Assembly (NCBI GenBank): GCA_026197075.1
Contig: JAPHQV010000021.1
Coordinates: forward strand, 1-48,665
Source: Gammaproteobacteria bacterium
GTDB taxonomy: Bacteria > Pseudomonadota > Gammaproteobacteria > DSM-19610
DNA length: 48,665 bases
Direction: 5' to 3'
Under the pieces are notes generated by a model. That model searched no databases and was not told the origin of the DNA. It saw only the letters and a program-made list of their open reading frames with translations. Each line of letters starts with the position of its first letter. The first letter of the stretch is position 1. The position numbers were made by a program, and so were the translations under genes. Shown here in pieces: positions 1 to 48,665 of the stretch.

Positions 1-116
1 TACAACCGGGATCGACTCCACTCGGGAATCGGCTACCAATCGCCGATTAAATATGAAAAGCTGTGCGCGTAAAGTGTCCACGAAAGTGGTGCTAGTTCAC
101 GCGGCTGGCCTCAGAC

Positions 117-123
117 GTTATGC
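117..123 (+). other. Integron core site (right end of a cut-off attC)
   Basis: GTTATGC fits the GTTRRRY core that ends every attC site, and the first cassette gene starts a few bases further on. The left half of this attC would lie within or before bases 1-116, but I cannot find a convincing inverse core (RYYYAAC) there, so only the core is called. Bases 1-116 hold no gene that I can see. Confidence 0.5.
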
Positions 124-137
124 CGCGAGGTAAGAGG

Positions 138-821
138 ATGGACTGGACGTACAACACACTCTGGATCGACCAGTTGCCGGCCAACACATACCGATCGGTT
201 GATCTGAAGGCGGGGCAGACGAAGGTCGAGGATGCGGCTAACCACCCTTACGTTGTACTACGCGGATTCAAACCCAGGTCTCATTCGCTGAGCGACCTAA
301 TCGGCATCGCTTCTGCGCAATACCTCGAACTAATTCACTCCAACATCCGGACGTTCAACGGTATCTCTCGGCTCGGAGCCTTGAAAAGGCTTGAGGCACA
401 TTACTGCGTCAAACTCGAAGACGGCGCAGATCTCTTGGAGCTAAATGGCTGTCTCGAATGGCTACACATAAATCAGTCAAAAAAGCTCAGATTCAAAAAT
501 CTGCATCTGCTGAAGAATCTGAAGGTTCTATGCCTCAATAGCTGCGGCCCGCTTGAGAACCTGCAGTTCCTGAAGGAAATGCCCAACCTCCTAGATTTCC
601 GTTTTATAGGTACGAACGTGATAGATGGCGACCTGCAGCCCCTATTTGAGCATCCGTCGCTCGTCTCAGTCGGTTTCTTGAATAAGCGGCATTACAACTA
701 CGATGAGAAGGAGGTGGGGGCACATTTCGCTGACCGCGGAGAGAAGGCGCGTGTCTATGTACGCAAGGGTTCATATCGCACCTTCACATATCGAGGCGTT
801 GGTGATGCGCGGCATAACTAG
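138..821 (+). CDS. LRR-like hypothetical protein, integron cassette 1
   Basis: A 227-residue protein with a repeating leucine pattern from about residue 60 to 190 (segments such as LGALKRLEAH, LLKNLKVLCLNS and LKEMPNLLDFRF), which suggests a short leucine-rich-repeat solenoid; no catalytic motif is visible. It has no signal peptide or membrane segment. The ATG at 138 is preferred over the one at 120 because GAGG at 127-130 sits at a normal ribosome-binding distance from it, whereas the ATG at 120 lies inside the integron core site. Its stop codon (819-821) falls inside the next attC, as is common for cassette genes. Function is unknown; LRR proteins usually bind other proteins. Codon use is less GC-rich than in the housekeeping genes of this window, in line with a mobile cassette. 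Confidence 0.7.
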   Translation: MDWTYNTLWIDQLPANTYRSVDLKAGQTKVEDAANHPYVVLRGFKPRSHSLSDLIGIASAQYLELIHSNIRTFNGISRLGALKRLEAHYCVKLEDGADLLELNGCLEWLHINQSKKLRFKNLHLLKNLKVLCLNSCGPLENLQFLKEMPNLLDFRFIGTNVIDGDLQPLFEHPSLVSVGFLNKRHYNYDEKEVGAHFADRGEKARVYVRKGSYRTFTYRGVGDARHN

Positions 822-872
822 GCGCCCCAGCTCGACGCGCGTTCCGCGCGCGGCTGGGCTTGGTCGTTATGT
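812..872 (+). repeat. attC recombination site of cassette 1
   Basis: Starts with GCATAAC (812-818) and ends with GTTATGT (866-872), the complementary core pair of an attC. Between them is an imperfect hairpin: GCCCCAGC and CGCGCG on the left pair with CGCGCG and GGCTGGGC on the right. At 61 bases it lies within the normal attC range. An integron integrase would cut the folded bottom strand next to the GTT. Confidence 0.8.
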
Positions 873-881
873 TTCAGCCGA

Positions 882-1334
882 ATGAACGCACTCGTTTCTA
901 AATTCTTCACGGAGCTACATAAAACGGCCATGAAGCCTATGGGGTTCAGGAAGGAACGTCATAGGTTTTCCCGTCCACAAGACGGGTATGTAGAAATAGT
1001 CGACTTTCAGGGAAGCTCGTGGAATCAAGCCGAAGGTCCGTGGCTTTTCTATATCAACATAGCTGTTGGATTCGAAGGTATAGAAGCTAAAGGCCAGAAA
1101 CTGTGGTTTAACGTAGCCCACGCTATGGGAAGAATCGAAGGCCTTGTTCCAGGTTCAAATACTCAATATTCGCTAAGTGAGTCGTCATTTTCCGAGTTGT
1201 TGAAAAGAATTCCTATTTTGGTAGAAACGGCAAGTAAAGCATTACCGTCCTTTCTGCCAAGAGCCGAGCAAAGAGCAATGGCGGGTTTATTGTCCCCTTT
1301 GCCAGTTCCCGAAAACTGGAAAACTGAAACATAA
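882..1334 (+). CDS. DUF4304 domain protein, integron cassette 2
   Basis: A 150-residue protein whose pattern fits DUF4304: an N-terminal helix ending in MGFRKERHRFSR, then VDFQGSSWN and a strand FYINIAVGFEG. The family is uncharacterised and is common in cassettes and in contact-dependent or immunity-like settings, but nothing here proves a role. The start is the first ATG after the core at 866-872; there is no clear ribosome-binding site, which is usual for cassette genes that rely on upstream transcription and translation. The stop (1332-1334) overlaps the start of the next attC. No signal peptide or membrane segment. Confidence 0.7.
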   Translation: MNALVSKFFTELHKTAMKPMGFRKERHRFSRPQDGYVEIVDFQGSSWNQAEGPWLFYINIAVGFEGIEAKGQKLWFNVAHAMGRIEGLVPGSNTQYSLSESSFSELLKRIPILVETASKALPSFLPRAEQRAMAGLLSPLPVPENWKTET

Positions 1335-1416
1335 CTATGTTTTCAACCGGACGCGGTGATACGGCGCACCGTTTCCTGATGTCTCGTGGCCCGCGCCGGT
1401 TAAAACAACGTTAGGC
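1329..1416 (+). repeat. attC recombination site of cassette 2
   Basis: Begins ACATAAC (1329-1335) and ends GTTAGGC (1410-1416). The arms are complementary with single unpaired bases: GTTTTCAACCGGACGCGG at 1339-1356 pairs with CCGCGCCGGTTAAAAC at 1391-1406. Extrahelical bases of this kind are the strand-selection mark of attC sites. Length is 88 bases. Confidence 0.85.
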
Positions 1417-1427
1417 GATCTAGAATC

Positions 1428-1811
1428 ATGAGCATTGAGCCATTAGCTATCAAAGATGAGGAGTCAGCTCATCCAATTGCGGGCAATTGGCGGCCAATCT
1501 TTCGAGAGGTAGTAAAGTCCTTTGCCAAAGGTGATTTTGAGCTTTCTAAGGGAGCATCCGGAGTCGCGCCAGTTGCTCCCGATATTGCCTCCCAGAATCG
1601 AAAATATGTCAGGGATTATGGCGAAGCGCTAGTAGAGCTTCCGGAAGACACATGGGATACATCTTGTGCGCAATGGATGGACCCGCATTGGGAAGTTTTG
1701 ATTGACCTATATACCGAGGGAGAAGGCGCTAGCGATCTAGTTCTAACGGGTAACATGATTGAGTTGGATGGAAATCCAAAATTTACGGTTGGGCTAATTT
1801 ATGTCCCCTAG
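1428..1811 (+). CDS. Hypothetical protein, integron cassette 3
   Basis: A 127-residue soluble, acidic protein. It contains a GNWRPIFREVVKSF helix near the N terminus, then a stretch with YGEALVELPEDTW and a conserved-looking WMDPHWEVLIDLYTEGEG core, ending in a beta strand VGLIYVP. This resembles a small uncharacterised cassette family (I believe the one now catalogued as DUF7668), but I cannot confirm the name from sequence alone. It starts 12 bases after the core at 1410-1416, with no obvious ribosome-binding site. It is bounded by attC sites on both sides, so it is a complete single-gene cassette. No enzyme motif, signal peptide or membrane helix is visible. Confidence 0.65.
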   Translation: MSIEPLAIKDEESAHPIAGNWRPIFREVVKSFAKGDFELSKGASGVAPVAPDIASQNRKYVRDYGEALVELPEDTWDTSCAQWMDPHWEVLIDLYTEGEGASDLVLTGNMIELDGNPKFTVGLIYVP

Positions 1812-1828
1812 TGCTTATAATATTCAGC

Positions 1829-1907
1829 GCCTAACCATTCGCACCAAATCGCGCCCTAGCGGGCGCCGGACGCTCGCTAGCTCGCGCCGCTGTGCTTGGC
1901 GTTGGGC
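1829..1907 (+). repeat. attC recombination site of cassette 3
   Basis: GCCTAAC (1829-1835) and GTTGGGC (1901-1907) form the complementary core pair. The inner part (GCGCCCTAGCGGGCGCC, then GCTCGCTAGCTCGCGC) is rich in self-complementary segments. Length is 79 bases. Confidence 0.85.
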
Positions 1908-1953
1908 GACAAGAATCTGGCCAGATTTCGAGAGCTTTCCTTAGGGAGGAAAC

Positions 1954-2307
1954 ATGGAGCTAAAAATTAACGCGACAGACATTCGCTGGTGGTTTTGGGC
2001 GGTAACTCTGGCTTTCATTGTTGCGGCGATCTCGGGGTGGATTCCCGGCTATTACGTTGTGATGGCTATTAGCGCGGTGCAGGTTATTTTCTTTCTGGTG
2101 CAAGAGAAAAGTCTGACCTCATTCCCGACCCAGATCCGGGTTGTTTATTTTGCCTTTACGCTCTTTGGATTGTGGCTCGAAGTGCGGCTATTTATTTACA
2201 TAATCCTTCTTTTGGGAACAATCATGGTGACCTTCTTCGGGCGTTGCAGCATAGCTGCTTGTACTCAAGCACATGCCGTGGAATCAAGGGCGCGAGGCCA
2301 GGCTTAA
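1954..2307 (+). CDS. Small membrane protein, integron cassette 4 (C terminus probably frameshifted)
   Basis: A 117-residue protein with about three to four hydrophobic segments: roughly residues 13-30 (WFWAVTLAFIVAA), 33-48, 62-80 (VVYFAFTLFGLW) and 80-98. An excellent ribosome-binding site (GGGAGGAAAC) precedes the ATG. The last 22 residues are polar and read like a shifted frame: dropping one base near 2254-2257 gives LVLKHMPWNQGREARLN and a stop at 2308-2310, which looks like the true C terminus of this cassette family as I remember it. The hydrophobic body is intact, so the protein may still insert into the membrane. Function unknown. Confidence 0.6.
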   Translation: MELKINATDIRWWFWAVTLAFIVAAISGWIPGYYVVMAISAVQVIFFLVQEKSLTSFPTQIRVVYFAFTLFGLWLEVRLFIYIILLLGTIMVTFFGRCSIAACTQAHAVESRARGQA

Positions 2308-2335
2308 CTAGCTAGTCGGGAGCAGCAACAATGTC

Positions 2336-2405
2336 GCCCAACAATTTGCTCCACCTGACTCGCGGTGCTGACGCACCGCGAGTCAGGTGAGCTCAGTCGT
2401 TGGCG
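2336..2405 (+). repeat. attC recombination site of cassette 4
   Basis: GCCCAAC (2336-2342) opens and GTTGGCG (2399-2405) closes the site; the last two bases deviate from the perfect complement. The centre is an unusually strong hairpin: ACCTGACTCGCGGTGC at 2353-2368 pairs perfectly with GCACCGCGAGTCAGGT at 2373-2388 around TGAC. Such a stem could also slow transcription. Confidence 0.75.
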
Positions 2406-2465
2406 CTGCGGATCTGATGCCGCAGCGACCTTTCTGCGATAGGATTTGCACCCTCTGCTTCTAGA

Positions 2466-2690
2466 TTAAGCCGTTACTCGGGCGACAATTCTTCGCACCC
2501 ATGGAGCCACAACAGCGACGGTTGGAAAGGCTACCGGCCATGTCGTAATACAGCTTCTGAGCCACTGCGCAGGGAATCCGGAGCCTACTCCCCGTGAGAT
2601 TGCGAGGACGAAGGCCGACACGATGCAGACCATAATGGCCGAGAGCAAGGCACTGAAAAGGATTGGTGCAAAACGAGCGGGAATACGCAT
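2466..2690 (-). CDS. DUF2798 family small membrane protein
   Basis: A 74-residue protein with two hydrophobic helices, at about residues 8-28 (ILFSALLSAIMVCIVSAFVL) and 46-62, ending in the basic WVRRIVARV. The spacing and the WLRSCITTWPVAFPTVAVVAPWVRR block fit DUF2798, a family of two-helix inner-membrane proteins of unknown function. The start at 2690 is chosen because AGGAG sits six bases upstream; the longer readings lack such a site. It follows the DUF2938 gene on the same strand with a 58-base gap, so the two are probably co-transcribed from the promoter at 3280-3310. Both run against the other genes of the cassette array. Confidence 0.7.
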   Translation of the reverse strand: MRIPARFAPILFSALLSAIMVCIVSAFVLAISRGVGSGFPAQWLRSCITTWPVAFPTVAVVAPWVRRIVARVTA

Positions 2691-2748
2691 TTTAATCTCC
2701 TGAGCCATAATTTGCCGAATCAAATATTGCTGCTGGTTGGACTGCATT

Positions 2749-3240
2749 TCATATTGAGTAAACAAGATGTACCACCTGGCCCGCTGCATAGAGTCCGAGA
2801 CCAAACACCACGTGGGTAATAAGGCTCTGCAGTCGAGCAGAGGCGGGGCGTGGTGTTCGGGAGGCCGCAATACCGGCGCCCATGCCTGGTTGCATCAAGA
2901 AGAATGGCGCCGCCACGCCACCAACGCCCACGGCGAGCGCGGGACCAATCGTCGGTTGCTGAACCCATGCAGGTCCCCAGATACCGATAAGCAAGGCTGC
3001 GAACGCGATACCTATCAGGTAATGAGCTGTCCACCCTATGATGTGTTCGCCGCGCACCGGGGCAGACGCCGCGATCGAGTCATGGCAAAAACGTCCGCGT
3101 GGCATATGGCCGATCCAACGGCCGACCAGCGCATAGTTGGGGGGCGCAATGCCGAGCAACGGTTTGCGGGCCAGACCCCACAAGTCCATAACCGCAGTAG
3201 CGCCAACTCCGATGTACAAGCTGAATAGCAGACTGTTCAT
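2749..3240 (-). CDS. DUF2938 family membrane protein
   Basis: A 163-residue integral membrane protein with four hydrophobic stretches, at about residues 3-22, 68-90, 97-117 and 137-158. The order YIGVGATAVMDLW, NYALVGRWIGHMPRGRF, GEHIIGW.AHYLIGI and FFLMQPGMGAGIAASRTP is characteristic of DUF2938, whose function is unknown. The start at 3240 is used because CAGGAGAGAGAT directly precedes the ATG; an upstream ATG at 3288 lies within the promoter itself. The divergent MerR-type gene and the MerR-like operator between them suggest that expression is induced by whatever ligand the regulator senses. Confidence 0.75.
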   Translation of the reverse strand: MNSLLFSLYIGVGATAVMDLWGLARKPLLGIAPPNYALVGRWIGHMPRGRFCHDSIAASAPVRGEHIIGWTAHYLIGIAFAALLIGIWGPAWVQQPTIGPALAVGVGGVAAPFFLMQPGMGAGIAASRTPRPASARLQSLITHVVFGLGLYAAGQVVHLVYSI

Positions 3241-3279
3241 ATCTCTCTCCTGTCGTTGCCTTGATCGAGGCATGGTGCT

Positions 3280-3310
3280 AGCGTACAACTTAAAGTCGAC
3301 TTGAAGTCAA
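3280..3310 (-). promoter_or_regulatory. MerR-type promoter with 19-base spacer and operator
   Basis: Read on the minus strand, TTGACT (3310-3305) and TACGCT (3285-3280) form -35 and -10 boxes 19 bases apart, the over-long spacing typical of MerR-activated promoters. The spacer contains the near-palindrome ACTTCAAGTCGACTTTAAGT (3307-3288). It lies between the DUF2938 gene and the merR gene, so it can serve activation of the first and autoregulation of the second. Binding is inferred, not shown. Confidence 0.7.
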
Positions 3311-3320
3311 GGGGGTGGCT

Positions 3321-3779
3321 ATGGATATCACTGAAGTCGCTAAACGTTCTGGACTGCCGGCCTCGACGTTGCGCTTCTATGAGGAGAAGGGGTTAATCAG
3401 ATCTATTGGCAGAAGAGGTTTACGCAGGCTCTTCAGCGCCACTGTGCTGGAGCGACTGGCGCTGATTGCGCTAGGGCGCGCTGCGGGATTTTCATTGGAT
3501 GAAATTGCCCGCATGTTAGGGTTTGGAGGAGACCCAAAGATTGACAGAGAGTTACTGGCGAGCAAGGCAGATGAACTCGATAGGACCATTAAGAAGTTGA
3601 TGGCGATGCGCGATGGCCTTCGACATGCGGCTGTCTGCTCTGCGCCGAGCCATATGGAATGTCCGAAGTTTCGCCGCCTGCTTGGATTGGCTGCATCTGG
3701 GGCTATTGGTAGTGAAGGCTCGAAGAAGTTGTCACAAAAGCGGCGCCCCAACAAGGCGTTGCACCGGACAAGCCGGTGA
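3321..3779 (+). CDS. MerR family transcriptional regulator
   Basis: A 152-residue regulator. The N-terminal winged helix (about residues 1-70) contains ITEVAKRSGLPASTLRFYEEKGLI, the standard MerR signature; a coiled dimerisation helix follows (about 75-110). A cysteine (C112) and a second (C120, in SHMEC) lie in the effector region, so metal or thiol sensing is possible but unproven. The ATG at 3321 has AAGGGGG five bases upstream; GTG at 3315 is the alternative. The last ten residues (PNKALHRTSR) are encoded by the attC site, a familiar result of a cassette gene losing its own stop. It is divergent from the DUF2938-DUF2798 pair, which it probably controls. Confidence 0.8.
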   Translation: MDITEVAKRSGLPASTLRFYEEKGLIRSIGRRGLRRLFSATVLERLALIALGRAAGFSLDEIARMLGFGGDPKIDRELLASKADELDRTIKKLMAMRDGLRHAAVCSAPSHMECPKFRRLLGLAASGAIGSEGSKKLSQKRRPNKALHRTSR

Positions 3780-3794
3780 ACACGGTGTTAGAAC
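3745..3794 (+). repeat. Short attC-like site of cassette 5
   Basis: Opens with CCCCAAC (3746-3752) and closes with GTTAGAA (3787-3793). Inside, CACCGG pairs with CCGGTG around ACAAG. At 50 bases it is shorter than most attC sites, and the outer arms pair poorly, so it may be a deleted form. The AACAAGGCGTTGCACCGGAC segment is typical of a common attC family. Confidence 0.6.
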
Positions 3795-3818
3795 TCACGA
3801 GACCCAGAATAGTGGCGC

Positions 3819-3847
3819 TTGACGATACTATCGTGAAACGATAGTAT
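3819..3847 (+). promoter_or_regulatory. higBA promoter with overlapping palindromic operator
   Basis: TTGACG (3819-3824) and TAGTAT (3842-3847), 17 bases apart, form a good sigma-70 promoter. A perfect 10-base inverted repeat, ATACTATCGT (3825-3834) and ACGATAGTAT (3838-3847), fills the spacer and the -10 box. Bound HigA would block polymerase, the usual autorepression of toxin-antitoxin operons. Transcription would start only a few bases before the higB ATG. Confidence 0.75.
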
Positions 3848-3855
3848 TCAGCGTT

Positions 3856-4137
3856 ATGATCAAATCGTTCAAGGGCAAGGAAGCTGAGAAGATTTATCAG
3901 GGCCGCTATTCGAAGCGGATTCCCAAAGAAATTCAACACCTTGCGGCCAGGAAGCTTGAAATGCTTGCGGCTGCGAGCGAGCTAAAATCATTGAGAATTC
4001 CACCGTCTAACCGTCTTGAAAAACTGAAGGGTGACAGGGCAGGTCAACACAGTATACGAATCAACGATCAATGGCGTATCTGTTTTACCTGGAAAGCCGG
4101 TGATGCTCATAAGGTAGATATCGTTGATTATTATTAG
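3856..4137 (+). CDS. higB: HigB-type toxin (RelE/ParE superfamily)
   Basis: A 93-residue basic protein matching the short HigB/RelE toxins that cut mRNA at the ribosome. Seen in the sequence: an N-terminal strand IKSFKGKEAEKIY, a basic helix IPKEIQHLAARKLEMLAAA, the PPSNRLEKLKGDRAGQHSIRINDQWRICFTW core, and a C-terminal strand VDIVDYY. In this family the conserved Arg in INDQWRICF and the final Tyr or His take part in catalysis. The antitoxin gene follows after 11 bases. The promoter begins just upstream, so the mRNA is nearly leaderless, and no ribosome-binding site is seen. Toxin-first order and placement between two attC sites are typical of integron-stabilising modules. Confidence 0.85.
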   Translation: MIKSFKGKEAEKIYQGRYSKRIPKEIQHLAARKLEMLAAASELKSLRIPPSNRLEKLKGDRAGQHSIRINDQWRICFTWKAGDAHKVDIVDYY

Positions 4138-4148
4138 AGGGCTCAGTC

Positions 4149-4448
4149 ATGGCTAAGAGAGATTTCGACCCCGTTCATCCTGGCGAAATTCTGCTAGAGG
4201 AATTTTTGCGGCCTATGGGCATATCGCAATACCGTCTCGCGAAAGATATCAGTGTGGCGCAACGCCGTATAAGCGAAATCACCCAAGGCAAGCGTTCTAT
4301 TACAGCAGATACCGCGTTACGCCTCGGTCGGTACTTCGGTATGGAGGCACAATTTTGGCTCAATCTTCAGTCACGTTATGATCTTTTGTGCGCAGAATCA
4401 GAACTCGCAAAACGTCTGGAAAAAGAAGTTACACCCCATGCGGCATAG
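4149..4448 (+). CDS. higA: HigA-type antitoxin (XRE family)
   Basis: A 99-residue antitoxin with the family opening PVHPGEILLEEFLRPMGIS, a helix-turn-helix at about residues 27-60 (ISQYRLAKDISVAQRRISEITQGKRSI) and the ending FGMEAQFWLNLQSRYDL. It binds and neutralises HigB and, through its DNA-binding domain, should repress the operon at the 3825-3847 palindrome. GAGGG lies eight bases before the ATG. Both the gene and its partner sit in one cassette closed by the attC at 4456. The family assignment is firm; that the pair is active is inferred. Confidence 0.88.
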   Translation: MAKRDFDPVHPGEILLEEFLRPMGISQYRLAKDISVAQRRISEITQGKRSITADTALRLGRYFGMEAQFWLNLQSRYDLLCAESELAKRLEKEVTPHAA

Positions 4449-4455
4449 AGAAAGA

Positions 4456-4514
4456 GTCCTAACCAGCCGAACAAGCCGACGCGAAGATCGCGCGGCTTAT
4501 GGGTGACGTTGGAC
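4456..4514 (+). repeat. attC recombination site of cassette 6 (last one seen)
   Basis: GTCCTAAC (4456-4463) and GTTGGAC (4508-4514) form the core pair. AAGCCGACGCG (4473-4483) pairs with CGCGCGGCTT (4489-4498) around AAGAT. Length is 59 bases. No further attC is found to the right, so the array probably ends here. Confidence 0.85.
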
Positions 4515-4613
4515 CTGAACGTAATGCCTTCCTATCTGACTGTTGTACCGGTAATGAACGGCGAACTTCTGTTTAGGGCCAGAATGGCCGAGCCTAAAAA
4601 GGAAATTTCAAGA

Positions 4614-5249
4614 ATGCCGCGAATTGCCTGGGTGAGTTTGATCACAATTGCCACGTTGCTAATGGTGGGTAATGCTATGGCCGTTGAGGAAGCGGAATAC
4701 AACGTACTTCATGAAGAAGACGGGTTCGAACTTCGGGAGTACGAATCCCATATTCTCGCTGAGACGACGGTAGCGGGAGAGTTTGAAGATGCGGGTAACG
4801 AAGCATTCGGCCGACTGTTCAAGTACATTTCCGGCAACAACAAACAGCAGCAGAAAATGGCGATGACATCGCCTGTTGGGCAAGCGCCATCGGGTCAGAA
4901 AATCGAGATGACATCGCCGGTGAGCCAGCAGAAACAGGATGGAAAATGGATTGTCAGCTTCATGATGCCAGCGTCATTCACGCTGGAAACAACTCCTGAG
5001 CCAAAGGATCCAAACGTATCTATTCGCGAGGTTCCAGCACGTCTTATTGCCGCGGTACGTTATTCGGGTTTTTGGAGCGAAGAGAATTACCGTCGCAACT
5101 TGGCAAAATTACAGGATTGGATAGATAATAATCGCCTGACTCCGCTAGGCGAACCGATTTGGGCACGGTATAACCCACCGTTCATGCCTTGGTTCCTTCG
5201 TCGCAATGAAATCCTGATACCGGTTGCATCTCCTGAATCCGACGATTGA
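4614..5249 (+). CDS. SOUL-family haem-binding-like protein, exported
   Basis: A 211-residue protein. Residues 1-22 (MPRIAWVSLITIATLLMVGNAM) form a signal peptide with likely cleavage near AMA-VEE, so the protein should be periplasmic. The rest fits the SOUL/HBP family: YNVLHEEDGFELREYESHILAETTV, then GRLFKYISGNNKQQQKMAMTSPV, the repeated MTSPV motif, and FMMPASFTLETTPEP. Family members bind haem or tetrapyrroles, but bacterial roles are poorly known. The ATG at 4614 is chosen because it opens the signal peptide; a longer reading would start inside the attC site. It follows the last attC and has none of its own, so it may be the resident gene next to the array. Confidence 0.8.
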   Translation: MPRIAWVSLITIATLLMVGNAMAVEEAEYNVLHEEDGFELREYESHILAETTVAGEFEDAGNEAFGRLFKYISGNNKQQQKMAMTSPVGQAPSGQKIEMTSPVSQQKQDGKWIVSFMMPASFTLETTPEPKDPNVSIREVPARLIAAVRYSGFWSEENYRRNLAKLQDWIDNNRLTPLGEPIWARYNPPFMPWFLRRNEILIPVASPESDD

Positions 5250-5335
5250 GCGCGGTGCAGTTGACGCCACACGAGTCGGTACAGCGGAGATGATAGTTTC
5301 TACGGTTTAGTTGACGTCATACACTCTGGAAACCT

Positions 5336-5683
5336 ATGGCGCTGAGTGAATTTAAAAAGAAGAAATGCGAGAAGCTCATCGGAGAATTCGTCGAGAGGCA
5401 CCGCCCGCCTCCGCACATTCGGGGGCAGCTGGATTTAGGCTTTCGAGTAAAAGGGCAAAGTGTCGAGATCTTCGAAACCCGGCCGATGTGGCGACAGCTG
5501 GATAAAATAACCGAAATACCCATGTCAAAAGCCACCTATGTCAAAGCGCAGCGAATCTGGAAAGTGTATTGGCAAAGAGCGGATCTCAAGTGGCATCGAT
5601 ATGAACCCGACCCCGAGGTCGGTAGTCTCGAGACATTCCTGGACATTGTTGATCAGGATGACTACGCCTGTTTCTTTGGCTAG
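5336..5683 (+). CDS. DUF3024 domain protein
   Basis: A 115-residue soluble protein that matches DUF3024: an N-terminal basic helix, RPPPHIRGQLDLGFRVKGQSVEIFETRP, then KATYVKAQRIWKVYWQRADLKWHRYEP and a short C-terminal helix ending DYACFFG. The function of the family is unknown; the basic, tryptophan-rich surface would suit nucleic-acid or phosphate binding, but that is a guess. It is preceded by two similar 14-base stretches (5259-5272 and 5309-5322, AGTTGACG followed by CCACAC or TCATAC) of unknown meaning. No attC follows it. Confidence 0.75.
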   Translation: MALSEFKKKKCEKLIGEFVERHRPPPHIRGQLDLGFRVKGQSVEIFETRPMWRQLDKITEIPMSKATYVKAQRIWKVYWQRADLKWHRYEPDPEVGSLETFLDIVDQDDYACFFG

Positions 5684-5745
5684 GGAATGATTGAGTAATC
5701 GATCATCCCCGAGAAGGCGGTACTACTGGAATTTGAAAAACCTGG

Positions 5746-5765
5746 ATTCCCGCCTTCGCGGGAAT
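5746..5765. repeat. Palindromic intergenic repeat hairpin
   Basis: ATTCCCGC and GCGGGAAT form a perfect eight-base stem around CTTC, in the context GGATTCCCGC...GGGAATGAC that recurs in many proteobacterial genomes as a dispersed repeat. It lies between the convergent DUF3024 and GNAT-nitrilase genes and could act as a bidirectional transcription stop, although it lacks a T run. Confidence 0.55.
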
Positions 5766-5814
5766 GACGGCTTCTCTCAACGGCAGCAGTAACTGCCGGC
5801 ACCCCGGGTTCCGT

Positions 5815-7383
5815 TCACTTCCCCCGCCAATGCAGGTGGTACAGATCATGACGTCGGTCGCGCAGGTTCTTCACCGTGCCGCTGTTACGCGCGGTGGTCA
5901 GGGTCTCCGGGCGCAGGTCGGCGATGGCGACGGTTTCCACGTTGGGCGTGGTGTCGGCGGAGATACCGTCGCGGGCGAAGGGGAAGTCGCAGGGCGTCAG
6001 GATGCAGCTCTGGGCGTACTGGATGTCCATGTTGGCGACGTTGGGCAGGTTACCCACGTTGCCGGACATGACCACGTAGAGCTGATTCTCCACGGCGCGC
6101 GCCTGGCAGCAGTAGCGCACCCGCAGGTAGCTCTGCCGTTCATCGGTACAGAAGGGCACAAACAGGATCTGGATGCCCTGGTCGGTCAGGTGGCGTGCCA
6201 GTTCCGGGAACTCCGCGTCGTAGCAGATCAGCACGCCGATGGGGCCGCAGTCGGTCTCGATGGCGTTCAGGGTGCTGCCGCCCTCGATGTTCCACCAGTA
6301 GACCTCGTTGGGCGTGGGATGGATCTTGGGCTGTTCGTGCACCGTGCCGTCGCGCAGGAACACGTAGGAGATATTCTCCACCCGGCCCGATTCCACCCGG
6401 GTCGGGTGCGAACCCCCGATGATGTTGATGTTGTAGCGCAGCGCCATGTCGCGCAGCGCCTCGCGAAAGCGCGGCGTGTACTTGGTCAGGGCCTCGATGG
6501 ATTCCGCCGGCGTGAGCTGCTGGTCCTCGATGGACAGCAGCTGCAGGGTGAACAGCTCCGGGAAGACGACGAAGTCCCCCTTGTAGTCGGCCACCACGTC
6601 CACGAAATAGGCCACCATCTCCAGGAACTCGTCGAACGAACGCACACGCCGCTGCATGTACTGCACCGTGCCTACCCGGACGGTATCCGGCAGCCGCCCG
6701 CCATAGCCCTTCCCTTCACCCGCCTCGGGCAGGTCCGCCACCTGGGGGTTACGCCAGGCCAGGTGGATTCCATAGCCCATGGACTGGTGATCCACGTCCA
6801 GGTACCCCGGAATGATCCCGATGACCTCGAAGCCATTGCGCAATTGAAAGGACAATACCGGGTCGCGTACCTGCTTGGCCTGTACGGCTTCCACGTACTT
6901 TTCCACGCTGCCATATTTCTTCATGCGCCGGGCGAGCGTGGGCAGACGCCCGGAAAACACGACCCCTTTCAGACCCAACGACTGGCACAGCTTCTTGCGT
7001 TCGTTGTACAGCCGCTGGCCGAGCCGGTAGCCACGATAGTCGGGATCGACGCATACCTCCATGCCATAGAGCCACTCCCCGGACGGGTCATGACGCGAGG
7101 CATAGCCGTTGCCGGTGATCTCGGCCCAGGTATGGGGCTTGAGGCCGATGTCCTCGCTGATGCGGAAGGTGGCGCAGTAGGCCACCACCTTGTCGTCCAC
7201 CAGCACCACGAACTGGCCCTTGGGGAAATTGTTGATCTGCCCCATGACCTCGCCTTCCGAGTACCCGCGGATGCCGGTGCTGGCATAGACACGCGTCGAC
7301 AGGGCCGCAATGCCCGATGCGTCGGCGGGACGCGCGTTGCGTACGACCAGTTTGCTGGAAGGGTTGGAAAGCTTGCTGCTCAT
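5815..7383 (-). CDS. GNAT acetyltransferase-nitrilase fusion protein
   Basis: A 522-residue two-domain protein. Residues about 12-215 form a GNAT N-acetyltransferase domain (VRNARPADASGIAAL, VDPDYRGYRLGQRLY as the acetyl-CoA loop). Residues about 233-510 form a carbon-nitrogen hydrolase with the Glu-Lys-Cys triad E276 (FPELF), K353 (EQPKIHP) and C387 (LICYDAEFPE). The same architecture is known in Bacillus YhcX and many proteobacteria; the substrate is not established, though amide hydrolysis coupled to N-acyl transfer is the natural reading. AAGGA lies nine bases before the ATG. It lies downstream of folA on the same strand but is separated by a 77-base hairpin-containing gap, so it may have its own promoter. 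No targeting signal. Confidence 0.88.
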   Translation of the reverse strand: MSSKLSNPSSKLVVRNARPADASGIAALSTRVYASTGIRGYSEGEVMGQINNFPKGQFVVLVDDKVVAYCATFRISEDIGLKPHTWAEITGNGYASRHDPSGEWLYGMEVCVDPDYRGYRLGQRLYNERKKLCQSLGLKGVVFSGRLPTLARRMKKYGSVEKYVEAVQAKQVRDPVLSFQLRNGFEVIGIIPGYLDVDHQSMGYGIHLAWRNPQVADLPEAGEGKGYGGRLPDTVRVGTVQYMQRRVRSFDEFLEMVAYFVDVVADYKGDFVVFPELFTLQLLSIEDQQLTPAESIEALTKYTPRFREALRDMALRYNINIIGGSHPTRVESGRVENISYVFLRDGTVHEQPKIHPTPNEVYWWNIEGGSTLNAIETDCGPIGVLICYDAEFPELARHLTDQGIQILFVPFCTDERQSYLRVRYCCQARAVENQLYVVMSGNVGNLPNVANMDIQYAQSCILTPCDFPFARDGISADTTPNVETVAIADLRPETLTTARNSGTVKNLRDRRHDLYHLHWRGK

Positions 7384-7460
7384 GAAAGATCGTCCTTTGG
7401 TTGCTGTACCTTGAAAGATCGCGTGTCGTTGATCGTATCGCAGGAGCGGCCAGGGCCGCC

Positions 7461-7970
7461 CTACAGGGTGCCGGTTTCCTCCCCGACGGATTCCAGCACG
7501 ATAAAGCTGTAGGGGTAGGGATTATCCGCGTCGGCCACATGGTTCTCCCGGGAACGTTCATGCCAGCGGGCTGGATCCAGCTCGGGAAACCGGGTATCGC
7601 CTTCGATTTCGGCGTCGATCAGGGTGAGGTAGATCCGGTCCGTCCGCGGCAGCAGCTGGCGGTAGAAGTCGGCGCCGCCGATGATCATGGCCTCTTCCAC
7701 CTCGCCCGCCGCGGCCAGGGCTGCCTCGATGGAATGCGCCACCACGCAGCCTTCCGCCTGGTAGGCAGGATCACGCGTCACCACGATGCTCGTCCGTCCC
7801 GGCAGGGGCCGACCGATGGAATCGTAGGTCTTGCGGCCCATGATGATCGGCTTGCCCATGGTCACCGCCTTGAAGTGGCGCAGGTCCGCCGGCAGCCGCC
7901 AGGGCAGCTGGTTATCCTTGCCGATGACACCGTTGCGCGCCATGGCCACCACGAAGCTGATGATGGCCAT
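7461..7970 (-). CDS. folA: Dihydrofolate reductase
   Basis: A 169-residue enzyme that reduces dihydrofolate to tetrahydrofolate with NADPH. Visible family marks are ISFVVAMARNGVIGKDNQLPWRLPADLRHFK with the substrate-binding acidic residue D29, IIMGRKTYDSIGRPLPGR for the cofactor, and AMIIGGADFYRQ. Length is normal for a chromosomal DHFR. Its ATG overlaps the thyA stop by one base (TGATG), so the two genes are translationally coupled: ThyA produces the dihydrofolate that FolA recycles. It is the last gene of the rlmI-like/lgt/thyA/folA run. Confidence 0.95.
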   Translation of the reverse strand: MAIISFVVAMARNGVIGKDNQLPWRLPADLRHFKAVTMGKPIIMGRKTYDSIGRPLPGRTSIVVTRDPAYQAEGCVVAHSIEAALAAAGEVEEAMIIGGADFYRQLLPRTDRIYLTLIDAEIEGDTRFPELDPARWHERSRENHVADADNPYPYSFIVLESVGEETGTL

Positions 7971-8764
7971 CAGACCGCCACCGGTGCCTTGATGTGGGGA
8001 TGGGGATCGTAATCCACCAGCTCGAAATCCTCGAAGCGGAAGGCGAACAGATCCTTCACCTCGGGGTTGATGCGCATTTGTGGCAGCGGGCGTGGCGTGC
8101 GACTGAGCTGCAGGTCGGCCTGTTCCAGGTGATTGGAATAGAGATGGGCATCGCCCAGGGTATGGATGAACTCGCCGGCTTCGAGCCCGGTCACCTGGGC
8201 GATCATGCGCGTCAGCAGGGCGTAGGACGCGATGTTGAAGGGCACGCCCAGGAAGATGTCGGCACTGCGCTGGTAGAGCTGGCAGGACAGCCTGCCCTCG
8301 GCCACGTAGAACTGGAAGAAGGCATGACATGGCGGCAGCGCCATGTGCTCGATCTCGCCCACGTTCCAGGCGCTCACGATGAGGCGGCGCGAGTCGGGGT
8401 TGGTGCGGATCTGTTGCACCACCTCGCTGAGCTGGTCGATGCGGCGCCCGTCGGCCGCGGGCCAGGAGCGCCACTGGGAACCGTACACCGGGCCGAGGTT
8501 GCCCGCGTCGTCGGCCCATTCGTCCCAGATGCTGACGCCGTTTTCCTTCAGATAGCGGATATTGGTGTCGCCGCTCAGGAACCAGAGCAGCTCGTGGATG
8601 ATGGAGCGCAGGTGTAACTTCTTGGTGGTGACCACGGGGAAGCCTTCCGCCAGGTCGAAGCGCATCTGGTAGCCGAACACGCTCAGGGTGCCGGTACCGG
8701 TACGATCCTCCTTACGCACGCCGTGCTCGCGCACATGGCGCATCAGGTCCAGATACTGCTTCAT
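7970..8764 (-). CDS. thyA: Thymidylate synthase
   Basis: A 264-residue enzyme, the same length as E. coli ThyA, making dTMP from dUMP with methylene-tetrahydrofolate. The nucleophile is C146 in [25 protein letters not shown] near the N terminus and [10 protein letters not shown] near residue 190 are further signatures. Its start overlaps the lgt stop by four bases (ATGA), and its stop overlaps folA by one. The lgt-thyA pairing is conserved in many proteobacteria. Nothing unusual was seen. Confidence 0.97.
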
Positions 8765-9555
8765 GCCTTGCTCTCTCCTTGCTTGCGATAGGCCAGCGCC
8801 AGCAGCAACAGGCCGAACAGGATCATGGGCAGGGTCAACACATGACCCAGGGTCAGCCAGCCCCCTGCCAGGTAGCCGATGTGTGCGTCGGGCAGGCGCA
8901 CGAATTCCACGCCGAAGCGGAACAGGCCATACCCGAGCAGGAACAGCCCCGACACGGCCATCACCGGCCGTGGCTTGCGTGCGAAGAACCAGAGGATAGC
9001 CAGCAGCACCGGCCCCTCCAGAATGGCCTCGTAGAGCATGGAGGGATGGCGCGCCTGCTGGTCCACGAAGGGAAACACCATACCCCAGGGCAGATCCGTG
9101 GGCCGTCCCCACAACTCGCCGTTGATGAAGTTGCCGATACGCCCGGCGCCCAGGCCGAGGGGAATCAGCGGCGCGATGAAATCGGTGACCACGAAGAAGC
9201 GCCGCCCGGTCTTGCGCCCGTACAGCCACATGGCCAGCAGCACGCCGATCAGACCGCCGTGGAAGGACATGCCCCCCTGCCAGACCTTGAACAGGATCCA
9301 GGGCTGTTCCAGGAACAGGGGCAGGTTGTAGAACAGGATATAGCCCACCCGGCCGCCCAGCACTACGCCCAGGGCCGCATAGAACAGCAGGTCGGCGATC
9401 TCCTCCACCTGCCAGCCGGAGTTCGGACGCGCCGCCTGCACCCGGCCCAGCCACCAGCCACCCAGGAAGCCGATCAGGTACATGAGGCCGTACCAGTGGA
9501 TCTGCAGGGGACCCAGGCCCAGGGCGACGGGGTCGATATCGGGGTAGATCAGCAT
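8761..9555 (-). CDS. lgt: Prolipoprotein diacylglyceryl transferase
   Basis: A 264-residue inner-membrane enzyme that moves diacylglycerol from phosphatidylglycerol onto the lipobox cysteine of prolipoproteins, the first step of lipoprotein maturation. About seven membrane helices can be traced. The Lgt signature [20 protein letters not shown] is at residues 132-151, and [17 protein letters not shown] precedes it. The N terminus ([23 protein letters not shown]) is typical, so the ATG at 9555 is right even though it overlaps the upstream methyltransferase gene by seven bases. Normal length. Confidence 0.96.
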
Positions 9556-10754
9556 GAGGGCAAGACCCGACAGAACAGCGCCTTCAGGTATTCGGTTTCC
9601 GGGATGGCCGGGTGCACGGGGTGGTCCGGTCCCTGGTGGCCGCGTTCCAGCAGCTGCAGGTCACGGTCCAGGTGCCGCGCCGACTGCAGCAGGAGCTTCT
9701 GCAGGCCGTCCCGGGACAGGTGGTGGGAGCAGGAACAACTGACCAGGATGCCGTCCCGCTCCAGCAACTGCATGGCCAGCTGGTTGATGCGGTGGTAGGC
9801 CTGCTCGCCGGCCTTGCTGTCCTTGCGGCGCTTGATGAAGGCCGGCGGATCGACGACCACCACATCAAAGCGCTCGCGCGCCTCGCGCAGGCCGCGCAAC
9901 ACCTCAAAGGCATCGCCCTGCATCACGCCGACCCGCTCCGCCACGCCGTTGTCACGAGCGGCGGCCTGGGCCAGGTCCAGGGCCGGCTGGGAGGCATCCA
10001 CACAGACCACGCCGCTGGCGCCGCGCACCGCCGCCTGCACCCCCCAGGCGCCCACGTAGCTGAACACGTCCAGCACCCGCTTGCCCTGCACATAATCGCC
10101 CAGCCGCTCCCGGTTGCGGCGCTGATCGAAGAACCAGCCGGTCTTCTGCCCGCCCTGCAGCGGTACCTGGAAGCGTACGCCATGCTCCTCCAGGCCGACC
10201 TTCTCGGGCACCTCGCCGATGGCCTCCACATAGGACTCCAGTCCCTCCAGCTCGCGGGTGGAGCCGTCGTTGCGCAACAGCACGGCACGCGGTTTCAGCA
10301 CCTTGTTCAGGGCCTCCAGCACGGCGGCCCGCGCCAGTTCCATGCCGGCGGTGGTGAACTGCGCCACCAGCACGTCCCCGTAACGGTCCACCACCAGGCC
10401 CGGCAGGCCGTCGGCTTCTCCATAGACCAGCCGGTAGAAAGGCTTGGCGAACAGGCGCTCGCGCAGGGACAGGGCCACGTTGAGGCGGTGTACCAGCAGG
10501 GAACGGTCCAGCCGCAGGGTCGGATCGCGGCTCACCAGCCGCGCGCAGATCAGGGAATGGGGGTTCACATAGCCGCTGCCGAGGGGCTTGCCGTTATGCG
10601 CCTCGATCACCACCGGCTGGCCGGGAGTGAACTGGCCCAGGGGGGTGGCGACGTTGTCGATCTCGTTGCTGTAGATCCACAGGTGGCCGGCGCGCAGGCG
10701 ACGATCTTCCTGTTTTTTCAGGCGCAGGGGCGCCACCTGGGTAGTGTCGGTCAT
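9549..10754 (-). CDS. rlmI: Class I SAM-dependent rRNA methyltransferase (RlmI-like)
   Basis: A 401-residue protein of the RlmI/YccW family, which methylates C1962 of 23S rRNA in E. coli. It opens with a PUA-like RNA-binding domain ([24 protein letters not shown], about residues 10-90), has a central domain with [20 protein letters not shown], then the SAM-binding fold ([16 protein letters not shown]) and the catalytic-loop motif [14 protein letters not shown] cysteine pair (SCSCSHH) near residue 340 is also family-typical. The ATG at 10754 gives the usual N terminus; an upstream in-frame ATG at 10814 adds 20 residues of low similarity. It heads the lgt-thyA-folA run. The exact target base is inferred from the family. 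Confidence 0.85.
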
Positions 10755-10873
10755 GGGGGATGAGGCTTCCGGATTCAAGGTGGGAAGGATACCCGGATGG
10801 TGGGGACAATGCACACCGGTCCCGGTGGCGGAAATTCACCCCGCGGGATACTGTTTCACCGAGGAGGAAGCGC

Positions 10874-11482
10874 ATGAAAACACTTTACGATATGGAACGT
10901 TCCGGAAACTGTTACAAGGTTCGCCTGTTGCTGGCCTTGCTTGGCGAGGACTATGAACAAGTGACGGTGGATCTGACCCGGGGGGAACAGCGACTGGAAT
11001 CCTTTCTGGCCCTCAATCCCCGGGGCGAGATCCCGGTGCTGGTCGAGGATGGCGAGGTCATCTGGGATTCCGGCGCGATCCTGGTCTACCTCGCGACCCG
11101 GACAGCGGACCGGCACTGGTTCCCGGACGCGGCCCTGGCACGGGCACGGGTTGCGCAGTGGCTGGCAGTCGCCGCCAACGAGGTCCACCACGGCCTGGCC
11201 GCAGCGCGGGCCATCCGGTTGTTCGGGCGCGCGGGCGACCTCGCCCACAGCCAGGCCCTGGGCCGGCGCGCGCTGACCTTGCTGGACCAGCAGCTCGCCC
11301 GCGGCCCCTGGCTGGCCGGGGGGGCACCCAGCATCGCCGACATTGCCTGCTATCCCTATGTGTCCGTCGCCGAAGACGGGGAGCTTTCCCTCGCCCCCTA
11401 CCGGAATCTGGCCCGCTGGTGCCGGGATATCGAGTCCCTGCCGGGTTATGCGCCGATGGCAGCCCGCCCGCCGTCGGCTTGA
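10874..11482 (+). CDS. Glutathione S-transferase family protein
   Basis: A 202-residue protein with a thioredoxin-like N-terminal domain (residues 1-78: LYDMERSGNCYKVRLLLALLGEDYE, LNPRGEIPVLVEDGEVIWDSGAILVYLA) and an all-helical C-terminal domain ending near the N-capping motif GGAPSIADIACYPY. The S and GNCYK near residue 10 mark a beta/theta-type active site, so glutathione conjugation or disulfide reduction is likely, but the substrate is unknown. A strong ribosome-binding site (GAGGAGGAAG) precedes the ATG. It is divergent from the rlmI-like gene. The likely tusA promoter begins within its last codons. Confidence 0.9.
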   Translation: MKTLYDMERSGNCYKVRLLLALLGEDYEQVTVDLTRGEQRLESFLALNPRGEIPVLVEDGEVIWDSGAILVYLATRTADRHWFPDAALARARVAQWLAVAANEVHHGLAAARAIRLFGRAGDLAHSQALGRRALTLLDQQLARGPWLAGGAPSIADIACYPYVSVAEDGELSLAPYRNLARWCRDIESLPGYAPMAARPPSA

Positions 11483-11512
11483 CAACCGGCTTCCCTCTTA
11501 CTAAATTAGTAA
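11479..11512 (+). promoter_or_regulatory. Likely tusA-tetR promoter with palindromic operator
   Basis: TTGACA (11479-11484) overlaps the GST stop and is followed 17 bases later by TAAATT (11502-11507), a weak -10. A perfect palindrome, TTACTAA and TTAGTAA around one A (11498-11512), covers the -10. This is where a TetR-type repressor would sit; the tetR gene downstream of tusA is the natural candidate. A half-site, TTTACTAG, recurs at 11613-11620. Confidence 0.55.
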
Positions 11513-11631
11513 ACGTTCACTTTGTTCATCGTGGTCGCGGGTCCTGGATCCCGGCCTGCGCCGAGATCTTGAGGCTCCGTCCTTACAATCAACATCATTT
11601 ATTAACTCACTGTTTACTAGGGAGAAATGTC

Positions 11632-11862
11632 ATGAGCACATTCGACCAGGAACTCGATGCCCGCGGCCTGAACTGCCCCCTGCCCATTCTGCGGGCGAAA
11701 AAGGCCATCACCGCGCTGGATGCCGGCAAGGTACTCAAGATCATCGCCACCGACCCGGGCTCGGTGAAGGATTTCGAGGCCTTCTGCAAACAGACCGGCA
11801 ACGAACTGCTGGCCAGCAACCAGGCCGGCGGCGCCTTCGAATTCCTCATCCGCAAGCACTGA
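11632..11862 (+). CDS. tusA: TusA family sulfur carrier protein
   Basis: A 76-residue protein with the TusA/SirA fold. The sulfur-carrying cysteine is C15 in LDARGLNCPLPILRAKKAI, the CPxP motif; DPGSVKDFEAFCKQTGNELL and the closing strand FEFLIRKH complete the family pattern. TusA proteins pass persulfide sulfur to acceptors for tRNA thiolation, molybdopterin synthesis, or, in sulfur oxidisers, between rhodaneses and the sHdr or Dsr pathways. GGGAGAAATGTC precedes the ATG. Its stop overlaps the tetR start (TGATG), so the two are translated together. In a sulfur-oxidising host a regulated TusA points to dissimilatory sulfur trafficking, but dsr or hdr genes are not in this window. Confidence 0.9.
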   Translation: MSTFDQELDARGLNCPLPILRAKKAITALDAGKVLKIIATDPGSVKDFEAFCKQTGNELLASNQAGGAFEFLIRKH

Positions 11863-12470
11863 TGGCCAAGCGCCTGAAGGCCGCGGAGCGGCGCGCCTCC
11901 ATCCTGGCGGTGGCCAAGGTGCTGTTCGCGGACCGCGGCTTTCACGGCGTATCGGTGGATGAGATCGCCCGGCGGCTGGGCGTGAGCCCGGCCGTCCTCT
12001 ACCGGCACTTCGATTCCAAGGAGGCCCTCTACGAGGCGGCGCTCAGCGAGATCGCCTGCCAGCGCGAAAGCTACGTGGAGGCGGCCCTGGGCGGCCCGGG
12101 GGACTTCGGCAGCGTGCTGCTGCGCATGACCCGGGTCTATGCTGCCAGCGTGGCGCGTGACCCGGACTACCTGCGCATGGAAATGCACAGCGTGCTGGAG
12201 GGTGCCCCCGCCGCGCAGCAGTTCTTCGAGTCGCGCTGGAAGAGTTTCACTGACTTCATCGAGGTCAGCCTCGGCGAGCTGGCCCCGCAGGGACGGGTCG
12301 CGCGGGTCGATGCCCGCAGCGCCAGCCTCATGTTCCAGGGCATGGTGCGCGAAGCGCTGTATGCCAAGTGTATTCTCAAGAGCCCTCGCCACAAGGACAT
12401 CGGCCTGGATGACCTGATCGAACAGCTGATCCAGTTGTTTCTCGCCGCCGTCGGCTACCAGCACTCATAA
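11862..12470 (+). CDS. TetR/AcrR family transcriptional regulator
   Basis: A 202-residue regulator. Its N-terminal helix-turn-helix (about residues 9-55) reads ILAVAKVLFADRGFHGVSVDEIARRLGVSPAVLYRHFDSKEALYEAAL, split here by no unusual features. The C-terminal helical domain (60-200) binds an unknown ligand and dimerises. It overlaps tusA by one base and is therefore made with it. The palindrome at 11498-11512 upstream of tusA is its likely operator, giving autoregulation of the pair. The C-terminal domain resembles none that I can name. Confidence 0.85.
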   Translation: MAKRLKAAERRASILAVAKVLFADRGFHGVSVDEIARRLGVSPAVLYRHFDSKEALYEAALSEIACQRESYVEAALGGPGDFGSVLLRMTRVYAASVARDPDYLRMEMHSVLEGAPAAQQFFESRWKSFTDFIEVSLGELAPQGRVARVDARSASLMFQGMVREALYAKCILKSPRHKDIGLDDLIEQLIQLFLAAVGYQHS

Positions 12471-12602
12471 CGCTTACCCTTCAAACGGAAAATGGTACAG
12501 CTGCTCGCTATCCCCCAGCCCGACACGCACGCCGGACATATCACAGTCAGGATACTGCCCGGAAAATCGTATCGGGCATCGCCATTTTCCTCATCGCGCA
12601 TG

Positions 12603-12962
12603 TCACCAGTCTGCGGACGCCGATCTCCTTGTAGAGTTTTTTACCCGCTTTGGACCCAGACCCTCGACCTTCATCAGATCACGTAGTTCGGCGGGCGTAC
12701 GGGATTCCACCCTTTCCAGTTGCGGCAACCGCCCGGTCTGCACCAGGGTCTCGATCTTGCCGGCCAGGTCCTTGCCGATTCCGGGCAGCCTGGACAGGTC
12801 CTCGTCCTGCTGGATCATATCCGCCATGCTCCTGGAATGGCTGCCCACGATGCGCGATGCGTTTCGATACGCGCGTACGCGGAAGGGATTGGCATCCTCG
12901 AGTTCGAGCAGGTCAGCCAGACGGGCAAACGTCTCCGCGATCTCACTATTGTGAATGGCCAC
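12603..12962 (-). pseudogene. Truncated DNA polymerase X (PolX) N-terminal remnant
   Basis: Codes for about 119 residues equal to the N-terminal helix-hairpin-helix domain of bacterial PolX: IAETFARLADLLELEDANPFRVRAYRNA, LSRLPGIGKDLAGKIETLV and LMKVEGLGPKRVK. PolX proteins are normally about 570 residues with polymerase and PHP domains; both are missing. After GPKRV the frame breaks at a run of six A: one more base would restore KKLYKEIGVRRLVT, the expected continuation, which itself stops after about 20 more codons. The start would be GTG at 12962, overlapping the end of the DUF72 gene, so it belonged to that operon. I read it as a decayed gene. A short stretch reading GVRVGLGDSEQLYHFPFEG (about 12475-12530, minus strand) may be the end of another lost gene. 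Confidence 0.7.
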
Positions 12963-13698
12963 CGGATGTCTCCGTGATGCGTTGCAGCCGTAATGCGTTT
13001 TGCGCCGCATATCCGGACTCATCATTGTCGAAGTAGCAATAGACCGACAGACCCTGACTGGTCCAGCCGGTGATGGCATCGGCCCAGTCGGCGAGGGCCG
13101 GACCGTCATACTCGCCCTGGTAGGGCCCGTCCGGTCCGTGCAGGCGCACATACACGAAGTCGGTGGTGACCTTGCGGGGTGACCGGTAGCCGTCGAACTC
13201 GTAGACGCAGAAGGCGATATCATGACGTGCCAGCAGTTCCACACACCGTTCGTTGATCCAGCCCGCATTGCGAAACTCGAAGGCATAGCGGAAATCACGG
13301 CTCAGGGTGTCGAGAAACCGTTCCAGGCGTTCATGGTTGTAGTGCCAGTTGGGCGGCAGCTGGAACAGGACAGGGCCCAGGCGCTCACCCAGTTCGACGA
13401 TGCGCTCGAAGAACTTTTCGATGCTGGCTTCGGGATCCTTGAGTTTCTTCATGTGCGTGATGTAGCGACTGGCCTTGGCACTGAAGATGAAATCATCCGG
13501 CACCGACTGGCGCCACAGCGCCAGGGTCTCGCGCCTTGGAAGTTGATAAAAGGAATTATTGATTTCGACACTCCTGAAGTGGCGTGTGTAGTATTCAAGC
13601 ATCTGTCTGTCGTCGGACAGGTCCGCGGGGTAGAAAGGACCCTTCCAGTGGGCATAGGACCAGCCCGAGGTGCCAATATGAATCCGTGCCGGTTTCAT
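12946..13698 (-). CDS. DUF72 family protein
   Basis: A 250-residue protein with the DUF72 (YecE) TIM-barrel pattern: IHIGTSGWSYAHWKGPFYP at the N terminus, EINNSFYQLPRRETLALWR, FIFSAKASRYITHMKKL, GPVLFQLPPNWHYN, YAFEFRNAGW, and VYVRLHGPDGPYQGEYDG, ending with DEWA-like ADWADAI. The family is widespread, often found near repair genes, and lacks a settled function; a nuclease or sugar-phosphate role has been proposed. The start at 13698 gives the standard N terminus and lies four bases after the SDR stop. It overlaps the PolX remnant. It looks intact between two damaged neighbours. Confidence 0.88.
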   Translation of the reverse strand: MKPARIHIGTSGWSYAHWKGPFYPADLSDDRQMLEYYTRHFRSVEINNSFYQLPRRETLALWRQSVPDDFIFSAKASRYITHMKKLKDPEASIEKFFERIVELGERLGPVLFQLPPNWHYNHERLERFLDTLSRDFRYAFEFRNAGWINERCVELLARHDIAFCVYEFDGYRSPRKVTTDFVYVRLHGPDGPYQGEYDGPALADWADAITGWTSQGLSVYCYFDNDESGYAAQNALRLQRITETSGGHSQ

Positions 13699-13702
13699 GC
13701 TG

Positions 13703-14131
13703 TCACCAGGGCATGGGACTGCCATCGTACTTGATGAAATGCCTGGTCTTGTCCAGGGTGAAGTCTTCAATCACCTGGCGCAGACCGGTGACACTTTTCT
13801 CGGCGCTGATGCCGTCCCCCGGACCCATTCGGGTCTTGACGCCGCCGGGATGCAGCAGCAAAACGCCGACGTGGCGCTCGCGCAGCGCCTCGGCCAGGCC
13901 ACTCATGGCGGCATTCAGGGCAGCCTTGCTGGAGCGGTAGTAATAACTGCCCGGCATCTGGATGTCGGCGATGCTGCCCATGTGGCTGGTCATCACCGCC
14001 AACTGGTGCAGTTCCGCCGCTTCGGAAGGATGACGACAGGTGGCGAACACGCGCCAGCCGCTACCGGCATATTGTCGAACCAGCTCCAGGCCGAGACCGC
14101 GATTGCTTCCGGTAATCAGAATATTGGCCAT
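13703..14131 (-). pseudogene. Short-chain dehydrogenase/reductase with internal deletion
   Basis: Reads as 142 residues in one frame, but SDR proteins of this type are about 225. The N-terminal NAD(P) fold is present (ANILITGSNRGLGLELVRQYAG, VFATCRHP), then ELHQLA joins directly to VMTSHMGSIAD and YYYRSSKAALNAAM. The central part, about 80 residues with the NAG motif and the second half of the Rossmann fold, is missing, while the Ser and YxxxK of the active site remain. A protein made from it is unlikely to fold as an SDR. It has a strong ribosome-binding site (AGGAGGAAG) and starts the SDR-DUF72-PolX operon. An unusually short natural variant is the alternative. Confidence 0.65.
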
Positions 14132-14358
14132 TTGCTCTTCCTCCTGATCAAGCACGTGAAGGGATCGCGCGTTGGGTATGGTCTGAAGTATAGGAAACAT
14201 CCCCGGGGCGGTGGATCATCGCTACAGGCGGCCAGTAAGCAAGGTCGTGGAGAGAACGATGGCGAGAAACGGAAACGGCGGACGCATGGCTGTCCCGAGC
14301 ATAGACCTCGCCAGGCGGGTGCGTGAGAGGCGGCGGGCTGCTGCCGCGGGGTACCGGC

Positions 14359-15729
14359 CTATTTGGTGTCGATGCCCAGCTTCTTGAGCTTGCGCCACAG
14401 GGACACGCGGTCGATGCCCAGCATCTTGGCCGCCTGCGTCCGGTTGCCGTCCGCCATCTTCAGGACGGCGAGGATGTGCTCGGTTTCCTGTTCTTCCAGG
14501 GTGGTCGGGGTCGCCGCCATCTCCGGCTTGAAGACACGCACCGTCAGGGCCCCCAGGCTCTGCGGCAGGTGCTCGATATCCAGGGTGCGGCCCTGGGCCA
14601 GGGCGACACCGCGCTCGATGAAGTTCGACAATTCGCGGACATTGCCGGGATAGTCGTACTCCACCAGGCGGCGCATCCCCTCGGTGGAGATTTCCTGCAC
14701 ATCGCGATCCATCATGGCGGAGAACTTGCGCAGGAGATAATAGGCCAGCAGGGGAATATCGTCACGGCGCTCACGCAGGGGCGGCAGGGTCAGGGTCATG
14801 ACATTGAGGCGGAAATAGAGATCATTGCGCATCTGGCCGTCGGCGACCGCCGCCTTGAGGTCGCGGTTGCTCGCGGCAATCACCCGCACATCGACGGGTA
14901 TCGGGTGCACCGACCCGACACGCATCAGCTCGCGCTCCTGCAGTACGCGCAGCAGCTTCACCTGCATGAGCAGGGGCATCTCGGCGACTTCGTCCAGGAA
15001 CAGCGTCCCGCCCTCGGCGGCCTCGAACAGGCCGATCTTGGTGGCATTGGCGCCGGTGAAGGCGCCCTTCTCGTGTCCGAACAGCTCGCTCGCCGCGATC
15101 TCCTCGTGCAGGGCACCGCAGTTGAAGGCCACGAAGGGTCCCTTTGAACGCAGGCTGTTCTGGTGAATGAAGCGCGCCAGCAACTCCTTGCCCGTACCGG
15201 ATTCGCCGTGGATGACCACGCTGGTATCGGTGCTGGCGATCTGCCGCGCCGTCTCCAGCAGGCGCTGCATCCCCAGGTCCTGGGTGATGATGGTGGTCTG
15301 GTTGGAAAGATGCTCCACGCGCAGTTTCAGTTCCTGGTTCTCGCGCTTGATGCGTCGCAGCTCCAGCGCCCCACGCACCACCTCGCGCACCTCGGCAAGC
15401 CGGAACGGCTTGGCGATATAGTGATAGGCCCCTGCCTTCATGGCGTCGACGGCGGAATCCAGGGTTGCGTGGCCGGTGATCATGATAACCGGCACCTCGG
15501 GCATGGTCTCGCGGATATGGCGCAGCACGTCCATGCCGTCGATACCGGGCATGCGCAGGTCAGTCAGCACCAGGTCGAAGGCCGTGGACTGCAGGGCGGC
15601 GACTCCCTCCTCACCCGTCTTGCAGGCAGTAACCCTGTAGCCCTCCCGCTCCAGCACGGTAGTGAGGTTGGTGAGCGCGATCAGCTCGTCATCGATCAGC
15701 AGAACCTGGTGCTTTGCTTCATCGTTCAT
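14359..15729 (-). CDS. Sigma-54-dependent response regulator (NtrC family)
   Basis: A 456-residue activator. Residues 1-125 form a receiver with phospho-acceptor D57 (LVLTDLRMPG) and K107 (AKPF). The AAA+ domain follows, with Walker A GESGTGKE (175-182), the sigma-54 contact loop GAFTGA (222-227) and Walker B GGTLFLDEVAEM. The Fis-type helix-turn-helix is at the end (GNRTQAAKMLGIDRVSLWRKLKKLGI). All key residues are present, so it should hydrolyse ATP and open sigma-54 promoters. It overlaps the kinase gene by four bases. The best visible target is the promoter at 17340-17355 with its two upstream palindromes, just beyond the kinase gene. Confidence 0.93.
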   Translation of the reverse strand: MNDEAKHQVLLIDDELIALTNLTTVLEREGYRVTACKTGEEGVAALQSTAFDLVLTDLRMPGIDGMDVLRHIRETMPEVPVIMITGHATLDSAVDAMKAGAYHYIAKPFRLAEVREVVRGALELRRIKRENQELKLRVEHLSNQTTIITQDLGMQRLLETARQIASTDTSVVIHGESGTGKELLARFIHQNSLRSKGPFVAFNCGALHEEIAASELFGHEKGAFTGANATKIGLFEAAEGGTLFLDEVAEMPLLMQVKLLRVLQERELMRVGSVHPIPVDVRVIAASNRDLKAAVADGQMRNDLYFRLNVMTLTLPPLRERRDDIPLLAYYLLRKFSAMMDRDVQEISTEGMRRLVEYDYPGNVRELSNFIERGVALAQGRTLDIEHLPQSLGALTVRVFKPEMAATPTTLEEQETEHILAVLKMADGNRTQAAKMLGIDRVSLWRKLKKLGIDTK

Positions 15730-17192
15730 AGCGAATCCGGTTCCTGTGCCAGTGGCAGCCAGATGGTAAACCGTGTACCGCCTTCTGTACGATTGTCCGC
15801 GGCGATACATCCATAATGCTCACTCACGATCTCCTCCACCAGGTACAGGCCGAGTCCGGTCCCGTCACCGGATTTGCGCGTGGTGAAGAAGGGATCGAAT
15901 ATCTGCGCCAGATGCTCCGGACTGATGCCAACACCGTCATCATCGATCCGTATGACCAATACGCGTTCCGCGAGGCTTACCTGGGTGATGTCACCGACCA
16001 GGCGATCGGTATTGGGTGGCATGCTCCTGGACCAGGTGGAATCCTCGGCATGGATCCGGATGTTCATGGCGCCGGCATCGACGGCGTTGCGAATCAGGTT
16101 GATGAACACCTGCTGGAAGCGCTCCCGGTCCACCCATACCGTACGCTCTGGCGCGGACTCGATCCGCACATGCACATTGGCAGGCAGCTGCCGGATGACC
16201 AGTTGCACGGAGGATTCAATAAGAGTCGGCACCCTGTGTCCCTGCAGATGCAGCTTGGGATGTCGCACACTGTCGAGCAGGCGCCGCACGATCCGCCTGG
16301 CCCGTTCGGACTCTCCATCGATGTGCGCCATCCACTGCCGCGCCAACGCCGGATCCGTATTGTCATCATCCTCCATCAGCAGTTGGATGGAGGTGGAGAT
16401 GTTCGACAAGGGATTATTGAGCTCATGGGCCACACCGGACACCAGCACGCCCAGCGCCGCCGCCTTCTCATTCTGTCGCAACTGGTTCTGCTGGGCGCGC
16501 AGGCGATTGAGCATGGAATTGAAGTGGTGGACGAAGGAGCGGATCTCGCCATCGCGCGACGGCAATGTCAGCTGCTGTTCGTTGCCCTCGGCCAGGGAAT
16601 CGAGCTGGTCCTCCAGGTTGCGCAAGGGGCGGACGATCTGACGGGCCATGAATACCGCGCTCGCGACGCCAAGCAGGATGACCGTCAGCAATGCGATCAG
16701 CAGCGTCCATACCGCCATGCGCAAGGTTTCCACCAGGGTAGTACGTTCGCGCGCGCGCAGCTCCTTGACGAACACGGAGATTTTGTGCCCCAGGGCACGG
16801 ATCGTCTGTTGCGCGGCCTCCTGCTGCGTCGGGGTGAGGTCGACATAGCGCTCGATCTCGGCACGGTATTGCATCAGGGCGGCATCCGCGGAACGTAACT
16901 CTTCCGGTGACGCCAGTTCCAGGAAGGCCTGCCGGGCATCGACAAGCGACCGTAGCGCGATCGCGATCTCATTCAGCAACTGCTCATAGTCGGCTCGCTC
17001 GTTATAGAGAAACAGGTTCTTCTCGTCGCGGCGAATGTCCTGGGTGACCTCGCTGAAGGCATTGACGACCTCCCCCTCCATGATCTGGGTCTGCAGATAG
17101 TGCAGGTCGGCGATCACCACGGTGGCGAAGATCAGCAGGGCGACCTTCGACAGGATGTAGGAGGTGAGGATCTTTCCGCGCAGGCTGGACAT
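15726..17192 (-). CDS. Membrane sensor histidine kinase
   Basis: A 488-residue kinase, partner of the adjacent sigma-54 activator. A first membrane helix (about residues 10-30) and a second (159-183) enclose a periplasmic domain of about 130 residues that is helical and rich in Glu, Arg and Gln, like four-helix-bundle sensors. A HAMP linker (184-236) is followed by the dimerisation domain with H256 (GVAHELNNPLSNI) and an ATPase domain with N box NLIRNAVDAG, DDGVGISPEHL and GDGTGLGLYLV. The H-ELNNPL motif is that of NtrB/DctB-type kinases. What it senses is unknown; control of a SulP transporter next door suggests an anion or energy signal. ATG at 17192 is followed by a normal membrane anchor. 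Confidence 0.92.
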   Translation of the reverse strand: MSSLRGKILTSYILSKVALLIFATVVIADLHYLQTQIMEGEVVNAFSEVTQDIRRDEKNLFLYNERADYEQLLNEIAIALRSLVDARQAFLELASPEELRSADAALMQYRAEIERYVDLTPTQQEAAQQTIRALGHKISVFVKELRARERTTLVETLRMAVWTLLIALLTVILLGVASAVFMARQIVRPLRNLEDQLDSLAEGNEQQLTLPSRDGEIRSFVHHFNSMLNRLRAQQNQLRQNEKAAALGVLVSGVAHELNNPLSNISTSIQLLMEDDDNTDPALARQWMAHIDGESERARRIVRRLLDSVRHPKLHLQGHRVPTLIESSVQLVIRQLPANVHVRIESAPERTVWVDRERFQQVFINLIRNAVDAGAMNIRIHAEDSTWSRSMPPNTDRLVGDITQVSLAERVLVIRIDDDGVGISPEHLAQIFDPFFTTRKSGDGTGLGLYLVEEIVSEHYGCIAADNRTEGGTRFTIWLPLAQEPDSL

Positions 17193-17218
17193 GGCTGTGG
17201 CTGGGCATTGGCATCAGA

Positions 17219-17235
17219 TGTTGCATATTACAACA
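17219..17235. promoter_or_regulatory. Distal upstream activator site (UAS1)
   Basis: TGTTGCATATTACAACA is a 17-base imperfect palindrome. It shares the TGTTGC...AACA frame with the second site at 17271-17287; their centres are 52 bases apart, close to five helix turns, so bound dimers would face the same side. It lies about 114 bases before the GG of the sigma-54 promoter, in the usual range for NtrC-type enhancers. Confidence 0.6.
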
Positions 17236-17270
17236 ACGTTGCAGGCGTTGCGCCACAAATTCCCCCGATA

Positions 17271-17287
17271 TGTTGCGATTCGTAACA
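17271..17287. promoter_or_regulatory. Proximal upstream activator site (UAS2)
   Basis: TGTTGCGATTCGTAACA is a 17-base palindrome with arms TGTTGCGA and TCGTAACA (seven of eight matched). It is the better of the two sites and lies about 62 bases before the GG element. Binding by the neighbouring activator is inferred from position and symmetry. Confidence 0.62.
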
Positions 17288-17339
17288 ATCCAGACCCGGG
17301 GAGATTCAGTAAGCGATTGATTTATAATTTATTAAATTC

Positions 17340-17355
17340 TGGCACAGGGATTGCA
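17340..17355 (+). promoter_or_regulatory. Sigma-54 (RpoN) promoter
   Basis: TGGCACAGGGATTGCA fits the -24/-12 consensus (TGGCAC, five bases, TTGCA) almost perfectly, with GG at 17341-17342 and GC at 17353-17354 exactly 12 apart. Transcription would start near 17366, about 30 bases before the Usp-like gene. It needs an activator ATPase, and one is encoded next door. Confidence 0.85.
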
Positions 17356-17395
17356 ATACTTGTTGCAGTAGAAACCAAACCTAAGGACCCCAGCC

Positions 17396-17995
17396 ATGAC
17401 CCGTCTGACCAAAGCCCTGAAGAAGATGCTCAACGCCCTGGCCGTCGCCGACGCCGGCGAGTACCTCACCTCGACCCAGAAGAACGAATACCTGCGCAAG
17501 GCACACGGTATCGCACCCCTTTCCGCCCCCGCCACGGCGGACAGCCCTGCCAGCGCGGACAGCGCCCAGGGCCGACGCCGTATTGCCCTGTACATGGGCA
17601 TGGAACTGCGCGCCGACATGATCGATTACGTGATCCAGACCTGCACCCGACTGAACCATGACCTGACCGTACTGACCTTCGAATCCGGCCAGGAGGTGCG
17701 CGGCATGCTCGATCCCTTCCGGGACGCGCTCAAGACCGAGGGCATCGACCTGCGGGTGCATTACCTCACCGGCGACCCCGTCCGTGGCCTCGGCCGCTAC
17801 CTCCGCAGCCACCCGGAAATCGCCTTCCTGGCCTGCAAGGATACCGGCTATCTCGGCCGCAGCATCCTCAAGGGTACGCAGCGCCAGAATGCCCTGCCCG
17901 TTCCCGTCGTGCTGCTGGGCGATGCACAGATAAGCGCCCTGCAGCATGACGAAACTCCGGTGGCCACACCGCAAGCCCGCTCCACTGTCGCCTAA
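17396..17995 (+). CDS. Usp-like alpha/beta protein, sigma-54 controlled
   Basis: A 199-residue soluble protein. Residues 1-35 are helical and basic (TRLTKALKKMLNALAVADAGEYLTS in part), then an Ala/Pro/Ser-rich linker to about 60. Residues 60-185 form a beta-alpha repeat reminiscent of one universal-stress-protein domain: RRRIALYMGMEL, HDLTVLTFES, GIDLRVHYLTGDP, EIAFLACKDTGYLGRS and VPVVLLGD. The nucleotide-binding loop of true UspA is not clear, so I call it Usp-like only. It is the first gene after the sigma-54 promoter and is followed by the SulP gene after 117 bases, so a helper or regulatory role for that transporter is plausible but not shown. Confidence 0.6.
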   Translation: MTRLTKALKKMLNALAVADAGEYLTSTQKNEYLRKAHGIAPLSAPATADSPASADSAQGRRRIALYMGMELRADMIDYVIQTCTRLNHDLTVLTFESGQEVRGMLDPFRDALKTEGIDLRVHYLTGDPVRGLGRYLRSHPEIAFLACKDTGYLGRSILKGTQRQNALPVPVVLLGDAQISALQHDETPVATPQARSTVA

Positions 17996-18021
17996 CGGGT
18001 ACCTTGCGTATACTTGAGGCC

Positions 18022-18053
18022 CATGCCACGGTGCTGTCCGGCACAGTGGCATG
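18022..18053. repeat. Hairpin between the Usp-like and SulP genes
   Basis: CATGCCAC and GTGGCATG form a perfect eight-base stem, extended inside by TGC/GCA after a two-base bulge. There is no T run, so it is more likely an mRNA-processing or partial-attenuation element than a full terminator. Confidence 0.5.
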
Positions 18054-18112
18054 GACTGGATTGGCATGACCGAGCCCCGCCCTCCACCTCCTTCTAATGA
18101 TGTCGTAACTGC

Positions 18113-20179
18113 ATGCTGACAAAAATCTTCCCGTTCCTGCGCTGGTTTCCCATCAGCGGCGAGAATATGCGCTCGGACCTCGTGGCGGGCATCACTGTCG
18201 CCATGATCCTGGTCCCCCAGAGCATGGCCTATGCCACGCTCGCGGGCCTGCCCGTGGTCTACGGGCTTTACGCCTCCTTCCTGCCCGTCATCATCGCCTC
18301 GCTGTGGGGCGCCTCGCGGTTCCTGCACACCGGTCCGGTGGCCATGCTATCGCTCATGTCGGCCGCCGCCATCGAGCCGCTGGCCACGCGCGGCAGCGAG
18401 GAATTCATCCAGTTGTCACTGACCCTGGCCCTGATGGTGGGTGTGTTGCGCCTGGCCCTGGGTCTGTTTCGCATGGGCGTACTGATCAACCTGGCCTCGC
18501 ATCCGGTGATCCTCGGCTTCACCAACGCGGCCGCGCTGATCATCGGCCTGTCGCTGCTGAACAGTTTCATGAATGTCCCGATGCCGCGCTCCGACAGCTT
18601 CCTCTACGACCTGTCGAACGTGATTCAACAGCTGCCCCTGGCCCACCTGCCCACCCTGTTGTTCGGCATTGGCACGCTGGTCGCCCTGCACCTGATGCGC
18701 AAGCATTTCCCCAGGCTGCCCGGCGTGCTGGTGGTCGTGCTGGCCTGTACCCTGATCAGCGCCCTCACCGGCTACGAGAAGACCGCGAGCGTGACACCTG
18801 CTCAGGTAACGGACACCGACGCGCGGGCGAGCTTCGAGGAACTGGTCGCGAACCAGGCGGCGTTGCAGCGGGTCAAGGACGCACAGAAATCCGTCGCGGA
18901 GCAGGTCAAGGCGAGCACCGCCTCCGGGGGCCGCGATTACCGGCTGCAAGCCGAACTGATGCGCTTGCAGGGCGAGGAGCAGAGCCTCAAGCACCATCTC
19001 TACCGCCAGCGGCTGGAGGCCTACCAGTACGCCCTGACTCCGGTCACACAGCCGGATGGCAGCCTCCTGTACGCGCGTGCCGAGCGCAATGGCTGGTTCG
19101 CCCCCGCCTGGCGCTGGGCCGGCGGCAGCGCCGAGACCTTCGTGCTCGCGGGTGGCGGCCGGGTGGTCGGCAGCATCCCCACCGGGATTCCCGGTTTCAG
19201 CATGATCTCCTTTGACCTTGGCATCATGTCGGGCCTGTTCGCGACTGCCTTCATCATGGCCATGATCGGCTTCATGGAGGCCACCTCCATCTCGCGGGCC
19301 CTGGCGGCCAAGACCCGCGAGAAACTCAATCCCAACCAGGAATTGATCGGGCAGGGCCTGGCCAATATCGTCGGCAGCTTCTTTCAGTCCTACGTGGTCA
19401 GCGGCTCGTTCTCGCGCTCGGCCGTGGCCGCCAAGGTCGGCGCGCGCACCGGTTTCTATGCCATCATCAGTGCGCTGGGTGTAATGCTGGTCATGCTGTA
19501 CCTGACCCCGTACCTCTATCACCTGCCCCAGCCGGTACTGGCCGCCATCGTCATGAGCGCGGTGTTCGGGCTCATCGACATCAAGTCGATGGTGCACAGC
19601 TGGTCCGTACGTCGCAGTGACGGCACCGTCGGCCTGGTCACCTTCGCCACCACCCTGCTGATGGCTCCCAGTCTCGCCGATGGCGTGCTGGTGGGCGTGA
19701 TCCTGACCGTGCTGGTGTTCCTGGCGAGCACCATGAAACCGCGCAGCGAGATCCTCGGCCGTACCGCCCAGGGCGCCCTGGCCGGCGCCGTGACCCATGA
19801 CCTCGCGCCCGTGAGCGAGCACTACGTGGCGCTGCGCTTCGATGCCTCGCTGGTATTCATCAACGCAGCCTTCTTCGAGGAAGCCGTGCTTAAGGCCCTC
19901 AGTCAGTTCCCCAGCGCCAGCGCCCTGCTCGTGGTCGGCAATGGCATCAACCGCATCGACGCCACCGGCGAGGAGAAGCTGCGCGCCCTGGCCCAGGACC
20001 TGAACGCGGCCGGTGTCACCCTGATGTTGGCGGGTCTGAAGCGCCCGGTGCGCGAGGCCCTGGACCGGGCCGGACTCACTGCGGTGATCGGCGAGGAGAA
20101 CATCTTCGCCAGCAAGGATATCGCGGTTCGCCTCCTCGACGAGCGTTTCAAGAAGCAGGATGCAGAAGCAGCGGCGTAG
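18113..20179 (+). CDS. SulP family anion transporter with STAS domain and extra soluble insert
   Basis: A 688-residue inner-membrane transporter. Residues about 15-220 and 350-545 hold the membrane core, with SulP marks DLVAGITVAMILVPQSMAYA, GLYASFLPVI, HTGPVAMLSLM and GSFSRSAVAAKVGARTG; a cytoplasmic STAS domain follows (about 565-680, with VVGNGINRIDATGEE). Between about 222 and 348 an extra segment, mostly charged helix (FEELVANQAALQRVKDAQKS and on), replaces the short loop seen in standard SulP proteins of about 560 residues. Substrates of the family include sulfate, bicarbonate and dicarboxylates; in this host sulfate efflux or bicarbonate uptake would both make sense. It is probably driven by the sigma-54 promoter at 17340 through the Usp-like gene. 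No good ribosome-binding site is seen at the ATG. Confidence 0.9.
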   Translation: MLTKIFPFLRWFPISGENMRSDLVAGITVAMILVPQSMAYATLAGLPVVYGLYASFLPVIIASLWGASRFLHTGPVAMLSLMSAAAIEPLATRGSEEFIQLSLTLALMVGVLRLALGLFRMGVLINLASHPVILGFTNAAALIIGLSLLNSFMNVPMPRSDSFLYDLSNVIQQLPLAHLPTLLFGIGTLVALHLMRKHFPRLPGVLVVVLACTLISALTGYEKTASVTPAQVTDTDARASFEELVANQAALQRVKDAQKSVAEQVKASTASGGRDYRLQAELMRLQGEEQSLKHHLYRQRLEAYQYALTPVTQPDGSLLYARAERNGWFAPAWRWAGGSAETFVLAGGGRVVGSIPTGIPGFSMISFDLGIMSGLFATAFIMAMIGFMEATSISRALAAKTREKLNPNQELIGQGLANIVGSFFQSYVVSGSFSRSAVAAKVGARTGFYAIISALGVMLVMLYLTPYLYHLPQPVLAAIVMSAVFGLIDIKSMVHSWSVRRSDGTVGLVTFATTLLMAPSLADGVLVGVILTVLVFLASTMKPRSEILGRTAQGALAGAVTHDLAPVSEHYVALRFDASLVFINAAFFEEAVLKALSQFPSASALLVVGNGINRIDATGEEKLRALAQDLNAAGVTLMLAGLKRPVREALDRAGLTAVIGEENIFASKDIAVRLLDERFKKQDAEAAA

Positions 20180-20200
20180 CGGTACGGCGACTCCGCCCGA

Positions 20201-21787
20201 TCAGGGGCGTCCGGCCAGGTACTCTCCGAGGTGATCGGCGGCCACCAGCACCAGTGCCCCACTGCGGTGATGCTGCACCAGGCTGGCCTCGGGGATGTCC
20301 CCGCGCCAGTCGCCCTCGCGCAACACCACGTAGCCATCGGGATGGCGCTCGGCCCAGGCACGCAGTTTTGTCTCGTCCCGGTACACCGTCAGGGGTTGGC
20401 GCAGACGCCCGAGAAAATGGAACTCGCCCTGGTAATCCAGTGCGGTGGCCAGTGGATGTCCGGCGCTTTCCCGCTCCGCCAGGGCCTCGCTCATGGGCCG
20501 CATGTCGAAGGTGGGCGCCATGGCGCGCAGGGCGGTCAGGTGCAGGGCGAGGTACATGGCCACCGAGGTCGCGGCCGTGAGCATCACCTTGGTCTCCAGC
20601 GCGCCGACCCGGCGGCTCAACAACCATAGCCCCCAGGCTACCAGCACCCAGCCCCAGCGCCCGTCCACCTGGGGCAGCCAGTACACCTCGGTGGGCTTGA
20701 GATGCACCAGCGCCAGCCCCAGGCCACCGATCACCGCCAGCAGGCCCGGAACCCACAGGCGTTCGGGGATTCGGCGAGCGTCATGCCAGCGCGAAAGCCC
20801 ATGGGCCACCAGCATCAGCAGGGCGGGGAACATGGGCAGCAGGTACTTGCCCTGCTTGCCGCCCACCAGGCTGAACAGCAGCACTACCGGCAGCCCCCAG
20901 GCAAGACACAGGCGCCAGCGGTCGTCGCGCGCCAGGCAGGTGAGCCCCTGCCACACCCGCGACCACAGGCTCCAGGGCGCCAGCATCACCGGCAGCAGCG
21001 CCAGGTACAGCCACCAGGGTTCGGCATGGGGCGCCTCCGCGCCCATGCGTCCCACATGCTGGCCAAACAGGATCGCCTGGCGATAGGCCTCGCCGCCGGC
21101 CAGGGCCGCCGGCCAGGCCCAGGCCAGGCCGATGGCGGCGCCCAGTGCCAGGGCCAGCAGCACGCCGCCATACCAGCGTGGCCAGAAAGACGGGCGACGT
21201 TCCCGCGCCCACCAGGGCGCCAGCAGGGCCACGGGCAGCACATGCAGCAGCACCACCGGGCCCTTGGCCAGCACACCCAGGCCGATGCCAAGCCCCATCC
21301 ACCACCAGCCCCGCGCCGTGCCCTGCCAGGCCCGCACCAGGCCGATCAGGGCCAGCAGCACCGCGCCGGCCAGCAGCAGGTCGAACTGCACCATGGTGTA
21401 GAACCCGGGCCACAACAGGCCGCCGAGCAGCAGCCAGGGCATCAGGTCCGCCGCGCGCCGATCCCCGGGCCAGAGCAGGCGCGTCAGGTGAACCGCCAGC
21501 GCCATGACCAGCAGGCTCACCAGCGGCGCCACCAGCCGCGGCCACCATTCATTGACGCCGAAGACCGCCCAGCCGGCCTGGATCAACCAGAACAGCAGCG
21601 GCGGCTTGTGACTGTAGGGTTCACCATTGAGGTAGGGCACCAGGAAATCACCACGCAGCCACATCTCCCAGGCCACGCCCACGTAGCGGGTCTCGTTCAC
21701 CGGCAACAGCGGCCGCACCTCGAGGGCCACGGCCAGCAACAGCCCCCAGAGCGCCAACAGCGCCGGTATCGCCAGGCGGGGATTCAC
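20201..21787 (-). CDS. Glycosyltransferase family 39 (ArnT-like) membrane protein
   Basis: A 528-residue polytopic protein with about eleven hydrophobic segments. The first periplasmic loop, with VNETRYVGVAWEMWLRGDFLVPYLNGEPYSHKPPLLFWL split around residues 28-68, is the PMT/ArnT signature; the acidic E of NETRY would be catalytic. A soluble periplasmic end follows. Such enzymes move a sugar from a polyprenyl-phosphate carrier onto lipid A, protein or another glycan. The start is taken as GTG at 21787, overlapping the VTT gene stop by four bases; no ATG fits near it. It ends the GT2-VTT-GT39 operon, and its sugar donor is probably made by the GT2 protein. Confidence 0.85.
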   Translation of the reverse strand: MNPRLAIPALLALWGLLLAVALEVRPLLPVNETRYVGVAWEMWLRGDFLVPYLNGEPYSHKPPLLFWLIQAGWAVFGVNEWWPRLVAPLVSLLVMALAVHLTRLLWPGDRRAADLMPWLLLGGLLWPGFYTMVQFDLLLAGAVLLALIGLVRAWQGTARGWWWMGLGIGLGVLAKGPVVLLHVLPVALLAPWWARERRPSFWPRWYGGVLLALALGAAIGLAWAWPAALAGGEAYRQAILFGQHVGRMGAEAPHAEPWWLYLALLPVMLAPWSLWSRVWQGLTCLARDDRWRLCLAWGLPVVLLFSLVGGKQGKYLLPMFPALLMLVAHGLSRWHDARRIPERLWVPGLLAVIGGLGLALVHLKPTEVYWLPQVDGRWGWVLVAWGLWLLSRRVGALETKVMLTAATSVAMYLALHLTALRAMAPTFDMRPMSEALAERESAGHPLATALDYQGEFHFLGRLRQPLTVYRDETKLRAWAERHPDGYVVLREGDWRGDIPEASLVQHHRSGALVLVAADHLGEYLAGRP

Positions 21788-22470
21788 TTGCCGGCGGGAT
21801 CCAGGTCGAAACCGCTCTGGCGTGTGGATTTCCGCAGCCGGAAGCGACGAAAGAGGGACAGGCCGAGCAGGCCGGACAGCAGGAACAACAGGATGCCCGT
21901 GCCGATGCGCCACAGGGGATCGACGGCGATGCCGCTGCCGATGAGGGCAAACACCAGGGTCTGGGGCAGATAACCCAGGGCCGAGCCGGCAGCGAAGGGC
22001 CACGCGCCCATGCGGGAGATCCCGGCGGCCAGGTTGGTGGCCAGGTTGCTGCCCAGGGGCAGCAGGCGGATGAGCAGGATGGTGCGCAGGGGATGGTCAC
22101 CGACGAACTCGTCCAGGCCACCCAGGCGCCTGGTGAACCAGCGCCGCACCAGGTCGCGGCCCAGCCAGCGCGCCACGGAAAAGGTCAGCAGCGCCCCGCC
22201 CAGGCTGGCCGCCAGGGCCAGCAGGCCACCCACGCCCAGACCGAAGGCGTAGCCGGCAAAAAATCCCACCACCTGGCGCGGCAGCCCCAGGGCGGTGAAC
22301 AGCAGGGCGGCGAGGAAAAACAAGGCTTCGCCACGCAGGCCCTGGCCGAGCACCTCGGCATCGATCCAGGCCTGGTCCAGCCAGACCCCGGAGCGCAGCG
22401 CCTGCAGGCCGAAGCCCAGCAACAGCAGCAGGCCGATGCCGAGCAGGCCGCGCGGCAGAGAATTTCCCAT
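21784..22470 (-). CDS. VTT-domain (TVP38/TMEM64, DedA-like) membrane protein
   Basis: A 228-residue membrane protein with about six hydrophobic segments. The VTT core is visible as LGLPRQVVGFFAGYAFG, then ASLGGALLTFSVARWLGRDLVRRW, and LLIRLLPLGSNLATNLAAGISRM, with the conserved R-LLP-GSN stretch. Members of this superfamily act as lipid scramblases or undecaprenyl-phosphate flippases. Its start overlaps the GT2 stop (TGATG), and its stop overlaps the GT39 start. In that setting it could flip the lipid-linked sugar, or return the free carrier; this is inference from the order of genes. Confidence 0.85.
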   Translation of the reverse strand: MGNSLPRGLLGIGLLLLLGFGLQALRSGVWLDQAWIDAEVLGQGLRGEALFFLAALLFTALGLPRQVVGFFAGYAFGLGVGGLLALAASLGGALLTFSVARWLGRDLVRRWFTRRLGGLDEFVGDHPLRTILLIRLLPLGSNLATNLAAGISRMGAWPFAAGSALGYLPQTLVFALIGSGIAVDPLWRIGTGILLFLLSGLLGLSLFRRFRLRKSTRQSGFDLDPAGK

Positions 22471-23225
22471 CAGGCCGCCTCCGAGTCGACGGAGCGATGG
22501 GAACCCACCTTCAGCTCCGTCACCTCCACCCGGCGCATGCGCCGCTGCAGCCACAGCATCCCGAGCAGGTCCACCAGGCCCACCCACAGGCGATTGTGCA
22601 CGCCATACTTGCTGCGCCCAAGCCGACGCGGCCGGTGCGACACGGGCACGGGGATCACCCGGCCGCCGGCACGCAGCACCAGGGCGGGCAGAAAGCGGTG
22701 CATGTGATCGAACCAGGGCAACTGCCGGAAGGTCTCGCGGGGAAACAGCTTGAGGCCGCAGCCGGTGTCGGGGGTGGCATCGCCCAGCAGGCGACTGCGC
22801 AGGCCGTTGGCCAGGCGCGAGGACAGGCGCTTCAGGCGGCTGTCCTGACGGCGGGTGCGCCAGCCGGCCAGCAACCAGTGACCCTCCAGGCCCGCCTCGC
22901 GCGCCTGGCGCAACAGGATCGGAATGTCGACGGGGTCGTTCTGGCCGTCACCGTCCAGGGTGGCGATCCAGTCACCGCGTGCCGCCACGATACCACTGCG
23001 CAGGGCGGCACTCTGGCCACAGCGCCGGTCGTGGCGCAGCACCCGCAGGCGGGGATGATCCGCCAGTGCCGTGGCGAGCCGTTGCGGGCTGTCATCGCTG
23101 CTGCCGTCGTCCACGAAAATCACCTCGAAATCCCCGTGGCTTACGAGGGCCGCGTGGATTTCCTCCAGGAGCGGGAGCAGGTTCCCGGCTTCATTGAACA
23201 CCGGCACGATGACGGACAATTGCAT
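22470..23225 (-). CDS. Family 2 glycosyltransferase (polyprenyl-phosphate type)
   Basis: A 251-residue GT-A enzyme close to dolichol-/undecaprenyl-phosphate mannosyl- or glucosyltransferases. It starts QLSVIVPVFNEAGNLLPLLEEI, has VIFVDDGSSDDS, the metal-binding LDGDGQNDP, and TPDTGCGLKLFPRETF plus HRFLPALVLRAG, the usual later signatures. The long C-terminal membrane helices of some relatives are absent; the end is basic and amphipathic. It would transfer a sugar from a nucleotide donor to undecaprenyl phosphate at the inner face of the membrane, supplying the GT39 enzyme. It is the first gene of the overlapping three-gene operon. Confidence 0.88.
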   Translation of the reverse strand: MQLSVIVPVFNEAGNLLPLLEEIHAALVSHGDFEVIFVDDGSSDDSPQRLATALADHPRLRVLRHDRRCGQSAALRSGIVAARGDWIATLDGDGQNDPVDIPILLRQAREAGLEGHWLLAGWRTRRQDSRLKRLSSRLANGLRSRLLGDATPDTGCGLKLFPRETFRQLPWFDHMHRFLPALVLRAGGRVIPVPVSHRPRRLGRSKYGVHNRLWVGLVDLLGMLWLQRRMRRVEVTELKVGSHRSVDSEAA

Positions 23226-23269
23226 GGCCTACCTCTGTTGATCAGGCTCCCTGACCGCGCCAGGCCCGG

Positions 23270-23340
23270 GACCTGGCTATTGTACCCCGCCAGCGCCGGT
23301 TGCAGGATCTGCATCAGGCCCATGGCGCCGACCGGCGAGC
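23270..23340 (-). pseudogene. Possible lytic transglycosylase fragment
   Basis: Read on the minus strand, SPVGAMGLMQI is followed within four residues by ALAGYN. In soluble lytic transglycosylases the first motif (GAxGLMQ) and the second (ALAAYN or ALAGYN) both occur but about 60 residues apart. The scrap looks like a transglycosylase domain with its middle deleted. The evidence is short, so chance is possible. Confidence 0.3.
23274..23298. repeat. Left copy of 25-base direct repeat flanking the apr segment
   Basis: Matches 30688-30712 at 23 of 25 positions in the same orientation; the shared uninterrupted core is TATTGTACCCCGCCAG. The copies bracket the AT-rich apr segment. Either they mark the ends of an inserted or rearranged unit, or they are two members of a dispersed repeat. 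Confidence 0.6.
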
Positions 23341-23846
23341 ACCAGGATCGCATGGGTACCAAATGCGTAATTCTCGAGTAATTTCAGTTGGTAAGGATAC
23401 ACCAGGCCATGCGCCGATCATAAGGGGGGGTGAGGACCGGATCGGTCAGCGGTAACAATTACAGGGAAGGGAAAGGAAACGAGCGGCGGCTGCGGTAAGG
23501 ATGAATGCTCTGTTTCGGGCCATCCCGGGCGTTCGACCGACCGTACCTATTCACGCCGGCCACCAGAAAGTGCTAGCATCTACAGGCTGCACAGGATGAG
23601 CATCGAGCTGACTGGCTGGACCCATGAACGCTGGGAACAGGGACCCCGGTTCAGCGGCCTGACCGCCGCCAATACGATCCCTTACGATCCATGGCAGAAT
23701 ACCGCCGCCAAGGGCCTGGCCACCGACCGCGGCTGAAGGAAGGCATCAGCAACCTGATCCATATCAATCTATACCTTGGCCAAATAACTATCTGTGATAC
23801 CAGCATAACCAATCCCCCATACTCAAGCTGGGCGATTTTGTCTATA

Positions 23847-23872
23847 CTCGCCGCTTGCTTTACCCCGGCGAG
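23847..23872 (+). promoter_or_regulatory. Leader hairpin upstream of aprM
   Basis: CTCGCCG (23847-23853) and CGGCGAG (23866-23872) form a seven-base stem, followed shortly by TTTTG. It lies just after a TATACT -10-like hexamer (23843-23848) and 47 bases before aprM. It may be a partial terminator or a leader structure; the matching -35 is poor, so the promoter is uncertain. Confidence 0.35.
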
Positions 23873-23919
23873 CTGATTTTGTAGATAGTCTGGCGACTAC
23901 AATACTTGAGGATTACTAA

Positions 23920-24771
23920 ATGTTCATGAACAACCCCTTTTCGGAGCTTTCGGCATCCATATCACCCACGGTTATGCAGGGTTATGTCATCTTGATGGTC
24001 CTGCTGGTGATCGGTGGAACAGTACTCGACATGATGCATAAGAAAAGCGCTCAGTACTTTTTCGAAAACGCGAAAAAAGCGAAGAAGAGCGCAAAACGCA
24101 CCGTGAGTACCGGCGAAAAAGCCTCCATTGCAGTCAAGGTCCTGGCTAACGAAGTATTAACCTCTGGCGAATTCTGCAATACCAGACGCAGGCTTTCTCA
24201 CCTGTTGACCATGTACGGCTTCATTATATTCGTGGTTACCACTGCCATTATGATCTTCGGCTATCCGACGCCCGCGACCGCCACCCCCGCCATTCTGCCG
24301 CAACTTTGGCATATCGGCGCGCTGATGCTGGCTGTTGGTGGATATTGGTTCTGGTTCTTCATCCGGGTCGACGTGTCCGCGGAAGGCCTGTCCTGGTATC
24401 GCTTCGAACGAGCAGATTTGTTTATTCTGTCGCTGTTGGCCACTTCAACGTTTGCACTGCTTTGGTCCTTTACGCAGTCGAGCGGAATTGCCGGATGGTC
24501 AACCCTGTTCCTGGCGCTGTTCATCATTTCCAGCACGACTCTTTTCGCCAGCGTTCTATGGTCGAAGTTCGCCCATATGTTCTTCAAGCCCGCCGCCGCT
24601 TTCCAGAAGCGCGTTACCAGGGCCGATGGTTCGAGAGAGAATCTGCCTGCCGAATACGATCTGACGGATCCTGCGGTACAAGCCAGATTCCCGGATATCC
24701 CTGAATACATGGGCAAAAAGCCTGACTACATGGGACATGGCATCAGACGCGAACCAGCAAACCATTATTAA
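23920..24771 (+). CDS. aprM: Adenylylsulfate reductase membrane anchor AprM
   Basis: A 283-residue membrane protein with five or six hydrophobic segments (about 18-38, 97-117, 128-150, 166-186 and 194-213). The order ending in FPDIPEYMGKKPDYMG, plus its place directly before aprBA, identifies AprM, the anchor found in many sulfur-oxidising bacteria. It is thought to link AprBA to the membrane and pass electrons from sulfite oxidation to quinone, taking the place of QmoABC. A GAGG ribosome-binding site precedes the ATG at a fair distance. The gap to aprB is 38 bases. Base composition is clearly more AT-rich than in the genes to the left. Confidence 0.93.
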   Translation: MFMNNPFSELSASISPTVMQGYVILMVLLVIGGTVLDMMHKKSAQYFFENAKKAKKSAKRTVSTGEKASIAVKVLANEVLTSGEFCNTRRRLSHLLTMYGFIIFVVTTAIMIFGYPTPATATPAILPQLWHIGALMLAVGGYWFWFFIRVDVSAEGLSWYRFERADLFILSLLATSTFALLWSFTQSSGIAGWSTLFLALFIISSTTLFASVLWSKFAHMFFKPAAAFQKRVTRADGSRENLPAEYDLTDPAVQARFPDIPEYMGKKPDYMGHGIRREPANHY

Positions 24772-24809
24772 CACCGATTTAACTTTTACTTAAGTAAAGG
24801 AAGAAAATT

Positions 24810-25292
24810 ATGCCAACTTTTGTATATATGACTCGTTGCGATGGTTGCGGACAGTGCGTTGATATCTGCCCATCCGACATCATGCACATCGATAAAACCC
24901 TTCGTCGCGCTTACAACATTGAACCCAACATGTGTTGGGAATGTTACTCCTGTGTAAAAGCCTGCCCGCACCATGCCATTGATGTACGTGGTTATGCCGA
25001 TTTCGCCCCGCTGGGCCACTCGGTACGCGTACACCGTGACGAGGAAAAAGGCACGATTGCCTGGCGCATCAAGTTCCGTAACGGCAAAAAAGACATGGAA
25101 CTGCTGGCGCCCATCACGACCAAACCGTGGGGCACAGGCTATCCCGATTTAGCTCAGGCACCTACGCCAAGCAAAGAAATGCGTAACAGTGAGCTACTGT
25201 TTAACGAACCCAAGTATGTGCGCATGGATGACGGCGATTTGCATACGCTGGAATCAAATGGCCTCGAAATTAAAGAAGGGGTGTATTACTAA
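24810..25292 (+). CDS. aprB: Adenylylsulfate reductase beta subunit
   Basis: A 160-residue iron-sulfur protein carrying two [4Fe-4S] clusters. The cysteines are C10, C13, C16 and C20 (TRCDGCGQCVDICP), and C42, C45, C48 and C52 (NMCWECYSCVKACP). The C-terminal part from about residue 65 (RVHRDEEKGTIAWRIKFRNG and on) is the tail that wraps around AprA. It carries electrons between the FAD of AprA and the membrane partner. AAAGGAAG precedes the ATG. Its stop overlaps the aprA start (TAATGG), so the subunits are co-translated. Length and motifs are normal. Confidence 0.97.
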   Translation: MPTFVYMTRCDGCGQCVDICPSDIMHIDKTLRRAYNIEPNMCWECYSCVKACPHHAIDVRGYADFAPLGHSVRVHRDEEKGTIAWRIKFRNGKKDMELLAPITTKPWGTGYPDLAQAPTPSKEMRNSELLFNEPKYVRMDDGDLHTLESNGLEIKEGVYY

Positions 25293-27199
25293 TGGCCTAC
25301 AAGACAATTATTGAAGACGATATCGATATCCTGGTGGCCGGCGCCGGCCTCGGCGGCACCGGCGCCGCCTTCGAAGCAAGATATTGGGGCAAAGACAAAA
25401 AGATCGTCATTGCCGAAAAAGCCAATATTGATCGTTCGGGTGCAGTCGCCCAGGGCCTGTATGCCATCAACTGTTACATGGGTACCCGCTTCGGCGAGAA
25501 CAACCCGGAAGATCACGTACGTTATGCACGTATCGACTTGATGGGTATGGTGCGCGAAGATCTGGCATTCGATATGGCGCGTCATGTTGACTCCACAGTT
25601 CACAACTTCGAAGACTGGGGTCTGCCGATTATGCGCAACACGAAGACCGGCGCGTATCTGCGTGAAGGTCGCTGGCAGATCATGATTCATGGTGAATCAT
25701 ACAAGCCTATCGTTGCCGAAGCCGCCAAGAAATCAGCGGATAAGGTCTTCAACCGTGTCTGCCTAACCCATCTGTTGATGGATGATGCTAAAGAGAACCG
25801 CGTCGCGGGTGCTGTTGGTTTCAACGTACGTACCGGTAACTACCACGTATTCAAAGCAAAGACTGTTATCTGTGGCGCCGGTGGCGCGTCCAACATCTTC
25901 AAACCACGTTCAGTGGGTGAAGGCGCAGGTCGTGTCTGGTACGCACCCTGGTCATCGGGTTCTGCTTATGGTCTTATGATCGAAGCTGGCGCGAAAATGA
26001 CACAGATGGAAAATCGTATCGTACTGGCCCGTTTCAAAGACGGTTATGGCCCGGTTGGTGCTTACTTCCTGCATCTTAAGACCTATACCCAAAATGCTTA
26101 CGGCGAAGAGTACGAATCCAAGTGGTTCCCAGCTCTGCAAGAAATGGTCGGTAAAGAATACCTGGATCCGGAAGCGTCTCACACGACTCACCGTCCAATT
26201 CCAACCTGTTTGCGTAACCATGCCATCATCAACGAAGTGAATGCGGGCCGTGGTCCGATTCACATGGTGACCATGGAAGCCTTCCAGGATCCGCATCTCG
26301 AAGAAATTGGCTGGCACAACTTCCTCGGTATGACGGTTGGTCAGGCGGTACTCTGGGCTGCAACTGACGTGGATCCGAAGTACGAGAACCCTGAATTAAC
26401 CACTTCCGAGCCCTATGTCATGGGTTCACACGCAACCGGTTGTGGTGCATGGTGCTCAGGTCCTGAAGACGTCTCACCGCCGGAGTACTACTGGGGCTAT
26501 AACCGCATGACCACCATTGAAGGTCTGTTTGGTGCAGGTGACGCTGTCGGTGGTACACCGCACGCATTCTCATCAGGCTCTTTCACTGAAGGTCGTCTGG
26601 CTGCCAAGGCTGCCTGTAAGTACATCGACGATGGCAAGGCCGAAGGCATCCGGGTTTCGAACGAGCAGATTGAACGCCGTAGAAAAGAAATCTACAAGCC
26701 TTTGGAAACCTACACTGTAAACCGTAACGAAATTGTTGCTGGTTCTGTTAACCCGAACTACATCAACCCGCGTCAGGGTCTGGATCGTTTGCAGAAGCTG
26801 ATGGATGAGTATTGTGGTGGTTTCGGTGTTAACTACATGACCAACGACAAGCTGCTCCACATCGGTCTCAAGAAGATGAAGGCGCTTGAGGAAGATCTGG
26901 ATAAAGTTGCTGCTTCAGATATCCATGAACTGTTACGTGCATGGGAACTGAAACATCGCTTCCTGACTTCCGAGAGTGTATTCCAGCACACCCTGTTCCG
27001 TAAGGAGACTCGTTGGCCTGGTTATTACTACCGTGGTGATGCCATGAAGCTGGATGATGAGAACTGGCACGTATTGACCGTTTCTCGTCGTGATCCCAAA
27101 ACTGGCGAATACACCATGGAGAAGGCACCTCTGTATCACCTGGTAGGTGATATCGAGGATAAAGACCTGGCTAAGCTGAAAGCGGAAGGACACCACTAA
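25292..27199 (+). CDS. aprA: Adenylylsulfate reductase alpha subunit
   Basis: A 635-residue flavoprotein of the fumarate reductase/succinate dehydrogenase superfamily. The FAD-binding AGAGLGGTG is at residues 16-24 and ANIDRSGAVAQGLYAINCY near 48. Other AprA marks are FEDWGLPI, MVTMEAFQDP, CGAWCSGPEDVSPPEYYWGYNRMTT and GGTPHAFSSGSFTEGR. With AprB it joins sulfite and AMP to APS in the oxidative direction; ATP sulfurylase would then release sulfate but is not in this window. Codon use is regular and AT-leaning, fitting high expression. A strong hairpin follows the stop. AprMBA without qmo genes is the arrangement typical of sulfur oxidisers. Confidence 0.97.
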   Translation: MAYKTIIEDDIDILVAGAGLGGTGAAFEARYWGKDKKIVIAEKANIDRSGAVAQGLYAINCYMGTRFGENNPEDHVRYARIDLMGMVREDLAFDMARHVDSTVHNFEDWGLPIMRNTKTGAYLREGRWQIMIHGESYKPIVAEAAKKSADKVFNRVCLTHLLMDDAKENRVAGAVGFNVRTGNYHVFKAKTVICGAGGASNIFKPRSVGEGAGRVWYAPWSSGSAYGLMIEAGAKMTQMENRIVLARFKDGYGPVGAYFLHLKTYTQNAYGEEYESKWFPALQEMVGKEYLDPEASHTTHRPIPTCLRNHAIINEVNAGRGPIHMVTMEAFQDPHLEEIGWHNFLGMTVGQAVLWAATDVDPKYENPELTTSEPYVMGSHATGCGAWCSGPEDVSPPEYYWGYNRMTTIEGLFGAGDAVGGTPHAFSSGSFTEGRLAAKAACKYIDDGKAEGIRVSNEQIERRRKEIYKPLETYTVNRNEIVAGSVNPNYINPRQGLDRLQKLMDEYCGGFGVNYMTNDKLLHIGLKKMKALEEDLDKVAASDIHELLRAWELKHRFLTSESVFQHTLFRKETRWPGYYYRGDAMKLDDENWHVLTVSRRDPKTGEYTMEKAPLYHLVGDIEDKDLAKLKAEGHH

Positions 27200-27200
27200 A

Positions 27201-27257
27201 GCAAATAAATGCCTGATTTACTGTAATTGTAAATCAGGCTATTTATGATTTATTTGC
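27201..27257 (+). terminator. Nested hairpin terminator after aprA
   Basis: GCCTGATTTAC (27211-27221) and GTAAATCAGGC (27229-27239) form a perfect 11-base stem with a seven-base loop. A second, outer pair, GCAAATAAAT (27201-27210) with ATTTATTTGC (27248-27257), can enclose it. A T-rich stretch follows. It probably ends or thins out the aprMBA transcript. Confidence 0.8.
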
Positions 27258-27375
27258 ATTAATAAAGGACTGACATATTTTGTGTTGGTCCTTTTTTTTC
27301 TACGCTATGAGTGGTTTTAATCGCGCATTAGCCTTGAAAAAACATAACCGTTATTTAATGGATTTTTTGGTTATT

Positions 27376-27726
27376 ATGAATATCATTGAAAAAACTGATG
27401 AAGAGATTCTAGAGTTGGCGCATCCAATGTGGGCTGATCTTGTCAAGTACTCAAATGAAGGGAATTACGGTGCTTTCACGCGTAATTTTTCGTCTTCACT
27501 TATTCAGGGTGCAAACGAAATTGAAATGGGTAAGCAGTTTGCAAGGAGCGATCTGGCGAAAAACCTGTCAGAAGATTACACCTATCTTGGCATGATACGC
27601 CGAGGTGAATATGTCACTGTTCTGTATAAAGTGATTAACAAAAAGAATAAAGGTGAATGGTTGGGCCGGTTGGTGCTCGGTTATGAGAAAGACAGAGTCA
27701 GAATCTTTGGTGCTACTTTGTTTTAA
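27376..27726 (+). CDS. Hypothetical protein downstream of aprA
   Basis: A small protein, 116 residues from the ATG at 27376; other starts at 27280, 27307 and 27358 are open, and no ribosome-binding site settles it. The sequence runs from a helix (EEILELAHPMWADLVKYSNE) into NYGAFTRNFSSSLIQ and then alternating strands (EYVTVLYKVINKKNKG, WLGRLVLGYEKDRVRIFGATLF). This layout resembles small cystatin/NTF2-like folds such as DUF3887, but I cannot name a family. AT-rich like the apr genes, it may form a unit with the SlyD-like and TPR genes that follow after 47 bases. No signal peptide if it starts at 27376. Confidence 0.6.
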   Translation: MNIIEKTDEEILELAHPMWADLVKYSNEGNYGAFTRNFSSSLIQGANEIEMGKQFARSDLAKNLSEDYTYLGMIRRGEYVTVLYKVINKKNKGEWLGRLVLGYEKDRVRIFGATLF

Positions 27727-27773
27727 GGTAGACTGTTTTATTGCGGCATAAGCTGCAGCAGGTTTTATTAGAT

Positions 27774-28283
27774 ATGACAGATATCATTGAAGACAAAAAA
27801 TTCGTTGAACTGAATTATAAGGTCGTCGATGACAAAACCGGCGATGTGCTGGTCACTGTAGACTATCCCCTGGGTTATGTGCACGGTGTCAACGATGTAA
27901 TGTCAGAAGAAGTGGCCAAGCATTTGTATGGTAAAAAAGTCGGTGACATCATCGAAGTGCCGATTGATACCAAGTTGTTATATGGCGAAAGAGACGAATC
28001 ACTGGTGTTTACTGATCACATCGACAATGTTCCCGAAGAGTTTCGAGAGATCGGCATGACCATCACCATGGAAAATGAAAAAGGTGAACCCAGAGATTTT
28101 ATCGTCACGCGTTTTGATGACAAAACATTAACAATCGATGGCAACAATCCGCTGTGTGGTAGAGACGTCACCTTTATGGTGGAAGTGTTATCTATACGCG
28201 AAGCGACCGATGAAGAAATCGAGCTTGGTGGTGCGGTTGATGCTGATCCTGAATTGCATGAAATACTCGATCGGGCACAATGA
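27774..28283 (+). CDS. FKBP-type peptidyl-prolyl isomerase (SlyD-like)
   Basis: A 169-residue protein with the SlyD-type arrangement: an FKBP half (IEDKKFVELNYKVVDDKTGDVL, VDYPLGYVHGVNDV), an inserted flap domain (KKVGDIIEVPIDTKLLYGERDESLVF...VPEEFREIGMTITMENEKGEP), then the closing DGNNPLCGRDVTFMVEVLSI. The NPL-G motif is diagnostic. SlyD-like proteins are folding helpers and metallochaperones; the histidine-rich metal tail of E. coli SlyD is absent. The ATG at 27774 gives the normal N terminus. It overlaps the TPR gene by four bases (ATGA). Its place beside apr genes suggests help in folding or cofactor loading, which is inference. Confidence 0.85.
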   Translation: MTDIIEDKKFVELNYKVVDDKTGDVLVTVDYPLGYVHGVNDVMSEEVAKHLYGKKVGDIIEVPIDTKLLYGERDESLVFTDHIDNVPEEFREIGMTITMENEKGEPRDFIVTRFDDKTLTIDGNNPLCGRDVTFMVEVLSIREATDEEIELGGAVDADPELHEILDRAQ

Positions 28284-29308
28284 AATACTCAACTCCTTAT
28301 ATTTTCCATCCTGACAACAGGGCGCTGGAAACGGCAATAGCCAGGGCTGTAGCCATGCTGGGCGGCGACTTTGCCGAAGCGGCAAGGCCGGATACCGGCG
28401 TGACCACAGCGGATAATTTTCTGCACACGCGTGGCAATTTTGAACAACAGCGTTTCAGTACCAATATCCTGACAAGTGCACGTGAGGCGATTGAGGAGTT
28501 CCTGACTGATAACAAACGTGAACAGGCGCCCAGGGCCTGGGCGGAAACCCAGAATATCCTGGGTAATATCCTGGCGGCAATGGCTCAGCAGCAACACGAT
28601 ACCGCATTGTTTGAACAAGCCATCGAATGTTTTAACCATGCACTGGAAGAATTCAGCCAGGCGGATTCGCCGCTGGATTGGGCGGAGACACAGGCCAACC
28701 TGGGTACGGCGCTGCAGGCATTGGGTAGACTGCAGTCTGATACAAAATGTCTGCATAAATCAGTTGATGCTTATACATCCGCATTACTGACGTATTCAAA
28801 AAAAGAAACTCCGGAACAATGGAAACTGGTCATGCTGCAACTGGGTGCGACTTTACATACCTACGCGACACTTTTAAAAGGTAACCGCACATTTCAGAAA
28901 TCTGTTGTTGCCTATAAGAATGCCATAGCTGAACTCGATGCCGATAACTACCCGTTTGAGTTAACGGCCGCGCACAATAATTGTGGCGCTGTGCTGCATA
29001 ATCTGGCTGAATCTGAAGGAAATGCTGAGCGCCTGCAAGAGGCGATACGGTCATACCAGACCGCGTGGCAAGTCTGCATGGAGCAACAACAGCCGATTCA
29101 CCTGGCAGTGCTTTGCCGGGTCAATAAGACCACTGCACAAAGCTGTCTGGCTGAGCTAACCCAGGATACTGCTCTTGCTGATGAAGTGGCAGATGAATTT
29201 GAATTGATTATTGAGTGCTTTCCGCATGCGCTGCAACCACTGTGTTTAAAACATTGTGCGGAACGGCTGAACAAGATGCGGACAATGGCAGCAGCGGCTT
29301 CTGCCTGA
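28280..29308 (+). CDS. TPR-like repeat protein
   Basis: A 342-residue soluble protein made of repeated helix pairs of about 45 residues. Recurring blocks are RAWAETQNILGNILAAMA, DWAETQANLGTALQALG, QWKLVMLQLGATLHTYA and ELTAAHNNCGAVLHNLA, each followed by an F-x-x-A/S-V/I-E/A-x-Y/F helix. This pattern is that of tetratricopeptide-type repeats with the AW-E-Q-NLG signature seen in many bacterial TPR proteins. It should serve as a protein-binding scaffold. It begins within the stop of the SlyD-like gene, so both are made together. No signal peptide or membrane segment. The partner is unknown; Apr proteins are possible. Confidence 0.75.
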   Translation: MKYSTPYIFHPDNRALETAIARAVAMLGGDFAEAARPDTGVTTADNFLHTRGNFEQQRFSTNILTSAREAIEEFLTDNKREQAPRAWAETQNILGNILAAMAQQQHDTALFEQAIECFNHALEEFSQADSPLDWAETQANLGTALQALGRLQSDTKCLHKSVDAYTSALLTYSKKETPEQWKLVMLQLGATLHTYATLLKGNRTFQKSVVAYKNAIAELDADNYPFELTAAHNNCGAVLHNLAESEGNAERLQEAIRSYQTAWQVCMEQQQPIHLAVLCRVNKTTAQSCLAELTQDTALADEVADEFELIIECFPHALQPLCLKHCAERLNKMRTMAAAASA

Positions 29309-29336
29309 CAAGTTAATTAGGAAGAGGGTTTCCGAG

Positions 29337-29750
29337 TTGTCGTCTGAAGAAAAACAGGAAAAAAAACGCGATCCGAATAATCCATGCCTGTTTTGTAAGG
29401 ATCCGCGCGGGGTGAGCTTGAATAACGAACTGGCTTACAGCGCGCGTGATACTTACGCAGTGAGCCCGGGGCATACCCTGATCATCCCGCGTCGTCATGT
29501 CGCCAGCTTTTTCGACCTGACGCCCGATGAGATCAACGCCTGTATGGAGCTGGTCAATGAGGAGCGCAATGCGCTGGATGAGGAACTTAAGCCGGATGGC
29601 TACAACATCGGCGTGAACGTGGGGCCGGCAGCCGGACAGAGTATCTTGCATGCCCATATTCACCTGATTCCGCGTTATAAGGGTGATGTCGAAAACCCGC
29701 AGGGCGGGGTGCGCCATGTGCTCCCTGAAAAGGCGTATTACACACGGTAG
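29337..29750 (+). CDS. HIT family hydrolase
   Basis: A 137-residue histidine-triad protein with H105, H107 and H109 in SILHAHIHLIPRY, the motif that hydrolyses nucleotide phosphoramidates or adenylates. C17 and C20 (NPCLFCKD) with a later H can bind zinc, as in Hint/Fhit-like members. The start is TTG at 29337, with GGAAGAGGG upstream; no ATG is in place. It follows the TPR gene after 28 bases. In an APS-making cell an adenylyl-sulfate or adenylate hydrolase is a tempting role, since HIT proteins such as Fhit can act on APS in vitro, but this is speculation here. Confidence 0.88.
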   Translation: MSSEEKQEKKRDPNNPCLFCKDPRGVSLNNELAYSARDTYAVSPGHTLIIPRRHVASFFDLTPDEINACMELVNEERNALDEELKPDGYNIGVNVGPAAGQSILHAHIHLIPRYKGDVENPQGGVRHVLPEKAYYTR

Positions 29751-29840
29751 TTAGTTAATGTATAATTTCGTCAGTATTAGTGGGAGGGGCTGGCATAGCT
29801 TTAAATTCCCTCCATTTTCAATTAGTTAGGAGATAAGAAT

Positions 29841-30005
29841 ATGAGCGCTGCACCATTTACCAGACCTAAGGTTCCCGAAGGTGTCACAGAGTATGTGACA
29901 ACCACCCAGAAAGAGATCGTACCTGGCAAGTTTCATGTTGGTTATACCACCACGTGGAAACCCTTCCAGAAAGAAGTGCCTTACCAGACCCCCAAAAAGC
30001 CTTAA
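29841..30005 (+). CDS. Small conserved-looking 54-residue protein
   Basis: A short gene with an excellent ribosome-binding site (AGGAGATAAGAAT before the ATG) and a strong terminator 64 bases after the stop. The product is soluble and rich in Thr, Lys, Pro and Tyr: it begins MSAAPFTRPKVPEGVTEYV and ends WKPFQKEVPYQTPKKP. There is no signal peptide, cysteine or membrane segment. I do not recognise a family. Position at the end of the apr-linked cluster and clean expression signals make it likely to be real. It could be a small partner of one of the complexes encoded upstream. Confidence 0.7.
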   Translation: MSAAPFTRPKVPEGVTEYVTTTQKEIVPGKFHVGYTTTWKPFQKEVPYQTPKKP

Positions 30006-30068
30006 GACCAGAAGCCTTAAGACAGTTCGCCGCGGGGCCCTGCAAGGGTCTTGCGGCGGCTCAGTCTG

Positions 30069-30093
30069 AAAAGCCCGTGATACGGGCTTTTTT
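30069..30093 (+). terminator. Rho-independent terminator
   Basis: AAAAGCCCGT and ACGGGCTTTT form a perfect 10-base stem around GAT, running into six T. It ends the cluster that starts with aprM or with the gene at 27376. Its mirrored A run could also serve the DUF4279 gene coming from the right. Confidence 0.9.
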
Positions 30094-30128
30094 ATTGCCC
30101 GTTATTTGTGAAATACAATGGTTAACGC

Positions 30129-30545
30129 TTAAACACGCTCAGACAGTTTGTAATCCACATTAATAAACGCGCCAATGTCCGCCATGAAGCGGGTTGTTCT
30201 GCCGCCAAAGCCCACATCCGGACAGGTCTCATCTTTATCGATCGATAACACCAGCTCCACGCCGAGTCTGGGCGATAAATTGTGGCTCTTAATCACCTGC
30301 AGGATTTTTTCCTTGGCCGGTTCTATCTGCTTGAGGAGATTATCCGTTAATTTATAAACGTCCACTTCATCTGTAACCGTTTCCGTTGATAACTCCCATG
30401 AACTGATCACGGGTTTGTCCAAACCACTGGAGGCACCGGCAGCATTGATTGATGTAGGTTGTATGTCGAGTAGGCGCGTGATGTCGTCGGGATTGAAGTG
30501 ATACCCACACAGTGCGAAGTAGGCCCGTGCTTGATTGGATGCCAA
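30129..30545 (-). CDS. DUF4279 domain protein
   Basis: A 138-residue soluble protein with the DUF4279 pattern: ARAYFALCGYHFNPDDITRLLDIQPTSI at the N terminus, SSWELSTETVTDEVDVYKLTDNLLKQIEP in the middle, and VELVLSIDKDETCPDVGFGGRTTRFMADIGAFINVDYK at the end (each a part of longer conserved blocks). The family has no known function. AGGAGGACGAC lies just before the ATG. It is convergent with the small protein gene and sits at the right edge of the AT-rich segment. Single gene, no visible partners. Confidence 0.75.
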   Translation of the reverse strand: MASNQARAYFALCGYHFNPDDITRLLDIQPTSINAAGASSGLDKPVISSWELSTETVTDEVDVYKLTDNLLKQIEPAKEKILQVIKSHNLSPRLGVELVLSIDKDETCPDVGFGGRTTRFMADIGAFINVDYKLSERV

Positions 30546-30687
30546 GATGTCGTCCTCCTTGTGATGGTAAATACGGCGAGAGTTTAGATCGTATAGTCAG
30601 AAAGAAACGAGAAGAAACGGGATCATGCCCGGGCAGGATTTTATTGTCAAAACAATATATTGCACAATTCTTGCCAGGACAGTGATG

Positions 30688-30712
30688 TGGTTATTGTACC
30701 CCGCCAGAGCCG
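30688..30712. repeat. Right copy of 25-base direct repeat flanking the apr segment
   Basis: Same orientation as 23274-23298, differing at two positions. On the minus strand it can be read ALAGYN, as in the left copy, so both may derive from a transglycosylase gene. It lies 88 bases before the DUF255 gene, where GC-rich DNA resumes. Confidence 0.6.
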
Positions 30713-30799
30713 ACAGGGCACACTGGGCAGGCAGGGCGAGCCGTATGGGATTGCTCTATAGTTGATCGCTCAAGTCAGTAATCAAGGCCCGGATCACTT

Positions 30800-32890
30800 A
30801 TGACCCACGCATCACACACCACCAACCATCTGCGCGACGAGACCAGCCCCTACCTGTTGCAGCATGTCCACAACCCGGTGGACTGGTACCCCTGGGGGCC
30901 GGACGCCCTGACCAGGGCAAAACAGGAGGACAAGCCCATCCTGCTGTCCATCGGCTATTCCGCCTGCCACTGGTGCCATGTCATGGCCCACGAATCCTTC
31001 GAGGACCCGGCCACCGCCGCGGTCATGAACGAATTGTTCGTGAACATCAAGGTGGACCGCGAGGAGCGCCCCGACCTGGACAAGATCTACCAGACCGCCC
31101 ATTCGCTGCTGGCCCAGCGCCCCGGCGGCTGGCCGCTGACCCTGATCCTCACCCCCGGCGACCAGGTACCTTTCTTCGCCGGCACCTATTTCCCGCGCGA
31201 ACCGCGCCATGGCCTGCCCGCCTTCGCCGACCTGCTGCGGCGTGTGGAGGCCTTCTACCGGGAAAACCGCCAGGATATCCACAAGCAGAATGCCTCCCTG
31301 CTGGACGTGCTGAAGCAACTGGAACCCACTGGCGAAGGGGCCCGGCAACTCGACCCCATGCCCCTGGACGTGGCGCGCCGCCAGCTGGAGGACCAGTTCG
31401 ACGCCCGCCATGGCGGCTTCGGCAAAGCGCCCAAGTTCCCCCATCCCACCAGCCTGGAACGCCTGCTGCGTCACTGGGCCGGTTCCCTTGAGGATGGCGA
31501 AGGCGATACCCGCGCCCTGGAGATGGCCCTGTTCAGCCTCGACCGTATGGCCCTGGGTGGGATGTTCGACCAGCTCGGCGGTGGCTTTTGCCGTTATTCC
31601 ACCGACGAGCAGTGGATGATCCCTCACTTCGAGAAGATGCTCTACGACAACGGCCCCCTGCTCAGCCTCTACAGCGAGGCCCATGCCGCCACGGGCTCGG
31701 CGCTGTACCGCAGGGTCTGCGAGGAGACCGCCGCCTGGGTGATGCGCGAGATGCAGGCCCCGGAGGGTGGCTACTATTCGAGCCTGGATGCCGATTCCGA
31801 GGGCGAGGAAGGCCGCTTCTACGTCTGGAGCCGCGAGGAAGTGCGCGCGCTGCTGGACGCGGATGACTACAGCCTGTTCGCGCGGCGCTTCGGCCTCGAC
31901 CGCGAGGCCAATTTCGAAGGCCGCTGGAATCCTCACGTATACGTCGACTACGCGGAACAGGCGGATGAGACGGGAATCGATGCCGAAGAACTGCGACGGC
32001 GCATCGACACCGCCCGGACACGGCTATTCCAGGCCCGCGAGCAGCGCGTGCGCCCGGGCCGCGACGAAAAGATCCTCACCTCCTGGAACGGGCTCATGAT
32101 CAAGGGCATGGCCAGCGCAGCCCTGCACCTGAGCCGCCCTGAGTACCTCGACTCGGCGGAACGGGCGCTGGATTTCATTCGCGCCCGACTCTGGCAGGAC
32201 GGCCGCCTGCTGGCCACCAGCAAGGACGGCCGCGCCCACCTGCCGGCCTACCTGGATGACTACGTCTTTCTCATCGACGGCATCCTGGAATTGCTCGCGG
32301 CGCGCTGGCGTGACGGTGACCTGGACTTCGCCCTGCAACTGGCCGAAGTGGTGTTGACGCATTTCCAGGACCCCCGCGGCGGCTTCTTCTTCACCGCCGA
32401 CGACCACGAGGTCCTGATCCAGCGACCCAAGCCCCTGGCCGACGATGCCATGCCTTCCGGCAACGGTATCGCCGCGCGGGTGTTCGGCCGTCTCGGTCAC
32501 CTGCTGGGTGAGCCGCGCTATCTCGCCGCCGCCGAGGCCACCCTGCAGGCTGCCTGGCCGCAGATCCAGAACGGCCCCTATGGCCACACCAGCCTGCTGC
32601 TGGCCCTGGAGGAGACCCTGTTCCCGGTACAGACCATCCTGCTGCGCTGCGCGGCCGACGCCCTGCCCGACTGGCACCAGCGCGCCGGCGAGCCCTATGC
32701 CCCGCGGCGCATGGTGTTCGCCATCCCCAACGATGCCCGCGACCTGCCGGGCGCGCTGGCAGAGCGCCGCCCCCAGGGCCGGACGGTGGCCTATGTCTGC
32801 ACGGGCAGCCACTGCTCTGCGCCCATCACCGGCCTTGCGCAGCTGCGGGAGACTCTGGAACAATCCGAGGCCCGATTGAATCAGCCCTGA
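30800..32890 (+). CDS. Thioredoxin-domain protein of the DUF255/YyaL family
   Basis: A 696-residue protein. The N-terminal thioredoxin-like domain (about 1-160) has C56-HW-C59 in [20 protein letters not shown], the family hallmark. The remainder is an alpha/alpha-toroid related to N-acyl-glucosamine epimerase and cellobiose epimerase folds, with [47 protein letters not shown] and [13 protein letters not shown]. Human SPATA20 is a relative. Function in bacteria is unknown. No signal peptide, so it is cytoplasmic. The rhodanese gene follows after 13 bases and is probably co-transcribed, which hints at a thiol or sulfur role. The ATG at 30800 has no strong ribosome-binding site but gives the usual start. 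Confidence 0.9.
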
Positions 32891-32903
32891 CACGAGGTAA
32901 CCG

Positions 32904-33317
32904 ATGTCCGACACCAACCCCAAAACCCTGATGGATTTCGTCCAGGCGGCCCGCGCCCGCATCAAGGAAATCGACAGCGACGCCCTGGAGCGGATGCTCG
33001 AGGAAAAGAATAACCTGTTGCTGTTGGACGTGCGCGAGCCCAGCGAGCACGAGCACGGACATTTGCAGGGTGCCCACCTGGTACCCCGCGGCATCCTGGA
33101 GGCCGCCGCAGACCTGCAATTCCCGAAGCATGACCCGGTGCTTGCCGGCGCCCGGGAGCAACCCGTGGTGGTCTATTGCGCCACCGGGGGACGCTCCGCC
33201 ATGGCGGCGGAGGTGTTGCAGATGATGGGCTTCCAGGAGGTCTACAGCCTGGCCGGTGGCTTTATGAATTGGGCGAAAGATCAGCGCCCGGTGGTGCGGG
33301 AAGCCAGCTACGTCTGA
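32904..33317 (+). CDS. Rhodanese-like domain protein
   Basis: A 137-residue single rhodanese domain. The N-terminal helix is amphipathic; LLLDVREPSEHEHGHLQGAH and the active loop VVVYCATGGRSAMAA with C92 are clear. C92 would carry a persulfide. Small rhodaneses of this type pass sulfur to TusA-like carriers, and a tusA gene lies 21 kb to the left. CACGAGGTAACCG precedes the ATG. It lies just after the DUF255 gene, and its end overlaps the convergent cysZ gene by ten bases. The partner is not shown by the sequence. Confidence 0.9.
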   Translation: MSDTNPKTLMDFVQAARARIKEIDSDALERMLEEKNNLLLLDVREPSEHEHGHLQGAHLVPRGILEAAADLQFPKHDPVLAGAREQPVVVYCATGGRSAMAAEVLQMMGFQEVYSLAGGFMNWAKDQRPVVREASYV

Positions 33318-34033
33318 GTTTTTTTCACCCACATGGCGGTCGCACCCGCTACCGCCGCGGGCATCACCAGGAAATTGACCACGGGAATGAGGGTGCCGAG
33401 CAGGGTCGCCCCGCCGAAGCCCAGGGACAGGCCGCGATGTTCCCGCAGCCAGCGGCGTTGCTGCGGGAACAACAGGCCACGGTTTGCCATGGGATAACCC
33501 GTGTATTCCAGGGCCATCATCCAGGCCGCGAACAAGGCCCACAGGAAAGGGGCGGCCAGGTTGAGGCCGGGAATCAGGAACAGGATCCCCAGCGGGATGG
33601 CGCGCAGGACGAAATAGAGCAGCTTGCGCAGTTCCGACAGCAGGTTGGGCAACAGCTCCCGCAGCAGGGTTTTCCAGTCGCTGTCCTCCTGCGCCCGGCC
33701 GGTCAGGTGGCGCTCCACGGCGGCGGCCAGCAAGTCATTGAAGGGTGCGCCGATGAAGTTGGCGAGCATGGTGAAGCTGAAGAACACCACCACCAGGCTG
33801 ACCAGGACGAACAACGGCCAGAGCAGGTAGCTCAGCCAGTCGAGGTAGGCCGGCAGGTAGGCCAGCAGCATCTCGACCAGGCTCGCTACCCAGCCAAAGG
33901 CGAAGTAGAGCGCACCACCGAACAGCAGGACGTTGATGAGCAGCGGGATCAGCACATAGCGCCGCAGGCCGGGCAACCGGATCAGGCGCAGGCCTTCCAG
34001 CAGAAACGCGACGCCCAGGAACAGGTCTTTCAT
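33308..34033 (-). CDS. cysZ: CysZ/EI24-type membrane protein (sulfate transporter family)
   Basis: A 241-residue inner-membrane protein with the CysZ/EI24 pattern: GVAFLLEGLRLIRLPGLRRYVLIPLLINVLLF at the start (in parts), MLANFIGAPFNDLLAAAVE in the middle, then PLGILFLIPGLNLAAPFLWALFAAWMMALEYTGYPM. E. coli CysZ is a sulfate permease. About four to six hydrophobic segments are seen, some half-spanning as known for CysZ. In a sulfur oxidiser that makes sulfate, uptake for assimilation is one use; leakage or export is another. It is the last gene of the dgkA-adenosine kinase-ppnP-cysZ run. Confidence 0.87.
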   Translation of the reverse strand: MKDLFLGVAFLLEGLRLIRLPGLRRYVLIPLLINVLLFGGALYFAFGWVASLVEMLLAYLPAYLDWLSYLLWPLFVLVSLVVVFFSFTMLANFIGAPFNDLLAAAVERHLTGRAQEDSDWKTLLRELLPNLLSELRKLLYFVLRAIPLGILFLIPGLNLAAPFLWALFAAWMMALEYTGYPMANRGLLFPQQRRWLREHRGLSLGFGGATLLGTLIPVVNFLVMPAAVAGATAMWVKKTQT

Positions 34034-34060
34034 GGACGGAGAACCCCCCGGGCGCTGACC

Positions 34061-34375
34061 TCAGTCCAGGAAAGAGCAGCAATAATCCGTGAGGCGGCTC
34101 ACCCGCACCGCGAAGCGGGCATTGGCGGGCACGTGGAATTCTTCGCCGCCCTGCACCTTGCGCCAGTCCGACTCGCCGGGCAGCCGTACCTCCAGCTCGC
34201 CGGCGAGGATCTCCATCAACTCCGCCGCACCGGTGTTGAACTCGTACTCCCCCGGCTGCATGACACCCAGGGTCTTCTTGCTGCCATCGGGGAACAGCAG
34301 GGTGCGACTGGTGACCTGGCCATCGAAATAGACATTGGCCTCGCGGGTGACGGTGACATTACTGAATTCGGACAT
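34061..34375 (-). CDS. ppnP: Pyrimidine/purine nucleoside phosphorylase
   Basis: A 104-residue cupin protein of the PpnP (formerly DUF1255/YaiE) family: SEFSNVTVTREANVYFDGQV, GVMQPGEYEFNTGAAELMEILAGELEVRLPG and EFHVPANARFAVRV (cut here into parts). E. coli PpnP splits many nucleosides with phosphate. The ATG at 34375 gives the standard N terminus; the reading frame extends 15 codons further left of it without family likeness. It lies 62 bases after the adenosine kinase gene, so the pair may serve nucleoside salvage. Confidence 0.9.
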   Translation of the reverse strand: MSEFSNVTVTREANVYFDGQVTSRTLLFPDGSKKTLGVMQPGEYEFNTGAAELMEILAGELEVRLPGESDWRKVQGGEEFHVPANARFAVRVSRLTDYCCSFLD

Positions 34376-34437
34376 GAATGGTTCCTGTGTTTCCAGTGAT
34401 CGACAAACCACATTATCCACGAAATCCTGGTGTCCAC

Positions 34438-35373
34438 TCAGTCCAGGCTGCTGCCAAAACTCTCCCGGTAGCGCGCCTTGAATTCGTCCAGGGTGAAGCG
34501 GTGATTCTGGGTGCCGTGCCGCTCGATCTTGATGGCGCCCATGAGGGCGGCGATACGGCCGGTGGTTTCCCAGTCCAGGTTCTGCAGCAGGCCGTGCAGC
34601 AGGCCACCACGGTAGGCATCCCCGCAGCCGGTGGGGTCGTTGAGCTGCGCGGCCTTGGCCGAGGGCACCTCGATACGCTTCCCGCCCGTGTAGATCCAGG
34701 AACCTTCGCCACCACGGGTGACGATGAAGGCCTTCACCTTTTTGGCCAGATCCTCAATGGACAGGCCGGTGCGTTCCTGGGTGAGCTTGGATTCGTAGTC
34801 GTTCATGCAGGCCCACTCGGCCTTGTCGAGGAAACCCAGCAGTTCCTCACCGTTGAACATGGGCAGGCCCTGGCCCGGATCGAAAATGAAGGGGATGCCC
34901 GCGGCGGCGAACTGCTCCGCATGGTCCAACATGGCCTGGCGGCCATCGGGCGACAGGATGCCCAGGGAGACACCCCGGGCATCACTGACCCGGTTCTGGT
35001 GGGCGAAGTTCATGGCGCCGGGGTGAAAAGCGGTGATCTGGTTGTCGTCCAGGTCGGTGGTAATGAAGGCCTGGGCCGTGTAACTGTCGTCGACCACCTT
35101 CACAAGGCCGCGGTCGATACCGCATTGATCGAGCCACTCGGCATAGGGCGCGAAATCAGTGCCCACGGTGGCCATGGGCAGGGGTTCACCACCGAGCAGC
35201 TTGAGGTTATAGGCGATATTGCCGGCGCAGCCACCAAATTCACGGCGCATGTCCGGCACCAGGAAACAGACGTTCAGGATATGCACCTGATCGGGCAGGA
35301 TGTGATTCTTGAAGCGGTCCGGGAAGACCATGATGTTATCGAAGGCGTAGGAGCCACAGATCAGTGCAGACAT
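34438..35373 (-). CDS. PfkB-family carbohydrate/adenosine kinase
   Basis: A 311-residue ribokinase-fold protein. The N-terminal sugar-binding part has FGGCAGNIAYNLKLLGG; the C-terminal signature is LNDPTGCGDAYRGGLLHGLL with the catalytic Asp in GCGDA. The overall pattern (ALICGSYAFDNIMVFPDRFK) matches bacterial proteins annotated as adenosine kinase; relatives act on other nucleosides or sugars, so the substrate is likely but not certain. Adenosine kinase would make AMP, which the Apr enzyme needs as substrate when oxidising sulfite. It lies between dgkA and ppnP on the same strand. Normal length. Confidence 0.85.
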   Translation of the reverse strand: MSALICGSYAFDNIMVFPDRFKNHILPDQVHILNVCFLVPDMRREFGGCAGNIAYNLKLLGGEPLPMATVGTDFAPYAEWLDQCGIDRGLVKVVDDSYTAQAFITTDLDDNQITAFHPGAMNFAHQNRVSDARGVSLGILSPDGRQAMLDHAEQFAAAGIPFIFDPGQGLPMFNGEELLGFLDKAEWACMNDYESKLTQERTGLSIEDLAKKVKAFIVTRGGEGSWIYTGGKRIEVPSAKAAQLNDPTGCGDAYRGGLLHGLLQNLDWETTGRIAALMGAIKIERHGTQNHRFTLDEFKARYRESFGSSLD

Positions 35374-35453
35374 GCATTTACCTCTTGTGTGTTATTCGTT
35401 GAGCAGGGCGGCTGACCAGTCGGGCTTGTAGGTCGGGCTTCGCCCGACAACCG

Positions 35454-35816
35454 CTACCCGGCCAGCACCAGCCACCAGACCACGGCGGCATTGACCAGCG
35501 CTACCAGTACGACCGCCGAGCCGATGTCCTTGGCGCGGCCGGCCAGTTCGTGATGTTCGTCGCCGATGCGGTCCACCACGGCCTCGATGGCGGAGTTCAG
35601 CAACTCCATGAGCAGCACCAGCACCCAGACGGAGAACAGCAGGGCCTTCTCCAGGCCGGTCTCGCCCAGCCACAGCGCCAGGGGGATCAACACCAGGCTG
35701 AGCAGGATCTCCTGCCGGAAGGCCTCCTCGTTGCGAAAGGCGGCGCGCAGGCCGGCCCAGGAATAGCCGGTGGCATGAATCAGGCGTTCGAGGCCTTTTT
35801 TTCCGGTCTTTGCCAC
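35454..35816 (-). CDS. dgkA: Diacylglycerol kinase (prokaryotic type)
   Basis: A 120-residue membrane protein with three hydrophobic helices (about 35-52, 55-73 and 97-118). The family marks are ATGYSWAGLRAAFRNEEAFRQE and LLMELLNSAIEAVVDRIG with the catalytic Glu of NSAIE and E in NEEAF. It returns diacylglycerol to phosphatidic acid during membrane turnover. The start is GTG at 35816 (VAKTGKKGLERL), with GAAGG upstream; the longer ATG reading runs through a repeat element and is not credible. A GTCGGGC-TTC-GCCCGAC hairpin (35432-35448) lies after the stop, before the adenosine kinase gene. Confidence 0.9.
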   Translation of the reverse strand: MAKTGKKGLERLIHATGYSWAGLRAAFRNEEAFRQEILLSLVLIPLALWLGETGLEKALLFSVWVLVLLMELLNSAIEAVVDRIGDEHHELAGRAKDIGSAVVLVALVNAAVVWWLVLAG

Positions 35817-35848
35817 GGGTTTGGCTGCCTTCGATCCGGGTGAGGACC

Positions 35849-35950
35849 GCAAGCTCCCATGCCTGCCGGCGGGACGCCGTGAATACATCCCTGTAGGCTT
35901 GTCGGCCGCGTCCATGCGGCCAACACCCGCCCGCAGGCATGGGAGCTTGC
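35849..35950. repeat. Inverted-repeat element between dgkA and gcvPB
   Basis: GCAAGCTCCCATGCCTGC (35849-35866) and its exact reverse complement (35933-35950) bracket a 66-base core containing CGCCGTGAATACATCC and a GCCGCGTCCATGCGGC hairpin. The core motif is known to me as a dispersed intergenic repeat in gammaproteobacteria. It occupies most of the space upstream of dgkA. Confidence 0.75.
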
Positions 35951-36055
35951 GATCCCGTGCCCTGGGGTTTTATGGAATTCGACAACTGGCGCTGTCACTC
36001 AAACGTGCGAGCACCATACCCAAGGCATGCCTGCCGATGCAAGTCAGCGCGAGCT

Positions 36056-37510
36056 TCAGCCGACCGTCCCCGACCAGGCCAGGTCCAGTTCGCGAGCGGC
36101 ACGCACATCATCGAGTCGGCGCACCGGCAGGGTATGCGGCGCCTCCTTGAGGATGTCCACGTTGCTGGTGGCCTCCTCGAGTATCTTCGCCATGGCTTCC
36201 ACGAACCCATCCAGTTCCTCCTTGGCCTCGGTCTCCGTGGGCTCGATGAGCAGGCACTCGGGCACCAGCAGCGGGAAGTAGGTGGTGGGAGCATGGTAGC
36301 CGTAGTCCAGCAGCCGCTTGGCGAAATCCATGGCGCTGGCGTTCAGGGTCTTGTCCTGCTTCTTCAGGGTGACGATGAACTCGTGGGTGGCGCGACGATT
36401 CGGGAAGGCCAGGTCGAAGCCCTTTTCCTGCAGCCGCTTCATCAGGTAGTTGGCGTTGAGGGTGGCGTATTCCGCCACCCGCTGCATGCCCTCGCGACCC
36501 AGCAGGCGGGCATAAATGTAGGCGCGCAGCAGCACCCCGGCATTTCCCATGAAGGCGGACAGGCGGCCCATGGTGTCGGGGCAGTCCTTTTCCGTCAGCC
36601 ACACGTAGTCGTTGCCGTTCTTGCCCACCATGGGCACGGGCAGGTAGGGTCGCAAGCGCTCGCTGACACCCACGGGACCGGCACCGGGACCGCCGCCGCC
36701 GTGGGGCGTGGAGAAGGTCTTGTGCAGGTTCATGTGGATGACATCGAAGCCCATGTCGCCGGGACGCACCTTGCCGAGGATGGCATTGAGGTTGGCGCCG
36801 TCGTAGTAGAGCAGACCGCCGGCCTCGTGCACGGCTTTCGCAATGGCCTCGATACGGCGCTCGAACACCCCCAGGGTGGAGGGATTGGTGAGCATCAGGC
36901 CGGCGGTCTGCGGACCCACTGCCAGCTTGAGGGCCTCCAGGTCCACGTCACCGTTCTTGTCGGTGGGGATCTCCTTCACCTTGTACCCGCACATGGTGGC
37001 GGTGGCGGGATTGGTGCCATGGGCCGCGTCCGGCACCAGGATCTCGTTGCGCGCGCTGTCGCCACGGGCATCGTGATAGGCGCGGATCATGGCCACGCCG
37101 GCGAACTCGCCCTGGGCGCCGGCGGCGGGCGACAGGGATACCGCCTTCATGCCGGTGACTTCCTTGAGGATCTCCTGCAGCTCGTACATGCAGGCCAGGA
37201 AGCCCTGGCCCACGGCCTCGGGACCAAGGGGATGGCGCGCCAGCAGGCCCGGCAGCATGGCCAGGGTATTGCAGCCGCGCGGGTTGTATTTCATGGTGCA
37301 GGAACCGAGCGGATAGAAGTGGGTGTCGATGGAGAAGTTCTTCTGCGACAGGCGGGTGAAGTGGCGTACCGCCTGCATCTCCGACACCTCCGGCAAACCG
37401 GGCCGCGCGCTGCGGCGCAGGTGCGCGGGGATATCCTCGGCCTCGGGGGCCGCCTTGGGGGCCTGGGCCGTCGCACGACGACCACTGCGGGATTCTTCAA
37501 AAATCAGCAT
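36056..37510 (-). CDS. gcvPB: Glycine dehydrogenase (decarboxylating) subunit 2
   Basis: A 484-residue PLP enzyme, the C-terminal half of a split P-protein. The PLP lysine is in [21 protein letters not shown] (K near residue 266); earlier [14 protein letters not shown] and [17 protein letters not shown] and later [25 protein letters not shown] are family blocks. With GcvPA it decarboxylates glycine and loads aminomethyl on GcvH. The start [13 protein letters not shown] is typical. It is last in the gcv run, separated from gcvPA by tpx and two repeat-filled gaps, so it might be partly uncoupled from the riboswitch. Confidence 0.96.
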
Positions 37511-37553
37511 CGGTTTTGCCTGTGTTCCGTTTAATATTTAAAAAACCTTCATA

Positions 37554-37634
37554 ACGCCAAGAGCGCCAAGGACGCCAAGCCCGCCAAGAAATCACAACAA
37601 AATTGAAAAATCTTGGCGCACTTGGCGTCTTTGA
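37554..37634. repeat. CGCCAAG repeat cluster between gcvPB and tpx
   Basis: The unit CGCCAAG (or GCCAAG) occurs four times in a row at 37554-37588, and its complement CTTGGCG twice at 37612-37627, forming a large imperfect hairpin around an A-rich centre. Such elements are common in proteobacterial intergenic DNA and can act as mRNA-stabilising or processing structures. Confidence 0.65.
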
Positions 37635-37650
37635 GGTTCAACCACAAGAT

Positions 37651-38145
37651 TCAAATATGCTTCAAGGCCGCGTCGTAGTCCGGCTCCTCGGCGATCTCCG
37701 GCACCATTTCCGTGTAGACCACCTTGTCGTTCTCGTCGATCACCACCACGGCGCGGGCGGTGATGCCGGCCAGCGGGCCGTCCTCGATCAGTACGCCGTA
37801 GTCCTTGGCGAAATTACGGCTGCGCATCATGGACAAGGGAATGACCTTGTCGACACCCTCGCCGGTGCAGAAGCGGGACATGGCGAAGGGCAGGTCGGCG
37901 GCGATCACCAGCATGACCGCATCCTTGCTGGCGGCGTGGTCGTTGAACTTCTTCGTGGAGGTGGCGCATACCGGCGTGTCCAGGCTGGGCACGATGTTCA
38001 GCAGTTTCTTCTTGCCCTTGTAATCGGCCAGGCGGCGGTCGTTCAGCTCCGTGTCCACCAGGTGAAAATCAGGGGCGGCCCCGCCCACGGCGGGCAGTTC
38101 GCCATTGGTATGGATCTCGTTTCCTTTCAGGGTGATCGTAGCCAT
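37651..38145 (-). CDS. tpx: Thiol peroxidase (atypical 2-Cys peroxiredoxin)
   Basis: A 164-residue peroxiredoxin of the Tpx group. The peroxidatic C60 is in [18 protein letters not shown] and the resolving C93 in [13 protein letters not shown]; the opening [18 protein letters not shown] is typical. It reduces lipid and organic peroxides with thioredoxin. GGAGAAACACC precedes the ATG at 38145. It lies between gcvPA and gcvPB on the same strand, which is unusual; no direct link between Tpx and glycine cleavage is known to me, although the L-protein and lipoyl thiols are oxidation-prone. Confidence 0.96.
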
Positions 38146-38170
38146 GGTGTTTCTCCTTTTGACTGTATTA

Positions 38171-38254
38171 TTCACCGCAAAGGCGCAAAGGACTCAGAGT
38201 AATTCTTGTTCAACAACGCATTCATTGCTCTTCCTTTGTGCCTTTGCGGTTCAT
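38171..38254. repeat. Palindromic element A between tpx and gcvPA
   Basis: ACCGCAAAGGCGCAAAGGA (38174-38192) pairs with TCCTTTGTGCCTTTGCGGT (38232-38250) at 18 of 19 positions. The same left arm recurs at 40146-40166 in the gcvH-gcvT gap. It behaves like a small non-coding mobile or REP-type repeat. Confidence 0.75.
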
Positions 38255-38300
38255 TGATGCCTTCGGCACCGATAGTTTGCGTAATGGTCCGGATATCCCA

Positions 38301-39701
38301 TCAGGCCATCTTGGGCTGCACCGGGCGGCCCGCCTTGGTCTCTTCTTCCAGCATGCGATTCAGGTGCTCCGCGTACAATTGCAGGTCCGCCTCGGTCTTG
38401 GTTTCCGTGGCGCAGACCAGCAGGTGGTTCTTCAGTTCCGGGTATTCCTGTTCCAGTTCGTAGCCCGGCAACAGGTTATGGGTGGTGAAAGAGCGGGTCA
38501 TCCCCGCCAGCGGAATGGAGAACTCCAGTGCGCATTCATGGAAATAGGGGCGGTTGAAACGCGGCTTCACGAAGTCATTGGCGGTCAGCAGCTCCACCAA
38601 CCGGCGGGTGTTGGCATGGCAACTGGCGGCCACGTGCTCCAGGCCTTCGGCGCCCAGCAGGGACATGTGAATGGTCGCGGCCGTGACCAGCAGGCCCTGG
38701 TTGGTACAGATGTTGGAGGTCGCCTTGGAACGGCGGATGTGCTGCTCGCGCGCCTGCAGGGTCAGGGTATAACCCTCGCGGCCATCACGGTCCAGGGTGC
38801 GACCGACGATGCGCCCCGGCATCTGGCGCACGTATTCCTTCTTGCAGCACATGAAGCCGAAATAGGGACCGCCCGAGGACAGCGGCACGCCCAGGGGTTG
38901 ACCCTCGCCACAGACGATATCGGCGCCGGTCTCGCCCCACTCGCCCGGCGGCTTGAGCAGGGCCAGTGAGGTGGGGTTCACCACGGCGATCACCAGGATG
39001 CCGTTACGATGGGCCCAGTCGGTAAGCGCGTCCACCTCTTCCAGCACGCCGAAGAAGTTGGGCTGGGCGATGACCAGGGCGGTGATGTCCTCGCCCTCAT
39101 ATTGCGCCAGGGATTCCGGAGTCACATGACCGCCCTGCTGGTCGTACGGCAACTCCACCAGGGAAATGGCCTGGTTGCGCACGATGGTGTCGGTGGTCTT
39201 GCGGTAATGGGGATGCACCGATACCGGCATCAGCACCCGACCCGATTTGGACTTGCGGTTGGCGCGCACCGCCATGAGGATGGCCTCGGCCAGGCCGGAG
39301 GCGCCGTCGTACAGGGAGGCGTTGGACACCTCCATGGCCGTCAGGCGCGTCATCATGGTCTGGAACTCGTAGATCAGCTGCAGCGTGCCCTGGCTGGCCT
39401 CCGCCTGGTAAGGCGTGTAGGCGCTGTAGAACTCGCCGCGGGTGGTGATCTCCCACACCGCCGCCGGGATGTGATGCTCGTAGGCGCCGGCACCGATGAA
39501 GCACAGGGGCCGGCCGTCCTGCCCGGCACGCTGGTGCATGAGGCGGCCGATCTCCTGCTCGCTCATGCCTTCGGGAATGCCATCGAGGCTGCGGGTGCGC
39601 AGGTTGGGCGGGATCTCGTCGAACAGGTCCTCGATGCTGGACACGCCAATGGCGTCGAGCATTTCGCGGACTTCGGCGTCGGTATGGGGAATAAAGGGCA
39701 T
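38301..39701 (-). CDS. gcvPA: Glycine dehydrogenase (decarboxylating) subunit 1
   Basis: A 466-residue protein, the N-terminal half of the split P-protein. It starts [20 protein letters not shown], followed by [51 protein letters not shown] (in parts) and [13 protein letters not shown], all typical. It lacks the PLP lysine, which is in GcvPB. The gap to gcvH is 15 bases. Split P-proteins occur in Gram-positives, archaea and many sulfur-oxidising gammaproteobacteria, whereas enterobacteria have one fused gene. Confidence 0.96.
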
Positions 39702-39716
39702 CGCAATACTTCTCGT

Positions 39717-40112
39717 CTAGTGGTCTTCGGCTGCCAGCAGTTCCTGGTAGGCGGCGGCATCCATCAGGCCGTCGAGGGCGCCCGTGTCAGCGGGCGTCAG
39801 GCGCAGGATCCAGCCGTCTCCGAAGGGATCGTTGTTGACGGTTTCCGGCGCGTCGGCCAGGGCATCGTTGCCTTCCACCACGTCTCCGGCGATGGGGGCA
39901 TAGACATCGGAAGCGGCCTTGACCGACTCCACCACCGCGCAGGCCTCACCGGCCTCCAGGGTGCGACCCGCCTCGGGTGCCTCCACGTACACCATGTCAC
40001 CCAGCTGGTCCTGGGCATGGGCGGTGATGCCGATGGTGACGGTGCCATCATCATTGGCACGCACCCATTCGTGACTCTTGGTGTATTTCAGGTCTGCCGG
40101 TACTTCACTCAT
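39717..40112 (-). CDS. gcvH: Glycine cleavage system H protein
   Basis: A 131-residue lipoyl carrier. The lipoylated lysine is K65 in CAVVESVKAASDVYAP; KYTKSHEWVRANDDGTVTIGIT and QDQLGDMVYVEAP are the standard front half. It moves the aminomethyl group from the P-protein to the T-protein and returns electrons through the L-protein. GGAGTCACCACC precedes the ATG. It is close to gcvPA; the 188-base gap to gcvT on the other side is filled by a palindromic element. Confidence 0.97.
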   Translation of the reverse strand: MSEVPADLKYTKSHEWVRANDDGTVTIGITAHAQDQLGDMVYVEAPEAGRTLEAGEACAVVESVKAASDVYAPIAGDVVEGNDALADAPETVNNDPFGDGWILRLTPADTGALDGLMDAAAYQELLAAEDH

Positions 40113-40145
40113 GGTGGTGACTCCTGTGGATATTTGCTTTCATGT

Positions 40146-40281
40146 GTTCACCGCAAAGGCGCAAAGTACGCAGAGAAAAGCACAATCTCTTAGTGATACA
40201 TGCACCGGGCTTCAAACCGCCCGGCCGGTGCATATGATCATCCAATGAAGTTCTCTGCGCCCTTTGCGTCTTTGCGGTGAA
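40146..40281. repeat. Palindromic element B between gcvH and gcvT
   Basis: The outer arms 40147-40177 and 40251-40281 (TTCACCGCAAAGGCGCAAAG... and its complement) match at about 28 of 31 positions. An inner pair, TGCACCGGGC with its GCCGGTGCA partner, makes a nested stem. The left arm is shared with the element at 38171, so the two are one family with different centres. Confidence 0.75.
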
Positions 40282-40300
40282 AATAATCTTTACTAAAACC

Positions 40301-41383
40301 CTACACCAGCGCCTTGCCGTGGCGCACGAAGGGCGGCTTGACCACCTGTGCATCCAGCAACTTGCCGCGTACCTCCACCTGGACCCGTTCGCCGGTGGCG
40401 GCGGGCACGCGCGCCAGGGCGATGGCCTTGCCCAGGGTGGGTGAGAAGCTGCCGCTGGTGATCTCGCCCTCGCCGGCCTCGGTCACCACCTTCTGGTGAT
40501 TACGCAGCACGCCCTTGTCGAGCAGCACCAGGCCCACCAGCCGGCGCGTTACGCCGGCGGCCTTCTGCGCTTCCAACGCCGGGCGGCCAACGAAATCACG
40601 CTGCGCCGGCTCCCAGGCAACGGTCCAGTCCAGGGCCGCCTCCAGGGGGGAGATACCCTCGTCCATGTCGGTGCCGTACAAGCTCATGCCGGCCTCCAGC
40701 CGCAGGGTGTCGCGGGCACCCAGGCCGCAGGGCCGCACACCGCCACCCGCCAAGGTGCTCCACCAGGCCGCGGCCTCGGCGGCGGGCAGCATGATCTCAA
40801 AACCGTCTTCCCCGGTGTAGCCGGTGCGGGCAAAAAACCAGTCGCCGGCGAAGCAGCCCACGAACGGCTTGAGGGCCTCCACCCGTGCGCGCAGTTCGCC
40901 CTCCAGCAGTCCCAGCACATGGCCGCGGGCATTGGGGCCCTGCACGGCCACCATGGCCAGTTCGGGACGCTCGGTGATTGTCAGGTCGAAATCGTGGGCC
41001 TGCTCGTTGATCCAGGCCAGGTCCTTGTCGCGGGTGGCGGAGTTGACCACCATCCGAAAGAAATTGTCATCCAGGAAATAGACGATGAGGTCGTCGATGA
41101 CGCCGCCATGCTCGTTGAGCATGCAGCTGTACAGGGCCTTGCCCGGCTTCTGCAGCTTGTCGACGTTGTTGGCCAGCAGGTGGTGGAGAAAATCCCGCAC
41201 CCGGGGACCTTCCAGGTCCACCACGGTCATGTGAGAGACATCGAACATGCCCATGTCCCGGCGCACGGCGTGGTGCTCTTCCAGCTGGGAGCCATAGTGG
41301 ATGGGCATGTCCCAGCCGGCGAAATCCACCATCTTGGCCCCGGCGGCCACATGTTCGTCGTACAAAGGCGTGTGTTTGCCCAT
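40301..41383 (-). CDS. gcvT: Glycine cleavage system T protein (aminomethyltransferase)
   Basis: A 360-residue enzyme that takes the aminomethyl group from GcvH, releasing ammonia and giving methylene-tetrahydrofolate. Seen: [37 protein letters not shown] at the front (in parts), [39 protein letters not shown] and the C-terminal [22 protein letters not shown]. The ATG at 41383 gives the family-length protein; 41398 is possible. It is the first gene after the glycine riboswitch, and its product feeds the folate pool used by ThyA. Confidence 0.95.
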
Positions 41384-41459
41384 TTCAGCTCTCGTCATTG
41401 CGGGGTTGGAAGTACAACGAGGGCGTGCGGGTACCGCGACGGCCTTCGTCAAACCGTCG

Positions 41460-41662
41460 CCCCTCTGTCCCGTGACCTGAGAGTGTAGGCGCTGCCGCAG
41501 GATGCGGGGCCTCTCCCCTTCGGTGGGCCAGCACAGGCTGACCGCTCTCCAGAGCCGACATGGGATCGGATCCCCCACCGCGACAGTTCTTCTGCCTGAG
41601 CGTTTCCGGGCGAGTTGCGCCTTCGGCGGCCGGGTAAACCGGCTCTCTCCCGCCGCGGTGGT
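41460..41662 (-). ncRNA. Tandem glycine riboswitch
   Basis: Read on the minus strand there are two glycine aptamers in a row. The first (about 41662-41580) has CGGGAGAGAGCC, CGCCGAAGGCGCAA and CTCAGGCAGAAGAACTG. The second (about 41557-41460) has GGCTCTGGAGAGCGGTC, CCACCGAAGGGGAGAGGCC and CTCTCAGGTCACGGGACAGAGGGG, given here in pieces. GGAGAG, CCGAAGG and CTCAGG-ACAGA are the conserved core. It lies about 77 bases before gcvT. Tandem glycine riboswitches switch gcv genes on when glycine is abundant. Confidence 0.92.
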
Positions 41663-41743
41663 ATGTCGAACCGCCACTATACCCGGGCCGGTGGTGGCCG
41701 CCAAGCCCGCAAGCCGTGGGGCTTATGGAGGCGGAAGCCCAAT

Positions 41744-41847
41744 GTAGGAGCGGCCTGAAGGTGAGGCGCTTGCGCCGAGAGGCTGCCCTGGGGCATGGCC
41801 GCGAACGGGTGCGGCACAGGCCGTTCGCGGGCAGAGCTCGCTCCTAC
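41744..41847. repeat. REP-like element (GTAGGAGC family), divergent copy
   Basis: Begins GTAGGAGCGGCC and ends GCTCGCTCCTAC, with GGCCGCGAACGGG and CCGTTCGCGGG inside. It is a looser copy of the elements at 43188, 47428 and 48628. It fills most of the gap between the riboswitch and the ubiI stop. Confidence 0.7.
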
Positions 41848-41933
41848 AGCCGACGGCGTGCCTACCCGGTTCGCGGGCGGCACCCGCGCCTGCCTGCACC
41901 ATCGGGTGATGTCCCCTTCAATTCAAAGGGTTT

Positions 41934-43154
41934 TCAGGCCTCCGGGGGCCGCGCCAGGTCCGGTAATTCGCCGTCCAGGCCCATGGCCTGGCGGATGATG
42001 ACGCCCTTGAGGGGTCCGGCGCGGTCCACCAGGTCCAGGCCCAGGCTGCGCAGCTGCCGCACCGGCGCCAGGGAGCTGCCGAACAGGCCCTTGAGGCCGT
42101 CCATGGCGCTCATCATGAGCTGGTTGGCCCCACGCCGGCCGCGCTCATACTGGCGCAGGGCGCGCTCACCCCCCAGGTCGCGGCCGGCGGAGCGGGCCTG
42201 CAGCAAGGCTTCCGCCAATGCCGCGACATCCAGCAGACCCAGGTTCACCCCCTGCCCGGCCAGGGGATGGATGGTGTGGGCGGCATCCCCCACCAGGGCC
42301 ACCCGTGTGCCGATATAGCGTGTCGCATGGCGGCGCACCAGGGGGAAGGCCACCCGCTCCCCGGTGGCCAGCAGGCGGCCCAGGCGCTGATCGAAGGCCG
42401 CGCCCAGCCGTGTCAGGAACTCGGGTTCCTCCAGAGACAACAGCTCCTCGCACAGCTCCGGCGGCAGGGACCAGACGATGGAGCAACGGCCGTCTCGCAA
42501 CGGCAGGAAGGCCAGTGGTCCTGTGGGCAGGAAACGCTGCCGTGCGGTCTCCCCGTGCGGCAGCTCGCTGGTGATCACCGCCACCAGCGCCTGCTGGCGG
42601 TACTCCTCCCGCTCCAGGGCGATGCCCGCCAGCTCGCGCAGCCGCGACTCCGCCCCATCGGCGCCCACCACCAGGGCAGCCTCCAGCACCCGGCCATCGG
42701 CCAGGACCACCCGTGCCGGACCTGCGGCTTCGGCCTGCAATTCGGCCAGCTCCGCGGGGCAGAACCAGTCCACGCCCGGGAGATCCTGCAGGCGTCGCCG
42801 CAGGGCCTCCTGGATCACGCGGCTTTCGATGATGTGACCGAGGGTGGGCTCGCCGATGTCGGCGCAATCGAAGTGAATGCTGCCGCTGCCGCCGGCATCC
42901 CAGACCTCCATGCGACGGAAGGGGCTGAGACCCATTTCCGCCATCGCCTCCCAGGCACCCAGGTGCTGGAAGATGTGTTGCGAGGCCCGGGTGATGGCGA
43001 ACACGCGCAGGTCGACGCTGTCCGCCGGCCAGTCGCGGGATGCCGCGCGTGCCTCGACCACCGCCACCCGCAGGCCTGCCTGCCCCAGCGCGCAGGCCAG
43101 CGTGGCGCCCACATGGCTGCCGCCGATGATGATGAGGTCGTATGGTTGGGTCAT
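41934..43154 (-). CDS. ubiI: FAD-dependent ubiquinone hydroxylase, UbiI/VisC type
   Basis: A 406-residue flavoprotein monooxygenase of the UbiH/UbiF family. It has the dinucleotide fold YDLIIIGGSHVGATLACALG at the start and the second FAD motif VALVGDAAHTIHPLAGQGVNLGLLDVAAL near residue 290. The GDAAHTIHPLAGQGVN reading is that of E. coli UbiI (VisC), which adds the C5 hydroxyl in ubiquinone synthesis. The position after pepP and ubiH is the same as in E. coli, supporting the name. Start: the ATG at 43154; upstream sequence is a repeat element. Ubiquinone is the likely electron acceptor for AprM. Confidence 0.9.
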   Translation of the reverse strand: MTQPYDLIIIGGSHVGATLACALGQAGLRVAVVEARAASRDWPADSVDLRVFAITRASQHIFQHLGAWEAMAEMGLSPFRRMEVWDAGGSGSIHFDCADIGEPTLGHIIESRVIQEALRRRLQDLPGVDWFCPAELAELQAEAAGPARVVLADGRVLEAALVVGADGAESRLRELAGIALEREEYRQQALVAVITSELPHGETARQRFLPTGPLAFLPLRDGRCSIVWSLPPELCEELLSLEEPEFLTRLGAAFDQRLGRLLATGERVAFPLVRRHATRYIGTRVALVGDAAHTIHPLAGQGVNLGLLDVAALAEALLQARSAGRDLGGERALRQYERGRRGANQLMMSAMDGLKGLFGSSLAPVRQLRSLGLDLVDRAGPLKGVIIRQAMGLDGELPDLARPPEA

Positions 43155-43187
43155 GCGGGTACCTCTATTCAAAGCAATGCTGCGCCT

Positions 43188-43301
43188 GTAGGAGCGGCCT
43201 CTGGCCGCGAACAGCTCGGGTGCCGCGACCGTTCGCGGCCGAAGGCCGCTCCTACACTCAGCGGGGTGCCGGGCCGGTTCGCGGCCGAAGGCCGCTCCTA
43301 C
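43188..43301. repeat. REP-like element, double copy
   Basis: GTAGGAGCGGCC at the left is followed by CTGGCCGCGAAC and, further right, two inverted copies of CGAAGGCCGCTCCTAC (ending at 43255 and 43301). It lies between ubiI and ubiH and can form alternative hairpins, so it may tune expression of ubiI relative to ubiH. Confidence 0.8.
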
Positions 43302-44518
43302 AAAGGCAAACCCCGCGCCAGGCGCGGCAGGCGCCCGGCGCGGCCCATGGTCAGCCGGCCGAACAGGCGCTTGGCGGGCGGCAGCAGGTCCAGGGCCAGC
43401 ATGCCGGCGTCGCGCAGGCAGGCCACGGACGACAGGGGGCTGCTGAACAGGCGCACCAGGCCGTCGGTAAAGGCGATGACGCGCCGGTGATCGGTGCCGC
43501 GCCAGTCGGCGTAGCGCTGCAGCAGGGCCAGCTCGCCGATATCCTGGCCCGCGGCATGGGCATCCACCAGCAGTTCCGCCAGTACCGCCACGTCGCGCAG
43601 CCCCAGGTTGAAACCCTGGCCGGCGATGGGATGCAGGGTATGCAGGGCATTGCCGATCAGCGCCACGCGCGGCCGCACCGACTCGCGGGCACGCACCAGG
43701 GACAGGGGATAGGCATGGCGCGCGCCCACCCGCTCCAGGCGCCCCAGGCGCTGACCGAAGCGTTCCTGCAGGCGCGCCAGGAAGTCGGCATCCGACAGGT
43801 GCAGTACCTCGTCCACCTGCTCGTCGCGCAGGGTCCAGACCAGGGAGCAGCGCCCTTCGCTCATGGGCAACAGGGCCAGGGGTCCGGTGTCGGTGAAGCG
43901 CTCGTAGGCAATGTTGCGATGGGGCAGCTGGGTGCTGATGTTGGCGATCAGCGCCGTCTGGCCATAGGTCCACTGCAGGGTGTCGATGTCCAGGGCCTCG
44001 CGTACCCGCGACTGGCTGCCGTCGGCGGCCACCAGCAGGCGACCGCGCAGCACCCGGGTTTCGCTCTCCAGGTCCAGGGTGACGTTCACGCCCTGGTCAT
44101 CCACCTGGAAATGGCGCAGCTGGGCCGGGCAGATCAGGTCAACCGCCTCGAGGGCCTCCAGCCGGGGGCCCAGCACCGCACCCAGTACCCGCGCCGGCGC
44201 CACGTAGCCCAGGGCCTCCACGCCTTCTTCCTCGCGGTGCAGGCGTGTAAAGCCGAAGCGACCCCGGTCGGAGGTGTGGATGGTGTGGATGGGCGTCACG
44301 CCGGGGCTCAGTTCCTCCCACAGGCCCATGGCCGCAAAGATGCGCCTCGACCCCTGGGCCAGGGCCAGGGTGCGGTCGTCGTAGCTGGGCTGCTGGCCGG
44401 AGCGCAGCGGCACGGCCTCCACCACCGCCACGCGCACGCCACGCGCACCCAGGGCGCAGGCCAGACTGGCGCCCACCAGGCCGCCACCGACGATCAGAAC
44501 GTCATATTCGTGCGTCAT
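43298..44518 (-). CDS. ubiH: FAD-dependent ubiquinone hydroxylase, UbiH type
   Basis: A 406-residue member of the same family as the downstream gene. The N-terminal fold is YDVLIVGGGLVGASLACALG; the later motif reads VALIGNALHTLHPIAGQGFNLGLRDVAVL. GN in place of GD, plus TLHPIAGQGFNLG, matches E. coli UbiH, which hydroxylates C1 of 2-octaprenylphenol derivatives. The start is taken at 44518 (MTHEYDVL); an in-frame ATG five codons upstream is possible. Located between pepP and ubiI as in E. coli. Confidence 0.92.
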   Translation of the reverse strand: MTHEYDVLIVGGGLVGASLACALGARGVRVAVVEAVPLRSGQQPSYDDRTLALAQGSRRIFAAMGLWEELSPGVTPIHTIHTSDRGRFGFTRLHREEEGVEALGYVAPARVLGAVLGPRLEALEAVDLICPAQLRHFQVDDQGVNVTLDLESETRVLRGRLLVAADGSQSRVREALDIDTLQWTYGQTALIANISTQLPHRNIAYERFTDTGPLALLPMSEGRCSLVWTLRDEQVDEVLHLSDADFLARLQERFGQRLGRLERVGARHAYPLSLVRARESVRPRVALIGNALHTLHPIAGQGFNLGLRDVAVLAELLVDAHAAGQDIGELALLQRYADWRGTDHRRVIAFTDGLVRLFSSPLSSVACLRDAGMLALDLLPPAKRLFGRLTMGRAGRLPRLARGLPL

Positions 44519-44559
44519 GAATTCACCACCCACACCCTACACAATTCACCTTGCCGCTC

Positions 44560-45864
44560 CTACCCCGCCATCAGGGCCTCGATCTCCTTCACGTCCTTGG
44601 GCGCCGCCTTGCTCAACACCTCGTGCCCGTCGCGGGTGACCAGCACATCGTCCTCGATGCGGATGCCGATGCCCTGCCACTTCTTGGCCACGCCCTTGCT
44701 GCCTTTGGGGATGTACAGGCCCGGCTCCACCGTCAACACCATGCCCGGCTCCAGCACGCGCCATTCCTCACCCACCTTGTAGTCGCCCACGTCGTGCACG
44801 TCCATGCCCAGCCAGTGACCGGTGCGGTGCATGTAGAAACGACGGTAGGCGCCGTCCTTGATGAGCTGCGCCGGTCGCCCCTTGAGCAAACCGAGTTTCA
44901 CCAGGCCCCGGGTCAGCACCTTCACCGCCGCGTCATGGGGCGCGTTCCAGTGGTTACCGGGCACCACCTCGGCGATGGCCGCCAGCTGGGCGTCCAGCAC
45001 CAGGTTGTACAGCAGCTTCTGCGGCTCGCTGAAACGACCGTTGACGGGAAAGGTGCGGGTGATGTCGGAGGCATAGTACTGGTACTCGGCCCCGGCATCG
45101 ATGAGCAGCAGGTCGCCATCCTGCAGTTCGGCATCGTTCTCGCGGTAATGCAGGATGCAGCCGTTGTCGCCGCCGCCGACGATGCTGCCGTAGGCGGGCT
45201 CGCAGCCGTGGCGGCGGAATTCATGGAGGTACTCGGCCTCGATCTCGTATTCCATCATGCCCGGCCGGCACAGCTGCATGGCGCGCGTGTGGGCCGCGGC
45301 GGCGATCCGGGCCGCGGTGCGCATCTGCTTGATCTCCACCCGGCTTTTGTACAGGCGCATGTCGTGCACCAGGTGGTCCAGGGCCACGAACTCATCGGGG
45401 GCATGCACGCCGCTACGCGCCCGGTTACGAATCTCGCGCACCCAGTTGATCACCCGGGTATCGAACTCGGCGCTGGCACCCATGGTGTAGAACACGCGCT
45501 CGCGGCTTTCCAGCAGGCCCGGCAGGATGTCGTCGATATCGTCGATGGGAAAGGCATCGTCGGCGCCGAAGCGTTCCACCGCACCCTCGGTACCGGCGCG
45601 GCGGCCGTTCCAGGTCTCCATGTGCGGGTCGCGCTCGCGACAGAACAGGACGTATTCCCCCTGCGGGCGGCCGGGTACCAGCACCGCCACCGCCTCCGGT
45701 TCGGCAAAACCGGTGAGGTAGTAGAAATCGCTGTCGCAGCGGTAGGGATATTCCACATCGCGGTTGCGCAGCCGCTCCGGCGCCGTGGGCAGGATGGCGA
45801 TGGCATCCTGGCCCATCATGCGCATCAACTGCTTACGGCGGCGGGCGAATTCATTGGTGGGCAT
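44560..45864 (-). CDS. pepP: Xaa-Pro aminopeptidase P
   Basis: A 434-residue metallopeptidase that removes an N-terminal residue next to proline. The N-terminal domain opens PTNEFARRRKQLMRMMGQDAIAIL. The pita-bread catalytic domain holds the metal ligands: two Asp in LLIDAGAEYQYYASDITRTFP, a His in HRTGHWLGMDVHDVG, and two Glu (LTVEPGLYIP and IEDDVLVT). All are present. Length matches E. coli PepP. It sits between ygfB and ubiH in the conserved order, with 41 bases to ubiH. Confidence 0.96.
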   Translation of the reverse strand: MPTNEFARRRKQLMRMMGQDAIAILPTAPERLRNRDVEYPYRCDSDFYYLTGFAEPEAVAVLVPGRPQGEYVLFCRERDPHMETWNGRRAGTEGAVERFGADDAFPIDDIDDILPGLLESRERVFYTMGASAEFDTRVINWVREIRNRARSGVHAPDEFVALDHLVHDMRLYKSRVEIKQMRTAARIAAAAHTRAMQLCRPGMMEYEIEAEYLHEFRRHGCEPAYGSIVGGGDNGCILHYRENDAELQDGDLLLIDAGAEYQYYASDITRTFPVNGRFSEPQKLLYNLVLDAQLAAIAEVVPGNHWNAPHDAAVKVLTRGLVKLGLLKGRPAQLIKDGAYRRFYMHRTGHWLGMDVHDVGDYKVGEEWRVLEPGMVLTVEPGLYIPKGSKGVAKKWQGIGIRIEDDVLVTRDGHEVLSKAAPKDVKEIEALMAG

Positions 45865-45968
45865 GCAGACCTCATTGACTTAAGTGGCAATTGCGGCACG
45901 ATTCGGTTTCGAGCCCCGGAACACGGAGAACGCAGAGACAACCAAAAAATACACCCCTGGCAGGCACG

Positions 45969-46523
45969 CTACTGCACCGGCGGCGGGGCCGGCAGGGGCT
46001 GCAGCTCCTCGTGCAGCAGCAGCACCCCCACACGCAGGTACTCCTGCAGTTCCATGTAGGCCTGTTCATCATCCTCGGCCGGCACCGTGAAATCAAAGGC
46101 CACGCGGGCGATGTCGCTCACATCCCGCAGAAAGCCCTGACTGTCCTCGGAGAGGGGGCGCTCCTTGTTCAGGCCACCCAGTCCCAGGCCGGTGCTGAAA
46201 CCCTCGCACCAGTGGGCCAGGGCCTCGGCCCGTTCCGCCAGCGGCCGCTCATCGTCGGGCAGCAGCAGGCTGAATTCCAGCTCGGGACTGTTGATCTGCG
46301 CGCGCTGGGACTGGAACAGCAGGGCCACCGCCCGCGCCGCCTCCCGCACCGCCGGGCTTTCCCAATCCACCTCGCCGAACAGCTGTGGCAGCCAGGCGGC
46401 CGGGTCCATCCCCCCCGCGGCACAGAGCACGCCGGTCACGAAGCCGTGGGATTCCGCGGCATCCGTAGCGGCGCCCGCCTGCCGGAGGTAGTGATCGAGC
46501 GTTTCGAAGGCATCGGCCGTCAT
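45969..46523 (-). CDS. ygfB: UPF0149 family protein YgfB
   Basis: A 184-residue acidic, helical protein of the YgfB/YecA-like UPF0149 family: SHGFVTGVLCAAGGMDPAAWLP at the front, LAHWCEGFSTGLGL in the middle and EDDEQAYMELQEYLRVGVLLLHEEL at the end (in parts). In Pseudomonas, YgfB has been linked to control of the ampDh3 gene; a general role is not settled. It heads the ygfB-pepP-ubiH-ubiI operon and is divergent from the ZapB-like and zapA genes across a 101-base gap, the same layout as in E. coli. Confidence 0.9.
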   Translation of the reverse strand: MTADAFETLDHYLRQAGAATDAAESHGFVTGVLCAAGGMDPAAWLPQLFGEVDWESPAVREAARAVALLFQSQRAQINSPELEFSLLLPDDERPLAERAEALAHWCEGFSTGLGLGGLNKERPLSEDSQGFLRDVSDIARVAFDFTVPAEDDEQAYMELQEYLRVGVLLLHEELQPLPAPPPVQ

Positions 46524-46624
46524 TGATTCCCCATTCTCACCATCGAGGGTGGCGGGCATTATCGCACAAGCGCCGGCGCAGCCAGTCGTTGACCCCTCAA
46601 TCGGCCGGCACTATAGTGGCCGAT

Positions 46625-46858
46625 ATGGTAAAAAAGGCTGCCCAAACCGTCACCGAGCAGGAACTCAAGAAGCTGGAGTTCCGGCTAGACGAGCTCATTC
46701 AGACCATTCAGCGCCTGAAGGCGGAAAACCGTTCCCTGCGCGCCCAGCAGGACAACATGTCGGCGGAACGGGCCGGCCTGATCGAGAAGAACGAACTGGC
46801 GCGCAGCCGGGTCGAAGCCATGATCAACCGCCTCAAGGCCATGGAACAAGGCGCATGA
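46625..46858 (+). CDS. ZapB-like coiled-coil protein (TIGR02449 type)
   Basis: A 77-residue protein that is almost wholly coiled coil: heptads run through LKKLEFRLDELIQTIQRLKAEN, SLRAQQDNMSAER and LIEKNELARSRVEAMINRLKAME, given in parts. It matches the small family catalogued as TIGR02449, found directly before zapA in many gammaproteobacteria, and resembles the cell-division factor ZapB. Its stop overlaps the zapA start by four bases. The likely job is to bridge ZapA-bound FtsZ filaments, by analogy with ZapB. Confidence 0.87.
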   Translation: MVKKAAQTVTEQELKKLEFRLDELIQTIQRLKAENRSLRAQQDNMSAERAGLIEKNELARSRVEAMINRLKAMEQGA

Positions 46859-47169
46859 GCAAGGACGTCAAGCCGGTCACGGTACAGATCCTCGACAAGG
46901 ACTACCTGGTGTCCTGCCCCGAGGACGAACGTGCCGCGCTCGTTGCCTCGGCCCAGTACCTGGACGGCAAGATGCGCGAGATCCGCGCCTCGGGCAAGGT
47001 GGTGGGCGCCGACCGTATCGCGGTCATGGCGGCACTGAATATCGCCCATGAGCTGCTGGACCGCCAGGGCCAGAAAGACGACTACCAAACCACCGTCAGC
47101 ACCCGCATCCGCGCCCTGCAGAGCAAGATCGAAATGGCGCTGAACAGCGGCAACCAGCTGGAGCTGTAA
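46855..47169 (+). CDS. zapA: Cell division protein ZapA
   Basis: A 104-residue FtsZ-associated protein. VKPVTVQILDKDYLVSCPEDERAAL forms the N-terminal domain, and the coiled tail begins at YLDGKMREIRASGKVVGADRIAVMAALNIAHELL. ZapA cross-links FtsZ filaments at mid-cell. The ATG at 46855 overlaps the end of the ZapB-like gene. Position before the 6S RNA gene is conserved across gammaproteobacteria. Normal length. Confidence 0.95.
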   Translation: MSKDVKPVTVQILDKDYLVSCPEDERAALVASAQYLDGKMREIRASGKVVGADRIAVMAALNIAHELLDRQGQKDDYQTTVSTRIRALQSKIEMALNSGNQLEL

Positions 47170-47205
47170 GCCGGGGATACCCGGTGTATACTGGTACCAA
47201 GTTTG

Positions 47206-47402
47206 ATTCAGGCATCCCCTGCCGTGTTCGTTAGCGGGTCGTCACTCCCTTGAGCCTAAGTACGATCCCCGGGGACGAGTCTGTTCGGTGTCCGTGCGCA
47301 GGTCCGCCTGGTGCGGAAAGCCTAACGATACCGGCGTTGTCCCCCCTTGAACCGCTGGTTCAAGGCCCACGCCCCGCGACGGCATGTGCGGAGGATGCCT
47401 CC
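47206..47402 (+). ncRNA. ssrS: 6S RNA
   Basis: The stretch between zapA and fau folds as 6S RNA. The closing stem pairs GGCATCC (47211-47217) with GGATGCC (47393-47399). Conserved blocks seen are CTGCCGTGTTCG, CTCCCTTGAGCC, GGTGCGGAAAGCCTAACGATACC, CCTTGAACCGCTGGTTCAAGG and GCGACGGCAT, each with a clear E. coli counterpart. A TATACT -10 lies at 47187-47192. 6S RNA binds sigma-70 polymerase in stationary phase; the zapA-ssrS-fau order is the conserved one. Ends are approximate. Confidence 0.93.
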
Positions 47403-47427
47403 TAATTCCTTACCTTGATGCATTTCT

Positions 47428-47495
47428 GTAGGAGCGGCCTCTGGCCGCGAACGAGTTGTCAGCCACAACCATTCGCGGCCAGAGGCCGCTCCTAC
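47428..47495. repeat. REP-like element (GTAGGAGC family), cleanest copy
   Basis: GTAGGAGCGGCCTCTGGCCG at the left is the reverse complement of the right end, so the whole 68 bases form one long hairpin around GAGTTGTCAGCCACAACC. It separates ssrS from fau and may protect or end the 6S precursor. Confidence 0.85.
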
Positions 47496-47541
47496 GGGCA
47501 TTGCCACCCGCATCCGAGGCCTGCGCAAGAAAGCCCGATCC

Positions 47542-48165
47542 ATGCCCAGCCGATCCGACGTTCGTAAACGCCTGCGCGACGCGCGCCGCGCCCTGAGCCC
47601 CGAGCAGCGCGTCGCCCATGCCGAGGCCCTGGCCTGGCACCTGGCCCGCCAGCCCCTGTTTTTGACCAGCCGGCGCATCGCCGCCTACCTGCCGGTGGAC
47701 AGCGAGATGGATCCCATGCCGCTGGTGTGGCGCGCCTGGGAGCTCGGCAAGACGGTGTACCTGCCGGTGCTGGTGCCCTACGGCCACAACCGGCTCTGGT
47801 TCGCACCCTTTCGTGAAGGCGATCCCCTGGTGCGCAACCGCTTCGGCATCGCCGAGCCTCTGCGCATCCATCGCGAGCGCGCCAACGCCATCGAACTGGA
47901 CCTGGTGCTGGCGCCCCTGGTGGGCTTCGACGCCCGTGGCAACCGCCTGGGTATGGGCGGCGGCTTCTACGACCGCAGCTTCGCCTTTCTCAACCGGCGC
48001 CAGTGCTGGAAGAAGCCACGCCTGATCGGCCTGGCCCATGAATGCCAGCAGGTTCCCCGCCTGGACGGCGCGTCCTGGGACGTGCCGCTGCACGCCATTG
48101 CCACCGAGGAAGGGCTACGCATTATCGGGCAGAAGATAAAAACACCTTTGAGAGGCACTGCATGA
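47542..48165 (+). CDS. fau: 5-formyltetrahydrofolate cyclo-ligase
   Basis: A 207-residue enzyme (YgfA) that turns 5-formyl-THF into methenyl-THF with ATP. Seen: SDVRKRLRDARRALSPEQRVAHAEAL at the front, RIAAYLPVDSEMDPMPLVWRAWELGKTVYLPVL in parts, and the signature LAPLVGFDARGNRLGMGGGFYDRSFAFL. The position after ssrS is conserved. 5-formyl-THF arises as a by-product of glycine/serine folate metabolism, so the enzyme complements the gcv genes. Its stop overlaps the EVE gene start by four bases. Confidence 0.95.
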   Translation: MPSRSDVRKRLRDARRALSPEQRVAHAEALAWHLARQPLFLTSRRIAAYLPVDSEMDPMPLVWRAWELGKTVYLPVLVPYGHNRLWFAPFREGDPLVRNRFGIAEPLRIHRERANAIELDLVLAPLVGFDARGNRLGMGGGFYDRSFAFLNRRQCWKKPRLIGLAHECQQVPRLDGASWDVPLHAIATEEGLRIIGQKIKTPLRGTA

Positions 48166-48620
48166 ACTACTGGCTCATGAAATCCGAACCCGACGTGTTC
48201 GGCATCGATCACCTCAAGGCCATGCCGGGTAAAACCGAGCACTGGGACGGGGTGCGCAATTACCAGGCGCGCAACATGATGCGCGACCAGATGAAGAAGG
48301 GCGACCTGGTGTTCTTCTACCATTCCAATTGCGAGGTGCCAGGCATCGTCGGCATCGCCAAGGTGGTGAAGGAAGGCTACCCGGACCACACCGCCTTCGA
48401 TCCCGAGACCAAATACTACGACCCCAAGAGCGACCCGGAGAATCCGCGCTGGTACATGGTGGACGTGAAGTTCCAACGCAAGCTCAAGCGCACCATCAGC
48501 CTGGCGGAACTGAAGGAAGCGCCGGAACTGGAGGATTGTCCCCTGGTGCGCAAGGGCAACCGGCTCTCGATCATGCCGATCAGCCAGCAGCAGTGGGACT
48601 TTATTCTGAGCCTGGAATGA
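48162..48620 (+). CDS. EVE domain protein
   Basis: A 152-residue EVE (PUA-like) domain: NYWLMKSEPDVFGIDHLKAM, WDGVRNYQARNMMRDQMKKGDLVFFYHSN, PGIVGIAKVVKEGYPD and the ending MPISQQQWDFILSLE. The aromatic pocket of such domains binds modified bases in DNA or RNA (the human relative is THYN1). Its bacterial role is not settled. It overlaps fau by four bases, so the two are co-translated. Confidence 0.93.
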   Translation: MNYWLMKSEPDVFGIDHLKAMPGKTEHWDGVRNYQARNMMRDQMKKGDLVFFYHSNCEVPGIVGIAKVVKEGYPDHTAFDPETKYYDPKSDPENPRWYMVDVKFQRKLKRTISLAELKEAPELEDCPLVRKGNRLSIMPISQQQWDFILSLE

Positions 48621-48627
48621 GACACCT

Positions 48628-48665
48628 GTAGGAGCGGCCTCTGGCCGCGAACCGGTTCGCGGCCA
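48628..48665. repeat. REP-like element cut by the window end
   Basis: GTAGGAGCGGCCTCTGGCCG again, followed by CGAACCGGTTCGCGGCCA, the start of the returning arm. The rest lies beyond the window. Confidence 0.8.

Follow-up and report, generated by a model that had tools for sequence, protein, structure and literature searches.

A conserved 54-residue protein tied to AprM-type APS reductase and often encoded behind a pseudoknotted leader RNA

Results

A 54-residue gene in the apr cluster

We analysed a stretch of 48,665 nucleotides (the window; contig JAPHQV010000021.1, assembly GCA_026197075.1, Gammaproteobacteria bacterium), in which an apr cluster on the forward strand leads from a membrane-anchor gene through both subunits of APS reductase to the gene of a basic 54-residue protein, here called p54. 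The genes and the signals around p54 are listed below, with counts that refer to the 80 p54 loci described in the next section.

23920..24771, + strand: aprM, membrane anchor, named after the literature from its place before aprBA; weak similarity to QmoC
24810..25292, + strand: aprB, APS reductase beta subunit (TIGR02060)
25292..27199, + strand: aprA, alpha subunit of an AprM-type (lineage I) APS reductase (TIGR02061 and the AprA tree)
27376..27726, + strand: 116-residue protein, fold predicted as NTF2-like, present in nearly all p54-type apr loci
27741..28283, + strand: FKBP/SlyD-like protein, start uncertain (NF008008 below cut-off), near-constant in p54-type apr loci
28280..29308, + strand: TPR protein (domain match), in 65 of 80 p54 loci
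29337..29750, + strand: HIT-domain protein (PF01230), the usual upstream neighbour of p54, in 70 of 80 p54 loci
29828..29832, + strand: Shine-Dalgarno sequence AGGAG of p54, 8 nt ahead of the ATG
29841..30005, + strand: p54, basic 54-residue protein with a calculated pI of 9.6 (open reading frame, homologues, dN/dS)
30020..30094, + strand: intrinsic terminator of p54, made of two 3' hairpins with a T run in the second (RNA folding)
30129..30545, - strand: DUF4279 protein (PF14106), convergent neighbour, in 65 of 80 p54 loci

A sequence-only reading of this DNA had singled out the p54 frame at 29841-30005 as an unrecognised protein with strong expression signals, and its coordinates and length were exact: the frame has 54 codons, from an ATG at 29841 to a TAA ending at 30005, and translates to MSAAPFTRPKVPEGVTEYVTTTQKEIVPGKFHVGYTTTWKPFQKEVPYQTPKKP. 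Threonine, lysine and proline account for 24 of the 54 residues, and cysteine and any membrane-like stretch are absent, just as that reading had described the window's p54; some relatives do contain a cysteine, mainly at one variable position. The ribosome-binding site, already called strong, recurs in the family, with AGGAG in 73 of 87 relatives and any of eight Shine-Dalgarno-like 5-mers in 81 of 87. The proposed terminator also stands, as folding gives a strong hairpin at 30020-30067 followed by a second one at 30068-30092 that has the T run as its 3' side (-46.8 kcal/mol), a stability that none of 200 shuffles equalled. The second hairpin is missing from the list of the consensus terminator scanner, presumably since the T run is taken up by the stem. 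The p54 frame is a real gene, and its high expression is plausible.

The 116-residue protein (27376-27726) was predicted with a pLDDT of 86 and had no Pfam match above cut-off; NTF2-like chains were among its best Foldseek matches, none of them at E <= 0.001. The G+C content of the apr block (window 24000-30000) is 46-52%, compared with 59-71% in the other 2-kb stretches from 6001 on, and the first 6 kb of the window are also low (50-54%). Acquisition of the whole block as one unit, or maintenance of a different codon usage, may account for this. Elsewhere, Rfam matches mark tandem glycine riboswitch aptamers (41455-41662, - strand) and a 6S RNA (47213-47398, + strand).

p54 is a widespread family

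A protein search found p54 in 12 of 95 genomes, and a pattern scan of a named genome collection returned 408 stretches of which 405 were confirmed as p54 relatives, so that the outcome named in advance as fatal to the gene, no homologue anywhere, proved false. The titles of the confirmed loci include Thiogranum, Gallionella, Sideroxydans, Thiobacillus and many unclassified proteobacterial drafts; 80 of the 405 loci were kept for neighbour counts. The window's p54 has a dN/dS of 0.05-0.19 against eight relatives, and pN/pS was 0.155 over 537 pooled pairs. Moreover, 13 positions are invariant among 38 hand-chosen sequences (alignment A2), in the order P, G, T, Q, GY, T, W, K, Y, PK, P, and the C-terminal proline was present in 91 of 91 rows (three duplicates included). 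By these comparisons, p54 is under purifying selection and forms a widespread conserved family.

No known domain had been seen in p54, and Pfam and NCBIfam indeed gave no matching family at E up to 1. The DsrD protein has a PDB entry. A profile search of PDB chains returned a sole p54 match, to LAM4, at a chance-level E of 0.29, and homology to DsrD was not detected by it. The predicted structure is poor (pLDDT 66, pTM 0.32), with two short strands and no helix. Among the matches listed from the open-access literature (titles and abstract starts), no such protein or leader is described, and a p54-like protein is not mentioned in the available parts of PMC2211403, PMC3779200, PMC6397845 and PMC11406059.

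Neighbours of p54 across the family

The sequence-only reading had placed p54 in an apr cluster, which is borne out by its position downstream of aprM-aprB-aprA and by apr linkage in relatives: aprA lies in the fetched stretch of 10 of the 11 first relatives, the eleventh having its contig edge beside cluster genes, and in 59 of the 80 named loci, many of the others ending early. The FKBP/SlyD-like gene is present in 65 of 80 p54 loci and also in the p54-less loci L147-L155, L167 and L168; it was not found in L169, L170 and L172-L174. The HIT gene is sometimes beside p54 outside the usual order of the cluster (L162-L164, L067). The DUF4279 gene takes varied positions across p54 loci, and 40 of 83 rows have TATAAT in front of it.

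Of 41 fetched loci with linked aprA, 29 have p54 in the same orientation as aprA and 12 have it reversed, and p54 can lie either downstream or upstream of the apr genes. In one genome (G148) p54 and apr are on separate contigs, each well inside, and nine p54 loci without apr in the fetched stretch have no common neighbours, some of them being cut by contig ends. Since its orientation varies and it is retained when unlinked, p54 is not a mere operon rider. One genome (G381) has two p54 copies (L161, 11502-13202), one after the TPR gene and one after the HIT gene, with a leader match only at the second.

p54 follows one AprA lineage

We searched 370 genomes of the class (requested completeness 90%) for p54 and aprA. 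p54 was found in 40 of them (a p54 match in G297, E 0.0073, is excluded from this count) and aprA in 116, with scores that form two groups: p54 was present in 36 of the 45 genomes with a high-scoring, AprM-type aprA, in one of the 71 with a lower-scoring or partial aprA, and in three of the 254 without detected aprA. The one exception among the 71 (G124) has an aprA fragment with a per-position score like that of the high type, and two of the three aprA-less genomes (G162 and G062) have aprB; aprB is absent in the third (G214), whose p54 contig (L028) breaks off within cluster genes. Nine of the 45 genomes with high-type aprA have no p54, including the single-contig genome G320. An account of p54 loss through a phototrophic life style was rejected, none of these 45 genomes matching the photosystem family PF00124 at E <= 1e-10.

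The 1050-bit limit between the two groups had been set post hoc, with the scores already seen, and we therefore built an AprA tree of 64 rows (fetched loci of at least 550 residues, 20 lower-scoring loci being picked by hand). The 11 AprM-less rows (lineage II) were separate, with a support of 100, and all 35 p54 rows fell inside one 44-row group with a support of 99. The p54 label changes six times on this tree, against a mean of 21.2 after shuffling (0 of 500 as low), which is consistent with one gain of p54 and about five losses. The window's apr locus fits lineage I, with aprM before aprBA and its AprA in the AprM-type clade. p54 was found in none of the 11 fetched AprM-less loci (lineage II, Qmo-type), and no p54 row falls in that clade; nine AprM-type loci of neighbouring lineages, outside the 44-row group, are without p54 as well.

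In a sample of the phylum, p54 was present in 10 of 397 genomes, and aprA, sought in the nine besides the window's own, matched in all nine. Seven of these matches are full and high-scoring, G522 has an aprA fragment, and G511 has only a lower-scoring aprA, yet carries the NTF2-like and FKBP genes near p54. We also inspected 19 drafts, most of them chosen because their p54 locus shows no aprA, and ten of these 19 have no aprA above cut-off: G099 has aprB, G100 an aprA fragment, five (G104, G107, G108, G112, G113) lack both aprA over the cut-off and aprB and have p54 contigs that end beside cluster genes, and G095, G096 and G097 carry p54 without aprA over the cut-off and without aprB, the last eight all being drafts of unstated completeness. 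p54 is tied to one AprA lineage, but the nine high-type genomes that lack it and these ten drafts speak against a strict dependence.

A hint from AprB in one clade that lost p54

Seven cluster proteins were searched for columns that are kept in p54 rows and changed upon p54 loss. Only in AprB does a column change throughout the five-row p54-loss clade (L147-L151): at position 88, all 87 AprB rows of p54 genomes (some duplicates) have Lys, and all five loss-clade rows have Ile. In the otherwise conserved AprB tail, Ser149 is replaced by Asp and Leu152 by Ala in three of these five rows. The NTF2-like and FKBP proteins have one column each that is changed in three loss rows, and AprA and AprM show no shared change in the loss-clade rows. 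This gives only a hint at AprB, because it possibly reflects one event and because other loss rows and other lineages keep Lys or Arg: four other p54-loss rows retain Lys88, and among rows without an adjoining p54, those of AprM type have Lys or Arg at this position in 7 of 9 cases and those of lineage II in all 11. Homology models in the available part of PMC2211403 show an acidic loop of AprB that is peculiar to lineage I, at which docking of AprM was proposed; p54, itself basic, might dock to AprB.

A pseudoknotted leader RNA at p54

HIT and p54 matches are usually about 80-110 nt apart, and in the window this interval contains the following features.

29761..29766, + strand: -10 box TATAAT of a likely own p54 promoter; a weak -35 overlaps the 3' end of the HIT gene
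29767..29840, + strand: p54 5' leader RNA element (covariation in 72 leaders)
29770-29774 with 29790-29794, + strand: leader stem S1; an extra T29775-G29789 pair is possible
29783-29788 with 29808-29813, + strand: leader pseudoknot, GGAGGG with CCCTCC

The leader consensus reads GUCAGUU AAGU GGGAGG GGCUGAC, followed by a linker, CCUCCC and then the ribosome-binding site. A descriptor scan of 116 distinct upstream stretches, which the window entered twice, detected the stem and the pseudoknot in 58, and a descriptor score of at least 12 was reached in 54 stretches, versus 0, 1, 0, 0 and 0 in five base shuffles. One alignment (A4) was made from the 58 descriptor hits minus the duplicate L001 and L071, L077, L086, L090 and L165. 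Because the descriptor set was selected for structure, we aligned 72 leaders chosen solely by their position between HIT and p54 (A5: every such leader detected whose gap measured 31-199 nt, minus the duplicate L001), of which 49 rows besides the window's, L001 counted, overlap with the descriptor hits.

In A5, 89.0% of the cells are paired (S1 83%, pseudoknot 95%), versus 40-63% with the partners slid. Two-sided changes occur at 9 of 13 pairs, a number reached by 4 of 500 shuffles, and in 34 cells, against 14.6 after shuffling, with none of 500 shuffles as high; one pair alternates between A-U (40 rows) and G-C (10 rows). Kinship of the rows can beat shuffles without any structure, and the slid control therefore weighs more. 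This alignment shows that the p54 leader is an H-type pseudoknot of two interleaved helices with covariation. A kissing-loop stem (S2) around CCUCCC was rejected: out of 500 shuffles, 48 reached its covariation score and 223 its number of pairs with changes on both sides. In plain folding, by a program that cannot form pseudoknots, the window leader did no better than shuffles (z 0.46).

Rfam 15 gave no match over the window leader at E up to 10 or at gathering scores; the four matches at E up to 10 lie at 30027-30120, outside the leader. A covariance model of the leader sequence and stem, run on the 370 genomes, gave matches in 24 of them at E up to 0.1. Each of the 17 matches below 0.002 is no more than about 15 bases away from a p54 start, among them those at an unlinked p54 (G223) and at the second p54 copy of G381; 15 of these confident leaders belonged to the model's own alignment and two (G339, G381) were new. 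The seven other matches (E 0.008-0.095) are at chance level and none adjoins p54. Thus, under strict filters the leader was detected in 17 of 40 p54 genomes, the covariance model found no second target gene for it in the 370 genomes, and a search of p54-less loci gave no leader match.

The TATAAT is exact in 37 of the 72 aligned leaders and has at least five of its six bases in 51. The promoter scanner reports this TATAAT in the window, but finds 5 promoter-like sites versus 5.0 in shuffles; p54 likely has its own promoter. The leader is absent, as if excised, in L040, L047 and L084, all three of which keep the ribosome-binding site, and TATAAT is retained in L040 and L047 despite the loss. 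Conversely, the leader is present without TATAAT, after the TPR gene instead of HIT, in L006, L008 and L122, and its being kept without TATAAT and without a preceding HIT gene argues for an RNA rather than a promoter element. The sequence-only reading was thus right about an unrecognised small protein in the apr cluster, and overlooked its dependence on a single AprA lineage, its likely own promoter and the pseudoknotted leader.

Discussion

p54 is a real, conserved gene whose occurrence is tied to one AprA lineage and whose covarying leader is found at p54 only. We regard p54 and its relatives as a putative new family of accessory proteins of small size, whose pseudoknot leader is specific to p54. 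The explanation that we favour, at roughly even confidence, is that p54 is a small soluble accessory protein of the AprM-type (lineage I) AprBA in sulfur oxidisers, present at a controlled dose; its binding partner, its effect on the enzyme and its translational control are what we infer. Such a p54, without conserved cofactor ligands, would serve the AprM-type dissimilatory APS reductase, most likely by binding AprBA, perhaps via AprB; it would be largely extended when alone and would order upon binding, and while sulfite is being oxidised it may stabilise or activate AprBA or the contact between AprBA and AprM. The dose of p54 would be set separately from the apr genes, often through what is likely its own promoter and, in many of the relatives, through the pseudoknot leader. 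The CCUCCC of the leader has two possible pairing partners, GGGAGG in the loop and GGAG in the ribosome-binding site, as a translational switch would require; since the pseudoknot occupies CCUCCC, the alternative partner of GGAG, translation is probably controlled.

The nearest functional parallel to p54 is DsrD, a comparison of role, with no homology detected. According to the available part of PMC11406059, DsrD is a nonessential allosteric activator of DsrAB that is absent from some members and marks one direction. DsrD goes with DsrAB, whereas p54 goes with the AprM-type AprBA, often together with a pseudoknot leader, and unlike DsrD, p54 is predicted, poorly, with short strands and no helix. 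A second comparison is with AprM, which the available parts of PMC2211403 and PMC3779200 present as a proposed membrane anchor tied to lineage I and encoded with aprBA, the latter describing co-transcription of sat and aprMBA in A. vinosum and an AprM without known domain. AprM shares with p54 the tie to lineage I and the place alongside aprBA; however, it is membrane-integral and also present in the nine fetched lineage I loci without p54, whereas p54 is soluble and belongs to part of the lineage only. Leaders with an H-type pseudoknot are known from the SAM-II and preQ1 riboswitches and from the ribosomal protein S15 leader. The p54 leader resembles them in being short, with its pseudoknot just upstream of the ribosome-binding site, and differs from them in that the window leader has no Rfam match and a single target gene family was seen.

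Other roles for the protein were weighed against an accessory function at AprBA. p54 could aid in building the enzyme, as part of an assembly module with the FKBP/SlyD-like, NTF2-like and TPR proteins for AprBA or for loading of FAD and iron-sulfur clusters; this is unlikely, for while the NTF2-like and FKBP-like genes are found in nearly every apr locus with p54, and the extended, proline-rich p54 sequence would suit an adaptor, both genes are also present in the p54-less loci L147-L155, L167 and L168, which means that the module does not require p54, and p54 can stand apart from the cluster. HIT-superfamily enzymes acting on APS exist, and the HIT protein of the apr cluster may do so too. 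It is quite unlikely, all the same, that p54 is a binding partner of this HIT protein, whose reaction would be the cleavage or transfer of APS or a similar nucleotide: the HIT gene is present in 70 of 80 loci, mostly as the next gene upstream, but p54 lies beside apr without a nearby HIT gene in L129, L132, L136, L158, L159 and L166, and likewise in L188-L191, L193 and L195, and the leader is retained after the TPR gene, not HIT, in L006, L008, L122 and the genomes of L017, L019 and L136.

With its calculated pI of 9.6 and a leader found only before its own gene, p54 could be a basic RNA-binding protein that targets this leader, the apr link being a regulatory circuit without a subunit role; we hold this to be very unlikely, because many p54 genes have no detected leader and because the invariant residues are aromatic, Thr and Pro, with no recognised RNA-binding motif. 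That the leader pattern is a DNA operator of nested inverted repeats, rather than an RNA structure, is very improbable indeed. Inverted repeats would suit a protein dimer on DNA too, but the two repeats interleave, the element comes directly after the -10 box where one exists and is kept without TATAAT in L006, L008, L113 and L122, and paired changes occur at 9 of 13 pairs. Finally, the G+C of the apr block, below that of its immediate flanks, would fit a p54 that is a passenger of apr block transfer, an extremely unlikely account given the purifying selection on p54, its shuffled orientation relative to apr and its retention away from apr in G148.

Within the favoured explanation, p54 as an accessory protein of the AprM-type enzyme, a bolder version, which we consider unlikely, would make p54 the oxidative-direction counterpart of DsrD, an activator dedicated to the AprM-type enzyme, and its leader a new pseudoknot class that senses a metabolite of sulfite oxidation (APS, AMP) or p54 itself. 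If true, this would give these bacteria separate control over the final step in the oxidation to sulfate. Many lithotrophic bacteria use APS reductase to oxidise sulfite. The available part of PMC2211403 (2008) described the native electron partner of the AprM-type enzyme as unknown. p54, which follows this enzyme type and is unseen by family libraries, offers a concrete handle on that question and could be used to recognise the main AprM-type clade in genomes, and its pseudoknot leader, found at p54 only, presents a further, separate layer that can be tested.
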